In this document: positions 1 to 64,000 of the stretch, piece by piece | Layout: every line of letters begins with the position of its first letter | How positions within the stretch are numbered: the first letter of the stretch is position 1 | NCBI GenBank assembly: GCA_024642565.1 | Contig: JAHEAV010000012.1 | Coordinates: forward strand, 1 to 64,000 | Direction of reading: 5' to 3' | Length of the DNA stretch: 64,000 bases | From: Erythrobacter sp. | GTDB lineage: Bacteria > Pseudomonadota > Alphaproteobacteria > Sphingomonadales > Sphingomonadaceae | The notes under the pieces: generated by a model | Seen by the model: the letters and a program-made list of their open reading frames with translations, nothing else | The model's database searches: none | What the model was told of the DNA's origin: nothing | Program-made: the position numbers and the translations under genes

Positions 1-24
1 ACAATTGCGCTGGCTGGCATTCTT

Positions 25-510
25 GTGACGGTGGTGCTGCAAATGTCCCGGCTTGATCCGAAGATGGACTTCGCCGTGCCGGAACTGGGTTTGCCGCAAC
101 AGGTTGTGGCAGGCGGGGAAACCCGGATCCCTATGGCCGATGACGGACATTTCTGGCTTCGGGCGGAAGTTAACGGGGTTCCGGTCGCCTTCATGATCGA
201 CACCGGGGCAACGCTGACCGCCGTATCGAGCGATGTGGCTGTGCAAGCGGGACTGAAGCCGCGCCGCGGCGGGATACCGATCATGCTGGATACGGCCAAT
301 GGCACGATTGCAGCTCAGGTCGTCACGATCGGCACCATGCGCTTCGGCAATATCGAGACAAGCGGCCTCGATGCGGTAACCGCCGACAATTTCCGCGACA
401 CCAATGTTATCGGGATGAATCTTCTTTCACGGCTCAAAGGTTGGCGGGTGGAAGACAATACGATGATCCTGGTTCCCAAAGTGCCGCTGGCAGCCGCTGG
501 CGAGGGATAG
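25..510 (+). CDS. Retropepsin-like clan AA aspartic protease (TIGR02281-type); true start may lie upstream of the window
   Basis: ORF with FMIDTGATLTAVS active-site motif and C-terminal NVIGMNLLSRLKGWRVEDNTMIL. Confidence 0.8.
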   Translation: MTVVLQMSRLDPKMDFAVPELGLPQQVVAGGETRIPMADDGHFWLRAEVNGVPVAFMIDTGATLTAVSSDVAVQAGLKPRRGGIPIMLDTANGTIAAQVVTIGTMRFGNIETSGLDAVTADNFRDTNVIGMNLLSRLKGWRVEDNTMILVPKVPLAAAGEG

Positions 511-557
511 CGGCGGCTCTCTTGCCGTAACCGCCGCAAAGGTGCATCACGCTGCCC

Positions 558-1358
558 ATGACCAAATCCACAAAATTTGCCCGCTTCGCCCTCTATCTCT
601 CGCTAGCCCTGGTGGCCTGGTTCGCCATTGCTGCGTTCGGTCCCAAGTTTGGGCTGTTCAGCTGGAAAATCGGCTTTGGTGTGATGACCGCCGGATATGG
701 CATCTGGTTGATCGGTGCCTGCGCCTTGGTGGCGGTGGTGGCACTGGTTTCGACCTTGATAAAGGCACCGCGCAAGGGCTGGGTTCTGGCGCTGGTGGCG
801 CTGGCGATCCCCGCCGGGTTTTTCCTCGCATTGGCAGGGGTTCAGCAAAAAGCCGCAAGTGTTCCCTTGATCCATGATGTTGCCACAGACCTGGCCGATC
901 CACCGCTGTTTTCGGACGAAGTCTTGGCTTTGCGGCAATCGGTCGATGCCAATCCGATTACCGACTTCACAACACCGCTCAACCAGTTTGCCATGTGGCA
1001 GAATCCGCGTTTTTCATCGGTTGGTACAGCCAGCGCGGGGGAGTTAATCGCGAAAGCCTATCCGGGGCTTGAGCCGGTTGCATTGGCAGCCGCTCCGGTG
1101 GATGCCCTGGCCGTGGTCGCAGCGGCAATGCGCAGCGAAGGGCTGCAGGATGTTGCGGTGGATGAAGCGTCCGGCACGGTTTCCGGTGTGGCCGAAATCT
1201 TCCTTTATGGTTTCAAGGATGATGTGGTGGCCCGCGTACGGCCGGGCAAGACTGGTGGCAGTGTGGTTGATTTCCGCTCCACCTCGCGCGTGGGCGTCAG
1301 CGATCTTGGCGTGAATGCCCAGCGCGTAGAGCGCCTGATCGCGGATATCCGCCGGTAA
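558..1358 (+). CDS. DUF1499 domain-containing membrane protein
   Basis: N-terminal TM segments; C-terminal VDFRSTSRVGVSDLGVNAQRVERLIADI typical of DUF1499. Confidence 0.75.
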   Translation: MTKSTKFARFALYLSLALVAWFAIAAFGPKFGLFSWKIGFGVMTAGYGIWLIGACALVAVVALVSTLIKAPRKGWVLALVALAIPAGFFLALAGVQQKAASVPLIHDVATDLADPPLFSDEVLALRQSVDANPITDFTTPLNQFAMWQNPRFSSVGTASAGELIAKAYPGLEPVALAAAPVDALAVVAAAMRSEGLQDVAVDEASGTVSGVAEIFLYGFKDDVVARVRPGKTGGSVVDFRSTSRVGVSDLGVNAQRVERLIADIRR

Positions 1359-1386
1359 TCCGCACGCGCTGATTGCGATGTAAGGA

Positions 1387-1461
1387 TGGCTGGGGTGGCA
1401 GGATTCGAACCTGCGCATGCCGGTACCAAAAACCAGTGCCTTACCACTTGGCTACACCCCA
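1387..1461 (-). tRNA. tRNA-Gln (anticodon UUG), CCA encoded
   Basis: Minus strand reads TGGGGTGTAGCCAAGTGGTAAGGCACTGGTTTTTGGTACCGG...GGTTCGAATCCTGCCACCCCAGCCA; acceptor stem, T-loop and CTGGT/ACCGG anticodon stem with TTG anticodon. Confidence 0.95.
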
Positions 1462-1531
1462 GCAGCGCCCACCGCAGCGGACGCGGGCCTCATATAGCGC
1501 CCGCGCCGCGGAAGGGAAGGGGGATTGGCAC

Positions 1532-2440
1532 CTATTCCTTGGGCTTCTCCACTTCGCCGCGCGCAATGCGCTGATCGAGCGTGTTGGTGGCGAAATCCTT
1601 GGCAGAATGCCGTTCATGCAATTGTTCGGACGGATCACCGAAAGCGCGGTTGACCATCCGTGCGCGTTTGACGGCCGGACGGGCGGCAATGTCTTCTACC
1701 CAGCGCGCCACCGCCTCATATTCATGGATCGACAGGAATTTGGCCGCTTCGCCGTAAATATTCCCGGAAACAAACGGCGCAAACCACGGGAATGTGGCCA
1801 TGTCAGCAATCGTGTAATCGTCACCGCCGAGAAAGCGCGTCTCTTTCAGCCGGTTGTTGGCGACATCGAAAAGGCGTTTGGTTTCCATCGCATAACGATT
1901 GATCGGATATTCGTATTTTTCCGGCGCATAGGCATAGAAATGGCCAAAGCCGCCGCCAATGAAGGGGGCACTGCCCACTTGCCAGAACAGCCAGCTCAGC
2001 ACTTCTGCGCGCGGGGCGGTGGCGGTGGGCAGGAAGGCACCGAATTTCTCCGCCATGTGCATCAAAATTGCCCCGCTTTCGAACACCCGAATGGCGGCCC
2101 CGCCGCTTTGCACGTTACTGCGATCGACCAGGGCGGGGATCTTGGAATTGGGATTGATATCGACAAAGCCGCTGGTGAACTGATCACCGCCGCCGATATT
2201 GATTAGCCAGGCATCATATTCGGCATCGCTGTGCCCGGCTTCGAGAAGCTCTTCGAAAATCAAATTGGCCTTGACCCCGTTCGGCGTGGCGAGCGAATAA
2301 AGCTGGTAGGGATGCGTGCCGACTGGCAGCTCTTTTTCGGTCTGTGCGCCCGCGGTAGGCCGGTTGATATTGGCAAAACGCCCACCGTTTTCGGTATCAA
2401 ATGTCCAGACTTCCGGCGGGGTATAGGTTGTGTCGGCCAT
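1532..2440 (-). CDS. yghU: Glutathione-dependent disulfide-bond oxidoreductase / glutathione S-transferase, YghU-like
   Basis: MADTTYTPPEVWTFDTENGGRFANINRPTAGAQTEKELPVGTHPYQLYSLATPNGVK; start chosen at 2440 rather than the longer ORF start. Confidence 0.88.
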   Translation of the reverse strand: MADTTYTPPEVWTFDTENGGRFANINRPTAGAQTEKELPVGTHPYQLYSLATPNGVKANLIFEELLEAGHSDAEYDAWLINIGGGDQFTSGFVDINPNSKIPALVDRSNVQSGGAAIRVFESGAILMHMAEKFGAFLPTATAPRAEVLSWLFWQVGSAPFIGGGFGHFYAYAPEKYEYPINRYAMETKRLFDVANNRLKETRFLGGDDYTIADMATFPWFAPFVSGNIYGEAAKFLSIHEYEAVARWVEDIAARPAVKRARMVNRAFGDPSEQLHERHSAKDFATNTLDQRIARGEVEKPKE

Positions 2441-2548
2441 CGCGGTTCCCTCTGCGTTGATCATGTGTCGGTGAATTAGGTGGAGGCTGCACCTTGCCGG
2501 GACAAGGCAATTGTTGGTTTGCGGCACAGAAGCGGATCTTGCCAAACG

Positions 2549-2565
2549 GTATCCTTTTGGGATAC
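2549..2565. promoter_or_regulatory. Perfect inverted repeat GTATCC-TTTTG-GGATAC, candidate operator upstream of HTH-nadE
   Basis: 6-bp perfect arms, 5-nt spacer, ending 9 bp before the ATG at 2575. Confidence 0.5.
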
Positions 2566-2574
2566 TGCAGTGTC

Positions 2575-4890
2575 ATGCACAAGGCTGGTATCAGGATTCG
2601 CGCATTTCGCGAGGCGCATGACCCGCCCCTGTCAGCGGGCGAATTTGGCGAACGGTTCGGCGCGCCGCAGCCATGGCCCAGCCGCACAGTCTATGGCTGG
2701 GAAGTAAAAGGTAAAATTCCCCGTCCAGCGGTACAGAAGCGGCTGGCGGAACTGGGAATTTGCGATGCGCAGGATTGGCTCGAACCCGCCGGGTCGGAAA
2801 CAGTAAACCACGATAAGGCCGCAGAAGCGATGCACGTCAAAACCCCTGCGTTTCATTCCATCCATCGCCATGGCTTCGTGCGGGTCGCCAGCGCGACACC
2901 GGCTGTACGCACGGCCGATGTTGCCTTCAACACTGCGGCAATACTGGAACAGGCGAACGCGGCGCATCACGCGCATGTCGATCTGGTGGTCTTTCCGGAA
3001 TTATGCGTTTCGTCCTACGCGCTCGATGACCTTTTGCTGCAATCGGCATTGCTGGATTCCGTGGAGGCGGCGCTGGGAACTCTGGCTGCGGCCAGTGCCG
3101 AACTTTCTCCGGTTCTGCTGGTTGGCGCGCCGCTTCGGCGGGGCGGGCGGGTTTATAATTGTGCCTTGGCGATCGCGGGTGGCCAAATCCTGGGCGTAGT
3201 TCCCAAGAGCTTTCTTCCCAATTACCGTGAATATTATGAAAAGCGCTGGTTCGCCAACGGTCGGCAAATCCAGGGTTTGACCATCGGTGTGGATGGGCAG
3301 CAGGTCCCCTTTGGGACCGATTTGATTTTTGCTGCCAGCAATCTGCCCGGTTTCACCTTCCATATCGAAATTTGCGAGGATTACTGGGCGCCAATCCCGC
3401 CATCCAGCGAGGGCGCGTTGGCCGGGGCAGTGATCCTGACCAATCTTTCTGCGTCCAATGTTACTATCGGCAAATCGGATGAACGCCATTTGCTGGCCCG
3501 CGCCCAATCAAGCCGAGCGGTCGCCGCCTATGTCTATTCTGCCAGCGGTCACGGTGAAAGTACCACCGATCTGGCCTGGGATGGGCAGGGCATGATTTAT
3601 GAGTTGGGGGATTTGCTGGCCGAAAGCGAACGGTTCGCTCTCCGCCCTGAACTCAGTATCGCCGATGTCGATTGCGACCGTATTCTGGGTGAACGAATGC
3701 GGATGCAGACGTTCAACGATGCCGCGGAACATGCAGGGCGGCCCGAAGACCGCTTTCGCACTATTGCTTTCGAACATTGTATTTGCAGCGCGGATATTGG
3801 CCTGATCCGCCCGCTGCGCCGCTTTCCCTTTGTCCCCAACCGCGCCGACCGGCTCGATGCGGATTGCTACGAGGCGTTCAATATCCAGGTCGATGGCCTG
3901 ATGCGGCGCATCGAAGCAACGCGGGCGAAAAGCGTGGTCATCGGCATTTCGGGCGGATTGGACAGCACCCACGCGCTGATTGTGGCGGCGAAGACCTGCG
4001 ACCGGATGGGCCTGCCGCGCAGCTTCATCCGCGGTTATACCATGCCAGGGTTTGGCACGACCGAGGGCACCCGATCCAATGCCTGGAAGCTGATGGAAGC
4101 CATGGGTATCACGGCGCAGGAAATCGATATCAAACCTGCGGCAACCAAGATGCTGCAGGATATCGGCCATGATTTCGCGGACGGCCACCCGGTTTTTGAC
4201 ACAGTATTCGAAAATGTGCAGGCCGGTATGCGGACCGATTACCTGTTTCGCCTGTCCGGACAGCACAGGGGATTTGTGATTGGCACCGGCGATCTCAGTG
4301 AATTGGCTTTGGGCTGGTGCACATACGGGGTCGGAGACCAGATGAGCCATTACGGCGTAAATGCCGGTGTGCCCAAAACACTGATTCAATATTTGATCCG
4401 CTGGGCCACTACGACGGGTCAGTTCGATGCGGCGACAGACGCTGTACTGCTGTCAATCCTTGCCACAGAAATCAGCCCGGAACTGGTGCCGGTAGGGGCC
4501 GATGGGGCGGTACAAAGCACCGAAGATATGGTCGGCCCATACGAATTGAACGATTTTTTCCTGCACCATGTGATCCGCTTCGGCCAGCGCCCGTCAAAGG
4601 TTGCGTTCCTTGCCTGGCATGCCTGGCGCGATGCCCGGGAAGGGCAATGGCCTGCCGGTTTTCCGGAAGCCAAGAAGAACCAGTATGATCTCGCGACTAT
4701 CCGCGATTGGCTGGAGAAATTCCTCCAGCGCTTTTTTGGCTTTAGCCAATTCAAACGCAGCGCGTTGCCGAATGGGCCAAAAGTCAGTTCAGGCGGTGCC
4801 TTGAGCCCACGTGGCGACTGGCGTGCCCCGAGCGACGCGGTGGCCGATCTCTGGCTGAAGGAATTGCGGGACAATGTTCCCGCTTCCTAA
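2575..4890 (+). CDS. nadE: Glutamine-hydrolysing NAD+ synthase with an in-frame N-terminal HTH-like domain (alternative internal start at 2830)
   Basis: C-N hydrolase domain (FPELCVSSYALDD, EICEDYW) plus NAD synthase P-loop SGGLDSTHAL; about 85 upstream residues in the same open frame resemble an HTH protein. Confidence 0.9.
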   Translation: MHKAGIRIRAFREAHDPPLSAGEFGERFGAPQPWPSRTVYGWEVKGKIPRPAVQKRLAELGICDAQDWLEPAGSETVNHDKAAEAMHVKTPAFHSIHRHGFVRVASATPAVRTADVAFNTAAILEQANAAHHAHVDLVVFPELCVSSYALDDLLLQSALLDSVEAALGTLAAASAELSPVLLVGAPLRRGGRVYNCALAIAGGQILGVVPKSFLPNYREYYEKRWFANGRQIQGLTIGVDGQQVPFGTDLIFAASNLPGFTFHIEICEDYWAPIPPSSEGALAGAVILTNLSASNVTIGKSDERHLLARAQSSRAVAAYVYSASGHGESTTDLAWDGQGMIYELGDLLAESERFALRPELSIADVDCDRILGERMRMQTFNDAAEHAGRPEDRFRTIAFEHCICSADIGLIRPLRRFPFVPNRADRLDADCYEAFNIQVDGLMRRIEATRAKSVVIGISGGLDSTHALIVAAKTCDRMGLPRSFIRGYTMPGFGTTEGTRSNAWKLMEAMGITAQEIDIKPAATKMLQDIGHDFADGHPVFDTVFENVQAGMRTDYLFRLSGQHRGFVIGTGDLSELALGWCTYGVGDQMSHYGVNAGVPKTLIQYLIRWATTTGQFDAATDAVLLSILATEISPELVPVGADGAVQSTEDMVGPYELNDFFLHHVIRFGQRPSKVAFLAWHAWRDAREGQWPAGFPEAKKNQYDLATIRDWLEKFLQRFFGFSQFKRSALPNGPKVSSGGALSPRGDWRAPSDAVADLWLKELRDNVPAS

Positions 4891-4955
4891 GCCAATGATT
4901 GGCAATCTCTCCATGCTGCTGTATCCCGACTGCTAATTACACGGAGATACCATCG

Positions 4956-5546
4956 ATGACCTTTGGTTCGACCGCGATGGTCACGCGCCTTGCAGGTATG
5001 GCGGCGGCGGTGGCCCTTTGCGCCGGTCATGCCCAGGCGCAATTCGGTGGAATCAAGATCCCCTTGCCCAGCGCTTCCAGCAATTCGTCCACTTCCGATG
5101 GTTGCCCAAAGGGCAAGAAAAAGAGCGCCGGTTCTTCGATATTTGGCAGTGTGCTGGGGCAAGTGGCTGGCAATGCGGCAAGCCGCGCCGGTGTTTCCAG
5201 CTGGGTGCCGATCTCCGAAGTTTCGGATCAATTGACCAACGCAATTGCTTGCCGGCTCGATCCCGAAGAACAGAAACAGGCCGCGCAGGCTACATTGGAG
5301 GCAACACGTAGCGATGTTGCCATCACCGATGCCGCGCCTGATGTCGGCTCCACTTCTACCTGGACATCGAACACGCGCGAGGATGTGTCTGGCAGTTCGA
5401 CTGTCGTTGCGCGCAATGATGATGAAGCGACCGGCCTGCAGTGCATCACGGTGACCGATGTCATTATTGTAAAGGGTGAGGAAACCACGGCGAATAAGCG
5501 CATGTGCCGGGTGCCGGGATCGGCACGCTATTCGCTGGCAGCATGA
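4956..5546 (+). CDS. Hypothetical secreted protein
   Basis: MTFGSTAMVTRLAGMAAAVALCAGHAQAQ signal peptide; no family recognised. Confidence 0.65.
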   Translation: MTFGSTAMVTRLAGMAAAVALCAGHAQAQFGGIKIPLPSASSNSSTSDGCPKGKKKSAGSSIFGSVLGQVAGNAASRAGVSSWVPISEVSDQLTNAIACRLDPEEQKQAAQATLEATRSDVAITDAAPDVGSTSTWTSNTREDVSGSSTVVARNDDEATGLQCITVTDVIIVKGEETTANKRMCRVPGSARYSLAA

Positions 5547-6250
5547 GAACGCCGCTTCGTCCCGTTTTTCTGGTGGCCGTGCTGGTACTGCTTTGCGGTG
5601 CTGCAAGAATGGACCCGGCCAGCCCGACGTGTCCTGCCGATCCGGATTGGGGCCCGGCAACGCCAATGGTGCTGACTGCGGCCGACCGCGCGGGCAAACA
5701 TGTATTGATTGCCGATGGCATCATCGATGCGACCCTGCCGCAACGCATGGGAGCGGCCATTTCTGCGGACGAGCGGATCGAGGAAATCTGGCTGCGTTCG
5801 CGGGGCGGCGATGCGCGGGCCGGCAATGCCGCTGGCAAGATCATCCGGTCCTATCCCGGCATGGTCACCCGAATCCCGGCTGGCTGGACCTGTTTTTCAT
5901 CCTGCAACTTCGTCTTCATGGGCGGTGATCGGCGCTTCGTGGACAAGGGCGGGAACTTCATGGTCCACATGTTTACCTATACCGGCCAACGCGATGTTAT
6001 CGACAGCGCGGTAAAGGATGGCAGCGAAGGCACGACCCAGTTGATTGGCGAAATCGAGCAGGCCAGCGCGCTTTTGGCGAGCGAGGACAATGATTTTCTG
6101 ATCCGCATGGGTATCAGCCGGCGCCTGCTGACCGATATCATGTACCAGCAATCGGCCACCGGCGGGGAAAACAAAAAAGGCCAGCGCTATTGCCTGAGTC
6201 AGGATGAAGCGCGCGAATACAACGTCATGCCGGTTGAGCGGCGGGAATAG
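5543..6250 (+). CDS. Periplasmic/secreted ClpP-crotonase-like protein (COG3904-like)
   Basis: ATGA overlap with preceding gene; IWLRSRGGDARAGNAAGKIIR...GWTCFSSCNFVFMGG pattern. Confidence 0.65.
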   Translation: MRTPLRPVFLVAVLVLLCGAARMDPASPTCPADPDWGPATPMVLTAADRAGKHVLIADGIIDATLPQRMGAAISADERIEEIWLRSRGGDARAGNAAGKIIRSYPGMVTRIPAGWTCFSSCNFVFMGGDRRFVDKGGNFMVHMFTYTGQRDVIDSAVKDGSEGTTQLIGEIEQASALLASEDNDFLIRMGISRRLLTDIMYQQSATGGENKKGQRYCLSQDEAREYNVMPVERRE

Positions 6251-6261
6251 GGGTAGGGTAT

Positions 6262-7164
6262 TTGACTTCCGAACGCCTGCCTGCGCGCAGCTTTCTGTTG
6301 CTGGTTGCGGTCTGCTTCCTGTGGTCGCTGAATGTCGTAATCAGCAAATTGGTGGTGGGCGATCTGGGGGTGCCGCCGCTGTTTTATGCCGCTGCCCGTT
6401 CGGTAATCGTGGTGGCAGTCCTGGCGGCTTATCTTCGCCCGCTGCCGCGCCAATGGTGGCAGGCGATGCTCTGCGGCCTGGCGATTAGTGGCGGTTCCTT
6501 TTCCCTGCTGTTTATTGGCCTGAAATCCGCCAGCCCTTCGTCGGCTGCCATCGTCAGCCTGTCCGGCGCACCGCTGACGGTGCTGTTCGCGATCATGTTA
6601 TTGGGCGAGGAAGTCCGCTGGCGGCGCGGATTGGGGATCGCGCTGACCTTTGCAGGGGTGATGGTTGCCATTGCTTCCCCGTCCGCCTGGCAATCGGGGC
6701 CAGGTTTGCTGTTTGTCGGGGCATCTGCGGTTGTTGGCGCGCTAGGTTCCGTCTTTGTCAAACGGATCGAGATTACTTCGATAAGCCTGCAGGCGTGGGC
6801 GGGATTGTCTTCCAGCCTGATGCTGGTGCCGCTCACACTGGTTATGGAACAAGGTCAGTTCGCCGCAGTGGCCGCCGCCCCATGGGAATTTGCCGCCTGT
6901 TTGTTGTTTTCAGCGATCGTCGTGTCGGTTGGCGCACACACATTCTATTTCAAGCTGCTTCAGAGGCATGATGCCAATCTGATTGCTCCGCTGACGTTGA
7001 TGACCCCGCTGTTCACAATCCTGCTGGGGGCGCTGGTAACGGGTGACGAGATCGGGGTTACCTTGCTTCTGGGCGGTGCCCTTGCGGCGGCGGGTGTGCT
7101 GGTCATTCTGGTCAGGCCAAGCAAGACCTTCGCAAAATTCCTGCTGGTCCGCCCGCGCCTGTAG
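6262..7164 (+). CDS. DMT/EamA family transporter
   Basis: Ten hydrophobic segments, FWLLVAVCFLWSLNVVISK-like N-terminus; TTG start. Confidence 0.85.
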   Translation: MTSERLPARSFLLLVAVCFLWSLNVVISKLVVGDLGVPPLFYAAARSVIVVAVLAAYLRPLPRQWWQAMLCGLAISGGSFSLLFIGLKSASPSSAAIVSLSGAPLTVLFAIMLLGEEVRWRRGLGIALTFAGVMVAIASPSAWQSGPGLLFVGASAVVGALGSVFVKRIEITSISLQAWAGLSSSLMLVPLTLVMEQGQFAAVAAAPWEFAACLLFSAIVVSVGAHTFYFKLLQRHDANLIAPLTLMTPLFTILLGALVTGDEIGVTLLLGGALAAAGVLVILVRPSKTFAKFLLVRPRL

Positions 7165-7204
7165 GGCAATCCCTAAGAAATCCGGGCAGACCAGCACAGC
7201 TCCG

Positions 7205-7798
7205 TCAGGCTGCCAGTTGCTCCAGTCTCTGGGCAGCGTCCTCGATTTTCGCTTCGCCATCATTGCCCATGATCCCGTCGGCAGCGACGAGTTCAACGTC
7301 ACGGACACCCAGGAAGCCGAGGAAATGCCGCAGCCATGGTGTCATGAAATCGGCCGCACCTCCGACCGGAGTTCCGCCTGACGCGACGACGACATAGGCC
7401 CTTTTGCCTTCCAGCAGCCCCACCGGACCGTTGGCGGTATAGTGGAAGGTGGTGCCGGCGCGGGCAACCAGATCCGCCCAGGCCTTGACCGTGGCCGGCA
7501 CCGAGAAATTATACATTGGCACACCAAACACGACCGTGTCGGCAGCGATTAGTTCTGCAATCAATTCGTCCGAAATGGCGGCAAGCTGTTGTTGCACGGA
7601 AGTGCGCTCATCACTCGGCGTGCCATTGGCAGCAAAGAGTTGGGCGTCGATATAGGGCAGGGTATTGGCACTGAGGTCACGGTGGATGATTTCAGCGCCC
7701 CCGTTCCGTGCAAGGCGGTTGACCAGACGGGCACTCAGGCCTCGCGAAACGGATTCATCGTTGCGGATGCTGGCGGTAATATGAAGGATCTTGGACAT
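7205..7798 (-). CDS. azoR: FMN-dependent NADH-azoreductase
   Basis: MSKILHITASIRNDESVSRGLSARLV...VFGVPMYNFSVPATVKAWADLVARAGTTFHYTANGPVGLL. Confidence 0.9.
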   Translation of the reverse strand: MSKILHITASIRNDESVSRGLSARLVNRLARNGGAEIIHRDLSANTLPYIDAQLFAANGTPSDERTSVQQQLAAISDELIAELIAADTVVFGVPMYNFSVPATVKAWADLVARAGTTFHYTANGPVGLLEGKRAYVVVASGGTPVGGAADFMTPWLRHFLGFLGVRDVELVAADGIMGNDGEAKIEDAAQRLEQLAA

Positions 7799-7815
7799 AT
7801 GGGTTACTCCTTGGT

Positions 7816-8514
7816 TCAGGCTGCATCGACCAGCACGAGTTCGGCATCTTCGATGGCGGTGACGGTGATGCGTTCCAGCTGGGTGATGGCGACACCATCG
7901 CGGGCGCTGGCTTCGATATTTTCCACCTGAATCCGGCCCGTGGCAGGCACCAGATAGAGATGGCGGTCGGCGGATGTGTCGTAGGTCACGCTCTCACCAG
8001 CCTTGACTGTAGCGCCCAGCACCCGCGCGTTGGCGCGAATGGGCAGGGCGTGGTCGTCATTGGCAATTCCGCTGGCGAGCGTCACGAATTGGCCTTCGCG
8101 GCTGTCTTTCGGGAATTTGCGCGCATCCCATGTCGGGTTGCCGCCGCGCCGGTCGGGAATGATCCAGATCTGGAACAGGGTGGTGTCTTCGGTTTCCAGA
8201 TTATACTCCGAATGTTGCACCCCGTTACCGGCGCTCATCACCTGCACATCGCCCGCTTCCGTGCGGCCAACATTGTTCATGCTGTCACGATGGGTGATCG
8301 CACCGCTGCGGACATAGGTAATGATTTCCATGTCGCTATGCGGATGGGTCGGGAAGCCGGTTTGCGGTGCGATGGTGTCATCGTTCCAGACGCGCAGCGC
8401 GCCCCAATTTACCCGTGCCGGATCGTGATAATTGGCGAAGGAAAAATGATGATGGGCATCGAGCCAGCCATGATTGGCTGATCCGAGAGTGTTGAAGGGG
8501 CGCAATTCAATCAT
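7816..8514 (-). CDS. Pirin family protein (YhhW/quercetinase-like)
   Basis: MIELRPFNTLGSANHGWLDAHHHFSFANYHDP...GFPTHPHSDMEIITYVRSGAITHRDSMNNVG. Confidence 0.92.
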   Translation of the reverse strand: MIELRPFNTLGSANHGWLDAHHHFSFANYHDPARVNWGALRVWNDDTIAPQTGFPTHPHSDMEIITYVRSGAITHRDSMNNVGRTEAGDVQVMSAGNGVQHSEYNLETEDTTLFQIWIIPDRRGGNPTWDARKFPKDSREGQFVTLASGIANDDHALPIRANARVLGATVKAGESVTYDTSADRHLYLVPATGRIQVENIEASARDGVAITQLERITVTAIEDAELVLVDAA

Positions 8515-8617
8515 CGGGGAAATCCTTGGTTATCGCTTGTCTGGGAGCGAGATAGGATTTGCTCATTGATCAGAAAACTGCGATAAATCGAAGCATAATG
8601 TTCAGATATTCAGAACA

Positions 8618-9544
8618 ATGAGAATTGGTGAGCCCACGCTTGACCAGTTGCGCATCTTCCTGGCGGTAGATGAGATGGGCAGTTTTGGCGGGGCCGCCCG
8701 CCAGATGGGGCGGGCCGTTTCGGCAGTGAGTTACGGCATTGCCCAGATGGAAGCGCAACTCGGCGTATCGCTTTATGCGCGGGAAGGGTCACGCAAACCC
8801 GAACTTACGGCCGCGGGCCGCGGGCTGATGGCCGAAGCGCGCGCGATTATCGATGAAGTCGATGCACTCATCGCCAAGACGCGCAGTATCCATTCCGGCC
8901 TGGAAAGCCGTGTTTCGCTGGTACTTGATGTGATGATGCCTGGCGAAGTGACCGCGCAGGTGTTGCGTGCTTTTAGAGTGCGGTTCCCCACTGTGGAGCT
9001 ACGTCTGAATATTGAAGCGTTGGGAGCCGTTGCCGCATGCCTGCTGGATGGCGATGCGCAGCTGGCAGTGGGCGGGCCAGTAATCGGTGACCTTACGGAT
9101 CTTGAACGCCAGACGATCGGTCAGGTCGAACTGGTGGCCGTGGCATCTCCGGACCATCCCTTGTCGCAGCCTGGAATAATGCCTGGCGAAAGCCGCAAGC
9201 ATTTGCAGCTGGTTCTGTCCGACCGCTCGCCGCTAACCCAAGGGCGCGAGTTTTCCGTGCTAAGCCCGCAAAGCTGGCGATTGGCTGATCTGGGCGCGAA
9301 GCATTCGCTGCTGCGCGAAGGGATTGGCTGGGGTAATATGCCGCGCCATCTGGTCCGGGCGGAGCTGGCCAGTGGGCTGCTGGTCGAACTTGATTTGCCC
9401 GAAAAGCCTGGCGGCAATTATACACTCAGCGCCTTGTGGCGCCGCGATACAAGGCCCGGTCCTGCGACGAGTTGGCTGATTGACGCGCTCAAGGAAGGGT
9501 TGGTCAAATGTGAAGGGATCGACTCTTCCGTTCGCGGTCGCTGA
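8618..9544 (+). CDS. LysR family transcriptional regulator
   Basis: PTLDQLRIFLAVDEMGSFGGAARQMGRAVSAVSYGIAQMEAQLGVSLYAREG HTH; divergent from pirin/azoR. Confidence 0.9.
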   Translation: MRIGEPTLDQLRIFLAVDEMGSFGGAARQMGRAVSAVSYGIAQMEAQLGVSLYAREGSRKPELTAAGRGLMAEARAIIDEVDALIAKTRSIHSGLESRVSLVLDVMMPGEVTAQVLRAFRVRFPTVELRLNIEALGAVAACLLDGDAQLAVGGPVIGDLTDLERQTIGQVELVAVASPDHPLSQPGIMPGESRKHLQLVLSDRSPLTQGREFSVLSPQSWRLADLGAKHSLLREGIGWGNMPRHLVRAELASGLLVELDLPEKPGGNYTLSALWRRDTRPGPATSWLIDALKEGLVKCEGIDSSVRGR

Positions 9545-9661
9545 TTGCCTGAATGCAATCTTGCTGGTGCCGGTAAAACCACCGCCCCGAAAAATCATGC
9601 GTTCGGGATACAATGGGCCTACGGTCGGTTGTAAGACAAAACCCATCACCAGAAAGCATTC

Positions 9662-10711
9662 ATGGCCCGCATAGCTGCACTTGCGACTGCACTCCCCGAT
9701 CTTGATTTTGAGCCGGATTATCGCCGCTGGGCGCTTTCCCAGTTGGAGGGGACGCGCGCGGCGAAGCTTTATGAACGAATGGCTGCCCGATCGGGGATAG
9801 AGCATCGCTGGTCTGTGCTGGCGCCGGATGACGCGCGTCTTGATGAAGGCAAGGGATTTTACGGCGGGCCAGATGCCCCCAGTACGGCCCGGCGTATGCA
9901 GATTTATGCGGATGCAGCGCCCGAACTGGCCATCAAAGCAATTGAAAAATTGCCGGAACTGGGGCGCATTACCCATGTGGTGGTCGCCAGTTGTACAGGT
10001 TTCGTGGCTCCGGGCATCGACCAGATTATTGCGAAGCGGCTGGGTCTTGCGGAAAATGTCGAGCGGGTTCTGATCGGTTTCATGGGCTGTTATGCGGCGA
10101 TCACTGCGCTGCGCACTGCGCGGCATATTGTGCGATCGGAGCCGGCGGCTCGGGTTCTGGTGGTTACGGTTGAGCTGAGCACGCTTCATCATCAGCAGAC
10201 CTTTGATATCGAACCTTTGCTGGCTGGCGCCCAGTTTGGTGATGGCGCTGCCGCAGCCATCGTCACCGCATCGGGAGAAGGCCTAGGGCTTGGCGCCGGC
10301 ATTTCAGCCGCGCTGGAGGATAGCGGTGATCTGATTACCTGGGATATCGTCGATACCGGCTTCAAGATGCGCCTGTCGGGCGAGGTTCCGGGGCGGATCA
10401 CCGCGGCCATTGCGCAAAATACAGTGCGCGAGCGGATAACGGGCGGAGTGCCGGTGGAACAGATTGAGGCTTGGGCGATCCATGCGGGGGGACGTTCGAT
10501 TCTGGATGCGGTTGAACATGGGCTTGCTCTGGCGGAAGGATCCCTGGCGGATTCCCGCGAGGTCTTGCGGAGTTGCGGGAACATGTCGTCTTCAACCCTG
10601 ATGTTCGTGCTCGAACGTATAATGCCGCAGCGGCCTGCCCGTGGTGTGGCGCTGGCCTTTGGTCCTGGTCTGGCGATGGAAGGCCTGCATTTTGGCTGGG
10701 TCGATGCTTGA
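9662..10711 (+). CDS. Type III polyketide synthase (chalcone/stilbene synthase family)
   Basis: VVASCTGFVAPGID (Cys), AIHAGGRSILDAVE (His), SCGNMSSSTLMFVL (Asn) catalytic motifs. Confidence 0.92.
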   Translation: MARIAALATALPDLDFEPDYRRWALSQLEGTRAAKLYERMAARSGIEHRWSVLAPDDARLDEGKGFYGGPDAPSTARRMQIYADAAPELAIKAIEKLPELGRITHVVVASCTGFVAPGIDQIIAKRLGLAENVERVLIGFMGCYAAITALRTARHIVRSEPAARVLVVTVELSTLHHQQTFDIEPLLAGAQFGDGAAAAIVTASGEGLGLGAGISAALEDSGDLITWDIVDTGFKMRLSGEVPGRITAAIAQNTVRERITGGVPVEQIEAWAIHAGGRSILDAVEHGLALAEGSLADSREVLRSCGNMSSSTLMFVLERIMPQRPARGVALAFGPGLAMEGLHFGWVDA

Positions 10712-11390
10712 ACAGCGCAGCCTGGAAGATGAGTTGATGGACGATCCATCGCTCAGTCCGGCGATTTACACTCGGGTCCTGCACGATCTGGCCAGGGTCA
10801 ACGCCATTACCATGGCCGGTCGGCCGACGCTGGCGTTCCTGCAGCGGGCAGTGGGTAAGCGCAAACGCTTTCGTTTGCTGGATGTTGGTTTCGGCGATGG
10901 CGATATGTTGCGGCGCATAGCGCGCTGGGCCGCCCGCCGGGGGATAGAGGCGGAACTGGTCGGGGTCGATCTGAACCCCAAAAGCGTTGCAGCCGCATTT
11001 GAGGCAACCCCGCCGGATATGCCGATAAGCTATCTCGCCGGTGATTTTGCCGATCGGCGCGGGGAAGGGTGGGACTGCATCATTTCCAGCCTGGTCGCGC
11101 ATCACATGACCCGCGAACAATTGATTGCCTTCTTGCGCTTCATGGAACGCGAAGCGGCGGCCGGCTGGCTGGTCAACGATTTGCACCGCCATGGTTTCGC
11201 TTATTTTGGCTGGCCGCTGCTTGCCGGTCTGATGGGTTGGCATCCCATCGTCCGGCACGACGGGCACCTTTCGATCGCGCGCAGCTATCGGCCCAGTGAG
11301 TGGGCGCCATTGTTGGCCGATGCCGAAGTTGGGCACGCCCGCGTGTTTCGCACCTTTCCCTTTCGGCTCTGCGTCGAAAGCATTCGATGA
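10704..11390 (+). CDS. Class I SAM-dependent methyltransferase
   Basis: RLLDVGFGDGDMLRRIARWA motif I; 8-bp overlap with the PKS gene. Confidence 0.85.
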   Translation: MLEQRSLEDELMDDPSLSPAIYTRVLHDLARVNAITMAGRPTLAFLQRAVGKRKRFRLLDVGFGDGDMLRRIARWAARRGIEAELVGVDLNPKSVAAAFEATPPDMPISYLAGDFADRRGEGWDCIISSLVAHHMTREQLIAFLRFMEREAAAGWLVNDLHRHGFAYFGWPLLAGLMGWHPIVRHDGHLSIARSYRPSEWAPLLADAEVGHARVFRTFPFRLCVESIR

Positions 11391-12466
11391 CCGGATCCGC
11401 GCCGCTTATACTGGGAGCCGGTCCTGCCGGTTGCATGGCGGCCATCCAGTTGGCGCGTGCTGGTGCGTCCCCCACCTTAATAGACCGCGATGCTGTAGTG
11501 GGTGATGCACTTTGCGGCGGGTTCCTGAGTTGGCGAAGTGCCGCGCAGCTGCAGGAGATTGGCCTGGATCTTGGCACTATTGGTGCACACCGCGTCAACC
11601 AATTGGCGCTTTATGCAGGCGGCGTGGAAGCGCATGCAAGGCTGCCGGAAACCGGTTTCGGCCTGTCGCGCTATGCCCTGGATACCGCGATGCGCGCCTT
11701 GGCGGCGGCCAGTGGGGCGCAACTGGAGATTGACCGAATCCGCAGTCTTGCGCCCGGTAAGGCCGAAGGCGAACGGCAGGAATGGCGTTCGAAAAGCATC
11801 TTTCTCGCTGCCGGAAAACACGATGTACGCGGGCAGCCGCGCCCCCGGCAATCGGATGATCCCGCCTTGGGGCTGCGAATTCGCATTCCGGCACAACCGG
11901 GTCTGACGCAATTGCTTGATGGGACAATCGAACTGCATTTGTTCCCAAAGGGGTATGCCGGGATTGTGGTTCAGGAAGATGGCAGCGCCAATATCTGCCT
12001 TGCTCTGCGCAAGTCGCAATTGGCCGAAGCAGGCGGCAACCCGCGCGCGCTGCTGGATCGAATGGCGGATGAACATCCAAAATTTGGCCAGCGAATGGCC
12101 TATGCTGCACCGGGCCTGACGGTCGATAGTATCGGCGCAGTCCCCTATGGCTGGATCGCCCGCGAAACCATGCCAGGCCTTTTCCGGCTGGGTGATCAAG
12201 CCGCCGTGATCCCCTCGCTTGCCGGGGAAGGGATGTCGATCGCATTGACCAGCGGTGCCTTGGCAGCGCGTTACTGGCTCGTTGGCGGAGCAGATGGAGC
12301 GGGCAAATACCAGCGCGCCATGGCCCGCGCCGCATGGCGACCGGTTAGCGTGGCAAAACTTATCTGGGAGACGGCCGAAAGCCCGCGCTTTAATTCTCAA
12401 TTGGTGAGACTGGCCGGGCTGGCACCGTGGCTGACCAATCTGGCCATGCGCGCCAGCCGGATTTGA
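11387..12466 (+). CDS. FAD-dependent oxidoreductase (geranylgeranyl reductase-like)
   Basis: APLILGAGPAGCMAAIQLARAGASPTLIDRD Rossmann motif; LFRLGDQAAVIPSLAGEGMSIAL FAD motif; ATGA overlap. Confidence 0.87.
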   Translation: MTGSAPLILGAGPAGCMAAIQLARAGASPTLIDRDAVVGDALCGGFLSWRSAAQLQEIGLDLGTIGAHRVNQLALYAGGVEAHARLPETGFGLSRYALDTAMRALAAASGAQLEIDRIRSLAPGKAEGERQEWRSKSIFLAAGKHDVRGQPRPRQSDDPALGLRIRIPAQPGLTQLLDGTIELHLFPKGYAGIVVQEDGSANICLALRKSQLAEAGGNPRALLDRMADEHPKFGQRMAYAAPGLTVDSIGAVPYGWIARETMPGLFRLGDQAAVIPSLAGEGMSIALTSGALAARYWLVGGADGAGKYQRAMARAAWRPVSVAKLIWETAESPRFNSQLVRLAGLAPWLTNLAMRASRI

Positions 12467-12556
12467 GGATTTGGACATTTAGCGGAGTTAGGTTAGGCAT
12501 CACTCGGGTCATCACTCGCCGCTGTCTGCCAAGCAGCGCGGCGCTGGGGGATTGGG

Positions 12557-13879
12557 ATGACCGAAGCCACTGCAGACACACGCTGGACTCTCACCGAAAA
12601 TCGCAATCTGCGGCTATTCACAGTTTTCCTGCTTTATGTTTGTCAGGGCATTCCGATCGGGCTGTTCTGGTTTGCCATCCCCGCATGGATGGCGGCCAAT
12701 GGTGCGGACGCCGGTGATGTCGGGTATGTACTGGGCTTTGTTGCACTGCCGTGGACCTTGAAACTGGTGAACGGCTTCCTGATGGATCGCTACACCTTCC
12801 TGGCTATGGGCCGCCGACGCATCTGGCTGATTGGCGCGCAGATGCTGATGGTTGTCGCGCTGATATGCTGCGCAATCGTGCAACCGGACGTAACAGATAT
12901 AGTCCTGCTTGCCGCTGCGGGCTTCATTGTGAATGCGGCCACAACTTTTCAGGATGTTGCGGTTGATGGTTTGGCGGTGGACATCATGGAAGAAGATGAG
13001 CGCGCGCGAGCCAGCGGCATGATGTTTGGCGGGCAGGCCATCGGAATTGCAACCTCTACGGCACTTACAGGTTCTGTCATCGCGCTGTACGGCGCATCGG
13101 CAGCCTATCTGCTGACTGCGGCTTTGATCGGCGCGGCGACAATTTATGTTGTTTGCCTGCGCGAACGTGAAGGTGAGCGGCGCTTGCCGTGGAGCCAGGG
13201 CACTGCCCATCCCAGAAATCTTGCAATCCAGACGGAAGGATGGCTGCCAATTCTCAAGGCGACTTTTTCGTCGTTATTCCACCCGATCAGTCTGCTCTGG
13301 GTGCCGATATTGCTTACCAACGGGCTCCAATATGGCATCATGACGGGGGCAACGCCGCTGATTGGAACGAGCAATGTGGGGTGGGATGAGCAAGGCGTAA
13401 CTTCACTGGTCGGCACGGCCAGTCTGGTGGCCGGGATTATTGGGCTGACAATTGGCGGCTGGCTGGGCGATAGATATGGTGCAAAACGGTCCGGCATCGC
13501 GGTGCTGGCGCTGTATTTCCTGCTGTGCGCAGCCATGTGGTTGTCGGTTCCGAGCTGGTCAGATCCGTTGGTCTTTTCAACGATCGTCTATGCCTGGCTA
13601 GCGCTCAATACATTGCTGGTTATCGTGTTGTTGCCCATTTCAATGCGGTTATGCGATCTCAAGGTCGCGGCAACGCAATTCACCATTTACATGGCAATCT
13701 CGAATTTCGGGATCACCATCGGGGCGGGATTGCTCGGCATGTCCGACGGTTTCGGGGGAATTCGCACCATGATGCTGGTCCTTTGCGCCGCTTTTGCCAT
13801 CGCCATTGTGTTCATGACCGTTGTACCGTTCCCCCGTAAATCTGTTCCGGTACAGAGGCTTGTTCCAGCGATCGATTAG
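12557..13879 (+). CDS. MFS transporter (AmpG-like)
   Basis: Multi-pass hydrophobic ORF, LYVCQGIPIGLFWFAIPAWMA...LPWTLKLVNGFLMDRY. Confidence 0.82.
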   Translation: MTEATADTRWTLTENRNLRLFTVFLLYVCQGIPIGLFWFAIPAWMAANGADAGDVGYVLGFVALPWTLKLVNGFLMDRYTFLAMGRRRIWLIGAQMLMVVALICCAIVQPDVTDIVLLAAAGFIVNAATTFQDVAVDGLAVDIMEEDERARASGMMFGGQAIGIATSTALTGSVIALYGASAAYLLTAALIGAATIYVVCLREREGERRLPWSQGTAHPRNLAIQTEGWLPILKATFSSLFHPISLLWVPILLTNGLQYGIMTGATPLIGTSNVGWDEQGVTSLVGTASLVAGIIGLTIGGWLGDRYGAKRSGIAVLALYFLLCAAMWLSVPSWSDPLVFSTIVYAWLALNTLLVIVLLPISMRLCDLKVAATQFTIYMAISNFGITIGAGLLGMSDGFGGIRTMMLVLCAAFAIAIVFMTVVPFPRKSVPVQRLVPAID

Positions 13880-13886
13880 ACTGCCG

Positions 13887-14981
13887 TCAAATCTTCACCA
13901 CCCAGCCATGGGTATCGGGAATCGCGCCGCGTTGGATGCCGACAAGCTGCGCGCGCAGCTTCATCGTCAGTTGGCCAGGGCCGCCCGAACCAATGGTGAA
14001 ACTTCCTTCTGGTCCAGCGACATGGCCAACGGCGGTCACCACTGCTGCGGTTCCGCAGGCCATGACTTCAACCAATCGACCGCTTGCCGCATCGCTGCGC
14101 CATTGGTCGATGCTGTAGGGTTCCTCCCGCACGGTCAGCCCTTCCTCGCGCGCAAGTTGTAGCAGGCTGTCACGCGTAATGCCGGGCAGAATCGTGCCGG
14201 ACAGCGGCGGGGTGACCATGCTGCCATCGTCAAATACGAAGAACAAATTCATGCCGCCAAGTTCTTCCACCCATTTATGCTCCACCGCATCGAGGAACAG
14301 CACCTGGTCGTGCCCGCGCGCGAAGGCATCGGCGGTGGGCACCAGACTGGCGGCGTAGTTGCCGCCGGTCTTGGCTGCGCCCGTGCCGCCCGGTGCAGCG
14401 CGTGAATATTCGCTGATCCAGATCGACACGGCGGGTGCGCCGGATTTGAAATAGTTACCGGCTGGGCTGGCAATGACGAGAAATTTATATTGTGTAGCCG
14501 GTCGCACGCCCAGAAATGCCTCGGTCGCGAACATGAAGGGGCGCAGATAAAGCGAACCGCCATCAACGGCTGGAAACCAGTCACGGTCGATCTGGACCAG
14601 TTGGCGGACCGCCTCGACGAACAGATCTTCCGGCAAATGCGGCATTGCCATTCGGGTGGCGCTGGCATTCAGGCGTGCGGCATTGGCCTGTGGGCGGAAA
14701 AGCGCCAGACTGCCGTCAGCCTGTTTATAGGCCTTCATTCCTTCGAAGATTTCCTGCGAATAATGCAGCACTGATGCCGCCGGATCGAGGCAGATTGGCT
14801 CGCGCGGGCCAACGCGGGGGCTATGCCAGCCATCCTTCGCCAGATCATAATCGATCGAGACCATGTGGTCGGAGAACACCTTGCCAAAGCCGGGGTCCGC
14901 GATTGCGGCTTCGCGTGCGCTTGCCGCGGTTGGCGCCGGGTGGGCCATATGGGCAAAGGTGAATGCCGGTGCGTCCGCCAT
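13887..14981 (-). CDS. ilvE: Branched-chain amino acid aminotransferase
   Basis: PLP class IV signature MNLFFVFDDGSMVTPPLSGTILPGITRDSLLQLA; VMACGTAAVVTAVG. Confidence 0.93.
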   Translation of the reverse strand: MADAPAFTFAHMAHPAPTAASAREAAIADPGFGKVFSDHMVSIDYDLAKDGWHSPRVGPREPICLDPAASVLHYSQEIFEGMKAYKQADGSLALFRPQANAARLNASATRMAMPHLPEDLFVEAVRQLVQIDRDWFPAVDGGSLYLRPFMFATEAFLGVRPATQYKFLVIASPAGNYFKSGAPAVSIWISEYSRAAPGGTGAAKTGGNYAASLVPTADAFARGHDQVLFLDAVEHKWVEELGGMNLFFVFDDGSMVTPPLSGTILPGITRDSLLQLAREEGLTVREEPYSIDQWRSDAASGRLVEVMACGTAAVVTAVGHVAGPEGSFTIGSGGPGQLTMKLRAQLVGIQRGAIPDTHGWVVKI

Positions 14982-15112
14982 TGTCGAAAATCCTCTAAAC
15001 TTGCTGTGCGCCTAGGTGAAATTGTAATATTAGGCAAGATATAGCTTCATCATTTATAATAAATGAAAAGTAGTACCGTACCGTGCTGCGCGCGCTTATC
15101 ACCACTAACAGG

Positions 15113-15127
15113 AAATGAGAAGGGCGG
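15113..15127. repeat. Copy 1 of a 15-nt perfect direct repeat AAATGAGAAGGGCGG
   Basis: Identical to 15162-15176; the latter forms one arm of the hairpin at 15168-15203. Confidence 0.85.
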
Positions 15128-15167
15128 CTTCGATCATGCAGGTTGCCTGCTCCGGAGGCTAAAATGA

Positions 15168-15203
15168 GAAGGGCGGTCCCGGCTAAGCCGGGTACCGCCC
15201 TTC
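15168..15203 (-). terminator. Strong stem-loop, terminator-like on the minus strand (or attenuator)
   Basis: GAAGGGCGGT-CCCGGC-taa-GCCGGG-t-ACCGCCCTTC (16 bp, one bulge); on the minus strand followed by TCATTTTAG. Confidence 0.7.
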
Positions 15204-15252
15204 GCATGGTCAGCGGCCAGAAGTGCCGCCCACGAATGCCTCTATCGCCCTG

Positions 15253-15312
15253 TTACCGGCGATAATGCTCCGTGCGGAAACTTACCGACCTCCCTGCTGA
15301 ACCATGAGACAT
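15253..15312 (-). CDS. Candidate 19-aa leader peptide/small protein MSHGSAGRSVSFRTEHYRR
   Basis: ATG preceded by GAAAGGAGGTGATCCG (15-nt complement of the 16S 3' end) at normal SD spacing, stop TAA, hairpins downstream. Confidence 0.55.
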   Translation of the reverse strand: MSHGSAGRSVSFRTEHYRR

Positions 15313-15497
15313 CGGATCACCTCCTTTCGCGCTATGTAGCCAGAGCCTCCGTTTCACCGGAGCCCAAGACCGCGTTCGCCGCTGATCTTGATTGCAATGT
15401 GAGTCATTCGGGCGCGCAACACAAGTCTTGTAATTATCTTTTTCCACGTCAGAATGCGTTGCTTCGTGGCGAGTGGTATCGACCTCGACAGTTCTTC

Positions 15498-16073
15498 TTA
15501 TCGGCAGTCTTCAACTACCCGCGTTACTTCGGGCCAGCTTGGCACGTAGAGCGTTGGCAGGCCTGCGGTTTCAATGGCGAAGCGCCCCTTGCTGATCGCC
15601 ATGGCGTCCAGCAGCGGGTCACGTGCAGGAAGACCAGCGACGAGAGCGGGGGTGCCGCCCTGATCGGGCGTGGCTGTCAGCAGCCGATCCTGTGTTTCGG
15701 TGAGAATTCGCATTGGTACCGGCGCGGTGGAATCGGCCGGACGCACGATCAACACCAGACTTGCCGCACGGTTGCATTGCAAGATCAGGCGTGTGCCCGA
15801 TGGTGCGCTGCCGAATAGGGCCTGCGATCCGCCGCTGGTGGCACTGTAAGTCCAATCACCAGGGGTGGCGGGGTTGTCTGCCCAGTGCGAGGTCGGAGAA
15901 ACTATGGGCTCCGGGTCTGGTGTGGGCGTGGGTGCCGGGCGCATGATCGGCGGAGGGGTCGGTTCGGGCGGCTGCGGCACGCAGGCCGCAACCGAAAGGC
16001 AGGCGATGATGATGAACGGGCGGGTAATGGTCAAAGTCGGGTCCTGCAGCTTGCTGGTTTCTCTTCGGTACAA
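15498..16073 (-). CDS. Hypothetical lipoprotein-like protein
   Basis: TRPFIIIACLSVAACVPQPPEPTPPPIMRP lipobox-like signal and Pro-rich linker; start codon uncertain. Confidence 0.6.
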   Translation of the reverse strand: MYRRETSKLQDPTLTITRPFIIIACLSVAACVPQPPEPTPPPIMRPAPTPTPDPEPIVSPTSHWADNPATPGDWTYSATSGGSQALFGSAPSGTRLILQCNRAASLVLIVRPADSTAPVPMRILTETQDRLLTATPDQGGTPALVAGLPARDPLLDAMAISKGRFAIETAGLPTLYVPSWPEVTRVVEDCR

Positions 16074-16115
16074 TGCGCGCTAACGCCAGCGAGGTCCAAA
16101 GGAAATCGGTTGTCT

Positions 16116-16856
16116 ATGGGAAAGAAACGACGTCTCGACCAAATGTTGGCGGATCGCGGATTGGCCGAAAGCCGAACGCGGGCGCAGGCACTGGTGATGG
16201 CTGGTTTGGTGTTTAGCGGGGAAACCAAACTGGCCAAACCCGGGCAACAACTGGCAGAAGATGCGCCACTGGAAGTGCGCGGGCGGGACCATCCCTGGGT
16301 CAGCCGCGGGGGGATCAAGCTTGCCCATGCGCTTGACCATTTTGGACTGGATCCGGCAGGCGCGGTGGCGATGGACATTGGCAGTTCGACCGGTGGTTTT
16401 ACCGATGTGCTGCTGACGCGGGGCGCCAGCCATGTTTTTGCGGTCGATAGCGGCACGAACCAGCTTGCCTGGAAATTACGGCAAGACCCCCGTGTGACGG
16501 TGCTGGAACAGACGAGCGCCCGGATACTTACAACGCAGCAAATCAATCGCTCCTGCAATTGGGTGGTGTGCGATGCCTCCTTCATTGCGCTGCATAAAGT
16601 GTTGGAAGTGCCGCTGAAGATTTGTGCGCCTGAATCCCGGTTGGTTGCGTTGATCAAACCGCAATTCGAAGTTGGCCGGGAAGAAGTCGGCAAGGGCGGA
16701 GTGGTTCGCGATTCTGTCTTGCACGAACGGGTGTGCAGCGAAGTCAGCGGCTGGCTGTCCGAAATCGGCTGGACTGTGGAAGGGATAGTCGAAAGCCCGA
16801 TTACCGGACCGGAAGGAAACGTCGAATTTCTCATTTCGGCCTTGCGGGGCATTTAA
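16116..16856 (+). CDS. tlyA: TlyA family rRNA methyltransferase/hemolysin
   Basis: S4-like RLDQMLADRGLAESRTRAQALVMAGLV plus VAMDIGSSTGGFTDVLL and IKPQFEVGREEVGKGGVVRD. Confidence 0.93.
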   Translation: MGKKRRLDQMLADRGLAESRTRAQALVMAGLVFSGETKLAKPGQQLAEDAPLEVRGRDHPWVSRGGIKLAHALDHFGLDPAGAVAMDIGSSTGGFTDVLLTRGASHVFAVDSGTNQLAWKLRQDPRVTVLEQTSARILTTQQINRSCNWVVCDASFIALHKVLEVPLKICAPESRLVALIKPQFEVGREEVGKGGVVRDSVLHERVCSEVSGWLSEIGWTVEGIVESPITGPEGNVEFLISALRGI

Positions 16857-16977
16857 TATGTCACTGCGAAAGGGGTCAATGCGGGACAGGCGCAAGGCCT
16901 CTGTTGCGCGCCACCGACTGCAAGGCCACTATCATGGCAATGCGAATCATCATGGGTTCAGCGCCTGAGGACGTCGA

Positions 16978-17532
16978 ATGAATGTAATTGCTTCCCGCGG
17001 TCAACTTCGTGCCAGTTTTTTCCGCTGGTCGCTTCTGACAGTGCCCTCGGTAATGCTGGCCGGCTTCCTATCTGGCCGTTTGGCAGGTTCCGGGCCTGGC
17101 AATCCATGGTTCGATGCCTTGGTAAAACCGGACATCTATCCCCCGCCAGCCGCTTTCGGGATTGTCTGGAGCATCCTTTATCTGATGATGGGCATTGCCT
17201 TGGCAATGATCTGTTCGGCGTGGGGTGCCCGGGGGCGCGCCGTTGCGATCACGGTATTTCTCGTGCAGGTGATCCTTAATCTGGCCTGGACTCCGCTGTT
17301 CTTCGGCGCTCATCAGATAAGTTTCGCCTTATACCTCCTTGCGGCGCTGGATGTGATGGTATTGGTGACGATCATCGCATTCTGGCGGGTTCGCAAGCTG
17401 GCAGCGGTGCTACTGGTTCCGTATCTTGCCTGGGTACTCTTCGCGACGGCGCTCAATTACGAATTCCTGCTGTTGAACGGGGAATCTGACGGTGCAAACG
17501 GTGCAAGTTCGTCCCAGCGATTCGAGATTTGA
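16978..17532 (+). CDS. tspO: TspO/MBR family tryptophan-rich sensory protein
   Basis: NPWFDALVKPDIYPPPAAFGIVWSILYLMMGIAL...NLAWTPLFFGAHQISFAL. Confidence 0.92.
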   Translation: MNVIASRGQLRASFFRWSLLTVPSVMLAGFLSGRLAGSGPGNPWFDALVKPDIYPPPAAFGIVWSILYLMMGIALAMICSAWGARGRAVAITVFLVQVILNLAWTPLFFGAHQISFALYLLAALDVMVLVTIIAFWRVRKLAAVLLVPYLAWVLFATALNYEFLLLNGESDGANGASSSQRFEI

Positions 17533-17569
17533 TCTTGCCGAAGCCGGGTGCGCGCGCCACATAGCCACC

Positions 17570-17815
17570 ATGCAAAGCCAGAACCCCTTGATCGCCGACT
17601 TCGTCAAACTCGCCAACAGCGCCGCAGGCACGTTTGCGGGAATGACCCGTGAAGCCCGCGAAAGCGCTCGCGAGCGCTTGAAGGAAGCCATGGGCGGTCT
17701 CGAATTCGTCAGCCGCGAAGAATTCGATGCAGTGAAAGATATGGCCGCCAAGGCACGAGAAGAAAACGAGAAATTGGCAGAAAGACTCGCTGCAATCGAA
17801 GCGAAATTGAAGTAA
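17570..17815 (+). CDS. ubiK: UbiK family accessory factor (BMFP domain)
   Basis: LIADFVKLANSAAGTFAGMTREARE...FVSREEFDAVKDMAAKAREENEKLAERLAAIEAKL. Confidence 0.85.
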   Translation: MQSQNPLIADFVKLANSAAGTFAGMTREARESARERLKEAMGGLEFVSREEFDAVKDMAAKAREENEKLAERLAAIEAKLK

Positions 17816-17898
17816 CACTTTCTTGCCGCGTGGCGCCAGAAGGTTTGGCGTTTTCAAGTCCCTTTGCGCCTTTGCGTAACTCATCCTAGACCAGTCCG

Positions 17899-18507
17899 AT
17901 GCAGCTCCGCGCTCCCGCCATCCTACTGTCCGCCAGACCGCATGGCGAAACCGCGGTAATTGTCCGTATGCTGACCGAACAGGAAGGTCTGGTCGCGGGA
18001 TATGTCGCGGGCGGACGGGGACGAAATTTGCGCCCCGTCGTGATCCCCGGCAATCGGGTTGCGGTTGATCTGCGTTCAAAATCCGACAGCCAATTGCCCT
18101 TTGCAACTTTGGAACTTGTGCAGAGCCGTGGGCCATGGCTTTCTGAACCCCTGCCGGCGGCGGCGATTTCATGGGTATGCGCGCTCAGTGCCACGGTTTT
18201 GCCGGAGAGGAATTCCTATCCGGGCCTCTATCTGGCCTTGTCCGCATTGCTCGATGCCATATGCCAGGCGCCTTCTGCGCGGGGGTGGGCAGAGGCGCTG
18301 GTCGCCTACGAAATACTGCTTTTGCGCGAACTTGGTTATGGCGGCGGGCCGCGACCGGCGGCTGGTGATTTTGCGGCGACCCTTGCTGCATTCGAGGCCT
18401 TGGCAGAGCCGATCCATCACTACCTGCTTGCCGACCGCAAAGGCGATGTTATGGCGGCGCGCGCCTTGCTGGGAAACCGGCTGGCGCGGATGAATGACCA
18501 GGGATAG
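17899..18507 (+). CDS. recO: DNA repair protein RecO
   Basis: LRAPAILLSARPHGETAVIVRMLTEQEGLVAGYVAGGRGRNLRPVVIPGN. Confidence 0.9.
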   Translation: MQLRAPAILLSARPHGETAVIVRMLTEQEGLVAGYVAGGRGRNLRPVVIPGNRVAVDLRSKSDSQLPFATLELVQSRGPWLSEPLPAAAISWVCALSATVLPERNSYPGLYLALSALLDAICQAPSARGWAEALVAYEILLLRELGYGGGPRPAAGDFAATLAAFEALAEPIHHYLLADRKGDVMAARALLGNRLARMNDQG

Positions 18508-18511
18508 CTGC

Positions 18512-19570
18512 ATGAGAATCGCGATATTAGCAGGCGACGGGATCGGGCCGGAAGTAACGCGCGAAGCTGTGCGCGTGATCCAAACGCTCGATTTGCCTGG
18601 ACTAACCCTGGTGGAGGGCGATGTTGGCGCTGCGGCCTACAAGACGCAGCGCCATCCGCTTCCGGTTGAAACACTGGAAATGGTGAAATCCTGCGATGCG
18701 GCGTTGTTCGGAGCGGTGGGTGATCCTGCCTGCGACCATCTGGAGCGGCACCTGCGCCCGGAACAGGCCGTATTGGGCCTGCGCGCGGAACTTGGTCTGT
18801 TTGCAAATTTGCGCCCTGCGACCACCTTTGCGGGCCTTGAAGGCATGTCGGCACTGCGCCCCGAGATTGCGCGCCAGATCGATTTGCTGATCGTCCGCGA
18901 GCTTAATGGCGATGTCTATTTCGGCGAAAAGGGAATGCGCACCACGGCTGACGGGCGGCGCGAAGGGTGGGATATGATGTCCTATGCCGAAGATGAGGTT
19001 CGCCGCATTGCCCATGCCGGGTTCCGCGCGGCGCAGTCCCGCAGGCAGCGGCTGACCAGCGTGGACAAGGCCAATGTTCTGGAAACCAGCCAGTTGTGGC
19101 GCGATGTGGTGAGTGAAGTTGCCGCAGAATATCCTGATGTGACGCTGGACCATCTCTATGTCGACAATGCCGCGATGCAGCTGGTGCGCGCGCCCGGCCA
19201 GTTTGACGTTATCGTGACCGGCAATCTGTTCGGCGATATTCTGTCCGATCAGGCCAGCATGTGCGTTGGTTCGATCGGCCTGCTTGCCAGCGCATCGCTT
19301 GGTAATCGCCAGACGCAATTCGGAACGTTCGGGCTCTACGAACCGATCCACGGCAGTGCGCCCGATATTGCCGGGCAGGGCAGAGCCAATCCGATGGCGG
19401 CAATTCTCAGTGCTGCCATGATGCTGCGCCACAGTTTCAGCCGTGAAGCGGAAGCCGTCCGGATAGAGGCAGCGGTTGCCAGCGCGCTTGCCGCCGGTGT
19501 TCACGGCAGTGATCTTGGCGGTACTTTTGGAACAGCCGCCATCGGCGATGCTGTGCTTGAACGGCTATAA
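18512..19570 (+). CDS. leuB: 3-isopropylmalate dehydrogenase
   Basis: [23 protein letters not shown]...[28 protein letters not shown]. Confidence 0.95.
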
Positions 19571-19574
19571 TCCC

Positions 19575-20669
19575 ATGACCCTGAAACTTGCGATCATTCT
19601 GCCTACGCTTGACGAGCGTGAGAATCTGGCTCCGCTGGTGGCGCGGCTCGAAGCGGCGCTCGGCCCGGACGGCTGGGAAGCGATTTTTGTCGATGATGAC
19701 AGTGCCGATGGTACCGCTGATGCCGCCCGCGATCTGGCACTGGCAGACAGCCGGATCCGCATCATCCACCGGATCGGAAGGCGCGGGCTTGCCTCTGCCG
19801 CGATTGAGGGATTCTGCGCGACTGCCGCGCCATTTGCAGCGGTGATGGATGCCGATCACCAACACGATCCGGTTCTGCTCAAGGCGATGCTCGACGCCGT
19901 CGAATCGGGTGAATGCGATATTGCGGTCGCCTCGCGCTTTGTCGAAGGTGGCAGTGCCGCTGGGCTTGCCAATGCCCGCCGCGAGCAGGGCTCGAACCTG
20001 GCCAATCGTCTGGCACGGCGGCTTACCGGGGTGACTTTAAGCGATCCGATGAGCGGATATTTCCTCACCCGGACCACCACGGTCCGTGCGCTGGCGCCGC
20101 GCCTTTCGGGCATCGGTTTCAAGATATTGCTCGATATTCTTGCCACTTCGAACCCGCCGCTGATTGTGCGTGAGTTTCCGCTGCAATTTGCCACGCGCCG
20201 TGCGGGTGAAAGCAAGCTGGACCGGGCGGTGGCATTCGAATTTCTGGTTGGGCTCTACGAACGCAGTTTTGGCCAGATGGTGCCGACACGCTTTGCCCTG
20301 TTCGGCACGGTCGGTGCGCTGGGCGTGGCTGCGCATATGCTTGTCCTCAGCCTGCTGTTCGTGGTGGCCGGTGAAGGGTTCGCACTGGCCACGGCCATCG
20401 CAACCTTTGCGGCGATGACATTCAACTTCTGGCTTAACAACTGGCTGACCTATCGTGACCAGCGGCTGCGCGGCATGGGTGCTCTGATGGGCGGGTGGCT
20501 TCGTTTCTGCGGTACCTGTTCGGTCGGTGCGTTGGCCAACGTCGCTGTGGCTACCCTGCTGCAGGGACGCGGCGTACATTGGGTGCTGGCCGCGCTGGCG
20601 GGCATAGTAATCGGTTCGGTGTGGAATTATGCCCTGTCGAGCAAATTTGTCTGGGGCCGCTTTCGCTAG
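19575..20669 (+). CDS. Glycosyltransferase family 2 (dolichol-phosphate mannosyltransferase-like) fused to GtrA-like membrane domain
   Basis: LAIILPTLDERENLAPLVARLE...DDDSADGT...MDADHQHDP then a C-terminal four-TM GtrA-like segment. Confidence 0.88.
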   Translation: MTLKLAIILPTLDERENLAPLVARLEAALGPDGWEAIFVDDDSADGTADAARDLALADSRIRIIHRIGRRGLASAAIEGFCATAAPFAAVMDADHQHDPVLLKAMLDAVESGECDIAVASRFVEGGSAAGLANARREQGSNLANRLARRLTGVTLSDPMSGYFLTRTTTVRALAPRLSGIGFKILLDILATSNPPLIVREFPLQFATRRAGESKLDRAVAFEFLVGLYERSFGQMVPTRFALFGTVGALGVAAHMLVLSLLFVVAGEGFALATAIATFAAMTFNFWLNNWLTYRDQRLRGMGALMGGWLRFCGTCSVGALANVAVATLLQGRGVHWVLAALAGIVIGSVWNYALSSKFVWGRFR

Positions 20670-21940
20670 CGCCAGCCTTTTAGCCACATCCATTGATTAT
20701 AGCTGTCCGGCCCGGCAAGCGGCGCGGCACTGATGATCGGATAAAACCAGGCGAACATGGCCAAGCTGCCGATCACAACGGCCAGAGGCAGCCAGCGTTT
20801 GCCGTGACGCCAGAGTTCGTCCAGTGCCAGTGCCAGCCCTGCCATCAGAAAGCAGCTGGGCAGGAAGTAATGGTAATAAAACTGGATCGGCTTTGTCGCG
20901 ATGATCCAGAAGCCCAGACTGGCTGCGTAAAATACAAACACAGCCAGCGCGTCCCACCGTTTGCGGAACAGGCCCACCCATCCGCACCACAGCATCGCTG
21001 GCAATCCCAACAGCATGGTCAGGGGATTGCCGATCAGCAGGATGCCGCGCTGTGCCCCGTCAGCCTGTTCGTAAAGATACCAGATCGCCCGCAGATTGAG
21101 GACCCATTGGGGCCAGATGCTCTGGTAGGGATGGGGTTTGACCACACTCCCCTGCAAGGCGTAAATCTTCTGGTGCAGGGCGACAAACCCGCCCAGCTGG
21201 GCAGGGTCTGTAGCCAGAAAGAATGTGGGCAGAAATGTCAGCCAGTACGTCAGGAGCGGTACCGCGCCCAGCCATAGCGCGGCTTCCAGTAAAGTCATTC
21301 CCGGCACCGGAATTCCCCGGCGGCTGAGAAGCAAACGCCGCCGTCCGGCCATCGCACGCATGACCAGAAAACCAAGACCGGGTAGCATTGCCAGCGGGAC
21401 CGCATTCCACTTTGCCCCCATGGCCAGACCCAAAGCCACGCCGGCGATGGCCAGTCTCAGCCGCCCGGTTTCAGGTTGGCGCATGGCACCGGCCAATTGC
21501 CACAACGCCACGGAAAAGAAGCAGACCATGTAAATGTCCAGCATCGCGATCCGCGAATGGACAAATAGCAGGAAATTTGTGGCTATCAGGATGCCCGCTG
21601 TCAGGCTGGCAAATCGCGATTGGTTGGTAAACCACACCGCGCGGCACAAGGAAAATAAAGCTGTCGCCCCGGCGATCAGCGAGAAGAAGCGCCAACCGAG
21701 CGGATTATCGCCGAAAAGTGCAATGCCCGCGCCAATGAATTCCTTGCCGACCAGTGGGTGTTCGCGGTTGAGCCACTGCGTTTCCTCCAGCAGCGCGCGC
21801 GCTGCGGGGAGATAGTGGATTTCATCGAAATAGGGCGCAGAAGGGATGGACAGGCGGATCCAGCACAAGGCCGCAAAGCCCAGCGCCAGCAGGACAGTCC
21901 AGCCAAGCGGATCACGCGGTTGAATCTGTGGTTGGCGCAT
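20666..21940 (-). CDS. Phospholipid carrier-dependent glycosyltransferase (PMT/ArnT-like)
   Basis: YFDEIHYLPAARALLEETQWLNREHPLVGKEFIGAGIALFGDNPLGWR and multiple TM segments. Confidence 0.88.
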   Translation of the reverse strand: MRQPQIQPRDPLGWTVLLALGFAALCWIRLSIPSAPYFDEIHYLPAARALLEETQWLNREHPLVGKEFIGAGIALFGDNPLGWRFFSLIAGATALFSLCRAVWFTNQSRFASLTAGILIATNFLLFVHSRIAMLDIYMVCFFSVALWQLAGAMRQPETGRLRLAIAGVALGLAMGAKWNAVPLAMLPGLGFLVMRAMAGRRRLLLSRRGIPVPGMTLLEAALWLGAVPLLTYWLTFLPTFFLATDPAQLGGFVALHQKIYALQGSVVKPHPYQSIWPQWVLNLRAIWYLYEQADGAQRGILLIGNPLTMLLGLPAMLWCGWVGLFRKRWDALAVFVFYAASLGFWIIATKPIQFYYHYFLPSCFLMAGLALALDELWRHGKRWLPLAVVIGSLAMFAWFYPIISAAPLAGPDSYNQWMWLKGWR

Positions 21941-22015
21941 TGCACTGTGCCAATAGGCAGCCGCGCGACCGCCGACAAGCAGGAACGCGCCCGAAAGCCC
22001 CGGAAAGCAGGGGAT

Positions 22016-22408
22016 TCAGCCGGTTTGTGCCGCCCGGCGTTCCAGCCACAGCAACCGCGCAACCATCGGCAGCAGACCAATGGACGCGGTGAGGCCGATA
22101 ATCAGCACCCACGGCATCGGGCGCATACCGACTGCGCGGGCGCGGGGCAGGATCAGGAACACCGCAATGCCGAGCGAGAATATCAAATCGTACCACACCT
22201 GCACGCCCCACAGATTTGCGGAATGATTGACGATGAAACCTATCGGCCCTTCCGCCCAGATCGTTACCGCGGTGAAGCCGAGAAAACCCCCGCCAAGCAT
22301 AGCCGGGAGTACAGGCGAATCGCTCACATTTCGCGCAAATGCGAAATAGATCACCATCAAGACTGCGGCGATGCCGCCTGCAAGAAACAGAATTTCGGTG
22401 GGAAGCAT
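22016..22408 (-). CDS. Small multi-TM membrane protein of unknown function (DUF2834-like)
   Basis: Four hydrophobic segments; divergent from the TetR gene. Confidence 0.65.
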   Translation of the reverse strand: MLPTEILFLAGGIAAVLMVIYFAFARNVSDSPVLPAMLGGGFLGFTAVTIWAEGPIGFIVNHSANLWGVQVWYDLIFSLGIAVFLILPRARAVGMRPMPWVLIIGLTASIGLLPMVARLLWLERRAAQTG

Positions 22409-22438
22409 TCGTAGTCTCCTCTCAGGCCAGTGCCCTTA

Positions 22439-22454
22439 TGTAGCAACTGCTACA
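22439..22454. promoter_or_regulatory. Palindrome TGTAGC-AACT-GCTACA, candidate TetR operator 1
   Basis: Perfect 6-bp arms in the divergent intergenic region. Confidence 0.75.
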
Positions 22455-22466
22455 CTTGTGCCATTA

Positions 22467-22482
22467 TGTAGCGCCCGCTACA
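22467..22482. promoter_or_regulatory. Palindrome TGTAGC-GCCC-GCTACA, candidate TetR operator 2
   Basis: Identical arms to 22439-22454; 28 bp centre-to-centre. Confidence 0.75.
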
Positions 22483-22491
22483 AGCCCCTAA

Positions 22492-23037
22492 ATGAGCAAA
22501 GCTGCACTCGATCGCCAATCCATGCTGACGGCCATGGCTGCGCATGTGATGCTGAATGGTCTGGCAAACGCCAGTCTCCGCCCGCTGGCAAAGGCGGCAG
22601 GGACCAGTGACCGGATGCTGATTTATCATTTCGGCAACAAGGAAGGGGTCATCGCCGCGCTGCTCGATTTTCTGGCAGAAGCCTATATCGGAACGCTTGA
22701 TAACGTGCTGCCTGACGGGCGCCAGCTTAGCCGGGCTGAGTATCTGGACCAGCTTTCCCGGCACACGCGCGGGCCAGCGTTTCAGCCTTATGCGGCGCTG
22801 TGGTGGGACATCGTTTCCGGCGCGGCGCGGGGCAATGCTTCCTATCGTGAAAGCGCGGGCCGGGTGATGGCCAAGATGCTGGCTTTTGTGGAAAGCCACG
22901 CACCGGTCGGCGATGCAGATCCCGCCGCAACCGCACGTTTCATGCTGACCCTGATCGAAGGGGCGCAGATGCTTGATGCGATAGGGTGCAGCGATATTGC
23001 CGATCTCGCGCTTGCCCGCGCCTTTTGTGCCGACTAA
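22492..23037 (+). CDS. TetR/AcrR family transcriptional regulator
   Basis: N-terminal MLNGLANASLRPLAKAAGTSDRMLIYHFGNKEGVIAALLDFL. Confidence 0.9.
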   Translation: MSKAALDRQSMLTAMAAHVMLNGLANASLRPLAKAAGTSDRMLIYHFGNKEGVIAALLDFLAEAYIGTLDNVLPDGRQLSRAEYLDQLSRHTRGPAFQPYAALWWDIVSGAARGNASYRESAGRVMAKMLAFVESHAPVGDADPAATARFMLTLIEGAQMLDAIGCSDIADLALARAFCAD

Positions 23038-23066
23038 GCAGCGGCCACTATGCAAAAGACCCAATC

Positions 23067-24275
23067 ATGAAAAAGACCAGCGGAATGGACCGGGCCGTGA
23101 CCGGCAAATGGCGCCCTGCCACCCAGGCGGTGCGCGGCGGCACCTGGCGCAGCGAACATGGCGAAACCAGCGAAGCGCTGTTTCTGACCAGCGGTTATAC
23201 TTACGATGATGCGGCCACTGTTGCCGCACGTTTTGCCGGCGAAGCGGAAGGGATGACCTATTCCCGCCTGCAGAACCCGACCGTGGCCATGCTGGAAGAA
23301 CGCATTGCCTTGATGGAAGGGGCAGAGGCCTGCCGCGCTCAGGCAAGCGGGATGGCGGCGATGACTGCGGCCTTGTTGTGCCAATTGTCGGCAGGCGATC
23401 ATGTGGTGGCCGCGCGCGCTGCATTCGGTTCATGCCGCTGGTTGGTGGATCATCTCCTGCCGCGCTTCGGGATTGAAACCAGCGTGATTGACAGCGCTGA
23501 TGATGACGCGTGGGAAGCGGCAATCCGGCCGAACACAAAGGTGTTCTTCTTCGAGAGTCCGGCCAATCCCACCCTCGACATTGTCGATATTGCCCATGTT
23601 TGCGGCATTGCCAGGGCAAACGGTATTACCAGTGTGGTCGATAATGCGTTTTGTTCACCAGTGCTGCAGCGGCCGCTCGAATTTGGTGCCGATGTCGTTG
23701 CCTATTCCGCGACCAAGTTGATGGACGGGCAGGGCCGCGTGCTTGCCGGTGCCGTCTGCGGGACTGAGCAATGGGTCAACGAAATGCTGTTGCCATTCCA
23801 GCGTAACACGGGGCCGAATATCTCGCCCTTTAACGCGTGGGTGGTGCTGAAAGGCCTGGAAACCCTGTCCCTTCGCGCGCACCAGCAAAGCGAGAACGCG
23901 CTCAAGCTGGGGCAGTTCATGGAAGGCCGCGTACCCGTGATGCTCCATCCGGGTCTGCCCAGCCACCCGCGGCATGAACTTGCCATGCGCCAGATGGATG
24001 CCTGCGGCCCGATTTTCAGCTTCATCGTGGATGGAGGGCGGGCTCAGGCCCATGCCATTCTCGACGCTTTGGAACTGATCGATATCTCCAACAATATCGG
24101 CGATGCACGCAGCCTGATGTGCCACCCTGCCAGCACAACCCATGCCAGCATGGGGGAAGAAGCCCGTGCTGAAATGGGCGTGGCCGAAGGGATGTTGCGG
24201 ATCAATGTCGGGCTGGAAGACGTCGATGATCTGATCGAGGATATGGACCGCGCGCTGAAAATTGCAGGGCTATAG
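23067..24275 (+). CDS. metZ: O-succinylhomoserine sulfhydrylase / Cys-Met metabolism PLP enzyme
   Basis: FLTSGYTYDDAATVAARFAGEAEGMTYSRLQNPTV...VAYSATKLMDGQGRVLAGAV. Confidence 0.9.
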   Translation: MKKTSGMDRAVTGKWRPATQAVRGGTWRSEHGETSEALFLTSGYTYDDAATVAARFAGEAEGMTYSRLQNPTVAMLEERIALMEGAEACRAQASGMAAMTAALLCQLSAGDHVVAARAAFGSCRWLVDHLLPRFGIETSVIDSADDDAWEAAIRPNTKVFFFESPANPTLDIVDIAHVCGIARANGITSVVDNAFCSPVLQRPLEFGADVVAYSATKLMDGQGRVLAGAVCGTEQWVNEMLLPFQRNTGPNISPFNAWVVLKGLETLSLRAHQQSENALKLGQFMEGRVPVMLHPGLPSHPRHELAMRQMDACGPIFSFIVDGGRAQAHAILDALELIDISNNIGDARSLMCHPASTTHASMGEEARAEMGVAEGMLRINVGLEDVDDLIEDMDRALKIAGL

Positions 24276-24374
24276 TCCATCGCTAAAGGCGCGGCCAAAG
24301 CTGCGGCGATTTAATGGCTTGCCAATATCTATCATAGGGTTACTCCTGCGCGCCGTACGGTAGCAGGGGGTATT

Positions 24375-26354
24375 ATGAGTCGAGCGGGGCTTTTTGCGGC
24401 GTGGGCGGCCCTTGCCCTGTGCCCGATATCCGCGAACGCCCAGGTCGCGGCTTCTGCCAGCGCGAAAGAGGCGGCTATCCCCGCACCAGAGGCGCGCCCG
24501 CCGGTAATCCCAACATCGGACTTTTCTTCGCGCAACGACTGGCGCAATTCGGTCCTGTCACCCGATGGCAACCGGATCGCCACACAGGTCGAGGTGGATG
24601 GAGAAACGTTGATCCTGGTGATCGATGCCGTGACATTTGCACCGGTGCGCAAATTTGGCACTGGTAAGGACAAAATCGCCCTTGAATGGTTCAGGTGGGC
24701 GGGGAACGACCGGGTCCTCCTCGGCCTGTCTGCAATCGCACAGTTTATGGGAGAGGACGCGCGCTTCACCCGGCTATATTCGCTGAACATCAACGACGGC
24801 GCGTTGCAACTTGTCGGGCGCAAGGCGCCTGTGGTGACGGGGGATGATGTTGTTTACATCGCGCCGGACGGATCATGGTTGCTGCTGTCAATACAGGCAT
24901 CCATCTATGATTACCCCTCTGTTTATCGCTTTGACCTGACTGGCGATTCCAGGGAAACCAGAGTCGTTTCATCGCGAGAGGGTATCTGGAACTGGATTGC
25001 CGATGATCAGGGGGTGGTCCGCATCGGCACCGGCTGGTCAATGGGTAAATATAACATAATCTACCGCAAATCAGGTGCCGATAAATGGGCAACCGTTGGC
25101 AAGTTCAAACCTGATGATCCGGCCACCCGCCTGTGGGACGTCATGAAGATCATCGGCGGATCGGATCTTGGCTATATCCTGGATGAAGGCAAGGATGGCC
25201 GGGTCGAACTGCAGCAGTTCGACTACGCCAAGCGCGAAGTGGTAAAAACGGTCTATGCCAATCCGGAATGGGATGTGGAGCAGGCGTGGCTTGGGCAGGA
25301 TGACGAACCGCTTGCCGCCAGTTTCACCGATGATCGTGACCGGATCGTCTGGTTCCGCGATGCTGACAAGAAGTTGCAGGCGATGCTCGACAAATCAATG
25401 GTGGAAGATGAGGCATGGATCACCTCGCGCGCACGCGACGGTTCGCGTATGCTGATTTGGGCAGGCGGTGAAGCCGACCCAGGCGCACTTTATGTCTATA
25501 CTCCGGCCCAAAATCGGATGGTTCAGTTCGCTGAAATGCGTCCGAAAATTCGCTTCATCGATCTGGTGAAGCCCAAATCGGTGCAATATGATGCGCGCGA
25601 CGGGACAAAGATCTCGGCATATTTGACCTTGCCGCGTGGGCGGGTGGCGAAAAACCTGCCCCTGATCTTGCTCCCGCATGGCGGCCCATACGGTATTCGT
25701 GACAAGCTTGATTACAACGACGAGGTCCAACTGCTGGCCAATCGTGGTTATGCCGTGCTGCAGCCGAATTATCGAGGCTCTGGCGGCTATGGCAAGGGTT
25801 TCGCCGATCTTGGTATCGGCCAGATCGGCCGCAAAATGCAGGATGATCTCGACGATGCAACGGATTGGGCCGTGGCGCAGGGGATTGCCGATGCAAACCG
25901 GGTTTGCGTGGTAGGCGGCAGTTATGGCGGTTATGCCGCCTTGTGGGCGGTGTTGCGTAATCCGGAACGTTATCGCTGCGCAGCCAGTTGGGCGGGAGTT
26001 ACCGATTGGGACAGCCAGCTAAGGTATGACCGCAACTACTTCTCGCGCAGCGCAGGAAAGAAATGGCGCGCGCGCATTCAGGGTGACCAGGAAGGTTTCG
26101 ATCTCGATAGTGTTTCACCCTACCGGCAGGCGGGGACCTTATCCCGCCCGATCCTTGTAGGACATGGCACGGATGACACAAACGTGCCCTTCAGTCAGTT
26201 CAAGAAGATGCGCACCGCGACCGCGACTGCAAAGGTTCCGGTCGATCTGCTTGTGATAGAAGACGAAGGGCATTCCTTCACCAAGCCGGAAAACGAACAG
26301 CGATGGTATGATGCATTGCTGGCGTTTCTGGCAAAGAACAACCCGGCAGATTGA
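24375..26354 (+). CDS. S9 family peptidase (prolyl oligopeptidase/acylaminoacyl peptidase-like)
   Basis: VCVVGGSYGGYAALWAVLRNPERYRCAASWAGVTDW; catalytic GxSYGG and C-terminal GHSF. Confidence 0.92.
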   Translation: MSRAGLFAAWAALALCPISANAQVAASASAKEAAIPAPEARPPVIPTSDFSSRNDWRNSVLSPDGNRIATQVEVDGETLILVIDAVTFAPVRKFGTGKDKIALEWFRWAGNDRVLLGLSAIAQFMGEDARFTRLYSLNINDGALQLVGRKAPVVTGDDVVYIAPDGSWLLLSIQASIYDYPSVYRFDLTGDSRETRVVSSREGIWNWIADDQGVVRIGTGWSMGKYNIIYRKSGADKWATVGKFKPDDPATRLWDVMKIIGGSDLGYILDEGKDGRVELQQFDYAKREVVKTVYANPEWDVEQAWLGQDDEPLAASFTDDRDRIVWFRDADKKLQAMLDKSMVEDEAWITSRARDGSRMLIWAGGEADPGALYVYTPAQNRMVQFAEMRPKIRFIDLVKPKSVQYDARDGTKISAYLTLPRGRVAKNLPLILLPHGGPYGIRDKLDYNDEVQLLANRGYAVLQPNYRGSGGYGKGFADLGIGQIGRKMQDDLDDATDWAVAQGIADANRVCVVGGSYGGYAALWAVLRNPERYRCAASWAGVTDWDSQLRYDRNYFSRSAGKKWRARIQGDQEGFDLDSVSPYRQAGTLSRPILVGHGTDDTNVPFSQFKKMRTATATAKVPVDLLVIEDEGHSFTKPENEQRWYDALLAFLAKNNPAD

Positions 26355-26459
26355 TCCGCCCGCTGGTTGTGCATTGCAGCATATGGGGCTACGCGGCGGG
26401 CTGTCTCTTCACGTAGCGCGCGTTTTCGGCTGCGCTGCGGCAATCCGCAAGGTAACTCT

Positions 26460-27974
26460 ATGGCCTCCGCCACTCAGCCGGGTATTCCCGCGCGCCCTTC
26501 CTTCAAAACCGACTGGCTCGGCAATATCCGTGGCGACATCCTGGCCGGGATGGTTGTTGCATTGGCGCTGATCCCCGAAGCGATCGGTTTCTCCCTTATC
26601 GCGGGTGTCGACCCCAGCGTGGGCCTCTATGCCTCGGTCGCGATTGCGATGGTGATTGCCCTGGTTGGCGGCCGGCCGGGAATGATCTCCGCTGCGACCG
26701 CTGCCGTGGCGGTGGTGGTGGTGCCGCTGGTGCGCGAACACGGGGTCGAATACCTCTTCGCCGCCACTATCCTCATGGGCATCATACAGGGCATTGCCGC
26801 GCTGCTGCGGCTTGACCTGCTGATGCAATTTGTATCGCGCAGTGTGATCACCGGCTTCGTCAATGCGTTGGCCATTTTGATCTTTATGGCACAATTGCCG
26901 CAGCTTATCGGGGTGGGCTGGCAAACCTATGCGATGGTGCTGGGCGGTTTGGCGATTATCTATCTGTTGCCGCGTGTTACCAAAATCGTGCCGAGCCCGT
27001 TGGTTGCGATCCTGCTGCTGACGGCGATTACCATTTTCTGGCATGTGCCGGTGAACCATGTCGCGGGCGAGGGGCAACTTCCGGACGGGCTGCCGACATT
27101 TGCCATCCCGAATGTCCCGCTTACTTGGGAAACCGTGCAAATCATTCTGCCCTATTCCCTGACTATGGCAGCGGTCGGCCTGCTGGAAAGCTTGCTGACC
27201 GCGCAGATTGTGGACGATCTGACCCATACGGAAAGCAACAAGCAGCGCGAGAGCGCCGGCCAGGGCATTGCCAACGTGGTTGCCGCCTTTTTCGGCGGGA
27301 TGGGCGGCTGCGCGATGATTGGCCAGTCAGTCATAAATGTCGCCAGTGGCGGGCGCGGACGTTTGTCCACCTTTGCCGCGGGTGCGTTCCTGCTGATACT
27401 GCTGACCGTGCTGGGCGATTGGGTGGGCCGGGTGCCGATGCCCGCATTGGTAGCGGTGATGATCATGGTCAGCATCGGGACCTTCAGCTGGTCCTCCATT
27501 GCCAATTTGCGTCGGCATCCACCGACAAGCTCCATCGTCATGCTGGCGACCGTGGCAGTCGTTGTATTGACGCATGATCTGGCATTGGGTGTGCTGACCG
27601 GCGTATTGCTGTCCGGCATTTTCTTCGCGAACAAGGTCCGGCAGATGTTCCGGGTAGAGCGGACCCGGCGCCCTCACAGCGCGGTCTATACCGTCACCGG
27701 GCAAATATTCTTTGCCTCGGTAGACCGGCTATTGCGGGAAATCGGGCCGGAGAGCCAGTATGACGACGCATCCAGCCATGTGGTGATCGATGTCAGCAAG
27801 GCGCATTTCTGGGATATCTCCGCGATTGGCGCGCTCGATAAGGTGGTCGATCGGATGCGCTTGAATGGGCGGCATGTGCGGATCGTGGGGATGAATACCG
27901 CCAGTGCCGATCTTGTCGACCGTTTTGCTCTGGAAGACCGGTTGGGGCTGGAAACAGGCCTGGCCCCGCACTGA
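26460..27974 (+). CDS. SulP family inorganic anion transporter with STAS domain
   Basis: [36 protein letters not shown]-terminal [26 protein letters not shown]. Confidence 0.93.
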
Positions 27975-27983
27975 TCCCGGTTT

Positions 27984-29801
27984 TTACAGCCGGTCCATAT
28001 CCAGCCATTCGCGCTTGCCAAGCCATGATTTGTCGAGCGCGGCTTCGGCAGCTGCGGCCTCTGGCTTGTGGCCCAGCTTGCGTTCGGTCTGGGCCAGTCC
28101 GTAAAGCGCCCATCCATCATTGGGTGCCTTGAACAGCGCAGCCTGGAACGCGTCGCGCGCGCCCTTGAAGTCCCCAGCGCGATACAGGCTTGCGCCAAGC
28201 GATTGGCTGACCGGGTAATACCAGTAGGGCGGTTCTGTGTAGGGTAGGGTCTGCTCGATCGTGATCGCCTGACGGTAATGCGCGGCGGCCTGGGTAAATT
28301 TGCCCTTGGCATGCGCCATGCGTCCTTGCGCGACATGCCGGGCTAGCGCGATCAGATCCATTGCCGGAACACCGCCATCGGTCATCGCCTTGAACTGGGA
28401 CTTGAACTGTGGATTTTCGGCCAGCGCATCCATCGCGGCGAGTTCGGCTGCGAAGCTTTTGTCGTTGCGGGATATGGCAAAGCCAACTGCGCGGGCATAA
28501 CGCCGCATAGCCTCGACATAGGCAAGATCGCTGTTTGCGTTAGTCAGCGCGATGATGGCTTGCGGGCTGGCATATTGCGCCAATGCAAAGTCCGGCGCGG
28601 CGTGGATCACCTGAACCCACGGCAATTGCCGGGCGATATCGACATTGAGGATCGACTTCAGCCGTTCGGTTTCGGACAGGGTGGTGTACATATCGCCTGC
28701 CATCTGCGCCGATGTCAGAAGGAAATGCACATTGTGCGGATAATAGCCGAAGCGATACATGCCATCGCCGCCGAATTTCGTCAGATAATCTTCATCGGCC
28801 CGTGCGGCCAGGATATTTGCGGCCATTGAATCCTTGTAGCGCCCGATCCGGTAATAGATGTGCGAAGGCATGTGGACCAGATGACCGAAGGCATCAGGCG
28901 CAAATTGGGCCATCCGGTCCGCAGCCGCTTCGGCGCGGTGTGGATTGGCGCTATTTTCCATGAGATGGATGTAGAGATGCGCGGCCTGCGGGTGATGCGG
29001 ATTGCGCTGCATCACGGCTTCCAGCATTGCCACGGCTTCCGCGATACGCGGCTTGGCTGCGCTCTTGTCCGTGCTCCAATAATCCCACGGTGTGGTATTC
29101 ATGGCCGCTTCTGCGGCAAGGATGGCAATGTCGTCATTCCCCGGATTTTGGCGCGCAATCCTGAACATGGCATCGGCATAGGCCGCGTCGAGCAAGGCCC
29201 GGTCAGCCGCAGGGTCGTTCGAATAACGGACGGTTTGCGCTGCGATCAGATCGCGTTCAAGCGGAGAAGCTGTTTCAGCCAGTCGCGAAGCAGCGGCCAA
29301 TGCAGTGAGCGCGACGCTGTTCTGTTCAGGCGACATTGGCGCGTTGATATTCGGCCCGCTCGCCAGCGCCACGCCCCACAGGCACATGGCGCAGTCAGGC
29401 GCGCGCAACCGTGCTTCCTGGAATGCGCGTGTCGCCCCCTGGTGATTGAACCCATATGTCAGGAGCATGGCCTGATCGAAATAGGCCCGCGCGTCGCCCG
29501 AAATGCCGGTGGCAGGGATGCTCGACTGGGCCAGATTCGGGATTAACGCCATGCCCGCTGCGCCGACACCGTGCAGGGCCGCCAGATTGCCCGCCAGCTT
29601 CAGGCGCTGGTCAAGCTGCGCACCCGTGGCATCAATTCCGCGGCAGGCGCGGCGGCCTGCCAAGGTCGGATCCAGCGCGCGCAAGGTGGCTTGCGAAATG
29701 GTGTCCGGCGTATCTGCGCTGTCCGTCCAATAACCTGTAAACCCGCCTACCAGCCCGGAAAGCAGAGCAGCGGCGGTTGTTGCGGAGTAAAGCGGATTCA
29801 T
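27984..29801 (-). CDS. TPR-containing hypothetical protein
   Basis: TPR-like helices, AYFDQAMLLTYGFNHQGATRAFQEARLRAPDCAMCLWGVALASGPNIN; signal-like N-terminus. Confidence 0.8.
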   Translation of the reverse strand: MNPLYSATTAAALLSGLVGGFTGYWTDSADTPDTISQATLRALDPTLAGRRACRGIDATGAQLDQRLKLAGNLAALHGVGAAGMALIPNLAQSSIPATGISGDARAYFDQAMLLTYGFNHQGATRAFQEARLRAPDCAMCLWGVALASGPNINAPMSPEQNSVALTALAAASRLAETASPLERDLIAAQTVRYSNDPAADRALLDAAYADAMFRIARQNPGNDDIAILAAEAAMNTTPWDYWSTDKSAAKPRIAEAVAMLEAVMQRNPHHPQAAHLYIHLMENSANPHRAEAAADRMAQFAPDAFGHLVHMPSHIYYRIGRYKDSMAANILAARADEDYLTKFGGDGMYRFGYYPHNVHFLLTSAQMAGDMYTTLSETERLKSILNVDIARQLPWVQVIHAAPDFALAQYASPQAIIALTNANSDLAYVEAMRRYARAVGFAISRNDKSFAAELAAMDALAENPQFKSQFKAMTDGGVPAMDLIALARHVAQGRMAHAKGKFTQAAAHYRQAITIEQTLPYTEPPYWYYPVSQSLGASLYRAGDFKGARDAFQAALFKAPNDGWALYGLAQTERKLGHKPEAAAAEAALDKSWLGKREWLDMDRL

Positions 29802-30061
29802 GGTCAGGCCTCCCGATAGGCAAATAATTGCAGGGATGCCGGCGGACACACAACCGGCAAAATGGGGCAATACGACCCTAAACGAGTCGTTACCTAATCC
29901 GCTGTTGGATACAGCCTCCGCCGGCGTATGTCACCACAGGCCAGACCCAGACTGCTGTATCAAAACTGGCGATGAAAGGCGGTGGAAACACGCGATCGAT
30001 GGTGAAGAAAGCGAACCAGCCCCTTGGAGCGCGCGGCAATTGCCGTTATCCTGCGTCCACC

Positions 30062-30460
30062 ATGAAAGAGTTCTTCCAGCACGCTGCAATCACCGACGGG
30101 ATTATCGTGCGGGCGGCGGTCAGTTTCCTGCCCGAACAATCCCAGCCTGATGCGGGCAAGTGGTTTTGGGTTTATCATATCCGGCTGGAGAACCATTCGG
30201 ACGAAACTGTGCAGCTGCGCACCCGCCATTGGCGGATCACTGATGCGCGCGGAATGGTCAATCATGTGGATGGCGAAGGGGTTGTCGGTGAAACCCCGAC
30301 ACTAAATCCGGGTCAAACGCATGACTATGTTTCCGGCTGCCCACTGACGACGCCGCATGGTTCGATGGAGGGTCATTTCACCTTCACCCGTAAGGATGGC
30401 TCACCGCTGGAAGTGGCAATTCCCTTCTTTCCGCTGGCTGCGCCAGCCACAGCGGATTGA
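30062..30460 (+). CDS. apaG: Co2+/Mg2+ efflux protein ApaG
   Basis: FWVYHIRLENHSDETVQLRTRHWRITDARGMVNHVDGEGVVGETPTLNPGQTHDYVSGCPL. Confidence 0.95.
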   Translation: MKEFFQHAAITDGIIVRAAVSFLPEQSQPDAGKWFWVYHIRLENHSDETVQLRTRHWRITDARGMVNHVDGEGVVGETPTLNPGQTHDYVSGCPLTTPHGSMEGHFTFTRKDGSPLEVAIPFFPLAAPATAD

Positions 30461-30467
30461 TCGGCGC

Positions 30468-31019
30468 TTGATCAAGATCCTTGCGTTTGCGGCCAGCAAT
30501 TCAAGCCAGTCAATCAATCGCAAGTTGATCGGCCATGCGGTGGACGTACTCCGGTCAGAAGTGCTTCCCGGTGCCGTGTGCGAGATTCTCGACCTTAATG
30601 ATTTTGAGATGCCGATCTACAGCCTGGACCGGGAAAATGCTGGCGGTGTGCCCGATCTGGCGCACCAGTTCAGGGCGAAAATTGCCGCGGCCGATGCCCT
30701 GCTGATTTCCTTTGCGGAGCATAACGGCCACTATAGTGCGGCTTACAAGAATATCTTCGACTGGGCTTCCCGGCTGGAAGGCAAAGTCTATGCCGGGAAG
30801 CCCAAGGTCGTGTTGTCTGCATCGCCGGGCAAAGGCGGTGCGGGTAATGTGCTGCGCGCTGCGGTGGCGTCTGCCCCGCATTTCGGGGCTGAGGTGTTAT
30901 CGAGCCTGAGTGTCCCGCTGTTTGGTGACAATTTCGACGAAGCGAGTGGAACCCTGAGCAACCCTGAACTTGCCGCCGGTCTGCGCGCCGCTTTGGGCCG
31001 TTTTGCACGCATGAACTGA
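30468..31019 (+). CDS. NADPH-dependent FMN reductase family protein
   Basis: IKILAFAASNSSQSINRKLIGHAV...ADALLISFAEHNGHYSAAYKNIFDWASRL; probable TTG start. Confidence 0.85.
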   Translation: MIKILAFAASNSSQSINRKLIGHAVDVLRSEVLPGAVCEILDLNDFEMPIYSLDRENAGGVPDLAHQFRAKIAAADALLISFAEHNGHYSAAYKNIFDWASRLEGKVYAGKPKVVLSASPGKGGAGNVLRAAVASAPHFGAEVLSSLSVPLFGDNFDEASGTLSNPELAAGLRAALGRFARMN

Positions 31020-31076
31020 CAAGCGCTGCGCTGCGTTCTCACAAGTCATGTTGCGGAGGGGCCGCGTCGGCTCTAC

Positions 31077-31889
31077 ATGGCGCTCACTATGAAGCGCACC
31101 CATCTTCCCCTTAATGCCCTGCGCGTGTTCGACGCAGCGGCACGGCACCTCAGCTTCACCCGCGCGGCGGACGAGCTGGCGGTGACTCCGGCGGCGGTTG
31201 GCCAGCAGATCCGCGCGTTGGAAGACCACCTCGGCACAGTCTTGTTCCGCCGGACCAGCAAGGGCCTCGAACTGACGGATGAGGGCTGCGCCGGACTCGA
31301 CCCTTTGCGCGAAGGATTCTTGCGGTTCGAAGAAAGCGTGCAGGCAATGCAGGCTGGGCAGGCGAGCGACCATTACGCAATTGCCTGCCCGCGCGAATTT
31401 TACGCCCAGTGGCTTGCCCCGCGGTTGGCCGCCTTTGGCAAGGAGAATCCTGGCGTCCGGTTCCAGTTTGTGGCTGATGAGGATGCGGATTTCACCGAAG
31501 CCAATCTCGATCTGGCGATCCGTTTGGTCGATGGACCGGGCGATCTTGAAGGGGTGGAGCTGGCCCCGGCTCGGCGTGTAGTTGTGGCTTCGCCTGATGC
31601 TTCCGATGCGCATGGTTACTGGATCGATTGGCCGGGTGCGCCCCTGCCGGAAGGATCGGAGGTCAGCGTAAGCGTCGGCAATGCGGGGCAGGCGCTCAGC
31701 TCTGCTGTTGCGGGAATGGGCAAGGCAATCCTGCCCTACCTGCTGGCCGAAGAAGCGTTGGAAAGCGGCCGCTTGACTGCACTCGAAGGGCCGGACGAAG
31801 GCAGGCGTGCCTATTGGCTGGTCGCGCCGCTGCCGCAGTGGCGCCAGAAAAAGGTCAAGGCACTGGTCGCCTATCTGGCAAAGGATTAG
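31077..31889 (+). CDS. LysR family regulator, GcvA-like
   Basis: HLPLNALRVFDAAARHLSFTRAADELAVTPAAVGQQIRALEDHLGTVLFRRTSKGLELT. Confidence 0.9.
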   Translation: MALTMKRTHLPLNALRVFDAAARHLSFTRAADELAVTPAAVGQQIRALEDHLGTVLFRRTSKGLELTDEGCAGLDPLREGFLRFEESVQAMQAGQASDHYAIACPREFYAQWLAPRLAAFGKENPGVRFQFVADEDADFTEANLDLAIRLVDGPGDLEGVELAPARRVVVASPDASDAHGYWIDWPGAPLPEGSEVSVSVGNAGQALSSAVAGMGKAILPYLLAEEALESGRLTALEGPDEGRRAYWLVAPLPQWRQKKVKALVAYLAKD

Positions 31890-31893
31890 CCAC

Positions 31894-32427
31894 CTGAAAG
31901 ATACCCCGATTCTTGAAACAGCGCGCCTGACCCTGCGCCCGCTGGAGGCTGGCGATGTCGAAGCGTTCTGGCCGACTTTTTCCGATCCTGACAACATGCG
32001 CTGGTGGAGCAGGGCACCTTTCACCTCCCGTGAGGAGCTGGGCACATGGCTATTGGCCGATGGCTGGGATGGGCGCAGTTGGGCGGCAATTGAACGCAGC
32101 AGCGGCAAGCCCGTCTGCCGATTGGTCGCCACGCCCGGAATGCTGGGCGTGACCGAGATCGGCTATGCGACCGTTCTGGGCCGGCAGGGCGAAGGGTTCG
32201 CGCGGGAAGCGGTGGCCGGTTTGATCACCCATCTGTTCCGCGCTGAGGGGAACCGCCGTATCTGGGCCGATGTCGATCCGGAAAATGCAGGTTCCAATGC
32301 CCTGCTCAAGGGACTTGGTTTTACCATGGAAGGGCAGCTCCGTGCCGCCTGGGAAACCCATATCGGTGTGCGCGACAGCTTGATCTGGGGGATACTCGCG
32401 GACGAATGGCAACCGGCCGCCGCCTAG
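31894..32427 (+). CDS. GNAT family N-acetyltransferase (RimJ/RimL-like)
   Basis: LETARLTLRPLEAGDVEAFWPTFSDPDNMRWWS...NRRIWADVDPENAGSNALLKGLGF; start codon uncertain. Confidence 0.82.
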   Translation: MKDTPILETARLTLRPLEAGDVEAFWPTFSDPDNMRWWSRAPFTSREELGTWLLADGWDGRSWAAIERSSGKPVCRLVATPGMLGVTEIGYATVLGRQGEGFAREAVAGLITHLFRAEGNRRIWADVDPENAGSNALLKGLGFTMEGQLRAAWETHIGVRDSLIWGILADEWQPAAA

Positions 32428-32464
32428 CCCGCCTTGGGCCGCCTTGGGGATTGCCCCATTGCGG

Positions 32465-33286
32465 TCAGACAGCTTCGGCCGGTTTGCTGGCAATCCGCAG
32501 CGGTTTTGCAGCTGCGCGAAAGCGTTCCTTGTATTGCGGATGTTCGGTACCCATCCAGCGGTCCCACCAAGTGAAATAAAATCCGAAATTATAACCGCCG
32601 GCCTGATGATGCAAATCATGATGGGTCGTGGTCGAAACCCAGTCGGTCCATTTGGTGTCTGTCCAGCCAGCGGGGAATAATTCGACCCCGGCGTGGGCCA
32701 TGACATTGCGAAAAATCATGTGCCACAGGAAGAAGAGCACCGCCCATCCGGCATAGGCGATTCCCATCATACTGGTGGCAAGCAGGAATAGCGGCATGAA
32801 CAGCGCCTCCGTAACCGCTTCCCAACTGGCGAAGCTATACGCGGTCCAGGGCGTGGGCGTGCGCGACTTGTGGTGATGCAAATGCGTGGCCCGGAATAAA
32901 TGCTTGTGATGCAATGCACGGTGCATCCAATAGAAATAGGCATCATGCGCCACCACCATGATTGCGAATTGCACCGCGATCAGCCCCAGGCCCGCGCCGT
33001 CCAGCTTGAAACGGATGATGCCATATTCACGCATCACCAGCACGCTGATGGTGGTGGTGGCAAAGACGAGCACTGTGCGCAGCGATGACAGCACCTCGCG
33101 CGCATAATCGCCGCGTTGCGCCCGGCGGTTCTGGATGCGGCGATTGTCTGCCCAATGTTTGAACACCAGCAGCACCAACGCCATCAGACCCGCCGCGACG
33201 AAATAGCGCGTCAGATCGAGGTAGATGCCCTTCATCATATGGTGACCGATTTTTTCGATCAGGGTGGTGTCATGCGCTGATGTCAT
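32465..33286 (-). CDS. Sterol desaturase/fatty acid hydroxylase family protein
   Basis: His clusters HDAYFYWMHRALHHKHLFRATHLHHHKSRTPTPWTAYSF and TTTHHDLHHQ. Confidence 0.9.
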   Translation of the reverse strand: MTSAHDTTLIEKIGHHMMKGIYLDLTRYFVAAGLMALVLLVFKHWADNRRIQNRRAQRGDYAREVLSSLRTVLVFATTTISVLVMREYGIIRFKLDGAGLGLIAVQFAIMVVAHDAYFYWMHRALHHKHLFRATHLHHHKSRTPTPWTAYSFASWEAVTEALFMPLFLLATSMMGIAYAGWAVLFFLWHMIFRNVMAHAGVELFPAGWTDTKWTDWVSTTTHHDLHHQAGGYNFGFYFTWWDRWMGTEHPQYKERFRAAAKPLRIASKPAEAV

Positions 33287-33485
33287 AGGTGCTCCGCCGC
33301 CGATGATGCCGCTGCAAGGCCGCGAACGCAATGGCAAAGGCGATGGGACGCCAGGCTGTGAATTGGCCTCCCTTACTTGTGACGATGCTAAGGTGTTTGG
33401 AGTTACGCAGCGGCAATGTTGTGCACGACACCGCCGCTGCATATCCAGAGCAGATCCCACTCATCCTTGTTAAGATGCGCTGGTC

Positions 33486-33866
33486 CTAGCTGTCTCGGTC
33501 GACAATAATATAAATGTTTGTGGTGCTTTCCATGTGCTCACCCCATTTGTAGCAAGCTCCAGGAGCCAGCGAAATTGCAAATAATGTGTCGTCAGGATAC
33601 GAACTCGATACACGAGCAGAGCCACGCCAGTTGCTCGAACTGTTGTTACAAAATTGCACAACCGGATAGATTCTGCTGTTCGAATAAGATTCATTGACCC
33701 GCATAGTTAATTGCAGGCCTTGATTATAGATAGTTGTAGACGTGTCCCCTACTGACCATCCGTATTGATTTCGAAATGTGGAAACTTCGCTTGCTTGTGC
33801 TGGCAAGGCCGCAAGTCCACAACCAATTGCCACAAGACTGCTCATAAACTTGGTGCGCGAAATCAT
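33486..33866 (-). CDS. Orphan secreted protein of unknown function
   Basis: Signal peptide MSSLVAIGCGLAALPAQASE; low-GC ORF, two Cys in the mature part. Confidence 0.6.
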   Translation of the reverse strand: MISRTKFMSSLVAIGCGLAALPAQASEVSTFRNQYGWSVGDTSTTIYNQGLQLTMRVNESYSNSRIYPVVQFCNNSSSNWRGSARVSSSYPDDTLFAISLAPGACYKWGEHMESTTNIYIIVDRDS

Positions 33867-34365
33867 ATATTTCTCCCTTCAACTTATTCCGACATGATTT
33901 TTAGCGCCGAGTTGAAATGCGGACGGTATCCATCTGAGGGGTATCTTTTAGAAAATGCCCTTTTGATGCGATTGGAGGGAAACAAGGCCCACTTGACCGC
34001 AAACACGAATCCACCTAAAGGCGCGCCATCCGGAGCGGGCCTTGTGTCCAATGCGGTCAGATAGAGCTGAACATTGGCGGATCTATCGCGAGGGGCCTTG
34101 GACTTTGTGCCGGGGTCTTTTTCTATTGCTCGGGGGGCGGGGGTTTCGGCCAGCGCCAATCGGTCTTGCGGTATCTGCCAAAGTAACCCGATGCCTAAGG
34201 GCGGGGGTGGAGTGTTTTTCGGCTCGTGCGCTGGGTTCCGCGATGGCGGTTCCTAGTTTCGCTGGATTTTCGCCAAGGCGGGAATGACGGGCGGCGGCGC
34301 GCGATCCTCAAGGCATTACTCTCCCATTGTCCGGCGGCATCACTATAACAGGTGAAGAGTACTTC

Positions 34366-34737
34366 ATGCCGACAATCAACCAGCTGGTCCGCAAGGGCCG
34401 CGTTCCGCAGAAGGCCAAATCCAAGGTCCCTGCAATGGAAGCCAACCCGCAGAAGCGCGGTGTGTGCACCCGTGTTTACACGACGACTCCGAAGAAGCCG
34501 AACTCGGCTCTGCGTAAAGTTGCCAAGGTTCGCCTGACCAACCAGCGCGAAGTCATTACCTACATCCCCGGCGAGGGCCACAACCTTCAGGAACACAGCG
34601 TTGTCCTGATCCGTGGCGGCCGTGTGCGCGACCTTCCCGGTGTGCGTTACCACGTGCTGCGCGGTGTGCTCGATACCCAGGGTGTCAAGGACCGCAAGCA
34701 GAGCCGTTCCAAGTACGGCGCCAAGCGTCCGAAATAA
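34366..34737 (+). CDS. rpsL: 30S ribosomal protein S12
   Basis: [57 protein letters not shown]. Confidence 0.99.
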
Positions 34738-34792
34738 GCTTTTTTGGCCAGCGCGGCTTGCCTGCGCTGCCTGACTATAAGGAATTCATCCG

Positions 34793-35263
34793 ATGTCACG
34801 TCGTCGTCGTCCCGAAAAGCGGGTCATCCTGCCCGATCCCAAGTTTGGTGATCAGGTTCTGTCGAAGTTCATGAACAACCTCATGTATGACGGCAAGAAA
34901 TCCACTGCCGAAGGTATCGTTTACGGTGCCCTGGCAACAGTGGAAGCCAAGGCCAAGGCCGATCCGATCCAGCTGTTCCATGATGCCTTGAACAACATCA
35001 AGCCGCAGGTCGAAGTTCGCAGCCGCCGTGTTGGCGGTGCCACCTACCAGGTGCCAGTGGAAGTTCGCCCTGAGCGTGCCCAGGCACTGGCAATCCGCTG
35101 GCTGATCTCGTCCGCACGCGGTCGCCCTGAAACCACCATGGCAGCGCGTCTGTCGGGTGAGTTGATGGATGCGGCGAACAATCGCGGCAATGCGGTAAAG
35201 AAGCGGGAAGATGCGCACCGGATGGCCGACGCCAACCGTGCATTCTCGCACTATCGCTGGTAA
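34793..35263 (+). CDS. rpsG: 30S ribosomal protein S7
   Basis: [47 protein letters not shown]. Confidence 0.99.
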
Positions 35264-35384
35264 TACCCGGACAAGGGCGCTGGCGGCGGGAGTCGCGGGC
35301 ACCTTTAACCGGTCACATTTGTAACCATATGGGGTCGGGATCGCATTGGGCGGTCCTTACCCAATACCACCACAGGAATTTTCC

Positions 35385-37478
<2,094 letters not shown>

Positions 37479-37569
37479 GTGCAAGTGACGGTCTAGGGGC
37501 GGCGCCTGATTCAGCGGGTGCCGTATTTTCCCGCAATCAATTAGTCCATACGAATAGAGGTTAGAGACA

Positions 37570-38760
37570 ATGGCGAAAGCTAAGTTTGAGCGGAACAAGC
37601 CGCATTGCAACATCGGCACCATCGGTCACGTCGACCACGGCAAGACCACGCTGACTGCCGCAATCACCAAGGTGATGGCAGAAATTAACGGCGGCGCTGC
37701 TGTCGACTTCGCAAATATCGACAAGGCGCCGGAAGAGCGTGAGCGCGGGATCACCATCTCGACCGCACACGTTGAATATGAATCGGCTGCCCGTCACTAT
37801 GCGCACGTCGATTGCCCGGGCCACGCTGACTATGTGAAGAACATGATCACCGGTGCCGCCCAGATGGACGGCGCGATCCTGGTGGTGAACGCTGCTGACG
37901 GCCCGATGCCGCAGACCCGCGAGCACATCCTGCTCGCTCGTCAGGTCGGTGTGCCGGCTCTGGTTGTTTACATGAACAAGGTTGACCAGGTCGATGACGA
38001 GGAAATCCTCGAGCTCGTCGAACTCGAAGTTCGTGAACTCCTTTCGAGCTATGATTTCGATGGCGACAACATCGCGATCGTCAAGGGTTCGGCTCTCGCC
38101 GCGCTTGAAGGTCGTGACGACGCCATCGGCAAGGAATCGATCATTGCCCTGATGGAAGCTGTCGATGCGCACATTCCGCAGCCCGACCGTCCGATCGACA
38201 AGCCGTTCCTGATGCCGATCGAAGACGTGTTCTCGATCTCGGGTCGCGGCACCGTGGTGACCGGCCGTATCGAAACCGGCATTGTCAATGTCGGCGACGA
38301 ATGCGAAATCGTTGGTATCAAGGACACCACCAAGACGACGGTTACCGGCGTGGAAATGTTCCGCAAGCTGCTCGATCGCGGTGAAGCAGGCGACAACGTC
38401 GGTGCCCTGATCCGCGGTGTTGCCCGTGACGACGTTGAACGCGGCCAGGTTCTGGCCAAGCCGGGTTCGGTCAATCCGCACACCGATTTCAACGCCGAAG
38501 TCTACGTTCTGTCGAAGGACGAAGGTGGCCGTCATACGCCGTTCTTCGCCAACTACCGTCCGCAGTTCTACTTCCGTACCACGGACGTGACCGGTGAAGT
38601 GATCCTCCCCGAGGGCACGGAAATGGTTATGCCTGGCGACAACGTAACGATTGGCGTGAAGCTGATCGCTCCGATCGCGATGGATGAAGGTCTGCGCTTC
38701 GCAATCCGTGAAGGCGGCCGGACCGTCGGTTCAGGGGTTGTCAGCAAGATCACTAAGTAA
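37570..38760 (+). CDS. tuf: Elongation factor Tu
   Basis: [36 protein letters not shown]. Confidence 0.99.
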
Positions 38761-38822
38761 TATAGGCTCCGGACCGACCGGGTAGCTCGATTCATCGGGC
38801 GATTCGGTCGGTCGGAATTTTG

Positions 38823-38883
38823 GGGGCCGCCCCTTCCTGATACTTCCATGAAGATCAGTGAGGCGGGGCGGTCCTTGTTTTAT
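38823..38883 (+). terminator. Long GC-rich stem-loop with T-rich tail between tuf and rpsJ
   Basis: GGCCGCCCC..CTGAT/ATCAG..GGGGCGGTCC followed by TTGTTTTA. Confidence 0.7.
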
Positions 38884-38932
38884 GGGAAAGTCTTTCGGGA
38901 CAATCCTTGGCTCTTTCGCATCGGTATAGGTA

Positions 38933-39244
38933 ATGGAAGCTCAGAATATCCGCATTCGCCTCAAGGCGTTCGATCACCGCGTTCTCGACCAGGCAACTGG
39001 TGAAATCGCGGATACTGCCCGCCGTACGGGTGCTCTTATTCGCGGCCCCATTCCTCTGCCGACGCATATCGAAAAATTCACCGTGAACCGCGGCCCGCAC
39101 ATCGACAAGAAGTCGCGCGAGCAGTTCGAGGTGCGTACGTTCAAGCGGCTGCTCGATATCGTGCAGCCCAACGCCCAGACGGTCGATGCGCTGATGAAGC
39201 TCGACCTTGCTGCGGGTGTAAACGTAGAAATCAAACTGGCGTAA
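38933..39244 (+). CDS. rpsJ: 30S ribosomal protein S10
   Basis: [34 protein letters not shown]. Confidence 0.99.
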
Positions 39245-39444
39245 GCTAGTTGGAAAGCCCTTGTTTTTACAGGGGTCTTGATCGGATCGTTTTGGCGATC
39301 CAGTCAGGGACATAGGGATACCTCCGGTCAGCCTTCGGGCATTCTGGCCGGGCAAGCGTCCCCCGTCTCGTTTCTCAAAGCCATAATGGCGGCGGGAAGC
39401 ATATCAGCCCGGACGGGGTGACGCATTACAATCTGGGCTGACAC

Positions 39445-39466
39445 GCATCCGGAATGGTCCGGATGC
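39445..39466 (+). promoter_or_regulatory. Perfect 9-bp hairpin immediately upstream of the rplC ribosome-binding site
   Basis: GCATCCGGA-atgg-TCCGGATGC, about 20 nt before the rplC ATG. Confidence 0.6.
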
Positions 39467-39486
39467 CTCTGTTTAGGAGATTGGTC

Positions 39487-40317
39487 ATGCGCACTGGCGT
39501 GATCGCAAAAAAAGTCGGGATGACCCGCCTGTTCCAGGAGGATGGCCGCCACGTGCCGGTTACCGTCCTGGCGCTTGAAGATTGTCAGGTCGTTTCCCAC
39601 CGTACCGCCGAACGCGATGGTTATTTCGCGCTCCAGGTCGGTTCGGGCGAAGCGAAGCAGAAGAATGTTGCCAAGCCGCAGCGTGAACATTTCGCCAAGG
39701 CTGAAGTCGGTCTGAAGCGCAAGGTCGCTGAATTCCGGGTGGAAAGTGGCGAAGGTTTGCTGCCGGTCGGATCGACCATCAGCGCCGATCATTTCATTGC
39801 CGGTCAATATGTCGATATTACTGGCCACACGCAGGGCAAGGGTTTTGCCGGTGCGATGAAGCGTTGGGGCTTCGGGGGCTTGCGCGCGTCGCATGGTGTC
39901 TCGCTTTCTCACCGCTCGCACGGTTCTACGGGTAACCGTCAGGATCCGGGCCGCGTGTTCAAGGGCAAGAAGATGGCTGGCCACATGGGCGACCGTCAAC
40001 GCACCCAGCAAAATCTCGAGATCGTCCGCACCGACGCCGATCGCGGCCTGCTGTTCGTGAAGGGTTCTGTCCCTGGATCGAAGAATGGCTGGTTGCTGGT
40101 TCGTGACGCGGTGAAAATTCCGTTGCCAGAGGGCGTTCCGTTCCCCGGCGCGGTTATCGATCACAATGCCGCAAAGCTGGAAGCCGAAGTGGCGCCGGTT
40201 GAGGTGGTTGAAACCGTGGTAGAGCAGGAACTGGAAGCAGCACCTGTGGAAACCACTCAAGAATCCACCCCAGCCGAGGGCGCTGCGCCCACCGGCGATG
40301 ACGGCAAGGAGGGCTGA
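39487..40317 (+). CDS. rplC: 50S ribosomal protein L3 with acidic C-terminal extension
   Basis: [28 protein letters not shown]...[20 protein letters not shown]. Confidence 0.98.
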
Positions 40318-40321
40318 TCCC

Positions 40322-40957
40322 GTGAAGGTGAAGGTCCAAAAGATAGACGGCAAGGCCGTTTCGGGTGCGGGGAGCGATATCGAGCTCGCCGATACCGTGT
40401 TCGGTGTCGAGCCGCGTGCCGATATCCTGCACCGTGTGGTCACGTGGCAGCTCGAAAATCGTCGTGGGACAGCCCGCGGCGCTCGTGAGCGCTCCGATGT
40501 TGCCCGCACGGGTAAGAAGTTCGGCAAGCAGAAGGGTGGCGGTACTGCCCGTCACGGCGATCGCGCAGCTCCGATTTTCATTGGTGGCGGCAAGGCTCAC
40601 GGCCCTCGTGTTCGTGACTTCAACCCGTCGCTGAACAAGAAGATCCGTGCGCTTGGCCTGAAGATGGCTTTGTCGAGCAAGGTGAAGGATGGCCTGGTGG
40701 TTGTCGATTCGCTGGAACTCAAGGACGCCAAGACCAAGGCTTTGGTCGCGACTTTCGGCAAGGCCGGTTATGCGGGCAAGGTATTGGTGATTGACGGTGA
40801 CAGCGTGAACGACACGTTCAAGCTGGCGGCGAGCAACATTCCCAATGTCAATGTGATGCCGGCAATCGGCGCCAACGTCTATGACATCCTCAAACACGAC
40901 ACGCTGATCCTGACCAAGGACGCTGTTGCCAAGCTGGAGGCGCGGTTCAATGGCTAA
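40322..40957 (+). CDS. rplD: 50S ribosomal protein L4
   Basis: [39 protein letters not shown] start. Confidence 0.97.
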
Positions 40958-41258
40958 GAAGCAGACCGTAGACACCCGTCATTATGACGTGGTGCTCGCA
41001 CCGCATATTACCGAGAAATCCACCCTGATGTCGGAAAACGACGCAGTGGTTTTCAAGGTTGCGAATGACGCTACCAAGCCGCAGATCAAGGAAGCTGTCG
41101 AAGCTTTGTTTGATGTGAAGGTTACCGGCGTCAACACCATTGTCCAGAAGGGCAAGACGAAGCGCTGGAAGGGTCGTCCCTATAAGCGTTCCGATTTCAA
41201 AAAGGCGATTGTGACGCTGGCTGAAGGCCAGTCGATCGACGTCACCGGCGGAATCTGA
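40950..41258 (+). CDS. rplW: 50S ribosomal protein L23
   Basis: [46 protein letters not shown]. Confidence 0.98.
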
Positions 41259-41269
41259 GGGCAAGACTG

Positions 41270-42106
41270 ATGGCACTCAAAAATTATAAACCGACGAGCC
41301 CCGCACGGCGTGGTCTCATTCTGGTCGACAAGTCTGACTTGTGGAAGGGCAAGCCGGTCAAGGCGCTTACCGAAGGCAAGCGCAAGACGGGCGGCCGCAA
41401 CAACAAGGGCCATGTGACCTCGCGCGGTATCGCAGGCGGTCACAAGCAGAAGTACCGCTTTATCGACTTCAAACGTCGTAAGTGGGACATGCCGGCTACT
41501 GTCGAGCGGATCGAGTATGATCCCAACCGCACTGCCTTTATTGCGCTGGTGAAGTATGAAGATGGCGAACTGAACTACGTCATCGCGCCGCAGCGTCTCG
41601 CCGTTGGCGACACGATTGTTGCCGGCGAAAAGACCGATACCAAGCCAGGCAATGCCATGTTGCTGAGCCAGATGCCGGTCGGCACCATCTGCCACAATGT
41701 GGAGATGAAGCCGGGCAAGGGCGGGCAGATCGCCCGTTCCGCTGGCACCTATGTGCAGCTGGTTGGTCGTGATCGCGGGATGGTTATCGTGCGTCTGAAC
41801 TCTGGCGAGCAGCGTTATGTGCGCGGCGATTGCATGGGTACGGTTGGCGCGGTGTCAAACCCGGACAATTCGAACCAGAATTTCGCCAAGGCTGGCCGGA
41901 CCCGTTGGAAGGGCCGTCGCCCTCTGACCCGCGGTGTGGCCAAGAACCCGGTCGATCACCCACATGGTGGTGGTGAAGGCCGGACTTCGGGTGGTCGCCA
42001 TCCGGTGACTCCATGGGGCAAGCCAACCAAGGGTGCCCGTACCCGCCACAACAAGCAGACGGATAAAATGATCATCCGTTCGCGTCACGCCAAGAAGAAG
42101 AGGTAA
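41270..42106 (+). CDS. rplB: 50S ribosomal protein L2
   Basis: [27 protein letters not shown]...[30 protein letters not shown]. Confidence 0.99.
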
Positions 42107-42111
42107 GCGAG

Positions 42112-42387
42112 ATGGCTCGTTCCGTCTGGAAAGGTCCGTTCGTCGACCTGCATCTGCTGAAAAAGGCAGAAGACGCTCAGGAAAAGGGTGCGCGCGGCGC
42201 AATCAAGACCTGGTCGCGTCGTTCCACCGTCCTGCCACAGTTCGTTGGCCTGACTTTCAGTGTCTACAACGGGCACAAGTTCATTCCGGTGTCTGTGAAT
42301 GAAGACATGGTTGGCCATAAGCTTGGTGAATTTGCGCCCACGCGTACGTTCCCTGGCCATGCTGCCGACAAGAAGGGTAAGCGCTAA
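42112..42387 (+). CDS. rpsS: 30S ribosomal protein S19
   Basis: [20 protein letters not shown]...[29 protein letters not shown]. Confidence 0.99.
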
Positions 42388-42770
42388 TGGGTAAGGCAAA
42401 ATCCCCGCGCCGCGTTGCCGATAACGAAGCGCTGGCAGTTGGCACCATGATCAAGGGTTCGCCGCAGAAACTCAATCTGGTGGCCGCGCTGATCCGTGGC
42501 CGCAAGGTTGAAGAAGCGTTGAACATCCTCGCATTCTCCAAGCGTGCGATGGCCCGTGATGCTTCCAAGGTTCTGGCCTCGGCTATCGCGAATGCGGAAA
42601 ACAACCACGATCTCGACGTTGATGCGTTGGTGGTTTCCGAAGCTTCGGTCGGCAAGTCGATTACGATGAAGCGCTTTCACACACGTGGTCGCGGCAAGTC
42701 GACCCGCATCCTGAAGCCATTCAGCCGCCTGCGCATCGTCGTACGCGAGCATGAAGAAGAGGAGGCGTAA
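42387..42770 (+). CDS. rplV: 50S ribosomal protein L22
   Basis: [50 protein letters not shown]. Confidence 0.98.
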
Positions 42771-42773
42771 GTC

Positions 42774-43469
42774 ATGGGTCAGAAGAGTAATCCGATTGGC
42801 CTGCGTCTGCAGATCAACCGCACCTGGGACAGCCGCTGGTACGCCGAAGGGCGGGACTATGCGCAGCTGCTCAAGGAAGATATCGCAATCCGCAAGTTCA
42901 TCATCGACACGTTGCCGCAGGCCGCGATTTCGAAGGTGGTGATCGAGCGTCCTGCAAAGATGTGCCGCGTTTCGATCTATGCCGCACGTCCCGGTGTTAT
43001 CATCGGCAAGAAGGGCGCAGACATTGAAAAGCTGCGCTTGCAGCTGGCCAAGATGACGGACAGCGACGTAAAACTGAACATCGTTGAAATCCGCAAGCCT
43101 GAAATCGATGCCAAGCTTGTGGCGCAGGGGATTGCTGACCAGCTTATCCGCCGCGTCGCATTCCGCCGTGCGATGAAGCGTGCTGTGCAGTCTGCGCTGC
43201 GTCTGGGTGCCGAAGGCATCAAGATCGTTTGCGGTGGCCGTCTCGGTGGTGCTGAAATCGCCCGCGTCGAATGGTACCGCGAAGGCCGCGTTCCGCTCCA
43301 CACGTTGCGCGCCAATGTCGATTATGCCGAAGCCGAAGCGCTGACCGCATATGGCATCATCGGCATCAAGTGCTGGATTTTCAAAGGCGAAATTCTCGCC
43401 CACGACCCGACCGCTCAAGACCGGCTGATGATGGAAGCACAGACTTCCGGCGTCCGTCCGGCGCGTTGA
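42774..43469 (+). CDS. rpsC: 30S ribosomal protein S3
   Basis: [33 protein letters not shown]. Confidence 0.99.
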
Positions 43470-43482
43470 TTAGGTAAAAGCC

Positions 43483-43914
43483 ATGCTGCAACCCAAGAAA
43501 CACAAATTCCGCAAGGCCTTCAAGGGCCGGATCAAGGGCGACGCCAAAGGCGGCACGACTTTGAATTTCGGTTCCTATGGCCTCAAGGCCCTGGAGCCGG
43601 AGCGGATTACAGCCCGTCAGATCGAAGCGGCTCGCCGTGCGATCACGCGTCACATCAAGCGCCAGGGTCGTCTCTGGATCCGCGTCTTCCCCGACGTTCC
43701 AGTGACCAAGAAGCCTGCTGAAGTCCGTCAGGGTAAAGGCAAGGGTTCGGTCGAATATTGGGCGGCACGGGTCAAGCCGGGTCGGATCATTTTCGAACTG
43801 GACGGCGTTCCAGGCCCACTTGCTGCAGTGGCTTTCGAGCGTGCGGCGATGAAGCTTCCTATCAAGACCAAGGTAGTTGCCCGTCTGGGTGACACCTCGC
43901 ACCTGGAGGGCTGA
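43483..43914 (+). CDS. rplP: 50S ribosomal protein L16
   Basis: [53 protein letters not shown]. Confidence 0.99.
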
Positions 43915-43916
43915 CG

Positions 43917-44120
43917 ATGAGCAAGATCGAAGACCTTCGCACCAAGACTGACGATCAGCTGGATGGCCAGCTGAACGAGTTGAAGCGCGAACAGTTCAAC
44001 CTGCGTTTCCAGGCCGCCACCAGCCAGCTCGAACGGCCGGCGCGGATCAAGGAAGTGCGCCGCGCGATCGCGCAGATAAAGACGTTGCAGACCGAACGGT
44101 CCGCTGCGGCAGCGAAGTAA
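43917..44120 (+). CDS. rpmC: 50S ribosomal protein L29
   Basis: [57 protein letters not shown]. Confidence 0.97.
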
Positions 44121-44130
44121 GGATAGGGCG

Positions 44131-44430
44131 ATGCCGAAACGTATCCTCGTCGGAACCATTACCTCCGACAAGATGGACAAATCCGTGACCGTACTGGTCG
44201 AACGCAAGGTGAAGCACCCGCTTTACGGGAAGATCATCCGTCGTTCGAAGAAGTATCACGCACATGACGAAAACAACGTCCATAAAGTGGGCGAAACCGT
44301 GCGGATCGAGGAGACCAAACCGATCTCCAAGACCAAGACATGGCGGGTTCTCGAAACTGTGCTTGCCAGTAAGGGTACGGCGGTTGAAGCCGACCTTGAT
44401 GTCGAAGCAGCCGCAGCCAGCAACACGTAA
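44131..44430 (+). CDS. rpsQ: 30S ribosomal protein S17
   Basis: [47 protein letters not shown]. Confidence 0.98.
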
Positions 44431-44485
44431 GATTTTTGGAACTGCCGGACTGGTTCCGGCAAGCCGTTGAGAAGGAACCGCATCG

Positions 44486-44854
44486 ATGATCCAGATGCAA
44501 TCAAATCTAGACGTCGCGGATAACAGCGGCGCGAAGCGCGTCCAGTGCATTAAGGTGCTGGGCGGGTCGAAGCGTCGTACCGCCAGCGTCGGCGATGTGA
44601 TTGTCGTTTCCGTCAAGGAAGCGCAACCCCGCGCCAAGGTTAAGAAGGGCGACGTTCACCGTGCCGTGATCGTTCGTACCCGCAAGGAAGTGCGCCGTAG
44701 CGATGGCAGCGTAATCCGTTTCGACGGTAACGCAGCTGTGCTCGTCAACAAGAACGAAGAGCCGATCGGCACGCGTATCTTTGGCCCTGTGGTCCGCGAA
44801 CTGCGTGGCCGTGGCTTCATGAAGATCATCAGTCTCGCGCCGGAGGTGCTCTAA
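44486..44854 (+). CDS. rplN: 50S ribosomal protein L14
   Basis: [46 protein letters not shown]. Confidence 0.99.
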
Positions 44855-45174
44855 TGGCTGCCGCTAAAATCAAGAAGGGCGACAGCGTCGTCGTGCTCTC
44901 GGGCAAGGACAAGGGCCTTACCGGCACTGTCCAGAAGGTCATGCCGAAAGTTGGCAAGGTCGTCGTCCAGGGTGTGAATATCGCTGCACGCCACCGTAAA
45001 CCCAACCAGGCCAACCCGCAGGGTGGCATCGATCGCTTCGAAGCGCCGATGCACCTGTCCAAGGTTGCTGTGGCCGATCCCAAGTCCGGCAAGCCAACCC
45101 GCGTCCGTTTTGAAGAACGTGACGGCAAGAAGGTTCGCGTTGCCGTGAAGTCCGGAGAGACGATCGATGGCTGA
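44854..45174 (+). CDS. rplX: 50S ribosomal protein L24
   Basis: [48 protein letters not shown]. Confidence 0.98.
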
Positions 45175-45745
45175 TTATACGCCCCGTATGAAGCAGCGCT
45201 ATGACGATATGATCGTCAAGGCGATGACCGAAAAATTCGGTTACAAGAACCGGATGGAAGTCCCGCGGCTCGAGAAGATCACGCTCAATATGGGTGTGGG
45301 CGAAGCGAGCCAGGACAAGAAAAAGGTTCAGACTGCTGCCGAAGAAATGGCACTGATCGCTGGCCAGAAGCCGGTTATCACCAAGGCCAAGAAGTCGATC
45401 GCTCAGTTCAAGCTGCGCGAAGGCATGCCAATCGGTTGCAAGGTAACCTTGCGCCGCGAACGCATGTATGAGTTCATGGACCGCCTGGTTACAGTTGCAA
45501 TGCCCCGCATTCGTGACTTTCGTGGCCTCAACCCGAAGAGCTTTGATGGCCGTGGCAATTACGCCATGGGCTTGAAAGAGCAGATCATCTTTCCCGAGAT
45601 CTCTTACGACAAGATCGAAAAGGTCCGCGGGATGGATATCATCGTTACCACCACGGCGAACACCGATGACGAAGCACGTGAATTGCTGCGTCTGTTCGGA
45701 TTCCCGTACCCGGCTGAAGAAGCCGACGAACAGCAGGCCGCGTGA
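45167..45745 (+). CDS. rplE: 50S ribosomal protein L5
   Basis: [57 protein letters not shown]. Confidence 0.99.
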
Positions 45746-45773
45746 GCGGTAAGAAGAAGAGAGCTTAAGTCCA

Positions 45774-46079
45774 ATGGCGAAACTGAGTTCCGTAAACAAG
45801 AACGAGCGACGTAAGAAGCTCGTCAAGAAGTATGCGGCGAAATACGCCCATCTCAAGGCTGTGGCCGATGACCAGTCGCTCGACGAGAGCGAACGGTTGA
45901 TGGCACGTCTGAAGATGGCGGAAATCCCGCGCAACGCGAATCCCACGCGTGTGCGCAACCGTTGTGCAACCACCGGCCGCCCGCGCGGCTATTATCGCAA
46001 GTTCGGCATCAACCGTATCGAACTGCGTAACCTCGGTAACAAGGGCCTTATTCCAGGCCTGACCAAGTCGAGCTGGTGA
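45774..46079 (+). CDS. rpsN: 30S ribosomal protein S14
   Basis: [46 protein letters not shown]. Confidence 0.98.
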
Positions 46080-46090
46080 GGATCTGATAG

Positions 46091-46486
46091 ATGGCTATGA
46101 CCGATCCACTGGGTGATATGCTCACCCGCATCCGCAATGGACAGCAGGCGAAGAAGGATTCCGTCCTTTCGCCAGCATCCAAGCTGCGTGCAAACGTTCT
46201 AGAAGTCCTCCAGCGCGAAGGTTACATTCGCGGTTACACGGAAGATTCCTCGGGCAAGCACCCTGCGCTGCGGATCGAACTGAAATATTTCGAAGGTGAA
46301 CCTGCGATCAAGCATGTTGCCCGTGTCTCCAAGCCTGGCCGCCGCGTCTATTCGGGTTCGAAAGAACTTCCGACAGTCCGCAATGGTCTGGGCATCACCA
46401 TCGTCTCGACGCCGAAGGGTGTGCTTTCTGATATTGAAGCACGCACCCAGAACGTCGGCGGCGAAGTGCTGGCGGAGGTATTCTGA
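46091..46486 (+). CDS. rpsH: 30S ribosomal protein S8
   Basis: [46 protein letters not shown]. Confidence 0.99.
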
Positions 46487-47019
46487 TGAGCCGCATTGGC
46501 AAACGTGCAGTGGCGATCCCAGCGGGGGTCACTGCCCAGATCGAGGAAGGCATACTCAGCGTAAAGGGGCCCAAGGGCACCCTCTCGCTTGGTCTGCTGG
46601 ACGACATTGATTATAAGGTCGAAGATGGCGCGATCAGCGTCATGCCGGCCAATGAAACCAAGCGGGCCCGTTCCTATTGGGGTATGCAGCGTACGCTGGT
46701 CGCCAATCTGGTTGACGGTGTAACGGACGGCTTCACCAAGGTGCTGGAAATCACCGGTGTGGGTTACCGTGCGAACGCGCAGGGCAGTAATCTGAAGCTG
46801 CAGCTCGGCTACAGCCACGATGTCGATATCGCCGTGCCCGAAGGCATTGAGGTAAAGACCCCCGATCAGACTACGGTTGAGATCAGCGGCAACGATAAGC
46901 AGGCTGTTGGTCAATTCGCTGCCGAAGTCCGCCGCTGGCGCAAGCCCGAACCCTACAAGGGCAAGGGCATCAAGTACCGTGGTGAATACATCTTCCGCAA
47001 GGAAGGGAAGAAGAAGTAA
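46486..47019 (+). CDS. rplF: 50S ribosomal protein L6
   Basis: [37 protein letters not shown]...[16 protein letters not shown]. Confidence 0.99.
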
Positions 47020-47020
47020 G

Positions 47021-47365
47021 ATGGCCAAGCTTTCTCTATTCGAGCGCCGCCGCCGCCGCGTGCGCACCGCCCTCCGGGCCCGTTCCGGTGATCGTCCCCG
47101 TTTGTCGGTGCACCGCACCGGACGCCACATCTACGCGCAGATCATTGATGACAAGGATGGCCGCACGGTCGCCGCGGCATCGACGCTCGGTGCGAAGATT
47201 TCGGGTGCCAACGTCGATGCCGCCTCGCAAGTGGGCAAGGACATTGCCGCTGCAGCCAAGAAGGCTGGCGTCACCACCGTTGTGTTCGATCGCGGCGGCT
47301 TCCTGTTCCATGGCCGCGTCAAAGCGTTGGCCGACGCCGCGCGCGAAGGCGGTCTGGAGTTCTGA
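47021..47365 (+). CDS. rplR: 50S ribosomal protein L18
   Basis: [32 protein letters not shown]...[28 protein letters not shown]. Confidence 0.98.
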
Positions 47366-47367
47366 TT

Positions 47368-48201
47368 ATGGCTGACGAAAACATGACACCCGAAAACGAA
47401 GCAGCCCCCGAAACGGCAGCGGTTGAAGAAACCGTAGCTCAGCCGGAAGCCGTTGCGGCTCCGACTGTGGATGCGGCGGCCGAACCGGCTCCGACCGAAG
47501 AAGCTGCGCCGGCTGCGGATGGTGACCAACCCCGTCAGGGCCGTGGTGGCCGTGGCGGCCGCGACAACAATCGCGGTGGCGGTGGTGGCCGTGACGGCGG
47601 CCGTGATGGCGGCCGTGGCCGTGGCGGACGCGATAACAACCGCCGTGGTGGCCGCGAGGAAGAGGGTGATGGGCTGATTGAAAAGCTGGTCCACATCAAT
47701 CGCGTATCCAAGACGGTGAAGGGCGGTAAGCGCTTTGGTTTCGCCGCCCTGGTCGTGGTCGGTGACGGCACCGGCCGTGTCGGATTTGGTCACGGCAAGG
47801 CACGCGAAGTGCCTGAAGCCATTACCAAGGCGACCGCTGCTGCCAAGAAGAAGATGATCCGCGTGCCGCTGAAAGATGGCCGTACGTTGCACCATGATGG
47901 CAAGGGCCGTTTTGGGGCTGGCCTGGTTAATGTCCGTTCGGCGCCTGCCGGTACCGGCATCATCGCAGGTGGCCCGATGCGCGCCGTGTTCGAAAGCCTG
48001 GGCGTCCACGATGTGGTGACCAAGTCGATCGGCACATCCAACCCATACAACATGGTGCGTGCGACATTCGATGCCCTGACCAATCAGACTTCACCGAAGT
48101 CCGTTGCTCAGCGGCGTGGCAAGAAAGTCGCCGACCTGCTGGGTCGTGGCGGCGCAAGCGAAGCCGAAGCGGAAGCTGACGCTGCAGCATTGACGGAGTA
48201 A
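47368..48201 (+). CDS. rpsE: 30S ribosomal protein S5 with about 95-aa low-complexity N-terminal extension
   Basis: Core [51 protein letters not shown]-terminal A/E/P tract then RGG/DGGR repeats. Confidence 0.97.
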
Positions 48202-48206
48202 GATAG

Positions 48207-48392
48207 ATGGCTGACGCAAAGACCATCACGTTGAAGCAGATCGGTTCGCCGATCCGCCGTCCCGCCGTACAGCGCCAGATGCTGATCGGCCTTGGCCTTA
48301 ACAAGATGAACAAGATTGTCGTCTTGAAGGACACTGCCGAAGTGCGGGGAACAATCGCCAAGTTGCCGCATCTGGTGGCTGTAGTCGATTGA
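48207..48392 (+). CDS. rpmD: 50S ribosomal protein L30
   Basis: [56 protein letters not shown]. Confidence 0.97.
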
Positions 48393-48398
48393 TCCTGA

Positions 48399-48431
48399 TG
48401 TTCCGGCGCAGGCCGGGACATTTTATTTTTA
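48399..48431 (+). terminator. Intrinsic terminator-like hairpin between rpmD and rplO
   Basis: TGTTCCGGC-gcag-GCCGGGACA followed by TTTTATTTTTA. Confidence 0.75.
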
Positions 48432-48461
48432 GCGCGAACAAAGCGAAAGCGAGTGCACACT

Positions 48462-48989
48462 ATGAAACTGAATGAACTCCGCGATAATGATGGTGCCCGT
48501 AAGTCACGCATGCGCGTTGGCCGGGGTATCGGGTCGGGCAAGGGCAAGACTTCCGGCCGCGGCCAGAAGGGCCAGACGAGCCGTTCGGGCGTTTCCATCG
48601 CCGGTTTTGAAGGCGGCCAGATGCCGCTCCACATGCGTTTGCCGAAACGTGGCTTCAACAACCCCTTCGCCAAGGATTATGCCGAAGTAAACCTGGGCAT
48701 GATTCAGAAATTCATCGACGCCAAGAAGATCGACATCAAGAATGTCATCGATCACGCAGCCCTGAAGGCTGCCGGTCTGGCGCGCGGCGGCAAGGATGGT
48801 GTTCGTTTGCTGGGCAAGGGTGAATTGACCGCTAAGATCAAGCTTTCCGTAGCTGGCGCATCCAAGGGTGCGGTTGCTGCAGTCGAAAAGGCAGGTGGAT
48901 CGGTCGAAGTGCTGAAGCCAACCAATCTTGAGGTCAAGGCTGCCAAGGCTGAAGCCACTGCCAAGCGGCTTGAAAAGAAGAAGAAGTAA
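48462..48989 (+). CDS. rplO: 50S ribosomal protein L15
   Basis: [65 protein letters not shown]. Confidence 0.98.
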
Positions 48990-49175
48990 GAATTTGCTGT
49001 CCCGGCAATGTTCCGGGCTAGCTATTCACGGGCGTAATTGCCTGTGGACAGCGGCCCCGACTTTGACCGGGACTGCATTTTTTGCAAGTGCAGGGTTCGA
49101 CAATCGGCCATCGGCACCTTATGTGACCAGCGAAGGCCGGGACTGTCCGGCGCCAAGTCAGGGTTCACAATAAAA

Positions 49176-50540
49176 ATGGCATCACGCGCCGACAATATCG
49201 CGAGCAATCTCAGTCTCGCCAATTTCTCGAAAGCGACCGAGCTCAAGAACCGCATTTGGTTCACGATCGGGGCGCTTATCGTGTTCCGCTTCCTCAGCTT
49301 TGTGCCATTGCCCGGCGTCAATCCGCTGGTCCTGGAATCTCTGTATGACCAGACACGGGGCGGAATTCTCGATCTGTTCAACACATTTTCGGGGGGCAGC
49401 CTCGAACGCATGAGTCTGATTGCGTTGGGTGTGATGCCCTACATTACGGCTTCGATCGTGGTGCAGCTTGCTTCTTCGCTCCATCCGGCGCTCGCAGCGC
49501 TGAAGAAGGAAGGCCAGACGGGCCGGCAGAAGATTAACCAGTATACCCGCTATGGCACGGTATTCCTGTGTGCGATCCAGGGCTGGTTTCTGGCCGCCGG
49601 ACTTGAAGCTTACGGCGCGCAAAGCGGCCTGCAAGCGGTGGTGCAGACGGGCTATATGTTCCGTGTCGGCGCGGTGATCAGTCTGGTTGGCGGGACAATG
49701 TTCCTGCTGTGGCTGGGCGAACAGATCACCAGTCGCGGGATCGGTAATGGCGTGTCACTGATCATCATGGCCGGGATTGTGGCGCAGTTCCCCAGTTTCG
49801 TTTCCAACTTGTTTGAAGGTGGCCGCAGCGGTTCGATCAGCCCGTTAATCATTATTGGCTTCATCGGCATGGTTGTCGGGCTTATCCTGTTCATCTGCTT
49901 CATGGAGCGGGCCCAGCGGCGCTTGTTGATCCAATATCCCAAACGGGCAAGCGCGCGCGGGATGATGCAAGCCGATCGCAGCCATTTGCCGCTCAAGATC
50001 AACACGGCTGGCGTTATTCCGCCGATCTTCGCAAGCTCGCTATTGCTGCTGCCACTGACGATTACGCAGTTTGCCGGGAATTCGGTCAGTCCGGATACGC
50101 CCACGGGTGCCGTGCTGCAGTCCATTCTGCAGTATCTCCGTCATGGCCAGCCGCTCTACATGTCGCTCTATGCGGCCGGCATCATCTTCTTCTGCTTCTT
50201 CTATACAGCGGTGGTCTTTAACCCTGAGGAAACAGCGGAAAATCTGAAGAAGAACGGTGGTTTCATTCCTGGGATCCGTCCGGGCAAGCGGACTTCTGAC
50301 TATCTCGACTACGTTCTCACACGTATTACTGTGGTCGGCGCCGCCTATCTGACGCTGGTTTGCGTTATTCCGGAATATATGATCGCGCAAACCGGCATTC
50401 CGTTGTTCCTTGGCGGGACCAGCTTGCTCATCGTGGTGAACGTAACTGTGGATACGATCAGCCAGGTCCAATCCCATTTGCTGGCTCATCAGTATGGTGA
50501 TTTGATCAAGAAGGCCAAGCTGAAGGGCCGCTTGCGCTAG
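49176..50540 (+). CDS. secY: Preprotein translocase subunit SecY
   Basis: LKNRIWFTIGALIVFRFLSFVPLPGVNP...GIGNGVSLIIMAGIVAQFPS. Confidence 0.99.
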   Translation: MASRADNIASNLSLANFSKATELKNRIWFTIGALIVFRFLSFVPLPGVNPLVLESLYDQTRGGILDLFNTFSGGSLERMSLIALGVMPYITASIVVQLASSLHPALAALKKEGQTGRQKINQYTRYGTVFLCAIQGWFLAAGLEAYGAQSGLQAVVQTGYMFRVGAVISLVGGTMFLLWLGEQITSRGIGNGVSLIIMAGIVAQFPSFVSNLFEGGRSGSISPLIIIGFIGMVVGLILFICFMERAQRRLLIQYPKRASARGMMQADRSHLPLKINTAGVIPPIFASSLLLLPLTITQFAGNSVSPDTPTGAVLQSILQYLRHGQPLYMSLYAAGIIFFCFFYTAVVFNPEETAENLKKNGGFIPGIRPGKRTSDYLDYVLTRITVVGAAYLTLVCVIPEYMIAQTGIPLFLGGTSLLIVVNVTVDTISQVQSHLLAHQYGDLIKKAKLKGRLR

Positions 50541-50585
50541 GCGCGATCGGTCTGGCACGCATCCGCGACACTGGGGGCAATCGTT

Positions 50586-51230
50586 TTGAATATCATCCTT
50601 TTGGGACCTCCGGGCGCGGGCAAGGGCACGCAGTCAGCGCGTCTGGTCGAACAATATGGCATGCATCAGCTGTCAACTGGCGACATGTTGCGGGCAGCAG
50701 TCAAAGCGAAGACGCCTGTCGGTCTTGAAGCCAAGGCCGTGATGGAGCGCGGTGAGCTGGTTTCGGACGAGATCGTCTCTGCCCTGATCGATGCCGAACT
50801 GGGTGCAATGGCCCCGGCAACCGGCGCAATATTTGATGGCTATCCCCGCACGGAACCACAGGCGCGGGCGCTGGATGCAATTCTCGAACGGCATGGCCGC
50901 AAACTCGATCATGTTATCGAGCTGGAAGTGGATGAAGATGCGCTGGTTGACCGGATTACCGGCCGCTTCACCTGCGCCAATTGCGGTGCCGGCTATCACG
51001 ATCGCTATCATCTGCCCAAGGTGGACGGGGTTTGCGATCGTTGCGGCGGTACCGAATTCAAGCGGCGGCCGGACGATAACGAAGAAACCGTCCGTATGCG
51101 GATGCAGGAATATCGCGCCAAGACCGCGCCAATTCTGCCTGTTTATGATGCGCGCGGTATTGTCAGTCGTGTCGACGGGATGGCCAGCATTGAAGATGTT
51201 ACCAAGGCGCTTGATGCCATCGTAAGTTAA
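50586..51230 (+). CDS. adk: Adenylate kinase (zinc-lid type)
   Basis: MNIILLGPPGAGKGTQSARLVEQYGMHQLSTGDMLRAAV; lid CANCGAGYHDRYHLPKVDGVCDRCG. Confidence 0.98.
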   Translation: MNIILLGPPGAGKGTQSARLVEQYGMHQLSTGDMLRAAVKAKTPVGLEAKAVMERGELVSDEIVSALIDAELGAMAPATGAIFDGYPRTEPQARALDAILERHGRKLDHVIELEVDEDALVDRITGRFTCANCGAGYHDRYHLPKVDGVCDRCGGTEFKRRPDDNEETVRMRMQEYRAKTAPILPVYDARGIVSRVDGMASIEDVTKALDAIVS

Positions 51231-51312
51231 CATCGCCGCATTCGGGCCTACCCCTGCTATTTCCTTGCGTTACGGCTTGGGATAGGAAGGTAGGGAATTG
51301 GGAGTGCGCTTT

Positions 51313-52005
51313 ATGTCCAGACGTCTTACCGCTTTGATGGCCTTGGTTTCCGCCGGATTTCTATGTGCGGTGCCAGCTGCCGCAAAGGTGGTAGAAGAAG
51401 GCGAAGGCAGCTTTGTTACGCGTGACTCGGTAACCGTGAAGGCGGCACCTTACGCTGTCTGGACCGCGCTGATCACTCCGAACAAATGGTGGAGCAACTC
51501 GCACACCTGGTCTGGCAACGCCGAAAATATGTATATCAGCGCGCAGGCTGGGGGTTGCTTTTGCGAACTCCTGCCGATGCCGGCAGACGCGCCCGAAGGT
51601 GTTCGGCGCGGTAGTGCCCATCACATGACCGTGGTGATGGTCGATCCGCCCAAGGCGCTGCGTATGCGGGGCGGACTTGGCCCGCTTCAGAGCGAGCCTG
51701 TTGATGGCGTACTGACGATCACGATGGCGCCGGGCAAGAATGGCACAACCATAACTTTCGAATATGTCGTTGGCGGCTACATGCGCTTCCCGACATCCGA
51801 TATCGCCAAGGCTGTGGATGGCGTGATGAGCCAGCAATTGAACAGTTTGGCTAAGCTTCTGGGGCCGGTTGCGCCTGAGCCGCCAGCCGAAAAGGCGGAA
51901 AAGACTGAAAAGGCCGAGCCTCTCAAGTCAGAAGTCCCCGATCCGAAGAAGGTTGAGACGGTCGACGAGGCCTTCAGTTCCCTTACGGACGACGGGAATT
52001 CCTGA
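51313..52005 (+). CDS. SRPBCC/START-like secreted protein
   Basis: Signal peptide MSRRLTALMALVSAGFLCAVPAAAK; SVTVKAAPYAVWTALITPNKWWSNSHTWSGNAENMYI. Confidence 0.75.
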   Translation: MSRRLTALMALVSAGFLCAVPAAAKVVEEGEGSFVTRDSVTVKAAPYAVWTALITPNKWWSNSHTWSGNAENMYISAQAGGCFCELLPMPADAPEGVRRGSAHHMTVVMVDPPKALRMRGGLGPLQSEPVDGVLTITMAPGKNGTTITFEYVVGGYMRFPTSDIAKAVDGVMSQQLNSLAKLLGPVAPEPPAEKAEKTEKAEPLKSEVPDPKKVETVDEAFSSLTDDGNS

Positions 52006-52163
52006 AAGACTTTGCCTGCCGATTTGCGCATCGGCAATTCGGCGGTAGAAGGGTATCCGGGAATAGGATGCGGTTCGCAGCGTTTGCATCGCACCAATAA
52101 TGGGTCGCAGATAACAATTCGGGGGGCATTTCGCCGCCTGTAGCCCTTTGGGAGGGAGCGATC

Positions 52164-53519
52164 ATGGCGGTTACCGATCACGTAGACCTTGCGACATTCA
52201 TGAAAGGTGTGGAGCGGCGCAACCCGCATCAGCCGGAATTCACGCAGGCCGTTCAGGAAGTGGCGGAGGACATCTTCGATTTCATCGAAGACAAGGAAGC
52301 CTATCACTCCGAACAGATACTTCGCCGGATCACCGAGCCGGACCGGGTCGTCAGCTTCCGTGTCTGCTGGGAAGATGACAATGGTAACATTCGCGTCCAG
52401 CGGGGCTGGCGGGTTCAGAACAACAACGCCATCGGGCCATATAAGGGTGGTATCCGTTTCCATCCCAGCGTGACTGAAAGCGTGCTCAAGTTTCTCGCAT
52501 TCGAACAAACCTTCAAGAATGCGCTCACTGGCCTTCCGATGGGTGGCGGGAAGGGCGGTTCCAATTTCAATCCAAAGGGCAAGTCCGACCGTGAAGTGAT
52601 GCGTTTCTGTCAGAGCTTCATGACGGAACTTTACCGCCATATCGGCGCGGATGTGGATGTGCCTGCAGGCGATATCGGCGTGGGCGGGCGCGAGATCGGT
52701 TATATGTTTGGCCAGTACAAGCGCATCACCAACCACTTCACCGGGGTCTTGACCGGCAAGGGCATGGAATACGGTGGATCGATGATCCGGCCGGAGGCCA
52801 CCGGTTATGGCGCGGTCTATTTCCTGCAGGAAATGCTCAAGCATCGCGGGGACGGGGTAAAGGGCAAAATTGCCGTAATTTCCGGTTCGGGCAACGTCGC
52901 GACGCATGCGGCAGAAAAAATTACCCAAATGGGCGGCAAGGTCGTGACCCTGTCGGATTCGGGCGGGTTTATCCATGATCCCGACGGGATCGATCAGGAC
53001 AAGATTGACTGGATCAAGATCCACAAGACCCGCAATCGTGGCCGTATCAGTGACTATGTAGACCAGTATTCCGGTGCGACATTCCACGAGGGCAAGAACC
53101 CATGGCATGTCAAATGCGATGTCGCTTTGCCTTGCGCAACGCAGAACGAACTGGATGATGAAGAAGCCAAGGCGCTGGTCGCCAATGGCTGTATCGCAGT
53201 TGCCGAAGGGGCAAACATGCCGTCAACGCTTAAGGCAACACATGTCTTCAAGGATGCGAAGATCATGTTCGCACCCGGCAAGGCGGCCAATGCTGGCGGC
53301 GTGGCAGTCTCGGGTCTGGAGATGAGTCAGAATTCCGAACGCCGTTCGTGGAAAGAAGAAGAACTGCAAAAGATGTTACTCGACATCATGCAGGGCATTC
53401 ACAACCGGTGCCTGGCCTATGGCGACAAGGGCAATGGTTACGTCGATTATGTAAAGGGTGCGAATATCGCAGGCTTCAAGAAGGTAGCCGATGCCATGCT
53501 GGCCTTCGGAGTGGTCTGA
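52164..53519 (+). CDS. gdhA: NADP-specific glutamate dehydrogenase
   Basis: RVQNNNAIGPYKGGIRFHPSVTESVLKFLAFEQTFKNALTGLPMGGGKGGSNFNPKGKSD. Confidence 0.97.
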   Translation: MAVTDHVDLATFMKGVERRNPHQPEFTQAVQEVAEDIFDFIEDKEAYHSEQILRRITEPDRVVSFRVCWEDDNGNIRVQRGWRVQNNNAIGPYKGGIRFHPSVTESVLKFLAFEQTFKNALTGLPMGGGKGGSNFNPKGKSDREVMRFCQSFMTELYRHIGADVDVPAGDIGVGGREIGYMFGQYKRITNHFTGVLTGKGMEYGGSMIRPEATGYGAVYFLQEMLKHRGDGVKGKIAVISGSGNVATHAAEKITQMGGKVVTLSDSGGFIHDPDGIDQDKIDWIKIHKTRNRGRISDYVDQYSGATFHEGKNPWHVKCDVALPCATQNELDDEEAKALVANGCIAVAEGANMPSTLKATHVFKDAKIMFAPGKAANAGGVAVSGLEMSQNSERRSWKEEELQKMLLDIMQGIHNRCLAYGDKGNGYVDYVKGANIAGFKKVADAMLAFGVV

Positions 53520-53823
53520 CCGCCGCGAAAGGCGCGCCCGGTCACTTGGGTTTTGACGGACTGTCAAAGCTGGTGTAATGCCGCTTGCAACGCCGGTTCC
53601 GGCACCCATTTATGTGGGTGCGTATGCTTATGCGCGCTTACCGGTTGACGTCACACGCGAATCGCCTTAAGCGCGCTTTTCATTCGAAATTTCGGGTTAG
53701 TCCGGCAGGCGGCAGCCTTTGCGCGCGCCATCCGGGCTTTACGTCGTTCTGACTGTCCGGAAATTTTGATGAATTGACGCGTTGAGATGGGGGCTGCGTC
53801 CCCTGTGGAGCATGGAGAAGTAA

Positions 53824-54192
53824 GTGGCTCGTATTGCCGGGGTAAATATCCCCACTAACAAGCGTGTGATTATCGCGCTCACCTATATTCATGGTATCGG
53901 CCGGACTACCGCCGTGCAGATTGCAGACAAACTGGGCATCGATCATTCCCGCCGCGTGCAGGATCTCACCGATGCTGAAGTTCTGCAGATCCGTGAAACC
54001 ATCGATGCCGATCATCCAGTTGAAGGCGATCTTCGCCGTACGACTGCGATGAATATCAAGCGTCTGATGGATCTCGCATCCTACCGTGGTTTGCGCCATC
54101 GCAAGGGCCTGCCGGTCCGCGGCCAACGCACCCACACCAATGCCCGCACCCGCAAGGGCAAGGCGAAGCCCATCGCGGGCAAGAAGAAGTAA
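53824..54192 (+). CDS. rpsM: 30S ribosomal protein S13
   Basis: [39 protein letters not shown]...[21 protein letters not shown] start. Confidence 0.99.
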
Positions 54193-54246
54193 GACGGCCC
54201 AGTCCGAACCTTACCCCACCTTCTTTAGAAACAGGATACCGAAACC

Positions 54247-54636
54247 ATGGCACGCGAACCACAGCGCATCAGGCGCCGCGAGCGGAAAAACATTTCCAGC
54301 GGTGTTGCGCACGTAAACGCCAGCTTCAACAATACCATGATCACCATCACCGATGCACAGGGCAACGCTATCAGCTGGTCCAGTGCAGGGGCGATGGGCT
54401 TCAAGGGCAGCCGCAAGTCAACACCCTATGCCGCTCAGGTGGCTGCGGATGACGCTGGCAAGAAAGCCGCCGAACACGGCGTGCGGACTCTTGAAGTTGA
54501 AGTCAAAGGCCCGGGTTCCGGCCGCGAAAGCGCGCTGCGTGCCCTCCAGGCCGTTGGCTTTACGATCACCTCGATCCGCGATGTGACGCCGATCCCGCAT
54601 AACGGGGTTCGCCCGTCCAAGCGGCGTCGCGTCTGA
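54247..54636 (+). CDS. rpsK: 30S ribosomal protein S11
   Basis: [56 protein letters not shown]. Confidence 0.99.
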
Positions 54637-54758
54637 TCTGTAAGCTATCCGGTGGCCTGCAAATACTTGCAGGTTGCCGATTTTTCACGGACCGGCCGCG
54701 GGGTTAGCCCACAAGGCACCGCACCGGTCCTGCCCGAACCGAACACCAGGGGATATCC

Positions 54759-55814
54759 ATGTCCGTCAACACCAAGAACTGGCAGGAACTCAAGAAGCCC
54801 AACAGCCTTGAAATCAAGGACGGTGGTCACGATAAGCGCAAGACCACTTTCATCGCCGAGCCGCTCGAACGCGGATATGGCCTGACACTGGGTAATGCGC
54901 TGCGCCGTGTACTGCTCTCCTCGCTTCAGGGCGCGGCGATCACCTCGATCAAGATCGAGAACGTACTGCATGAATTCAGCTCGCTTGCCGGGGTCCGCGA
55001 AGATGTGACCGACATCGTGCTGAACGTGAAGCAGATCGCGCTGCGGATGGAAGGCGAAGGTCCAAAGCGGCTCCAGCTTTCCGCCACCGGCCCGGCCACC
55101 GTGAAGGCTGGCGACATTGCTGTTTCCGGCGACATCGAAGTGATGAACAAGGATCTGGTGATCTGCCATCTGGATGAAGGCGCCAGCTTCAACATGGAAC
55201 TGACGGCGGATACCGGCAATGGCTATGTGCCTGCGGTGCAGAACCGTCCGGTTGATGCCCCGATCGGGTTGATCCCGGTTGATTCGCTGTATTCGCCCGT
55301 TCGGCAGGTCAGCTACAAGGTCGACAATGCCCGCGTTGGGCAGGAACTCGACTATGACAAGCTCAGCCTGACCATCGAAACCGACGGAACGGTTACGCCG
55401 GAAGATGCCGTGGCCTATGCTGCACGCATCCTGCAAGACCAGTTGACGCTGTTCGTACACTTCGAAGATGGCATTCCGCAGCCGCAGGGTCAGATGATCG
55501 GCATGGCCGCGCAGCCCGAAGAAAGCGATGCCAACCAGCTCAACCGTTACCTTCTCAAGAAGGTCGACGAGTTGGAACTGTCGGTCCGTTCGGCAAACTG
55601 CCTGAAGAACGACAATATCATCTACATCGGCGATCTGGTCCAGAAGACCGAAGCCGAAATGCTGCGCACGCCAAACTTCGGCCGCAAGTCCTTGAACGAA
55701 ATCAAGGAAGTGCTGTCGAGCATGGGTCTGCGTCTGGGCATGGACATCCCCGGATGGCCGCCTGAAAATATCGAGGAAATGGCCAAGAAGCTCGAGCAAG
55801 AGCTGCTGGGTTAA
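54759..55814 (+). CDS. rpoA: DNA-directed RNA polymerase subunit alpha
   Basis: [39 protein letters not shown]...[21 protein letters not shown]. Confidence 0.99.
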
Positions 55815-55897
55815 TTCCCGTCGGGTGAAGGTGGCGACCCTGACTGCCACCGGGATGGGGCTACCTGATACGGGCCCCCTACGAACAAGGAAGTACA

Positions 55898-56323
55898 ATG
55901 CGTCACGGAATTTCACAGCGTAAGCTTGGCCGCAAATCGGGCCATCGCAAGGCCCTGTTCCGCAATATGGCCGATGCGCTGGTCAAGCATGAGCAGATCA
56001 AGACCACCTTGCCCAAGGCGAAGGAACTTCGCCCCTATGTCGAAAAGCTGGTCACGCTGGCCAAGCGCGGCGGATTGTCCAACCGCCGTCTGGCGCAGTC
56101 ACGCATGGTTGACGACAAGGCGGTAAAGAAGCTGTTCGACATTCTGGCAGAGCGTTACAGCGACCGTGATGGTGGCTATGTGCGCATCATCAAGGCCGGT
56201 ATCCGTGCAGGCGACGCGTCGCAGATGGCGATCATCGAATTCGTAGACCGCGATGTCGATGCCCGCGGTCAGGACAGCGGACCGGTAATGAATGCCGAAG
56301 AAGAAGAATTCGAAGACGCGTAA
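55898..56323 (+). CDS. rplQ: 50S ribosomal protein L17
   Basis: [60 protein letters not shown]. Confidence 0.99.
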
Positions 56324-56350
56324 GCTGCAGCTTCAATCCAATCACCAGGA

Positions 56351-56383
56351 AGAGGCCGGAGGGAAACCTTCGGCCTCTTTTTG
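56351..56383 (+). terminator. Rho-independent terminator downstream of rplQ
   Basis: AGAGGCCGgAGGgaaaCCTtCGGCCTCT followed by TTTTTG. Confidence 0.9.
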
Positions 56384-56423
56384 TTGGAGCGTGTGCGGTT
56401 GAGTTGAGGGACCGGCGGCGCGG

Positions 56424-56891
56424 TCAAACCACAGCTGTTTCCCAACACAAAACAGGTCCGTCCTCGGGATCGATGCGCTTGCCCGTTTGCCGGAACCCAT
56501 TGCGTTCCAGCACTTGGCTGGATGCCGGATTATCAATTGAAGTTTCGGCCCGCACGCTGCGAAGTCTGGGATCACTGCGGGCCCATTCAAGCACTTGAGC
56601 GACAGCTCCGGAAGCAAATCCGCGCTTTCGCCGACTGGCGCAGATGCCATAACCGATTTCCAGGCTATCGCCGGCAGGGGTTTTGACTATCGAACACAGG
56701 CCGACCACTTCTTCGCCTTCAATGATCAGCCAGCTCGCTGGTGAAAAATCCGGACGGATGCTCTTGGCCAACGCGCGAAGCATGCCGAGTACCTCGGTGC
56801 TTTCAAACGGGCCTTCTGGCAATCGAAGATTTCTGGGGGCATGACCCGCAAGAAGGTCAGCGTAATCCGCGTCGAATGCTTCCAGGATCAT
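56424..56891 (-). CDS. GNAT family N-acetyltransferase
   Basis: VVGLCSIVKTPAGDSLEIGYGICASRRKRGFASGAVAQVLEWARSDPRLRSVRAETSIDNPASSQVLERNGF. Confidence 0.88.
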   Translation of the reverse strand: MILEAFDADYADLLAGHAPRNLRLPEGPFESTEVLGMLRALAKSIRPDFSPASWLIIEGEEVVGLCSIVKTPAGDSLEIGYGICASRRKRGFASGAVAQVLEWARSDPRLRSVRAETSIDNPASSQVLERNGFRQTGKRIDPEDGPVLCWETAVV

Positions 56892-57073
56892 CCTGGCGGG
56901 CTAACAGATAAGTGATTGTCTGCAAAGCGGATACGATAGGCTGCAAGCCGGGTTTGGCAGAGGGACGAAGTGGCCGGTTCAATTGCGCCGATATCCACTG
57001 CGCCAAAGCCAATTGCATCGCGTCGCCGGTTGGTTACAACAGTAACGGTCGCAGTGCTTTCCCGGAGTCTTTC

Positions 57074-59251
57074 ATGAATCGTTCCCGACGCCTTGCCGGT
57101 GCCGCGTGCTTGCTTGTTGCCCCGGCAAGCCTGTTCATTCCCGCCACTCTGGCTGCACAAGAGGTCAAAGCGCCGATGTATCCTGAAACCCGTACAGACG
57201 GCACGGTAGAGACTATCTTTGGTGAGCCGATCGCTGATCCTTATCGCTGGCTGGAAAATGACGTCCGGAACGATCCGGAGGTTGCCGATTGGGTACAGCG
57301 CGAAAACACCGTCACCGAAGCTTACCTCAAGACTTTGCCGGGTACCGAGTGGTTCAGGAACCAGCTTGGCAAATTGCTGGATTACGAACGCTTCAGTGTC
57401 CCGGTGAAGAAGGGCGGCCGTTATTTCTACACCCGCAACACCGGTTTGCAGAACCAGTCGCCGCTCTATGTGCAGGATACGCTCGATAGCGAGCGCCGCG
57501 TTTTGTTGGACCCGAACACATGGGCAAAGGACGGCGCGACCGCGTTGAGCGACTGGGCCGCGTCCCCCAAGGGGAAATATCTGCTCTACAGCGTGCAGGA
57601 TGGCGGCACGGATTGGCGCATCCTGCGCGTGCTTGATGCCGATACCGGCAAGCCAATGGGTGATGAGGTTAAATGGGCCAAGTTCACCGGTTTGGCCTGG
57701 GTCGGAGAGGACGGCTTTCTCTATTCCCGCTTTCCCGAACCGGCAGAGGGCAAGGACTTTCAGGCGCTGAATTACGATCAGGCGATCTATTACCATAAGC
57801 TCGGTACGCCGCAGAGTGATGACGAGCTGGTATTTGCCACACCGGATCAGCCCAAGCGCGGCAATTCGGCAAGTGTGACCGATGATGGCCGCTGGGCCGT
57901 GATCAGCAGTTCCTTCGGTACGGACGCCAAGCAGGAAATCCAGGTGATTGACCTTTCTGCGCGCGGCGCGAAGGGGTGGGCAGCGCGCAAGCTTGTGCCT
58001 GGCTTCGATAATGCGTGGAAGCCGGTCGGGTCCGTGGGCGGGACGATGTATTTCGTCACCAATACGGACGCACCCAAATACCGGCTGGTTTCGATCAACC
58101 TCGATGAACCCGATGCGCAATGGCAAACCCTGGTCCCTGAAACCGATCAACCGATCGATGGGGCATCCCTTGTCGGCAAGGCATTGATCCTGTCCTACCT
58201 CCAAGACGCCACAACCCGCGTGGCGGTTTTCGGCATGGACGGCACACCGCAGGCGGATGTTAATTTGGGCGCGCTGGGCACTGCGGGCGGTTTTGGCGGG
58301 GAGTATGGCGACCCGGAAACCTTCTACACATTCGCCAGTTTCAACCGGCCCGGCACGATTTACCGGCTGAATATGGATAGCGGTGAAACCACCGTATTTG
58401 CCGCTCCCAAGCTCACCTTCGATCCCGATAAATTCGTGGTCGAGCAGGTTTTTTACCCCTCCAGGGATGGCACGAAAATCCCGATGTTCGTGGTGCGTAG
58501 CAAGGCGCTGGCGGCATCGGGCGAAGCAGCGCCGGCCATGCTATATGGCTATGGCGGGTTCGACGTCTCGGTAACTCCTGCCTTTTCGTCTTTGGCGATG
58601 GCATGGATGGAGGCGGGCGGGGTCTATGCCGTGGCCAACCTTCGTGGCGGCGGTGAATATGGCAAGGCGTGGCACGATGCCGGGCGGCTGGCCAACAAGC
58701 AGAACGTGTTCGATGATTTTGCCGCGGCGGGCGAATATCTCAAAGCGCAAGGGATCGCCGCGCCCAAGGGCCTGGCGATCCGTGGCGGTTCAAACGGGGG
58801 ATTGCTGGTCGGGGCAGTCGTCAACCAGCATCCCGAACTGGTTGATGCGGCCAATGCGGCAGTGGGCGTGATGGACATGCTGCGCTTTGACCGCTGGACT
58901 GCCGGTCGATATTGGGTGGATGATTATGGCTATCCGGACAAGGAAGCGGATTTCAAGGTGCTGCGCGCCTATTCACCTTACCACAATATCCGCAGCGGGA
59001 CGGAATATCCGCCGATGCTGGTGACCACCGCCGACACGGATGACCGCGTGGTTCCGGGCCATAGTTTCAAATATACAGCGGCTTTGCAGGCTGCCGATGT
59101 CGGGAATAAGCCCCATTTGATACGCGTCGAAACGCGCGCAGGGCATGGTTCCGGCAAGCCGACCGAAAAAGTGATCGAGGAAGGCGCCGATGTGCTCGGC
59201 TTCCTTGCCTATTGGACCGGCCTGAAGGTGCCGCCGGCCGAAGGTGATTGA
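57074..59251 (+). CDS. Prolyl oligopeptidase family serine peptidase (S9A)
   Basis: GEPIADPYRWLENDVRNDPEVADWVQRENTVTEAYL; catalytic AIRGGSNGGLLVGAVVNQHPEL; RAGHGSGKPTEK; signal peptide. Confidence 0.95.
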   Translation: MNRSRRLAGAACLLVAPASLFIPATLAAQEVKAPMYPETRTDGTVETIFGEPIADPYRWLENDVRNDPEVADWVQRENTVTEAYLKTLPGTEWFRNQLGKLLDYERFSVPVKKGGRYFYTRNTGLQNQSPLYVQDTLDSERRVLLDPNTWAKDGATALSDWAASPKGKYLLYSVQDGGTDWRILRVLDADTGKPMGDEVKWAKFTGLAWVGEDGFLYSRFPEPAEGKDFQALNYDQAIYYHKLGTPQSDDELVFATPDQPKRGNSASVTDDGRWAVISSSFGTDAKQEIQVIDLSARGAKGWAARKLVPGFDNAWKPVGSVGGTMYFVTNTDAPKYRLVSINLDEPDAQWQTLVPETDQPIDGASLVGKALILSYLQDATTRVAVFGMDGTPQADVNLGALGTAGGFGGEYGDPETFYTFASFNRPGTIYRLNMDSGETTVFAAPKLTFDPDKFVVEQVFYPSRDGTKIPMFVVRSKALAASGEAAPAMLYGYGGFDVSVTPAFSSLAMAWMEAGGVYAVANLRGGGEYGKAWHDAGRLANKQNVFDDFAAAGEYLKAQGIAAPKGLAIRGGSNGGLLVGAVVNQHPELVDAANAAVGVMDMLRFDRWTAGRYWVDDYGYPDKEADFKVLRAYSPYHNIRSGTEYPPMLVTTADTDDRVVPGHSFKYTAALQAADVGNKPHLIRVETRAGHGSGKPTEKVIEEGADVLGFLAYWTGLKVPPAEGD

Positions 59252-59396
59252 AGTCACAGAACGGCATTGTTCAGAAAAAAGCCAAGTTAGCTGAACAAAT
59301 GCTGTCAGGTCAATTCAGGCAAATCTCACCGCGAATCGCCTAATTCCCGTTTGACGCCGGAGCAATTCCGCACTGGCGCCAAGCGAGGAACGACTC

Positions 59397-59948
59397 ATGA
59401 ATACTCTTGCAAAGACCCTTGTCGGAACCGTCGCCGCTGGCGCGATGGCTATGACTTCCGTGGCGCCTGCTTATGCGCGTGATCGCGGCCATGGCGATGG
59501 AATTAGCGCAGGCGACGTAATTGCCGGCGCCCTGATTATCGGCGGTATCGCCGCTATCGCTTCGGCATCGAGCAAGGACCGCGGATACGACCGGGGCTAT
59601 AACGATGGCTATCCTTATGATCGCGATAGCAACTATCGCTACGATCGCCGGGGCAATCATGGCAACTATAACGACTATTATGGCCGCGGTAATCCGCGGT
59701 CGGCTGTGGAACAATGTGTCCGCGCGGCGGAAAGCAACGCCGCCCGCAGTGGTTATCGCTTTGCCAATGTCACCAACATCCGGGACGTGGACGATAAACG
59801 GTTCGGCTGGCGGGTGAAGGGCACGATCGAGGTCCAGGGGCAGCGGGGTTATGGCCGCGATCGCTACGGAGATAGCGGCAAGTTCACCTGCGATATTTCG
59901 CGCGGCCGCGTGGTCGGACTGGACTATAGCGGGATCCGCGGGCTCTGA
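59397..59948 (+). CDS. Secreted protein of unknown function (Gly-helix motif), paralog A
   Basis: Signal peptide; AGDVIAGALIIGGIAAIASASSK; C-terminal FTCDISRGRVVGLDYSG. Confidence 0.75.
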   Translation: MNTLAKTLVGTVAAGAMAMTSVAPAYARDRGHGDGISAGDVIAGALIIGGIAAIASASSKDRGYDRGYNDGYPYDRDSNYRYDRRGNHGNYNDYYGRGNPRSAVEQCVRAAESNAARSGYRFANVTNIRDVDDKRFGWRVKGTIEVQGQRGYGRDRYGDSGKFTCDISRGRVVGLDYSGIRGL

Positions 59949-60062
59949 TCGGTCCGGGATTTGTGGGGCCGGGCGGTTCAGGCTGATGAAAGCCTGGGCC
60001 GCCTAGCCTGAATTCCAGAATTTCTGTACCTTGCCGCAAGGCACGGCTTGAGGGTTAATCCA

Positions 60063-60779
60063 ATGATTAAGCTTACGCGTAAAACTTCCGCCATCGCGAT
60101 GGCCGCTGTTCTTTCAATGGTGGCATCACCGCTCGCCGCAGCGCAGCTTCCGGCTGCCCCGCAACGCAGTGCGCTGCCCGGCGTTGCCGCTTGGGAATCC
60201 GACAGCGTCAACGTGCAGGACCATCGGTATCGGGATTATCGCCATCGCCGGCATCACGACCGGATTGATGCGGGTGATGTGCTGGCCGGTGTGTTGATTC
60301 TCGGCACTATTGCTGCCGTTGCCAGTGCCGCAAGCAAACCGAAACAGCCGCGTAATTATCCAGGCACACCAACCGATTATCGGGGCAATCCCCGCAATTC
60401 CGGATCGCAGGGTATCGACCGTGCAACCGACATGTGCGTCCGCGAAATCGAGCGGGATGTGCGGGTTGACGGTGTCGATGGGGTCACCCGCACCGGCGAT
60501 GGATGGCGGGTCACCGGTTCGCTCTACAATGGCGAAGGTTTTTCCTGTGAGATTGGTTCGGATGGTCGGATCGACGATATTTCCTACGGTGGGCGCCGGG
60601 ATCGGCAGAGCAGCACCGATCGTCAATATGACGATGATCGCTACGCGCAGGCCTGGATTAACAAGGATACAGCCAATCCGGAAAAGTCCGCTCCGGCCAA
60701 GCCCGCCTATCCGGGCGGTCCGGTTCCCGGTGACGAGGGCTATGGCGTGGATGATGGACGTTACAGCACCGCCAGTTAA
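60063..60779 (+). CDS. Secreted protein of unknown function, paralog B
   Basis: AGDVLAGVLILGTIAAVASAASK and CVREIERDV...FSCEIGSDGRIDDISYGG parallel paralog A. Confidence 0.75.
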   Translation: MIKLTRKTSAIAMAAVLSMVASPLAAAQLPAAPQRSALPGVAAWESDSVNVQDHRYRDYRHRRHHDRIDAGDVLAGVLILGTIAAVASAASKPKQPRNYPGTPTDYRGNPRNSGSQGIDRATDMCVREIERDVRVDGVDGVTRTGDGWRVTGSLYNGEGFSCEIGSDGRIDDISYGGRRDRQSSTDRQYDDDRYAQAWINKDTANPEKSAPAKPAYPGGPVPGDEGYGVDDGRYSTAS

Positions 60780-61420
60780 TCGGATATGTTGCCGCCCTGC
60801 CTGTCCGAATAGGCGGGCAGGGCCAGCTTCCACCGGATCGCCGCGCCGCGCAGGGTAAACCCCGCGATCCACGCGGCGGACCAGGTCAAAACATCGCTGG
60901 CACCGACAAATCCCCCTGAAATGGTGATCAGTGCCGATAGCGCGGCAGCGGTTACATAAAGTTCCGGGCGCATGATGATCGACGGTTCACCGGCAATGAT
61001 ATCGCGGGCGACCCCGCCGGCGCAGCCCGTGACCACCCCCAGGATCATTGCGGGCATGGGCGCGACCCCGAAGGCCAGCGCCTTGGCCGTGCCGAGCACC
61101 GCAAAGGCAGCAAGCCCGGCCGCATCGGCCCATTCAAGCAATTCGTTTTCCCACCAGCGCCGCGGAGTGAACCAAGCGATCAGCGCCGTTCCGAAGATGA
61201 CCGGCGCAACCCACGGATCGTTCAGCCAGAAGGCGGTCGTGCCGATCAGCATATCGCGCAGGCTTCCGCCGCCAACGCCAGTGACCAGCGCGAAAAAAGC
61301 CATGGTCACGAAGGTTTGCCGCAGACGCGCCGCCAACAAAGCGCCGGTCAGGGCAAATACCGCCGTACCGATCAGATCGAGCATCGGTGGCAGCACGGCC
61401 GGTGTTACGTCTGGTGTCAT
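60776..61420 (-). CDS. TRIC cation channel/UPF0126 family protein
   Basis: LDLIGTAVFALTGALLAARLRQTFVTMAFFALVTGVGGGSLRDMLIG...GVVTGCAGGVARDIIAGEPSIIM. Confidence 0.92.
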   Translation of the reverse strand: MTPDVTPAVLPPMLDLIGTAVFALTGALLAARLRQTFVTMAFFALVTGVGGGSLRDMLIGTTAFWLNDPWVAPVIFGTALIAWFTPRRWWENELLEWADAAGLAAFAVLGTAKALAFGVAPMPAMILGVVTGCAGGVARDIIAGEPSIIMRPELYVTAAALSALITISGGFVGASDVLTWSAAWIAGFTLRGAAIRWKLALPAYSDRQGGNISD

Positions 61421-62109
61421 GCGGGGGTCCTGGCCTTGCGGCGGCGAAACATCAGCGCAGTGCCGAGCAGCGATCCAAGCACTGCCAGCGCAGTGAAGAG
61501 GATCAACACCGGATGCGAACTGTCTTCGCGGGTTTGCAAATCCATGATGTGGAGTCCCCACATAAAGTCAAACACCCGCCACCAACGCGAGCGAACCGCT
61601 TCTATTTCCCCGGTATCGCGGCCGACATAGATATGCGTTCCGTCCTTCAAGGCCACTTGCCACGCAGCCAGAGGGCGGCGGAAATCGAATGCGGGCTGAT
61701 CGGAGGTAAACAGCCTGACGCTGGCAACCGCATCGCCGCCCTTGATGTGCGTGGCCACCAGATTGCGCGCCTGAGCCGCCGTCACTGCGGCAAGCGGAGT
61801 GCCGGAACGCGCATCCAGACGGGCAAGCGCCCCATTCTCAAAGGTGACCCGCCAGACCGGCCTACCCCCTTGCATGGCAAGCTGTGCCTCTGTGATTTTG
61901 CCCTTTAGCGGAGGCAACATGGCGATAGTGCTGAGCGGGATGGCGTTGACGGGCTGGTCGATCCGCAAGTGGTTGCCGCGCACCTCTTCAATCGGGCGGC
62001 TGACCATGAACAGGCCGGTGACCGTCCACATCACCACCGGCACACCAACCAGCCAACCCAGCCAGATATGCCAGCGTGCAAATCGCCGCATCCATTTTTG
62101 CTTCGCCAT
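61417..62109 (-). CDS. PepSY domain-containing membrane protein
   Basis: RFARWHIWLGWLVGVPVVMWTVTGLFMVSRPIEEVRG...GREDTGEIEAVRSRWWRVFDFMWGLHIMD-like region. Confidence 0.82.
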   Translation of the reverse strand: MAKQKWMRRFARWHIWLGWLVGVPVVMWTVTGLFMVSRPIEEVRGNHLRIDQPVNAIPLSTIAMLPPLKGKITEAQLAMQGGRPVWRVTFENGALARLDARSGTPLAAVTAAQARNLVATHIKGGDAVASVRLFTSDQPAFDFRRPLAAWQVALKDGTHIYVGRDTGEIEAVRSRWWRVFDFMWGLHIMDLQTREDSSHPVLILFTALAVLGSLLGTALMFRRRKARTPA

Positions 62110-62120
62110 GGATCCTCCCG

Positions 62121-63464
62121 TTATCCGGCCTGTGCCCGCAGCGCGATCAATTCGCTTATCTGGCGCGCCGCGCCGATACAGTCCAGATCGCTCCAGCGTG
62201 GGCCGATGACCTGCATTCCGCAGGGCAGGCCATCCGTGCTGCCCACCGGCAAAACGGTGCCGGGCAGATTAGGGAAAGTCGCCAAACCGGCCCAGGCGAA
62301 ACCTTCGGCAAAGGCGTGGTCTTCTCCATTGATGGCAATCCGGCGTTCGCGGACCGGCGTGTCATCATGGGGAAAGGCAAGGATGTTGGCGGGCGGGGCA
62401 AGGACGAAGTCGTAAGTCTCGAACAGCTTTGCCCAGGCGAATTCATTCCGCGCCTGTGCGTCGAGCAATTCGAACCAGTCGGTTGCCGTGGCACGCTGGC
62501 CATCAGGGCCGGGCGCCCCGCGGGCCATGGCGATCGCGAGCATCCGCATGTAATCGCTATGTTGTGCGGCCAAATCCGGGAGCCGTTCGCTCGTATGGTC
62601 AACCCGCACACCAGCTGCCTCCAACGCGCTGACCGCCGCGCCTATCGGGCCGGATACAGCCGCATCCACCGGGCTGGCTGGATGATCCGCAAGGTACAGC
62701 AGCCGCATTTCGCGTAGCGGTCTGGCGCGGCTTTGCACCGGTATCTGCGCCGTCAGCCGGATCAGCAATTCGAGATCATCGGGATTGCGCGCCAGCGGCC
62801 CGGCTACGGACAGGGCCCCGTCATGCGCGCCGTTCCTGACCGAAGGGTGGTAATGACCGGCCTTGCTGATCAGGCCCCAGCTCGCCTTATGGCCCCAGAT
62901 ACCGCAGAAATGCGCAGGGACGCGAACCGAGCCGCCAATATCGGTGCCGAATTCGATGGGCACCATGCCGCTTGCCACGGCCGCTGCGGAACCGCCCGAA
63001 GAACCGCCGGGGCTTCGCGCATGGTCATGGGGGTTGTTGGTGCGGCCATAAACCGGGTTGGTGGATTGCCAGTCCGCCAGCAGTGGCGGGACATTTGTCT
63101 TGCCGATGATGATCGCGCCGGCCGCTTTGAGTTGCCGCACCACTGTGGAATCGGCATCCGCAATACTATGGGCGAATTCCTTTTCCCCGAAAGTTGTCGG
63201 CAGCCCGGCAATATTGAAACTTTCCTTGATCGTCATCGGGACGCCGAACAGCGGTTGATCGCCGCGCGGGCCTGACTGATGCAGCGCCGTGGCGGCATCG
63301 CGTGCACGATCGAAATCGCAGACAACGACAGCATTGATCGGTTCGTCCAGATCCTCGATCCGGGCGATGGCCGCATCGACAGCTTCGAGCGGTGAGATCT
63401 CGCCCGCGCGAATCTGCGCCGCCAGTTGGAGCGCGCCCGGCTCCTGCGTCAAATTTGGAACCAC
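62121..63464 (-). CDS. Amidase (amidase signature family)
   Basis: RSPGGSSGGSAAAVASGMVPIEFGTDIGGSVRVPAHFCGIWGHKAS; probable GTG start. Confidence 0.93.
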   Translation of the reverse strand: MVPNLTQEPGALQLAAQIRAGEISPLEAVDAAIARIEDLDEPINAVVVCDFDRARDAATALHQSGPRGDQPLFGVPMTIKESFNIAGLPTTFGEKEFAHSIADADSTVVRQLKAAGAIIIGKTNVPPLLADWQSTNPVYGRTNNPHDHARSPGGSSGGSAAAVASGMVPIEFGTDIGGSVRVPAHFCGIWGHKASWGLISKAGHYHPSVRNGAHDGALSVAGPLARNPDDLELLIRLTAQIPVQSRARPLREMRLLYLADHPASPVDAAVSGPIGAAVSALEAAGVRVDHTSERLPDLAAQHSDYMRMLAIAMARGAPGPDGQRATATDWFELLDAQARNEFAWAKLFETYDFVLAPPANILAFPHDDTPVRERRIAINGEDHAFAEGFAWAGLATFPNLPGTVLPVGSTDGLPCGMQVIGPRWSDLDCIGAARQISELIALRAQAG

Positions 63465-63492
63465 CGCATCTCTCCCCCCATTCAAACCGTTC

Positions 63493-64000
<508 letters not shown>

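Follow-up and report, generated by a model that had tools for sequence, protein, structure and literature searches.

A CC2171-like RNA gene in Erythrobacter sp. with a 15-nt complement of the 16S rRNA 3' end and a conserved short reading frame

The small RNA CC2171, which is reportedly a product of the 2008 screen of Landt et al. in Caulobacter crescentus, is listed in Rfam as family RF01867, and we found no functional study of it in the literature searched. An RNA-seq product, MH_s33, has been reported at the RF01867 locus of Mesorhizobium huakuii (PMC5596092), and ribosome profiling in Caulobacter indicated that two previously predicted ncRNAs are translated, although the text of that paper leaves them unnamed (PMC4117421). 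The Sinorhizobium meliloti rnTrpL/peTrpL system is likewise an alphaproteobacterial small RNA with a short ORF, derived from an attenuator (PMC10117765). However, the leaderless rnTrpL is linked to trpE, whereas the RNA described here has an extreme Shine-Dalgarno (SD) sequence and neither a conserved neighbour nor a conserved peptide. The alphaR8 sRNAs (MmgR, SisA-D) and the sponge CrfA are alphaproteobacterial sRNAs that also revolve around SD/anti-SD complementarity (PMC12559287), but the polarity is opposite, as alphaR8 carries CCUCC, and its possible pairing with the host RNA extends over about 5 nt. In Staphylococcus aureus, extended SD sites lengthen the SD-antiSD helix toward the start and aid weak start codons (PMC13009471); those sites belong to ordinary genes, whereas here a single dedicated small RNA would pair over 15 nt.

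The locus is located in a stretch of 64,000 nucleotides from Erythrobacter sp. (contig JAHEAV010000012.1), hereafter the window. On the minus strand, positions 15328-15314 read GAAAGGAGGTGATCC, followed by a single G and an ATG at 15312 (Table 1). An earlier note on this DNA had described the 15-nt exact complement of 16S rRNA and the 19-codon ORF behind it; their sequence and coordinates were confirmed, and the 15 nt pair with the 16S ends of relatives. It had missed that this ORF lies inside an RNA of the known CC2171 family, which has a conserved fold and a terminator-like hairpin of its own. We are nearly certain that GAAAGGAGGTGATCC forms the 5' start of an RNA gene of about 165 nt on the minus strand, from 15328 to approximately 15164, and that this gene is homologous to RF01867. 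The covariance model of the family, used with a permissive threshold, aligns over its full length (1-159/159) to 15336-15170 with 42.0 bits (E 1e-7), and the 5' motif, the helices and the 3' hairpin all match. As the gathering score of 75 bits is not reached, the host copy is a divergent relative and not a member by Rfam's rule. The two versions have the same 5' sequence CGAAAGGAGGUGAUCC..UGUCUCAU, the same helix order and the same terminal hairpin, whereas the Sphingomonadales version has other P1 and P2 sequences and ATG instead of GTG. They also differ in that RF01867 is a non-coding sRNA in Rfam, whereas the frame evidence presented below points to translation.

Table 1. Features of the RNA gene and its upstream region; positions refer to the window.
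Feature	Position	Strand	Sequence	Remark
Putative promoter	15400..15431	-	ACAAGACTTG (CTTG as -35), 15 nt, TGACTCA	GANTC at the -10 position
5' leader, two hairpins	15346..15390	-	CAAGATC...GGTCTTG and CTCCGGTGAAACGGAGG	Compensating changes, by eye
15-nt SD sequence	15314..15328	-	GAAAGGAGGTGATCC	Complement of the 16S 3' tail; substitutions retain pairing
ORF, 19 codons	15253..15312, TAA included (15255-15253)	-	MSHGSAGRSVSFRTEHYRR-stop	Frame conserved in relatives
Helix P1, 5' strand	15296..15306	-	CATGGTTCAGC	From codon 3; pairs with 15205-15214
Helix P1, 3' strand	15205..15214	-	GCTGACCATG	Abuts the terminator-like hairpin
Helix P2	15231..15274	-	CACGGAGC / GCATTCGTG, extended by TATCGCC / GGCGATA	Stop codon in the apical loop
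Terminator-like hairpin	15160..15203	-	GAAGGGCGGTACCCGGCTTAGCCGGGACCGCCCTTC, then TCATTTTA	From sequence; conserved with pair changes

The 16S 3' end used for comparison is that of two relatives from the host's family, in place of the host's own 16S; these genes end in ...GGCTGGATCACCTCCTTTCTA and are fully complementary to GAAAGGAGGTGATCC over 15 nt. The predicted duplex reaches -30.1 kcal/mol, compared with about -10 to -11 for two invented SD sequences of the ordinary type. Without mismatch, the 15-mer has a single occurrence in the whole 64-kb window, and a search of the 2.5-Mb host assembly for its 14-nt core likewise gave one match. When 289 alphaproteobacterial genomes were searched for the 14-mer followed by a base that does not match 16S, 58 genomes were found, versus 2 for a reversed control pattern. 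Of these 58 matches, 54 have [AGT]T at the start-codon position behind the same 1-nt spacer, while one has no spacer and three resemble 16S variants. Among 36 variants with a single substitution in the 14-nt stretch, which were hand-picked from motif matches with up to 2 mismatches in 386 genomes, 27 still pair with 16S as G-U. When repeats of one substitution within a family are counted as a single event, 18 of 26 retain the pairing against an expected share of 1/6 (p 4e-9), as do 18 of the 19 transitions (p 4e-5), and the substitutions that retain pairing include GATCC positions, which lie outside an ordinary SD. These substitution patterns indicate that the complementarity of the element to 16S is under selection. 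The exact antisense match might also be a chance match or a remnant of a 16S gene, but the probability of this is practically nil: no 16S sequence surrounds the site, an Rfam search for rRNA genes in the window found none, and the conservation of element, fold and frame refutes it.

The same 5' end could be read differently, namely as the GGAGG-rich end of a trans-acting sRNA that binds CCUCC-bearing sRNAs or mRNAs, a CrfA-like sponge for alphaR8/SisA-D in which the ORF is incidental. RF01867 is indeed named and catalogued as an sRNA, and CrfA is another Caulobacter RNA that sponges anti-SD sRNAs (PMC12559287). However, the alphaR8 core UUUCCUCCCU would pair with only about 5 nt of the motif compared with 15 nt for 16S, which led us to reject an alphaR8 sponge for too short a pairing, and an incidental ORF would not hold its frame. 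We therefore regard such a trans-acting RNA as improbable.

The conservation in related genomes, on which the earlier note had made its reading depend, is clear. Of 61 related genomes, 29 contained the region in a DNA search, every one of these in the host's family, with 15330-15284 as the best conserved portion. Our own covariance model, built from 32 Sphingomonadales copies, gave hits in 32 of 37 members of this family and in 0 of 24 genomes from the other families of the order. Class-wide, the RF01867 model has matches in 40 of 192 genomes, scores between 28 and 90 bits in other Alphaproteobacteria and also matches divergent relatives of the element. The motif was found with up to 2 mismatches in 121 of 386 genomes, although some of the two-mismatch matches look like chance, and a scan of named genomes yielded at least 118 stretches. 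The genera among the matches listed are Sphingomonas, Novosphingobium, Mesorhizobium, Bosea, Methylobacterium, Brevundimonas, Azospirillum, Roseomonas and others. When the phylum was sampled as a whole, the 57 exact matches were confined to the Alphaproteobacteria, and the reversed control pattern gave 0. Relatives of the element occur in many orders of this class. Most genomes have a single copy, and many Alphaproteobacteria have no detectable copy, so the element is not universally needed.

Several copies depart from the usual form. Two genomes of the host's family, G070 and G017, contain a second, diverged copy alongside the usual MSHG type (e.g. MSHCHALNAASGTTVIASAGWLRA in L041), and the copies of G018, G026 and G008, which have no others, score weakly. 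Outside the Alphaproteobacteria, TTG-start versions are present in two Gemmatimonadetes MAGs (L066, L086) and a Nitrospinota MAG (L147), with RF01867 matches to L066 (E 6e-4) and L147 (E 3e-5); these copies may be due to real spread or to mis-binned contigs. The copy located about 1.5 kb into L059 contains CCCACCTCCTTAAA in its interior; this sequence nearly repeats the 16S anti-SD tail and could mask the SD of that copy.

Compared with shuffled sequence, the minus strand has a much more stable predicted fold (z = -6.5). In the sphingomonad alignment, 95.9% of the cells pair, and the covariation score is 0.336, whereas shuffles reach 0.162 and slid structures no more than 0.082; the structure, being derived from the very alignment on which it was scored, has an advantage over its slid versions. 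Changes on both sides are carried by P2, in which five of eight pairs changed with pairing kept, and by the terminator-like hairpin. P1 is invariant in the Sphingomonadales, and the case for this helix lies in the compensated differences between orders (CATGGT/ACCATG, CATTGTC/GACAATG, CATGAAT/ATTCATG and CATCGC/GCGATG). Against mononucleotide shuffles, P1 gave a modest result copy by copy (36 of 107 at p<=0.05), since the tested stretch is short and the terminator calls are imperfect. The pairing data argue that the fold is under selection. The terminator-like hairpin, which no ORF overlaps, was detected in 169 of 181 copies, and this marks the element as an independent unit; in a strict T-run scan of the window, the hairpin at 15160..15203 was not flagged. 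The 3' half of this terminator recurs as GCCGCCCTTCTCATTT 50-60 nt further downstream, at 15108-15128 on the minus strand between the RNA and ilvE.

The reading frame was compared in 115 dereplicated copies, which remain related to one another, so that the following counts do not represent independent events. A premature stop, before codon 17, occurs in 2 copies in the frame of the start codon versus 56 and 46 in the other frames, and a stop at codons 18-26 in 99 copies versus 16 and 12; the start codons are ATG (61), GTG (48) and TTG (6). The motif ACCTGGATC, located at +33, 36, 39 or 42 from the start, is in phase in 11 of 11 cases despite the varying distance, and the inner motif GGAGCAGCCT in 14 of 16 while its distance from the start varies. 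In addition, the sphingomonad alignment is nearly gap-free from start to stop, whereas copies differ in the length of the loop that follows the stop. From these comparisons, we conclude that the reading frame is under selection, and the ORF is very probably translated. The SD, start codon and short ORF that the earlier note had seen are genuine and conserved, on a unit that looks transcribed. In Azospirillum copies (L117, motif at 6758; L162, motif at 5492), the SD-MSHG start opens an ORF of 57-59 codons with the look of a secreted protein, and these elements still hold a P1-like helix and the terminator-like hairpin.

The encoded peptide behaves differently. The synonymous share among codons with a single change is 0.33, 0.26 and 0.21 in three peptide classes, compared with 0.28, 0.26 and 0.28 at random, and the third codon position is not the most variable position of the ORF, so that purifying selection on the amino acids is not detectable in these alignments. 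A functional small protein, one of the readings of the earlier note, sits poorly with amino-acid changes that are not avoided. Peptides from different orders have only M/V-S-H/S in common. The C-terminal R-T-E-H-Y-R-R, which had been put forward as an arrest or Arg-sensing tail, is not conserved, and other copies end in, for example, ...FVRGTRR, ...SADCTFGKQSSR or ...TWILASAEIGA; the HYR codons sit in a hairpin arm, the pairing of which can explain their conservation. In the VSH class, an [ST]W[IVM] motif recurs and the W count of 25 is moderately above the shuffled mean of 15, and some role of the peptide is possible in this class. Identity with SEP1 of S. meliloti (23 aa, highest TE) was rejected, as a pI of 4.18 seems, by eye, incompatible with MSS-type peptides.

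The main rival explanation has to be weighed against these observations, namely that the RNA is a small mRNA for a highly expressed microprotein of 18-26 residues, with the fold controlling mRNA stability. The strict maintenance of the frame, the alternative start codons and the phase-locked inner motifs would all be accounted for, as would the longer, secreted-looking protein of the Azospirillum versions and the recurrence of TW[IMV] in one class, and the purpose of such tight SD pairing may be no more than a high level of expression. Nevertheless, we consider a microprotein rather unlikely, as in each of the three classes amino-acid changes arise as often as random change would predict, and conservation is much higher in the stretch complementary to rRNA than in the peptide.

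Upstream of the RNA, a block of the form CTTG-N14-16-TGANTCA (ACAAGNCTTG-N15-TGANTCA) precedes 31 of 59 MSHG-type copies in the Sphingomonadales and is found 0 times in shuffles; it may function as a promoter. GANTC is a methylation site of the CcrM type. Its degenerate position is C in 12, A in 8 and T in 11 of the 31 copies, and the host genome has a GcrA gene, which suggests that the RNA may be under CcrM/GcrA methylation control. A two-hairpin 5' domain of about 50 nt between promoter and SD is confined to Erythrobacteraceae-type copies and absent in Sphingomonas- and Caulobacter-type copies. Downstream, a same-strand ilvE is restricted to the host's family (23 loci), whereas an unrelated gene follows in Bosea and Methylobacterium copies; no neighbour gene is conserved beyond the family level, and conservation of the element extends further than that of any gene beside it, so that the link to ilvE in the earlier note is not supported. 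The succession of ORF, terminator-like hairpin and ilvE in the host's family could suggest a cis-acting leader peptide or attenuator of the downstream gene. However, we found neither conserved linkage to a regulated gene nor conserved sensing codons or an arrest motif, and no run of amino acids fits a sensed amino acid. As the peptide is under no detectable purifying selection and no neighbour is conserved beyond the family, the element does not appear to be an ilvE or Arg attenuator, and we regard cis-acting control as very improbable; we agree with the earlier note that it is not a branched-chain attenuator.

Since evolution has preserved the docking site and the frame but let the peptide diverge, we read ribosome engagement as the selected act. 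Our preferred explanation, for which we see roughly balanced chances, is an independent, translated and structured sRNA of the CC2171 type that docks 30S subunits, and the complementarity to the 16S 3' tail that such docking would use is indeed selected. A single-stranded 5' tail would offer about 15 nt of 16S complement and a start codon to 30S subunits, and from codon 3 onwards a folded domain would follow, in which P1 closes P2 and is stacked on the terminator hairpin. The docked ribosome would form the long SD helix, and its footprint would open P1. As the 18-26 codons are translated, P2 would unfold, and the ribosome would stop short of the terminator. The peptide itself would be largely throw-away, and what is selected would be docking, passage of the ribosome across the fold and the position of the stop. 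The most likely purpose, of which we are clearly less confident than of translation itself, is titration or sensing of free 30S subunits by the RNA, or a switch of its own fold or stability by the ribosome.

Taken together, homology, selected 16S complementarity, a selected frame, a fold and the lack of a conserved neighbour are read from sequence comparisons, from which we infer that the RNA is transcribed in the host organism and actually translated. RF01867 would thereby become an RNA that is translated and in which 16S complementarity and frame are selected but the peptide is not, a combination that we did not identify in the papers searched; if CC2171 is among the two translated Caulobacter ncRNAs, the translation part would already be on record (PMC4117421). 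One might tentatively speculate that CC2171-type RNAs constitute a translation-operated class across the Alphaproteobacteria, which capture 30S subunits by a near-complete antisense of the 16S tail and use ribosome passage over a disposable ORF as a switch or dose meter, thereby measuring or buffering free initiation capacity, with transcription in the Sphingomonadales perhaps tied to the cell cycle via the GANTC (CcrM/GcrA) promoter. Such RNAs would have a bearing on SD-dependent initiation in the Alphaproteobacteria, a class in which leaderless mRNAs are numerous in some members, and their function is directly testable in Caulobacter.
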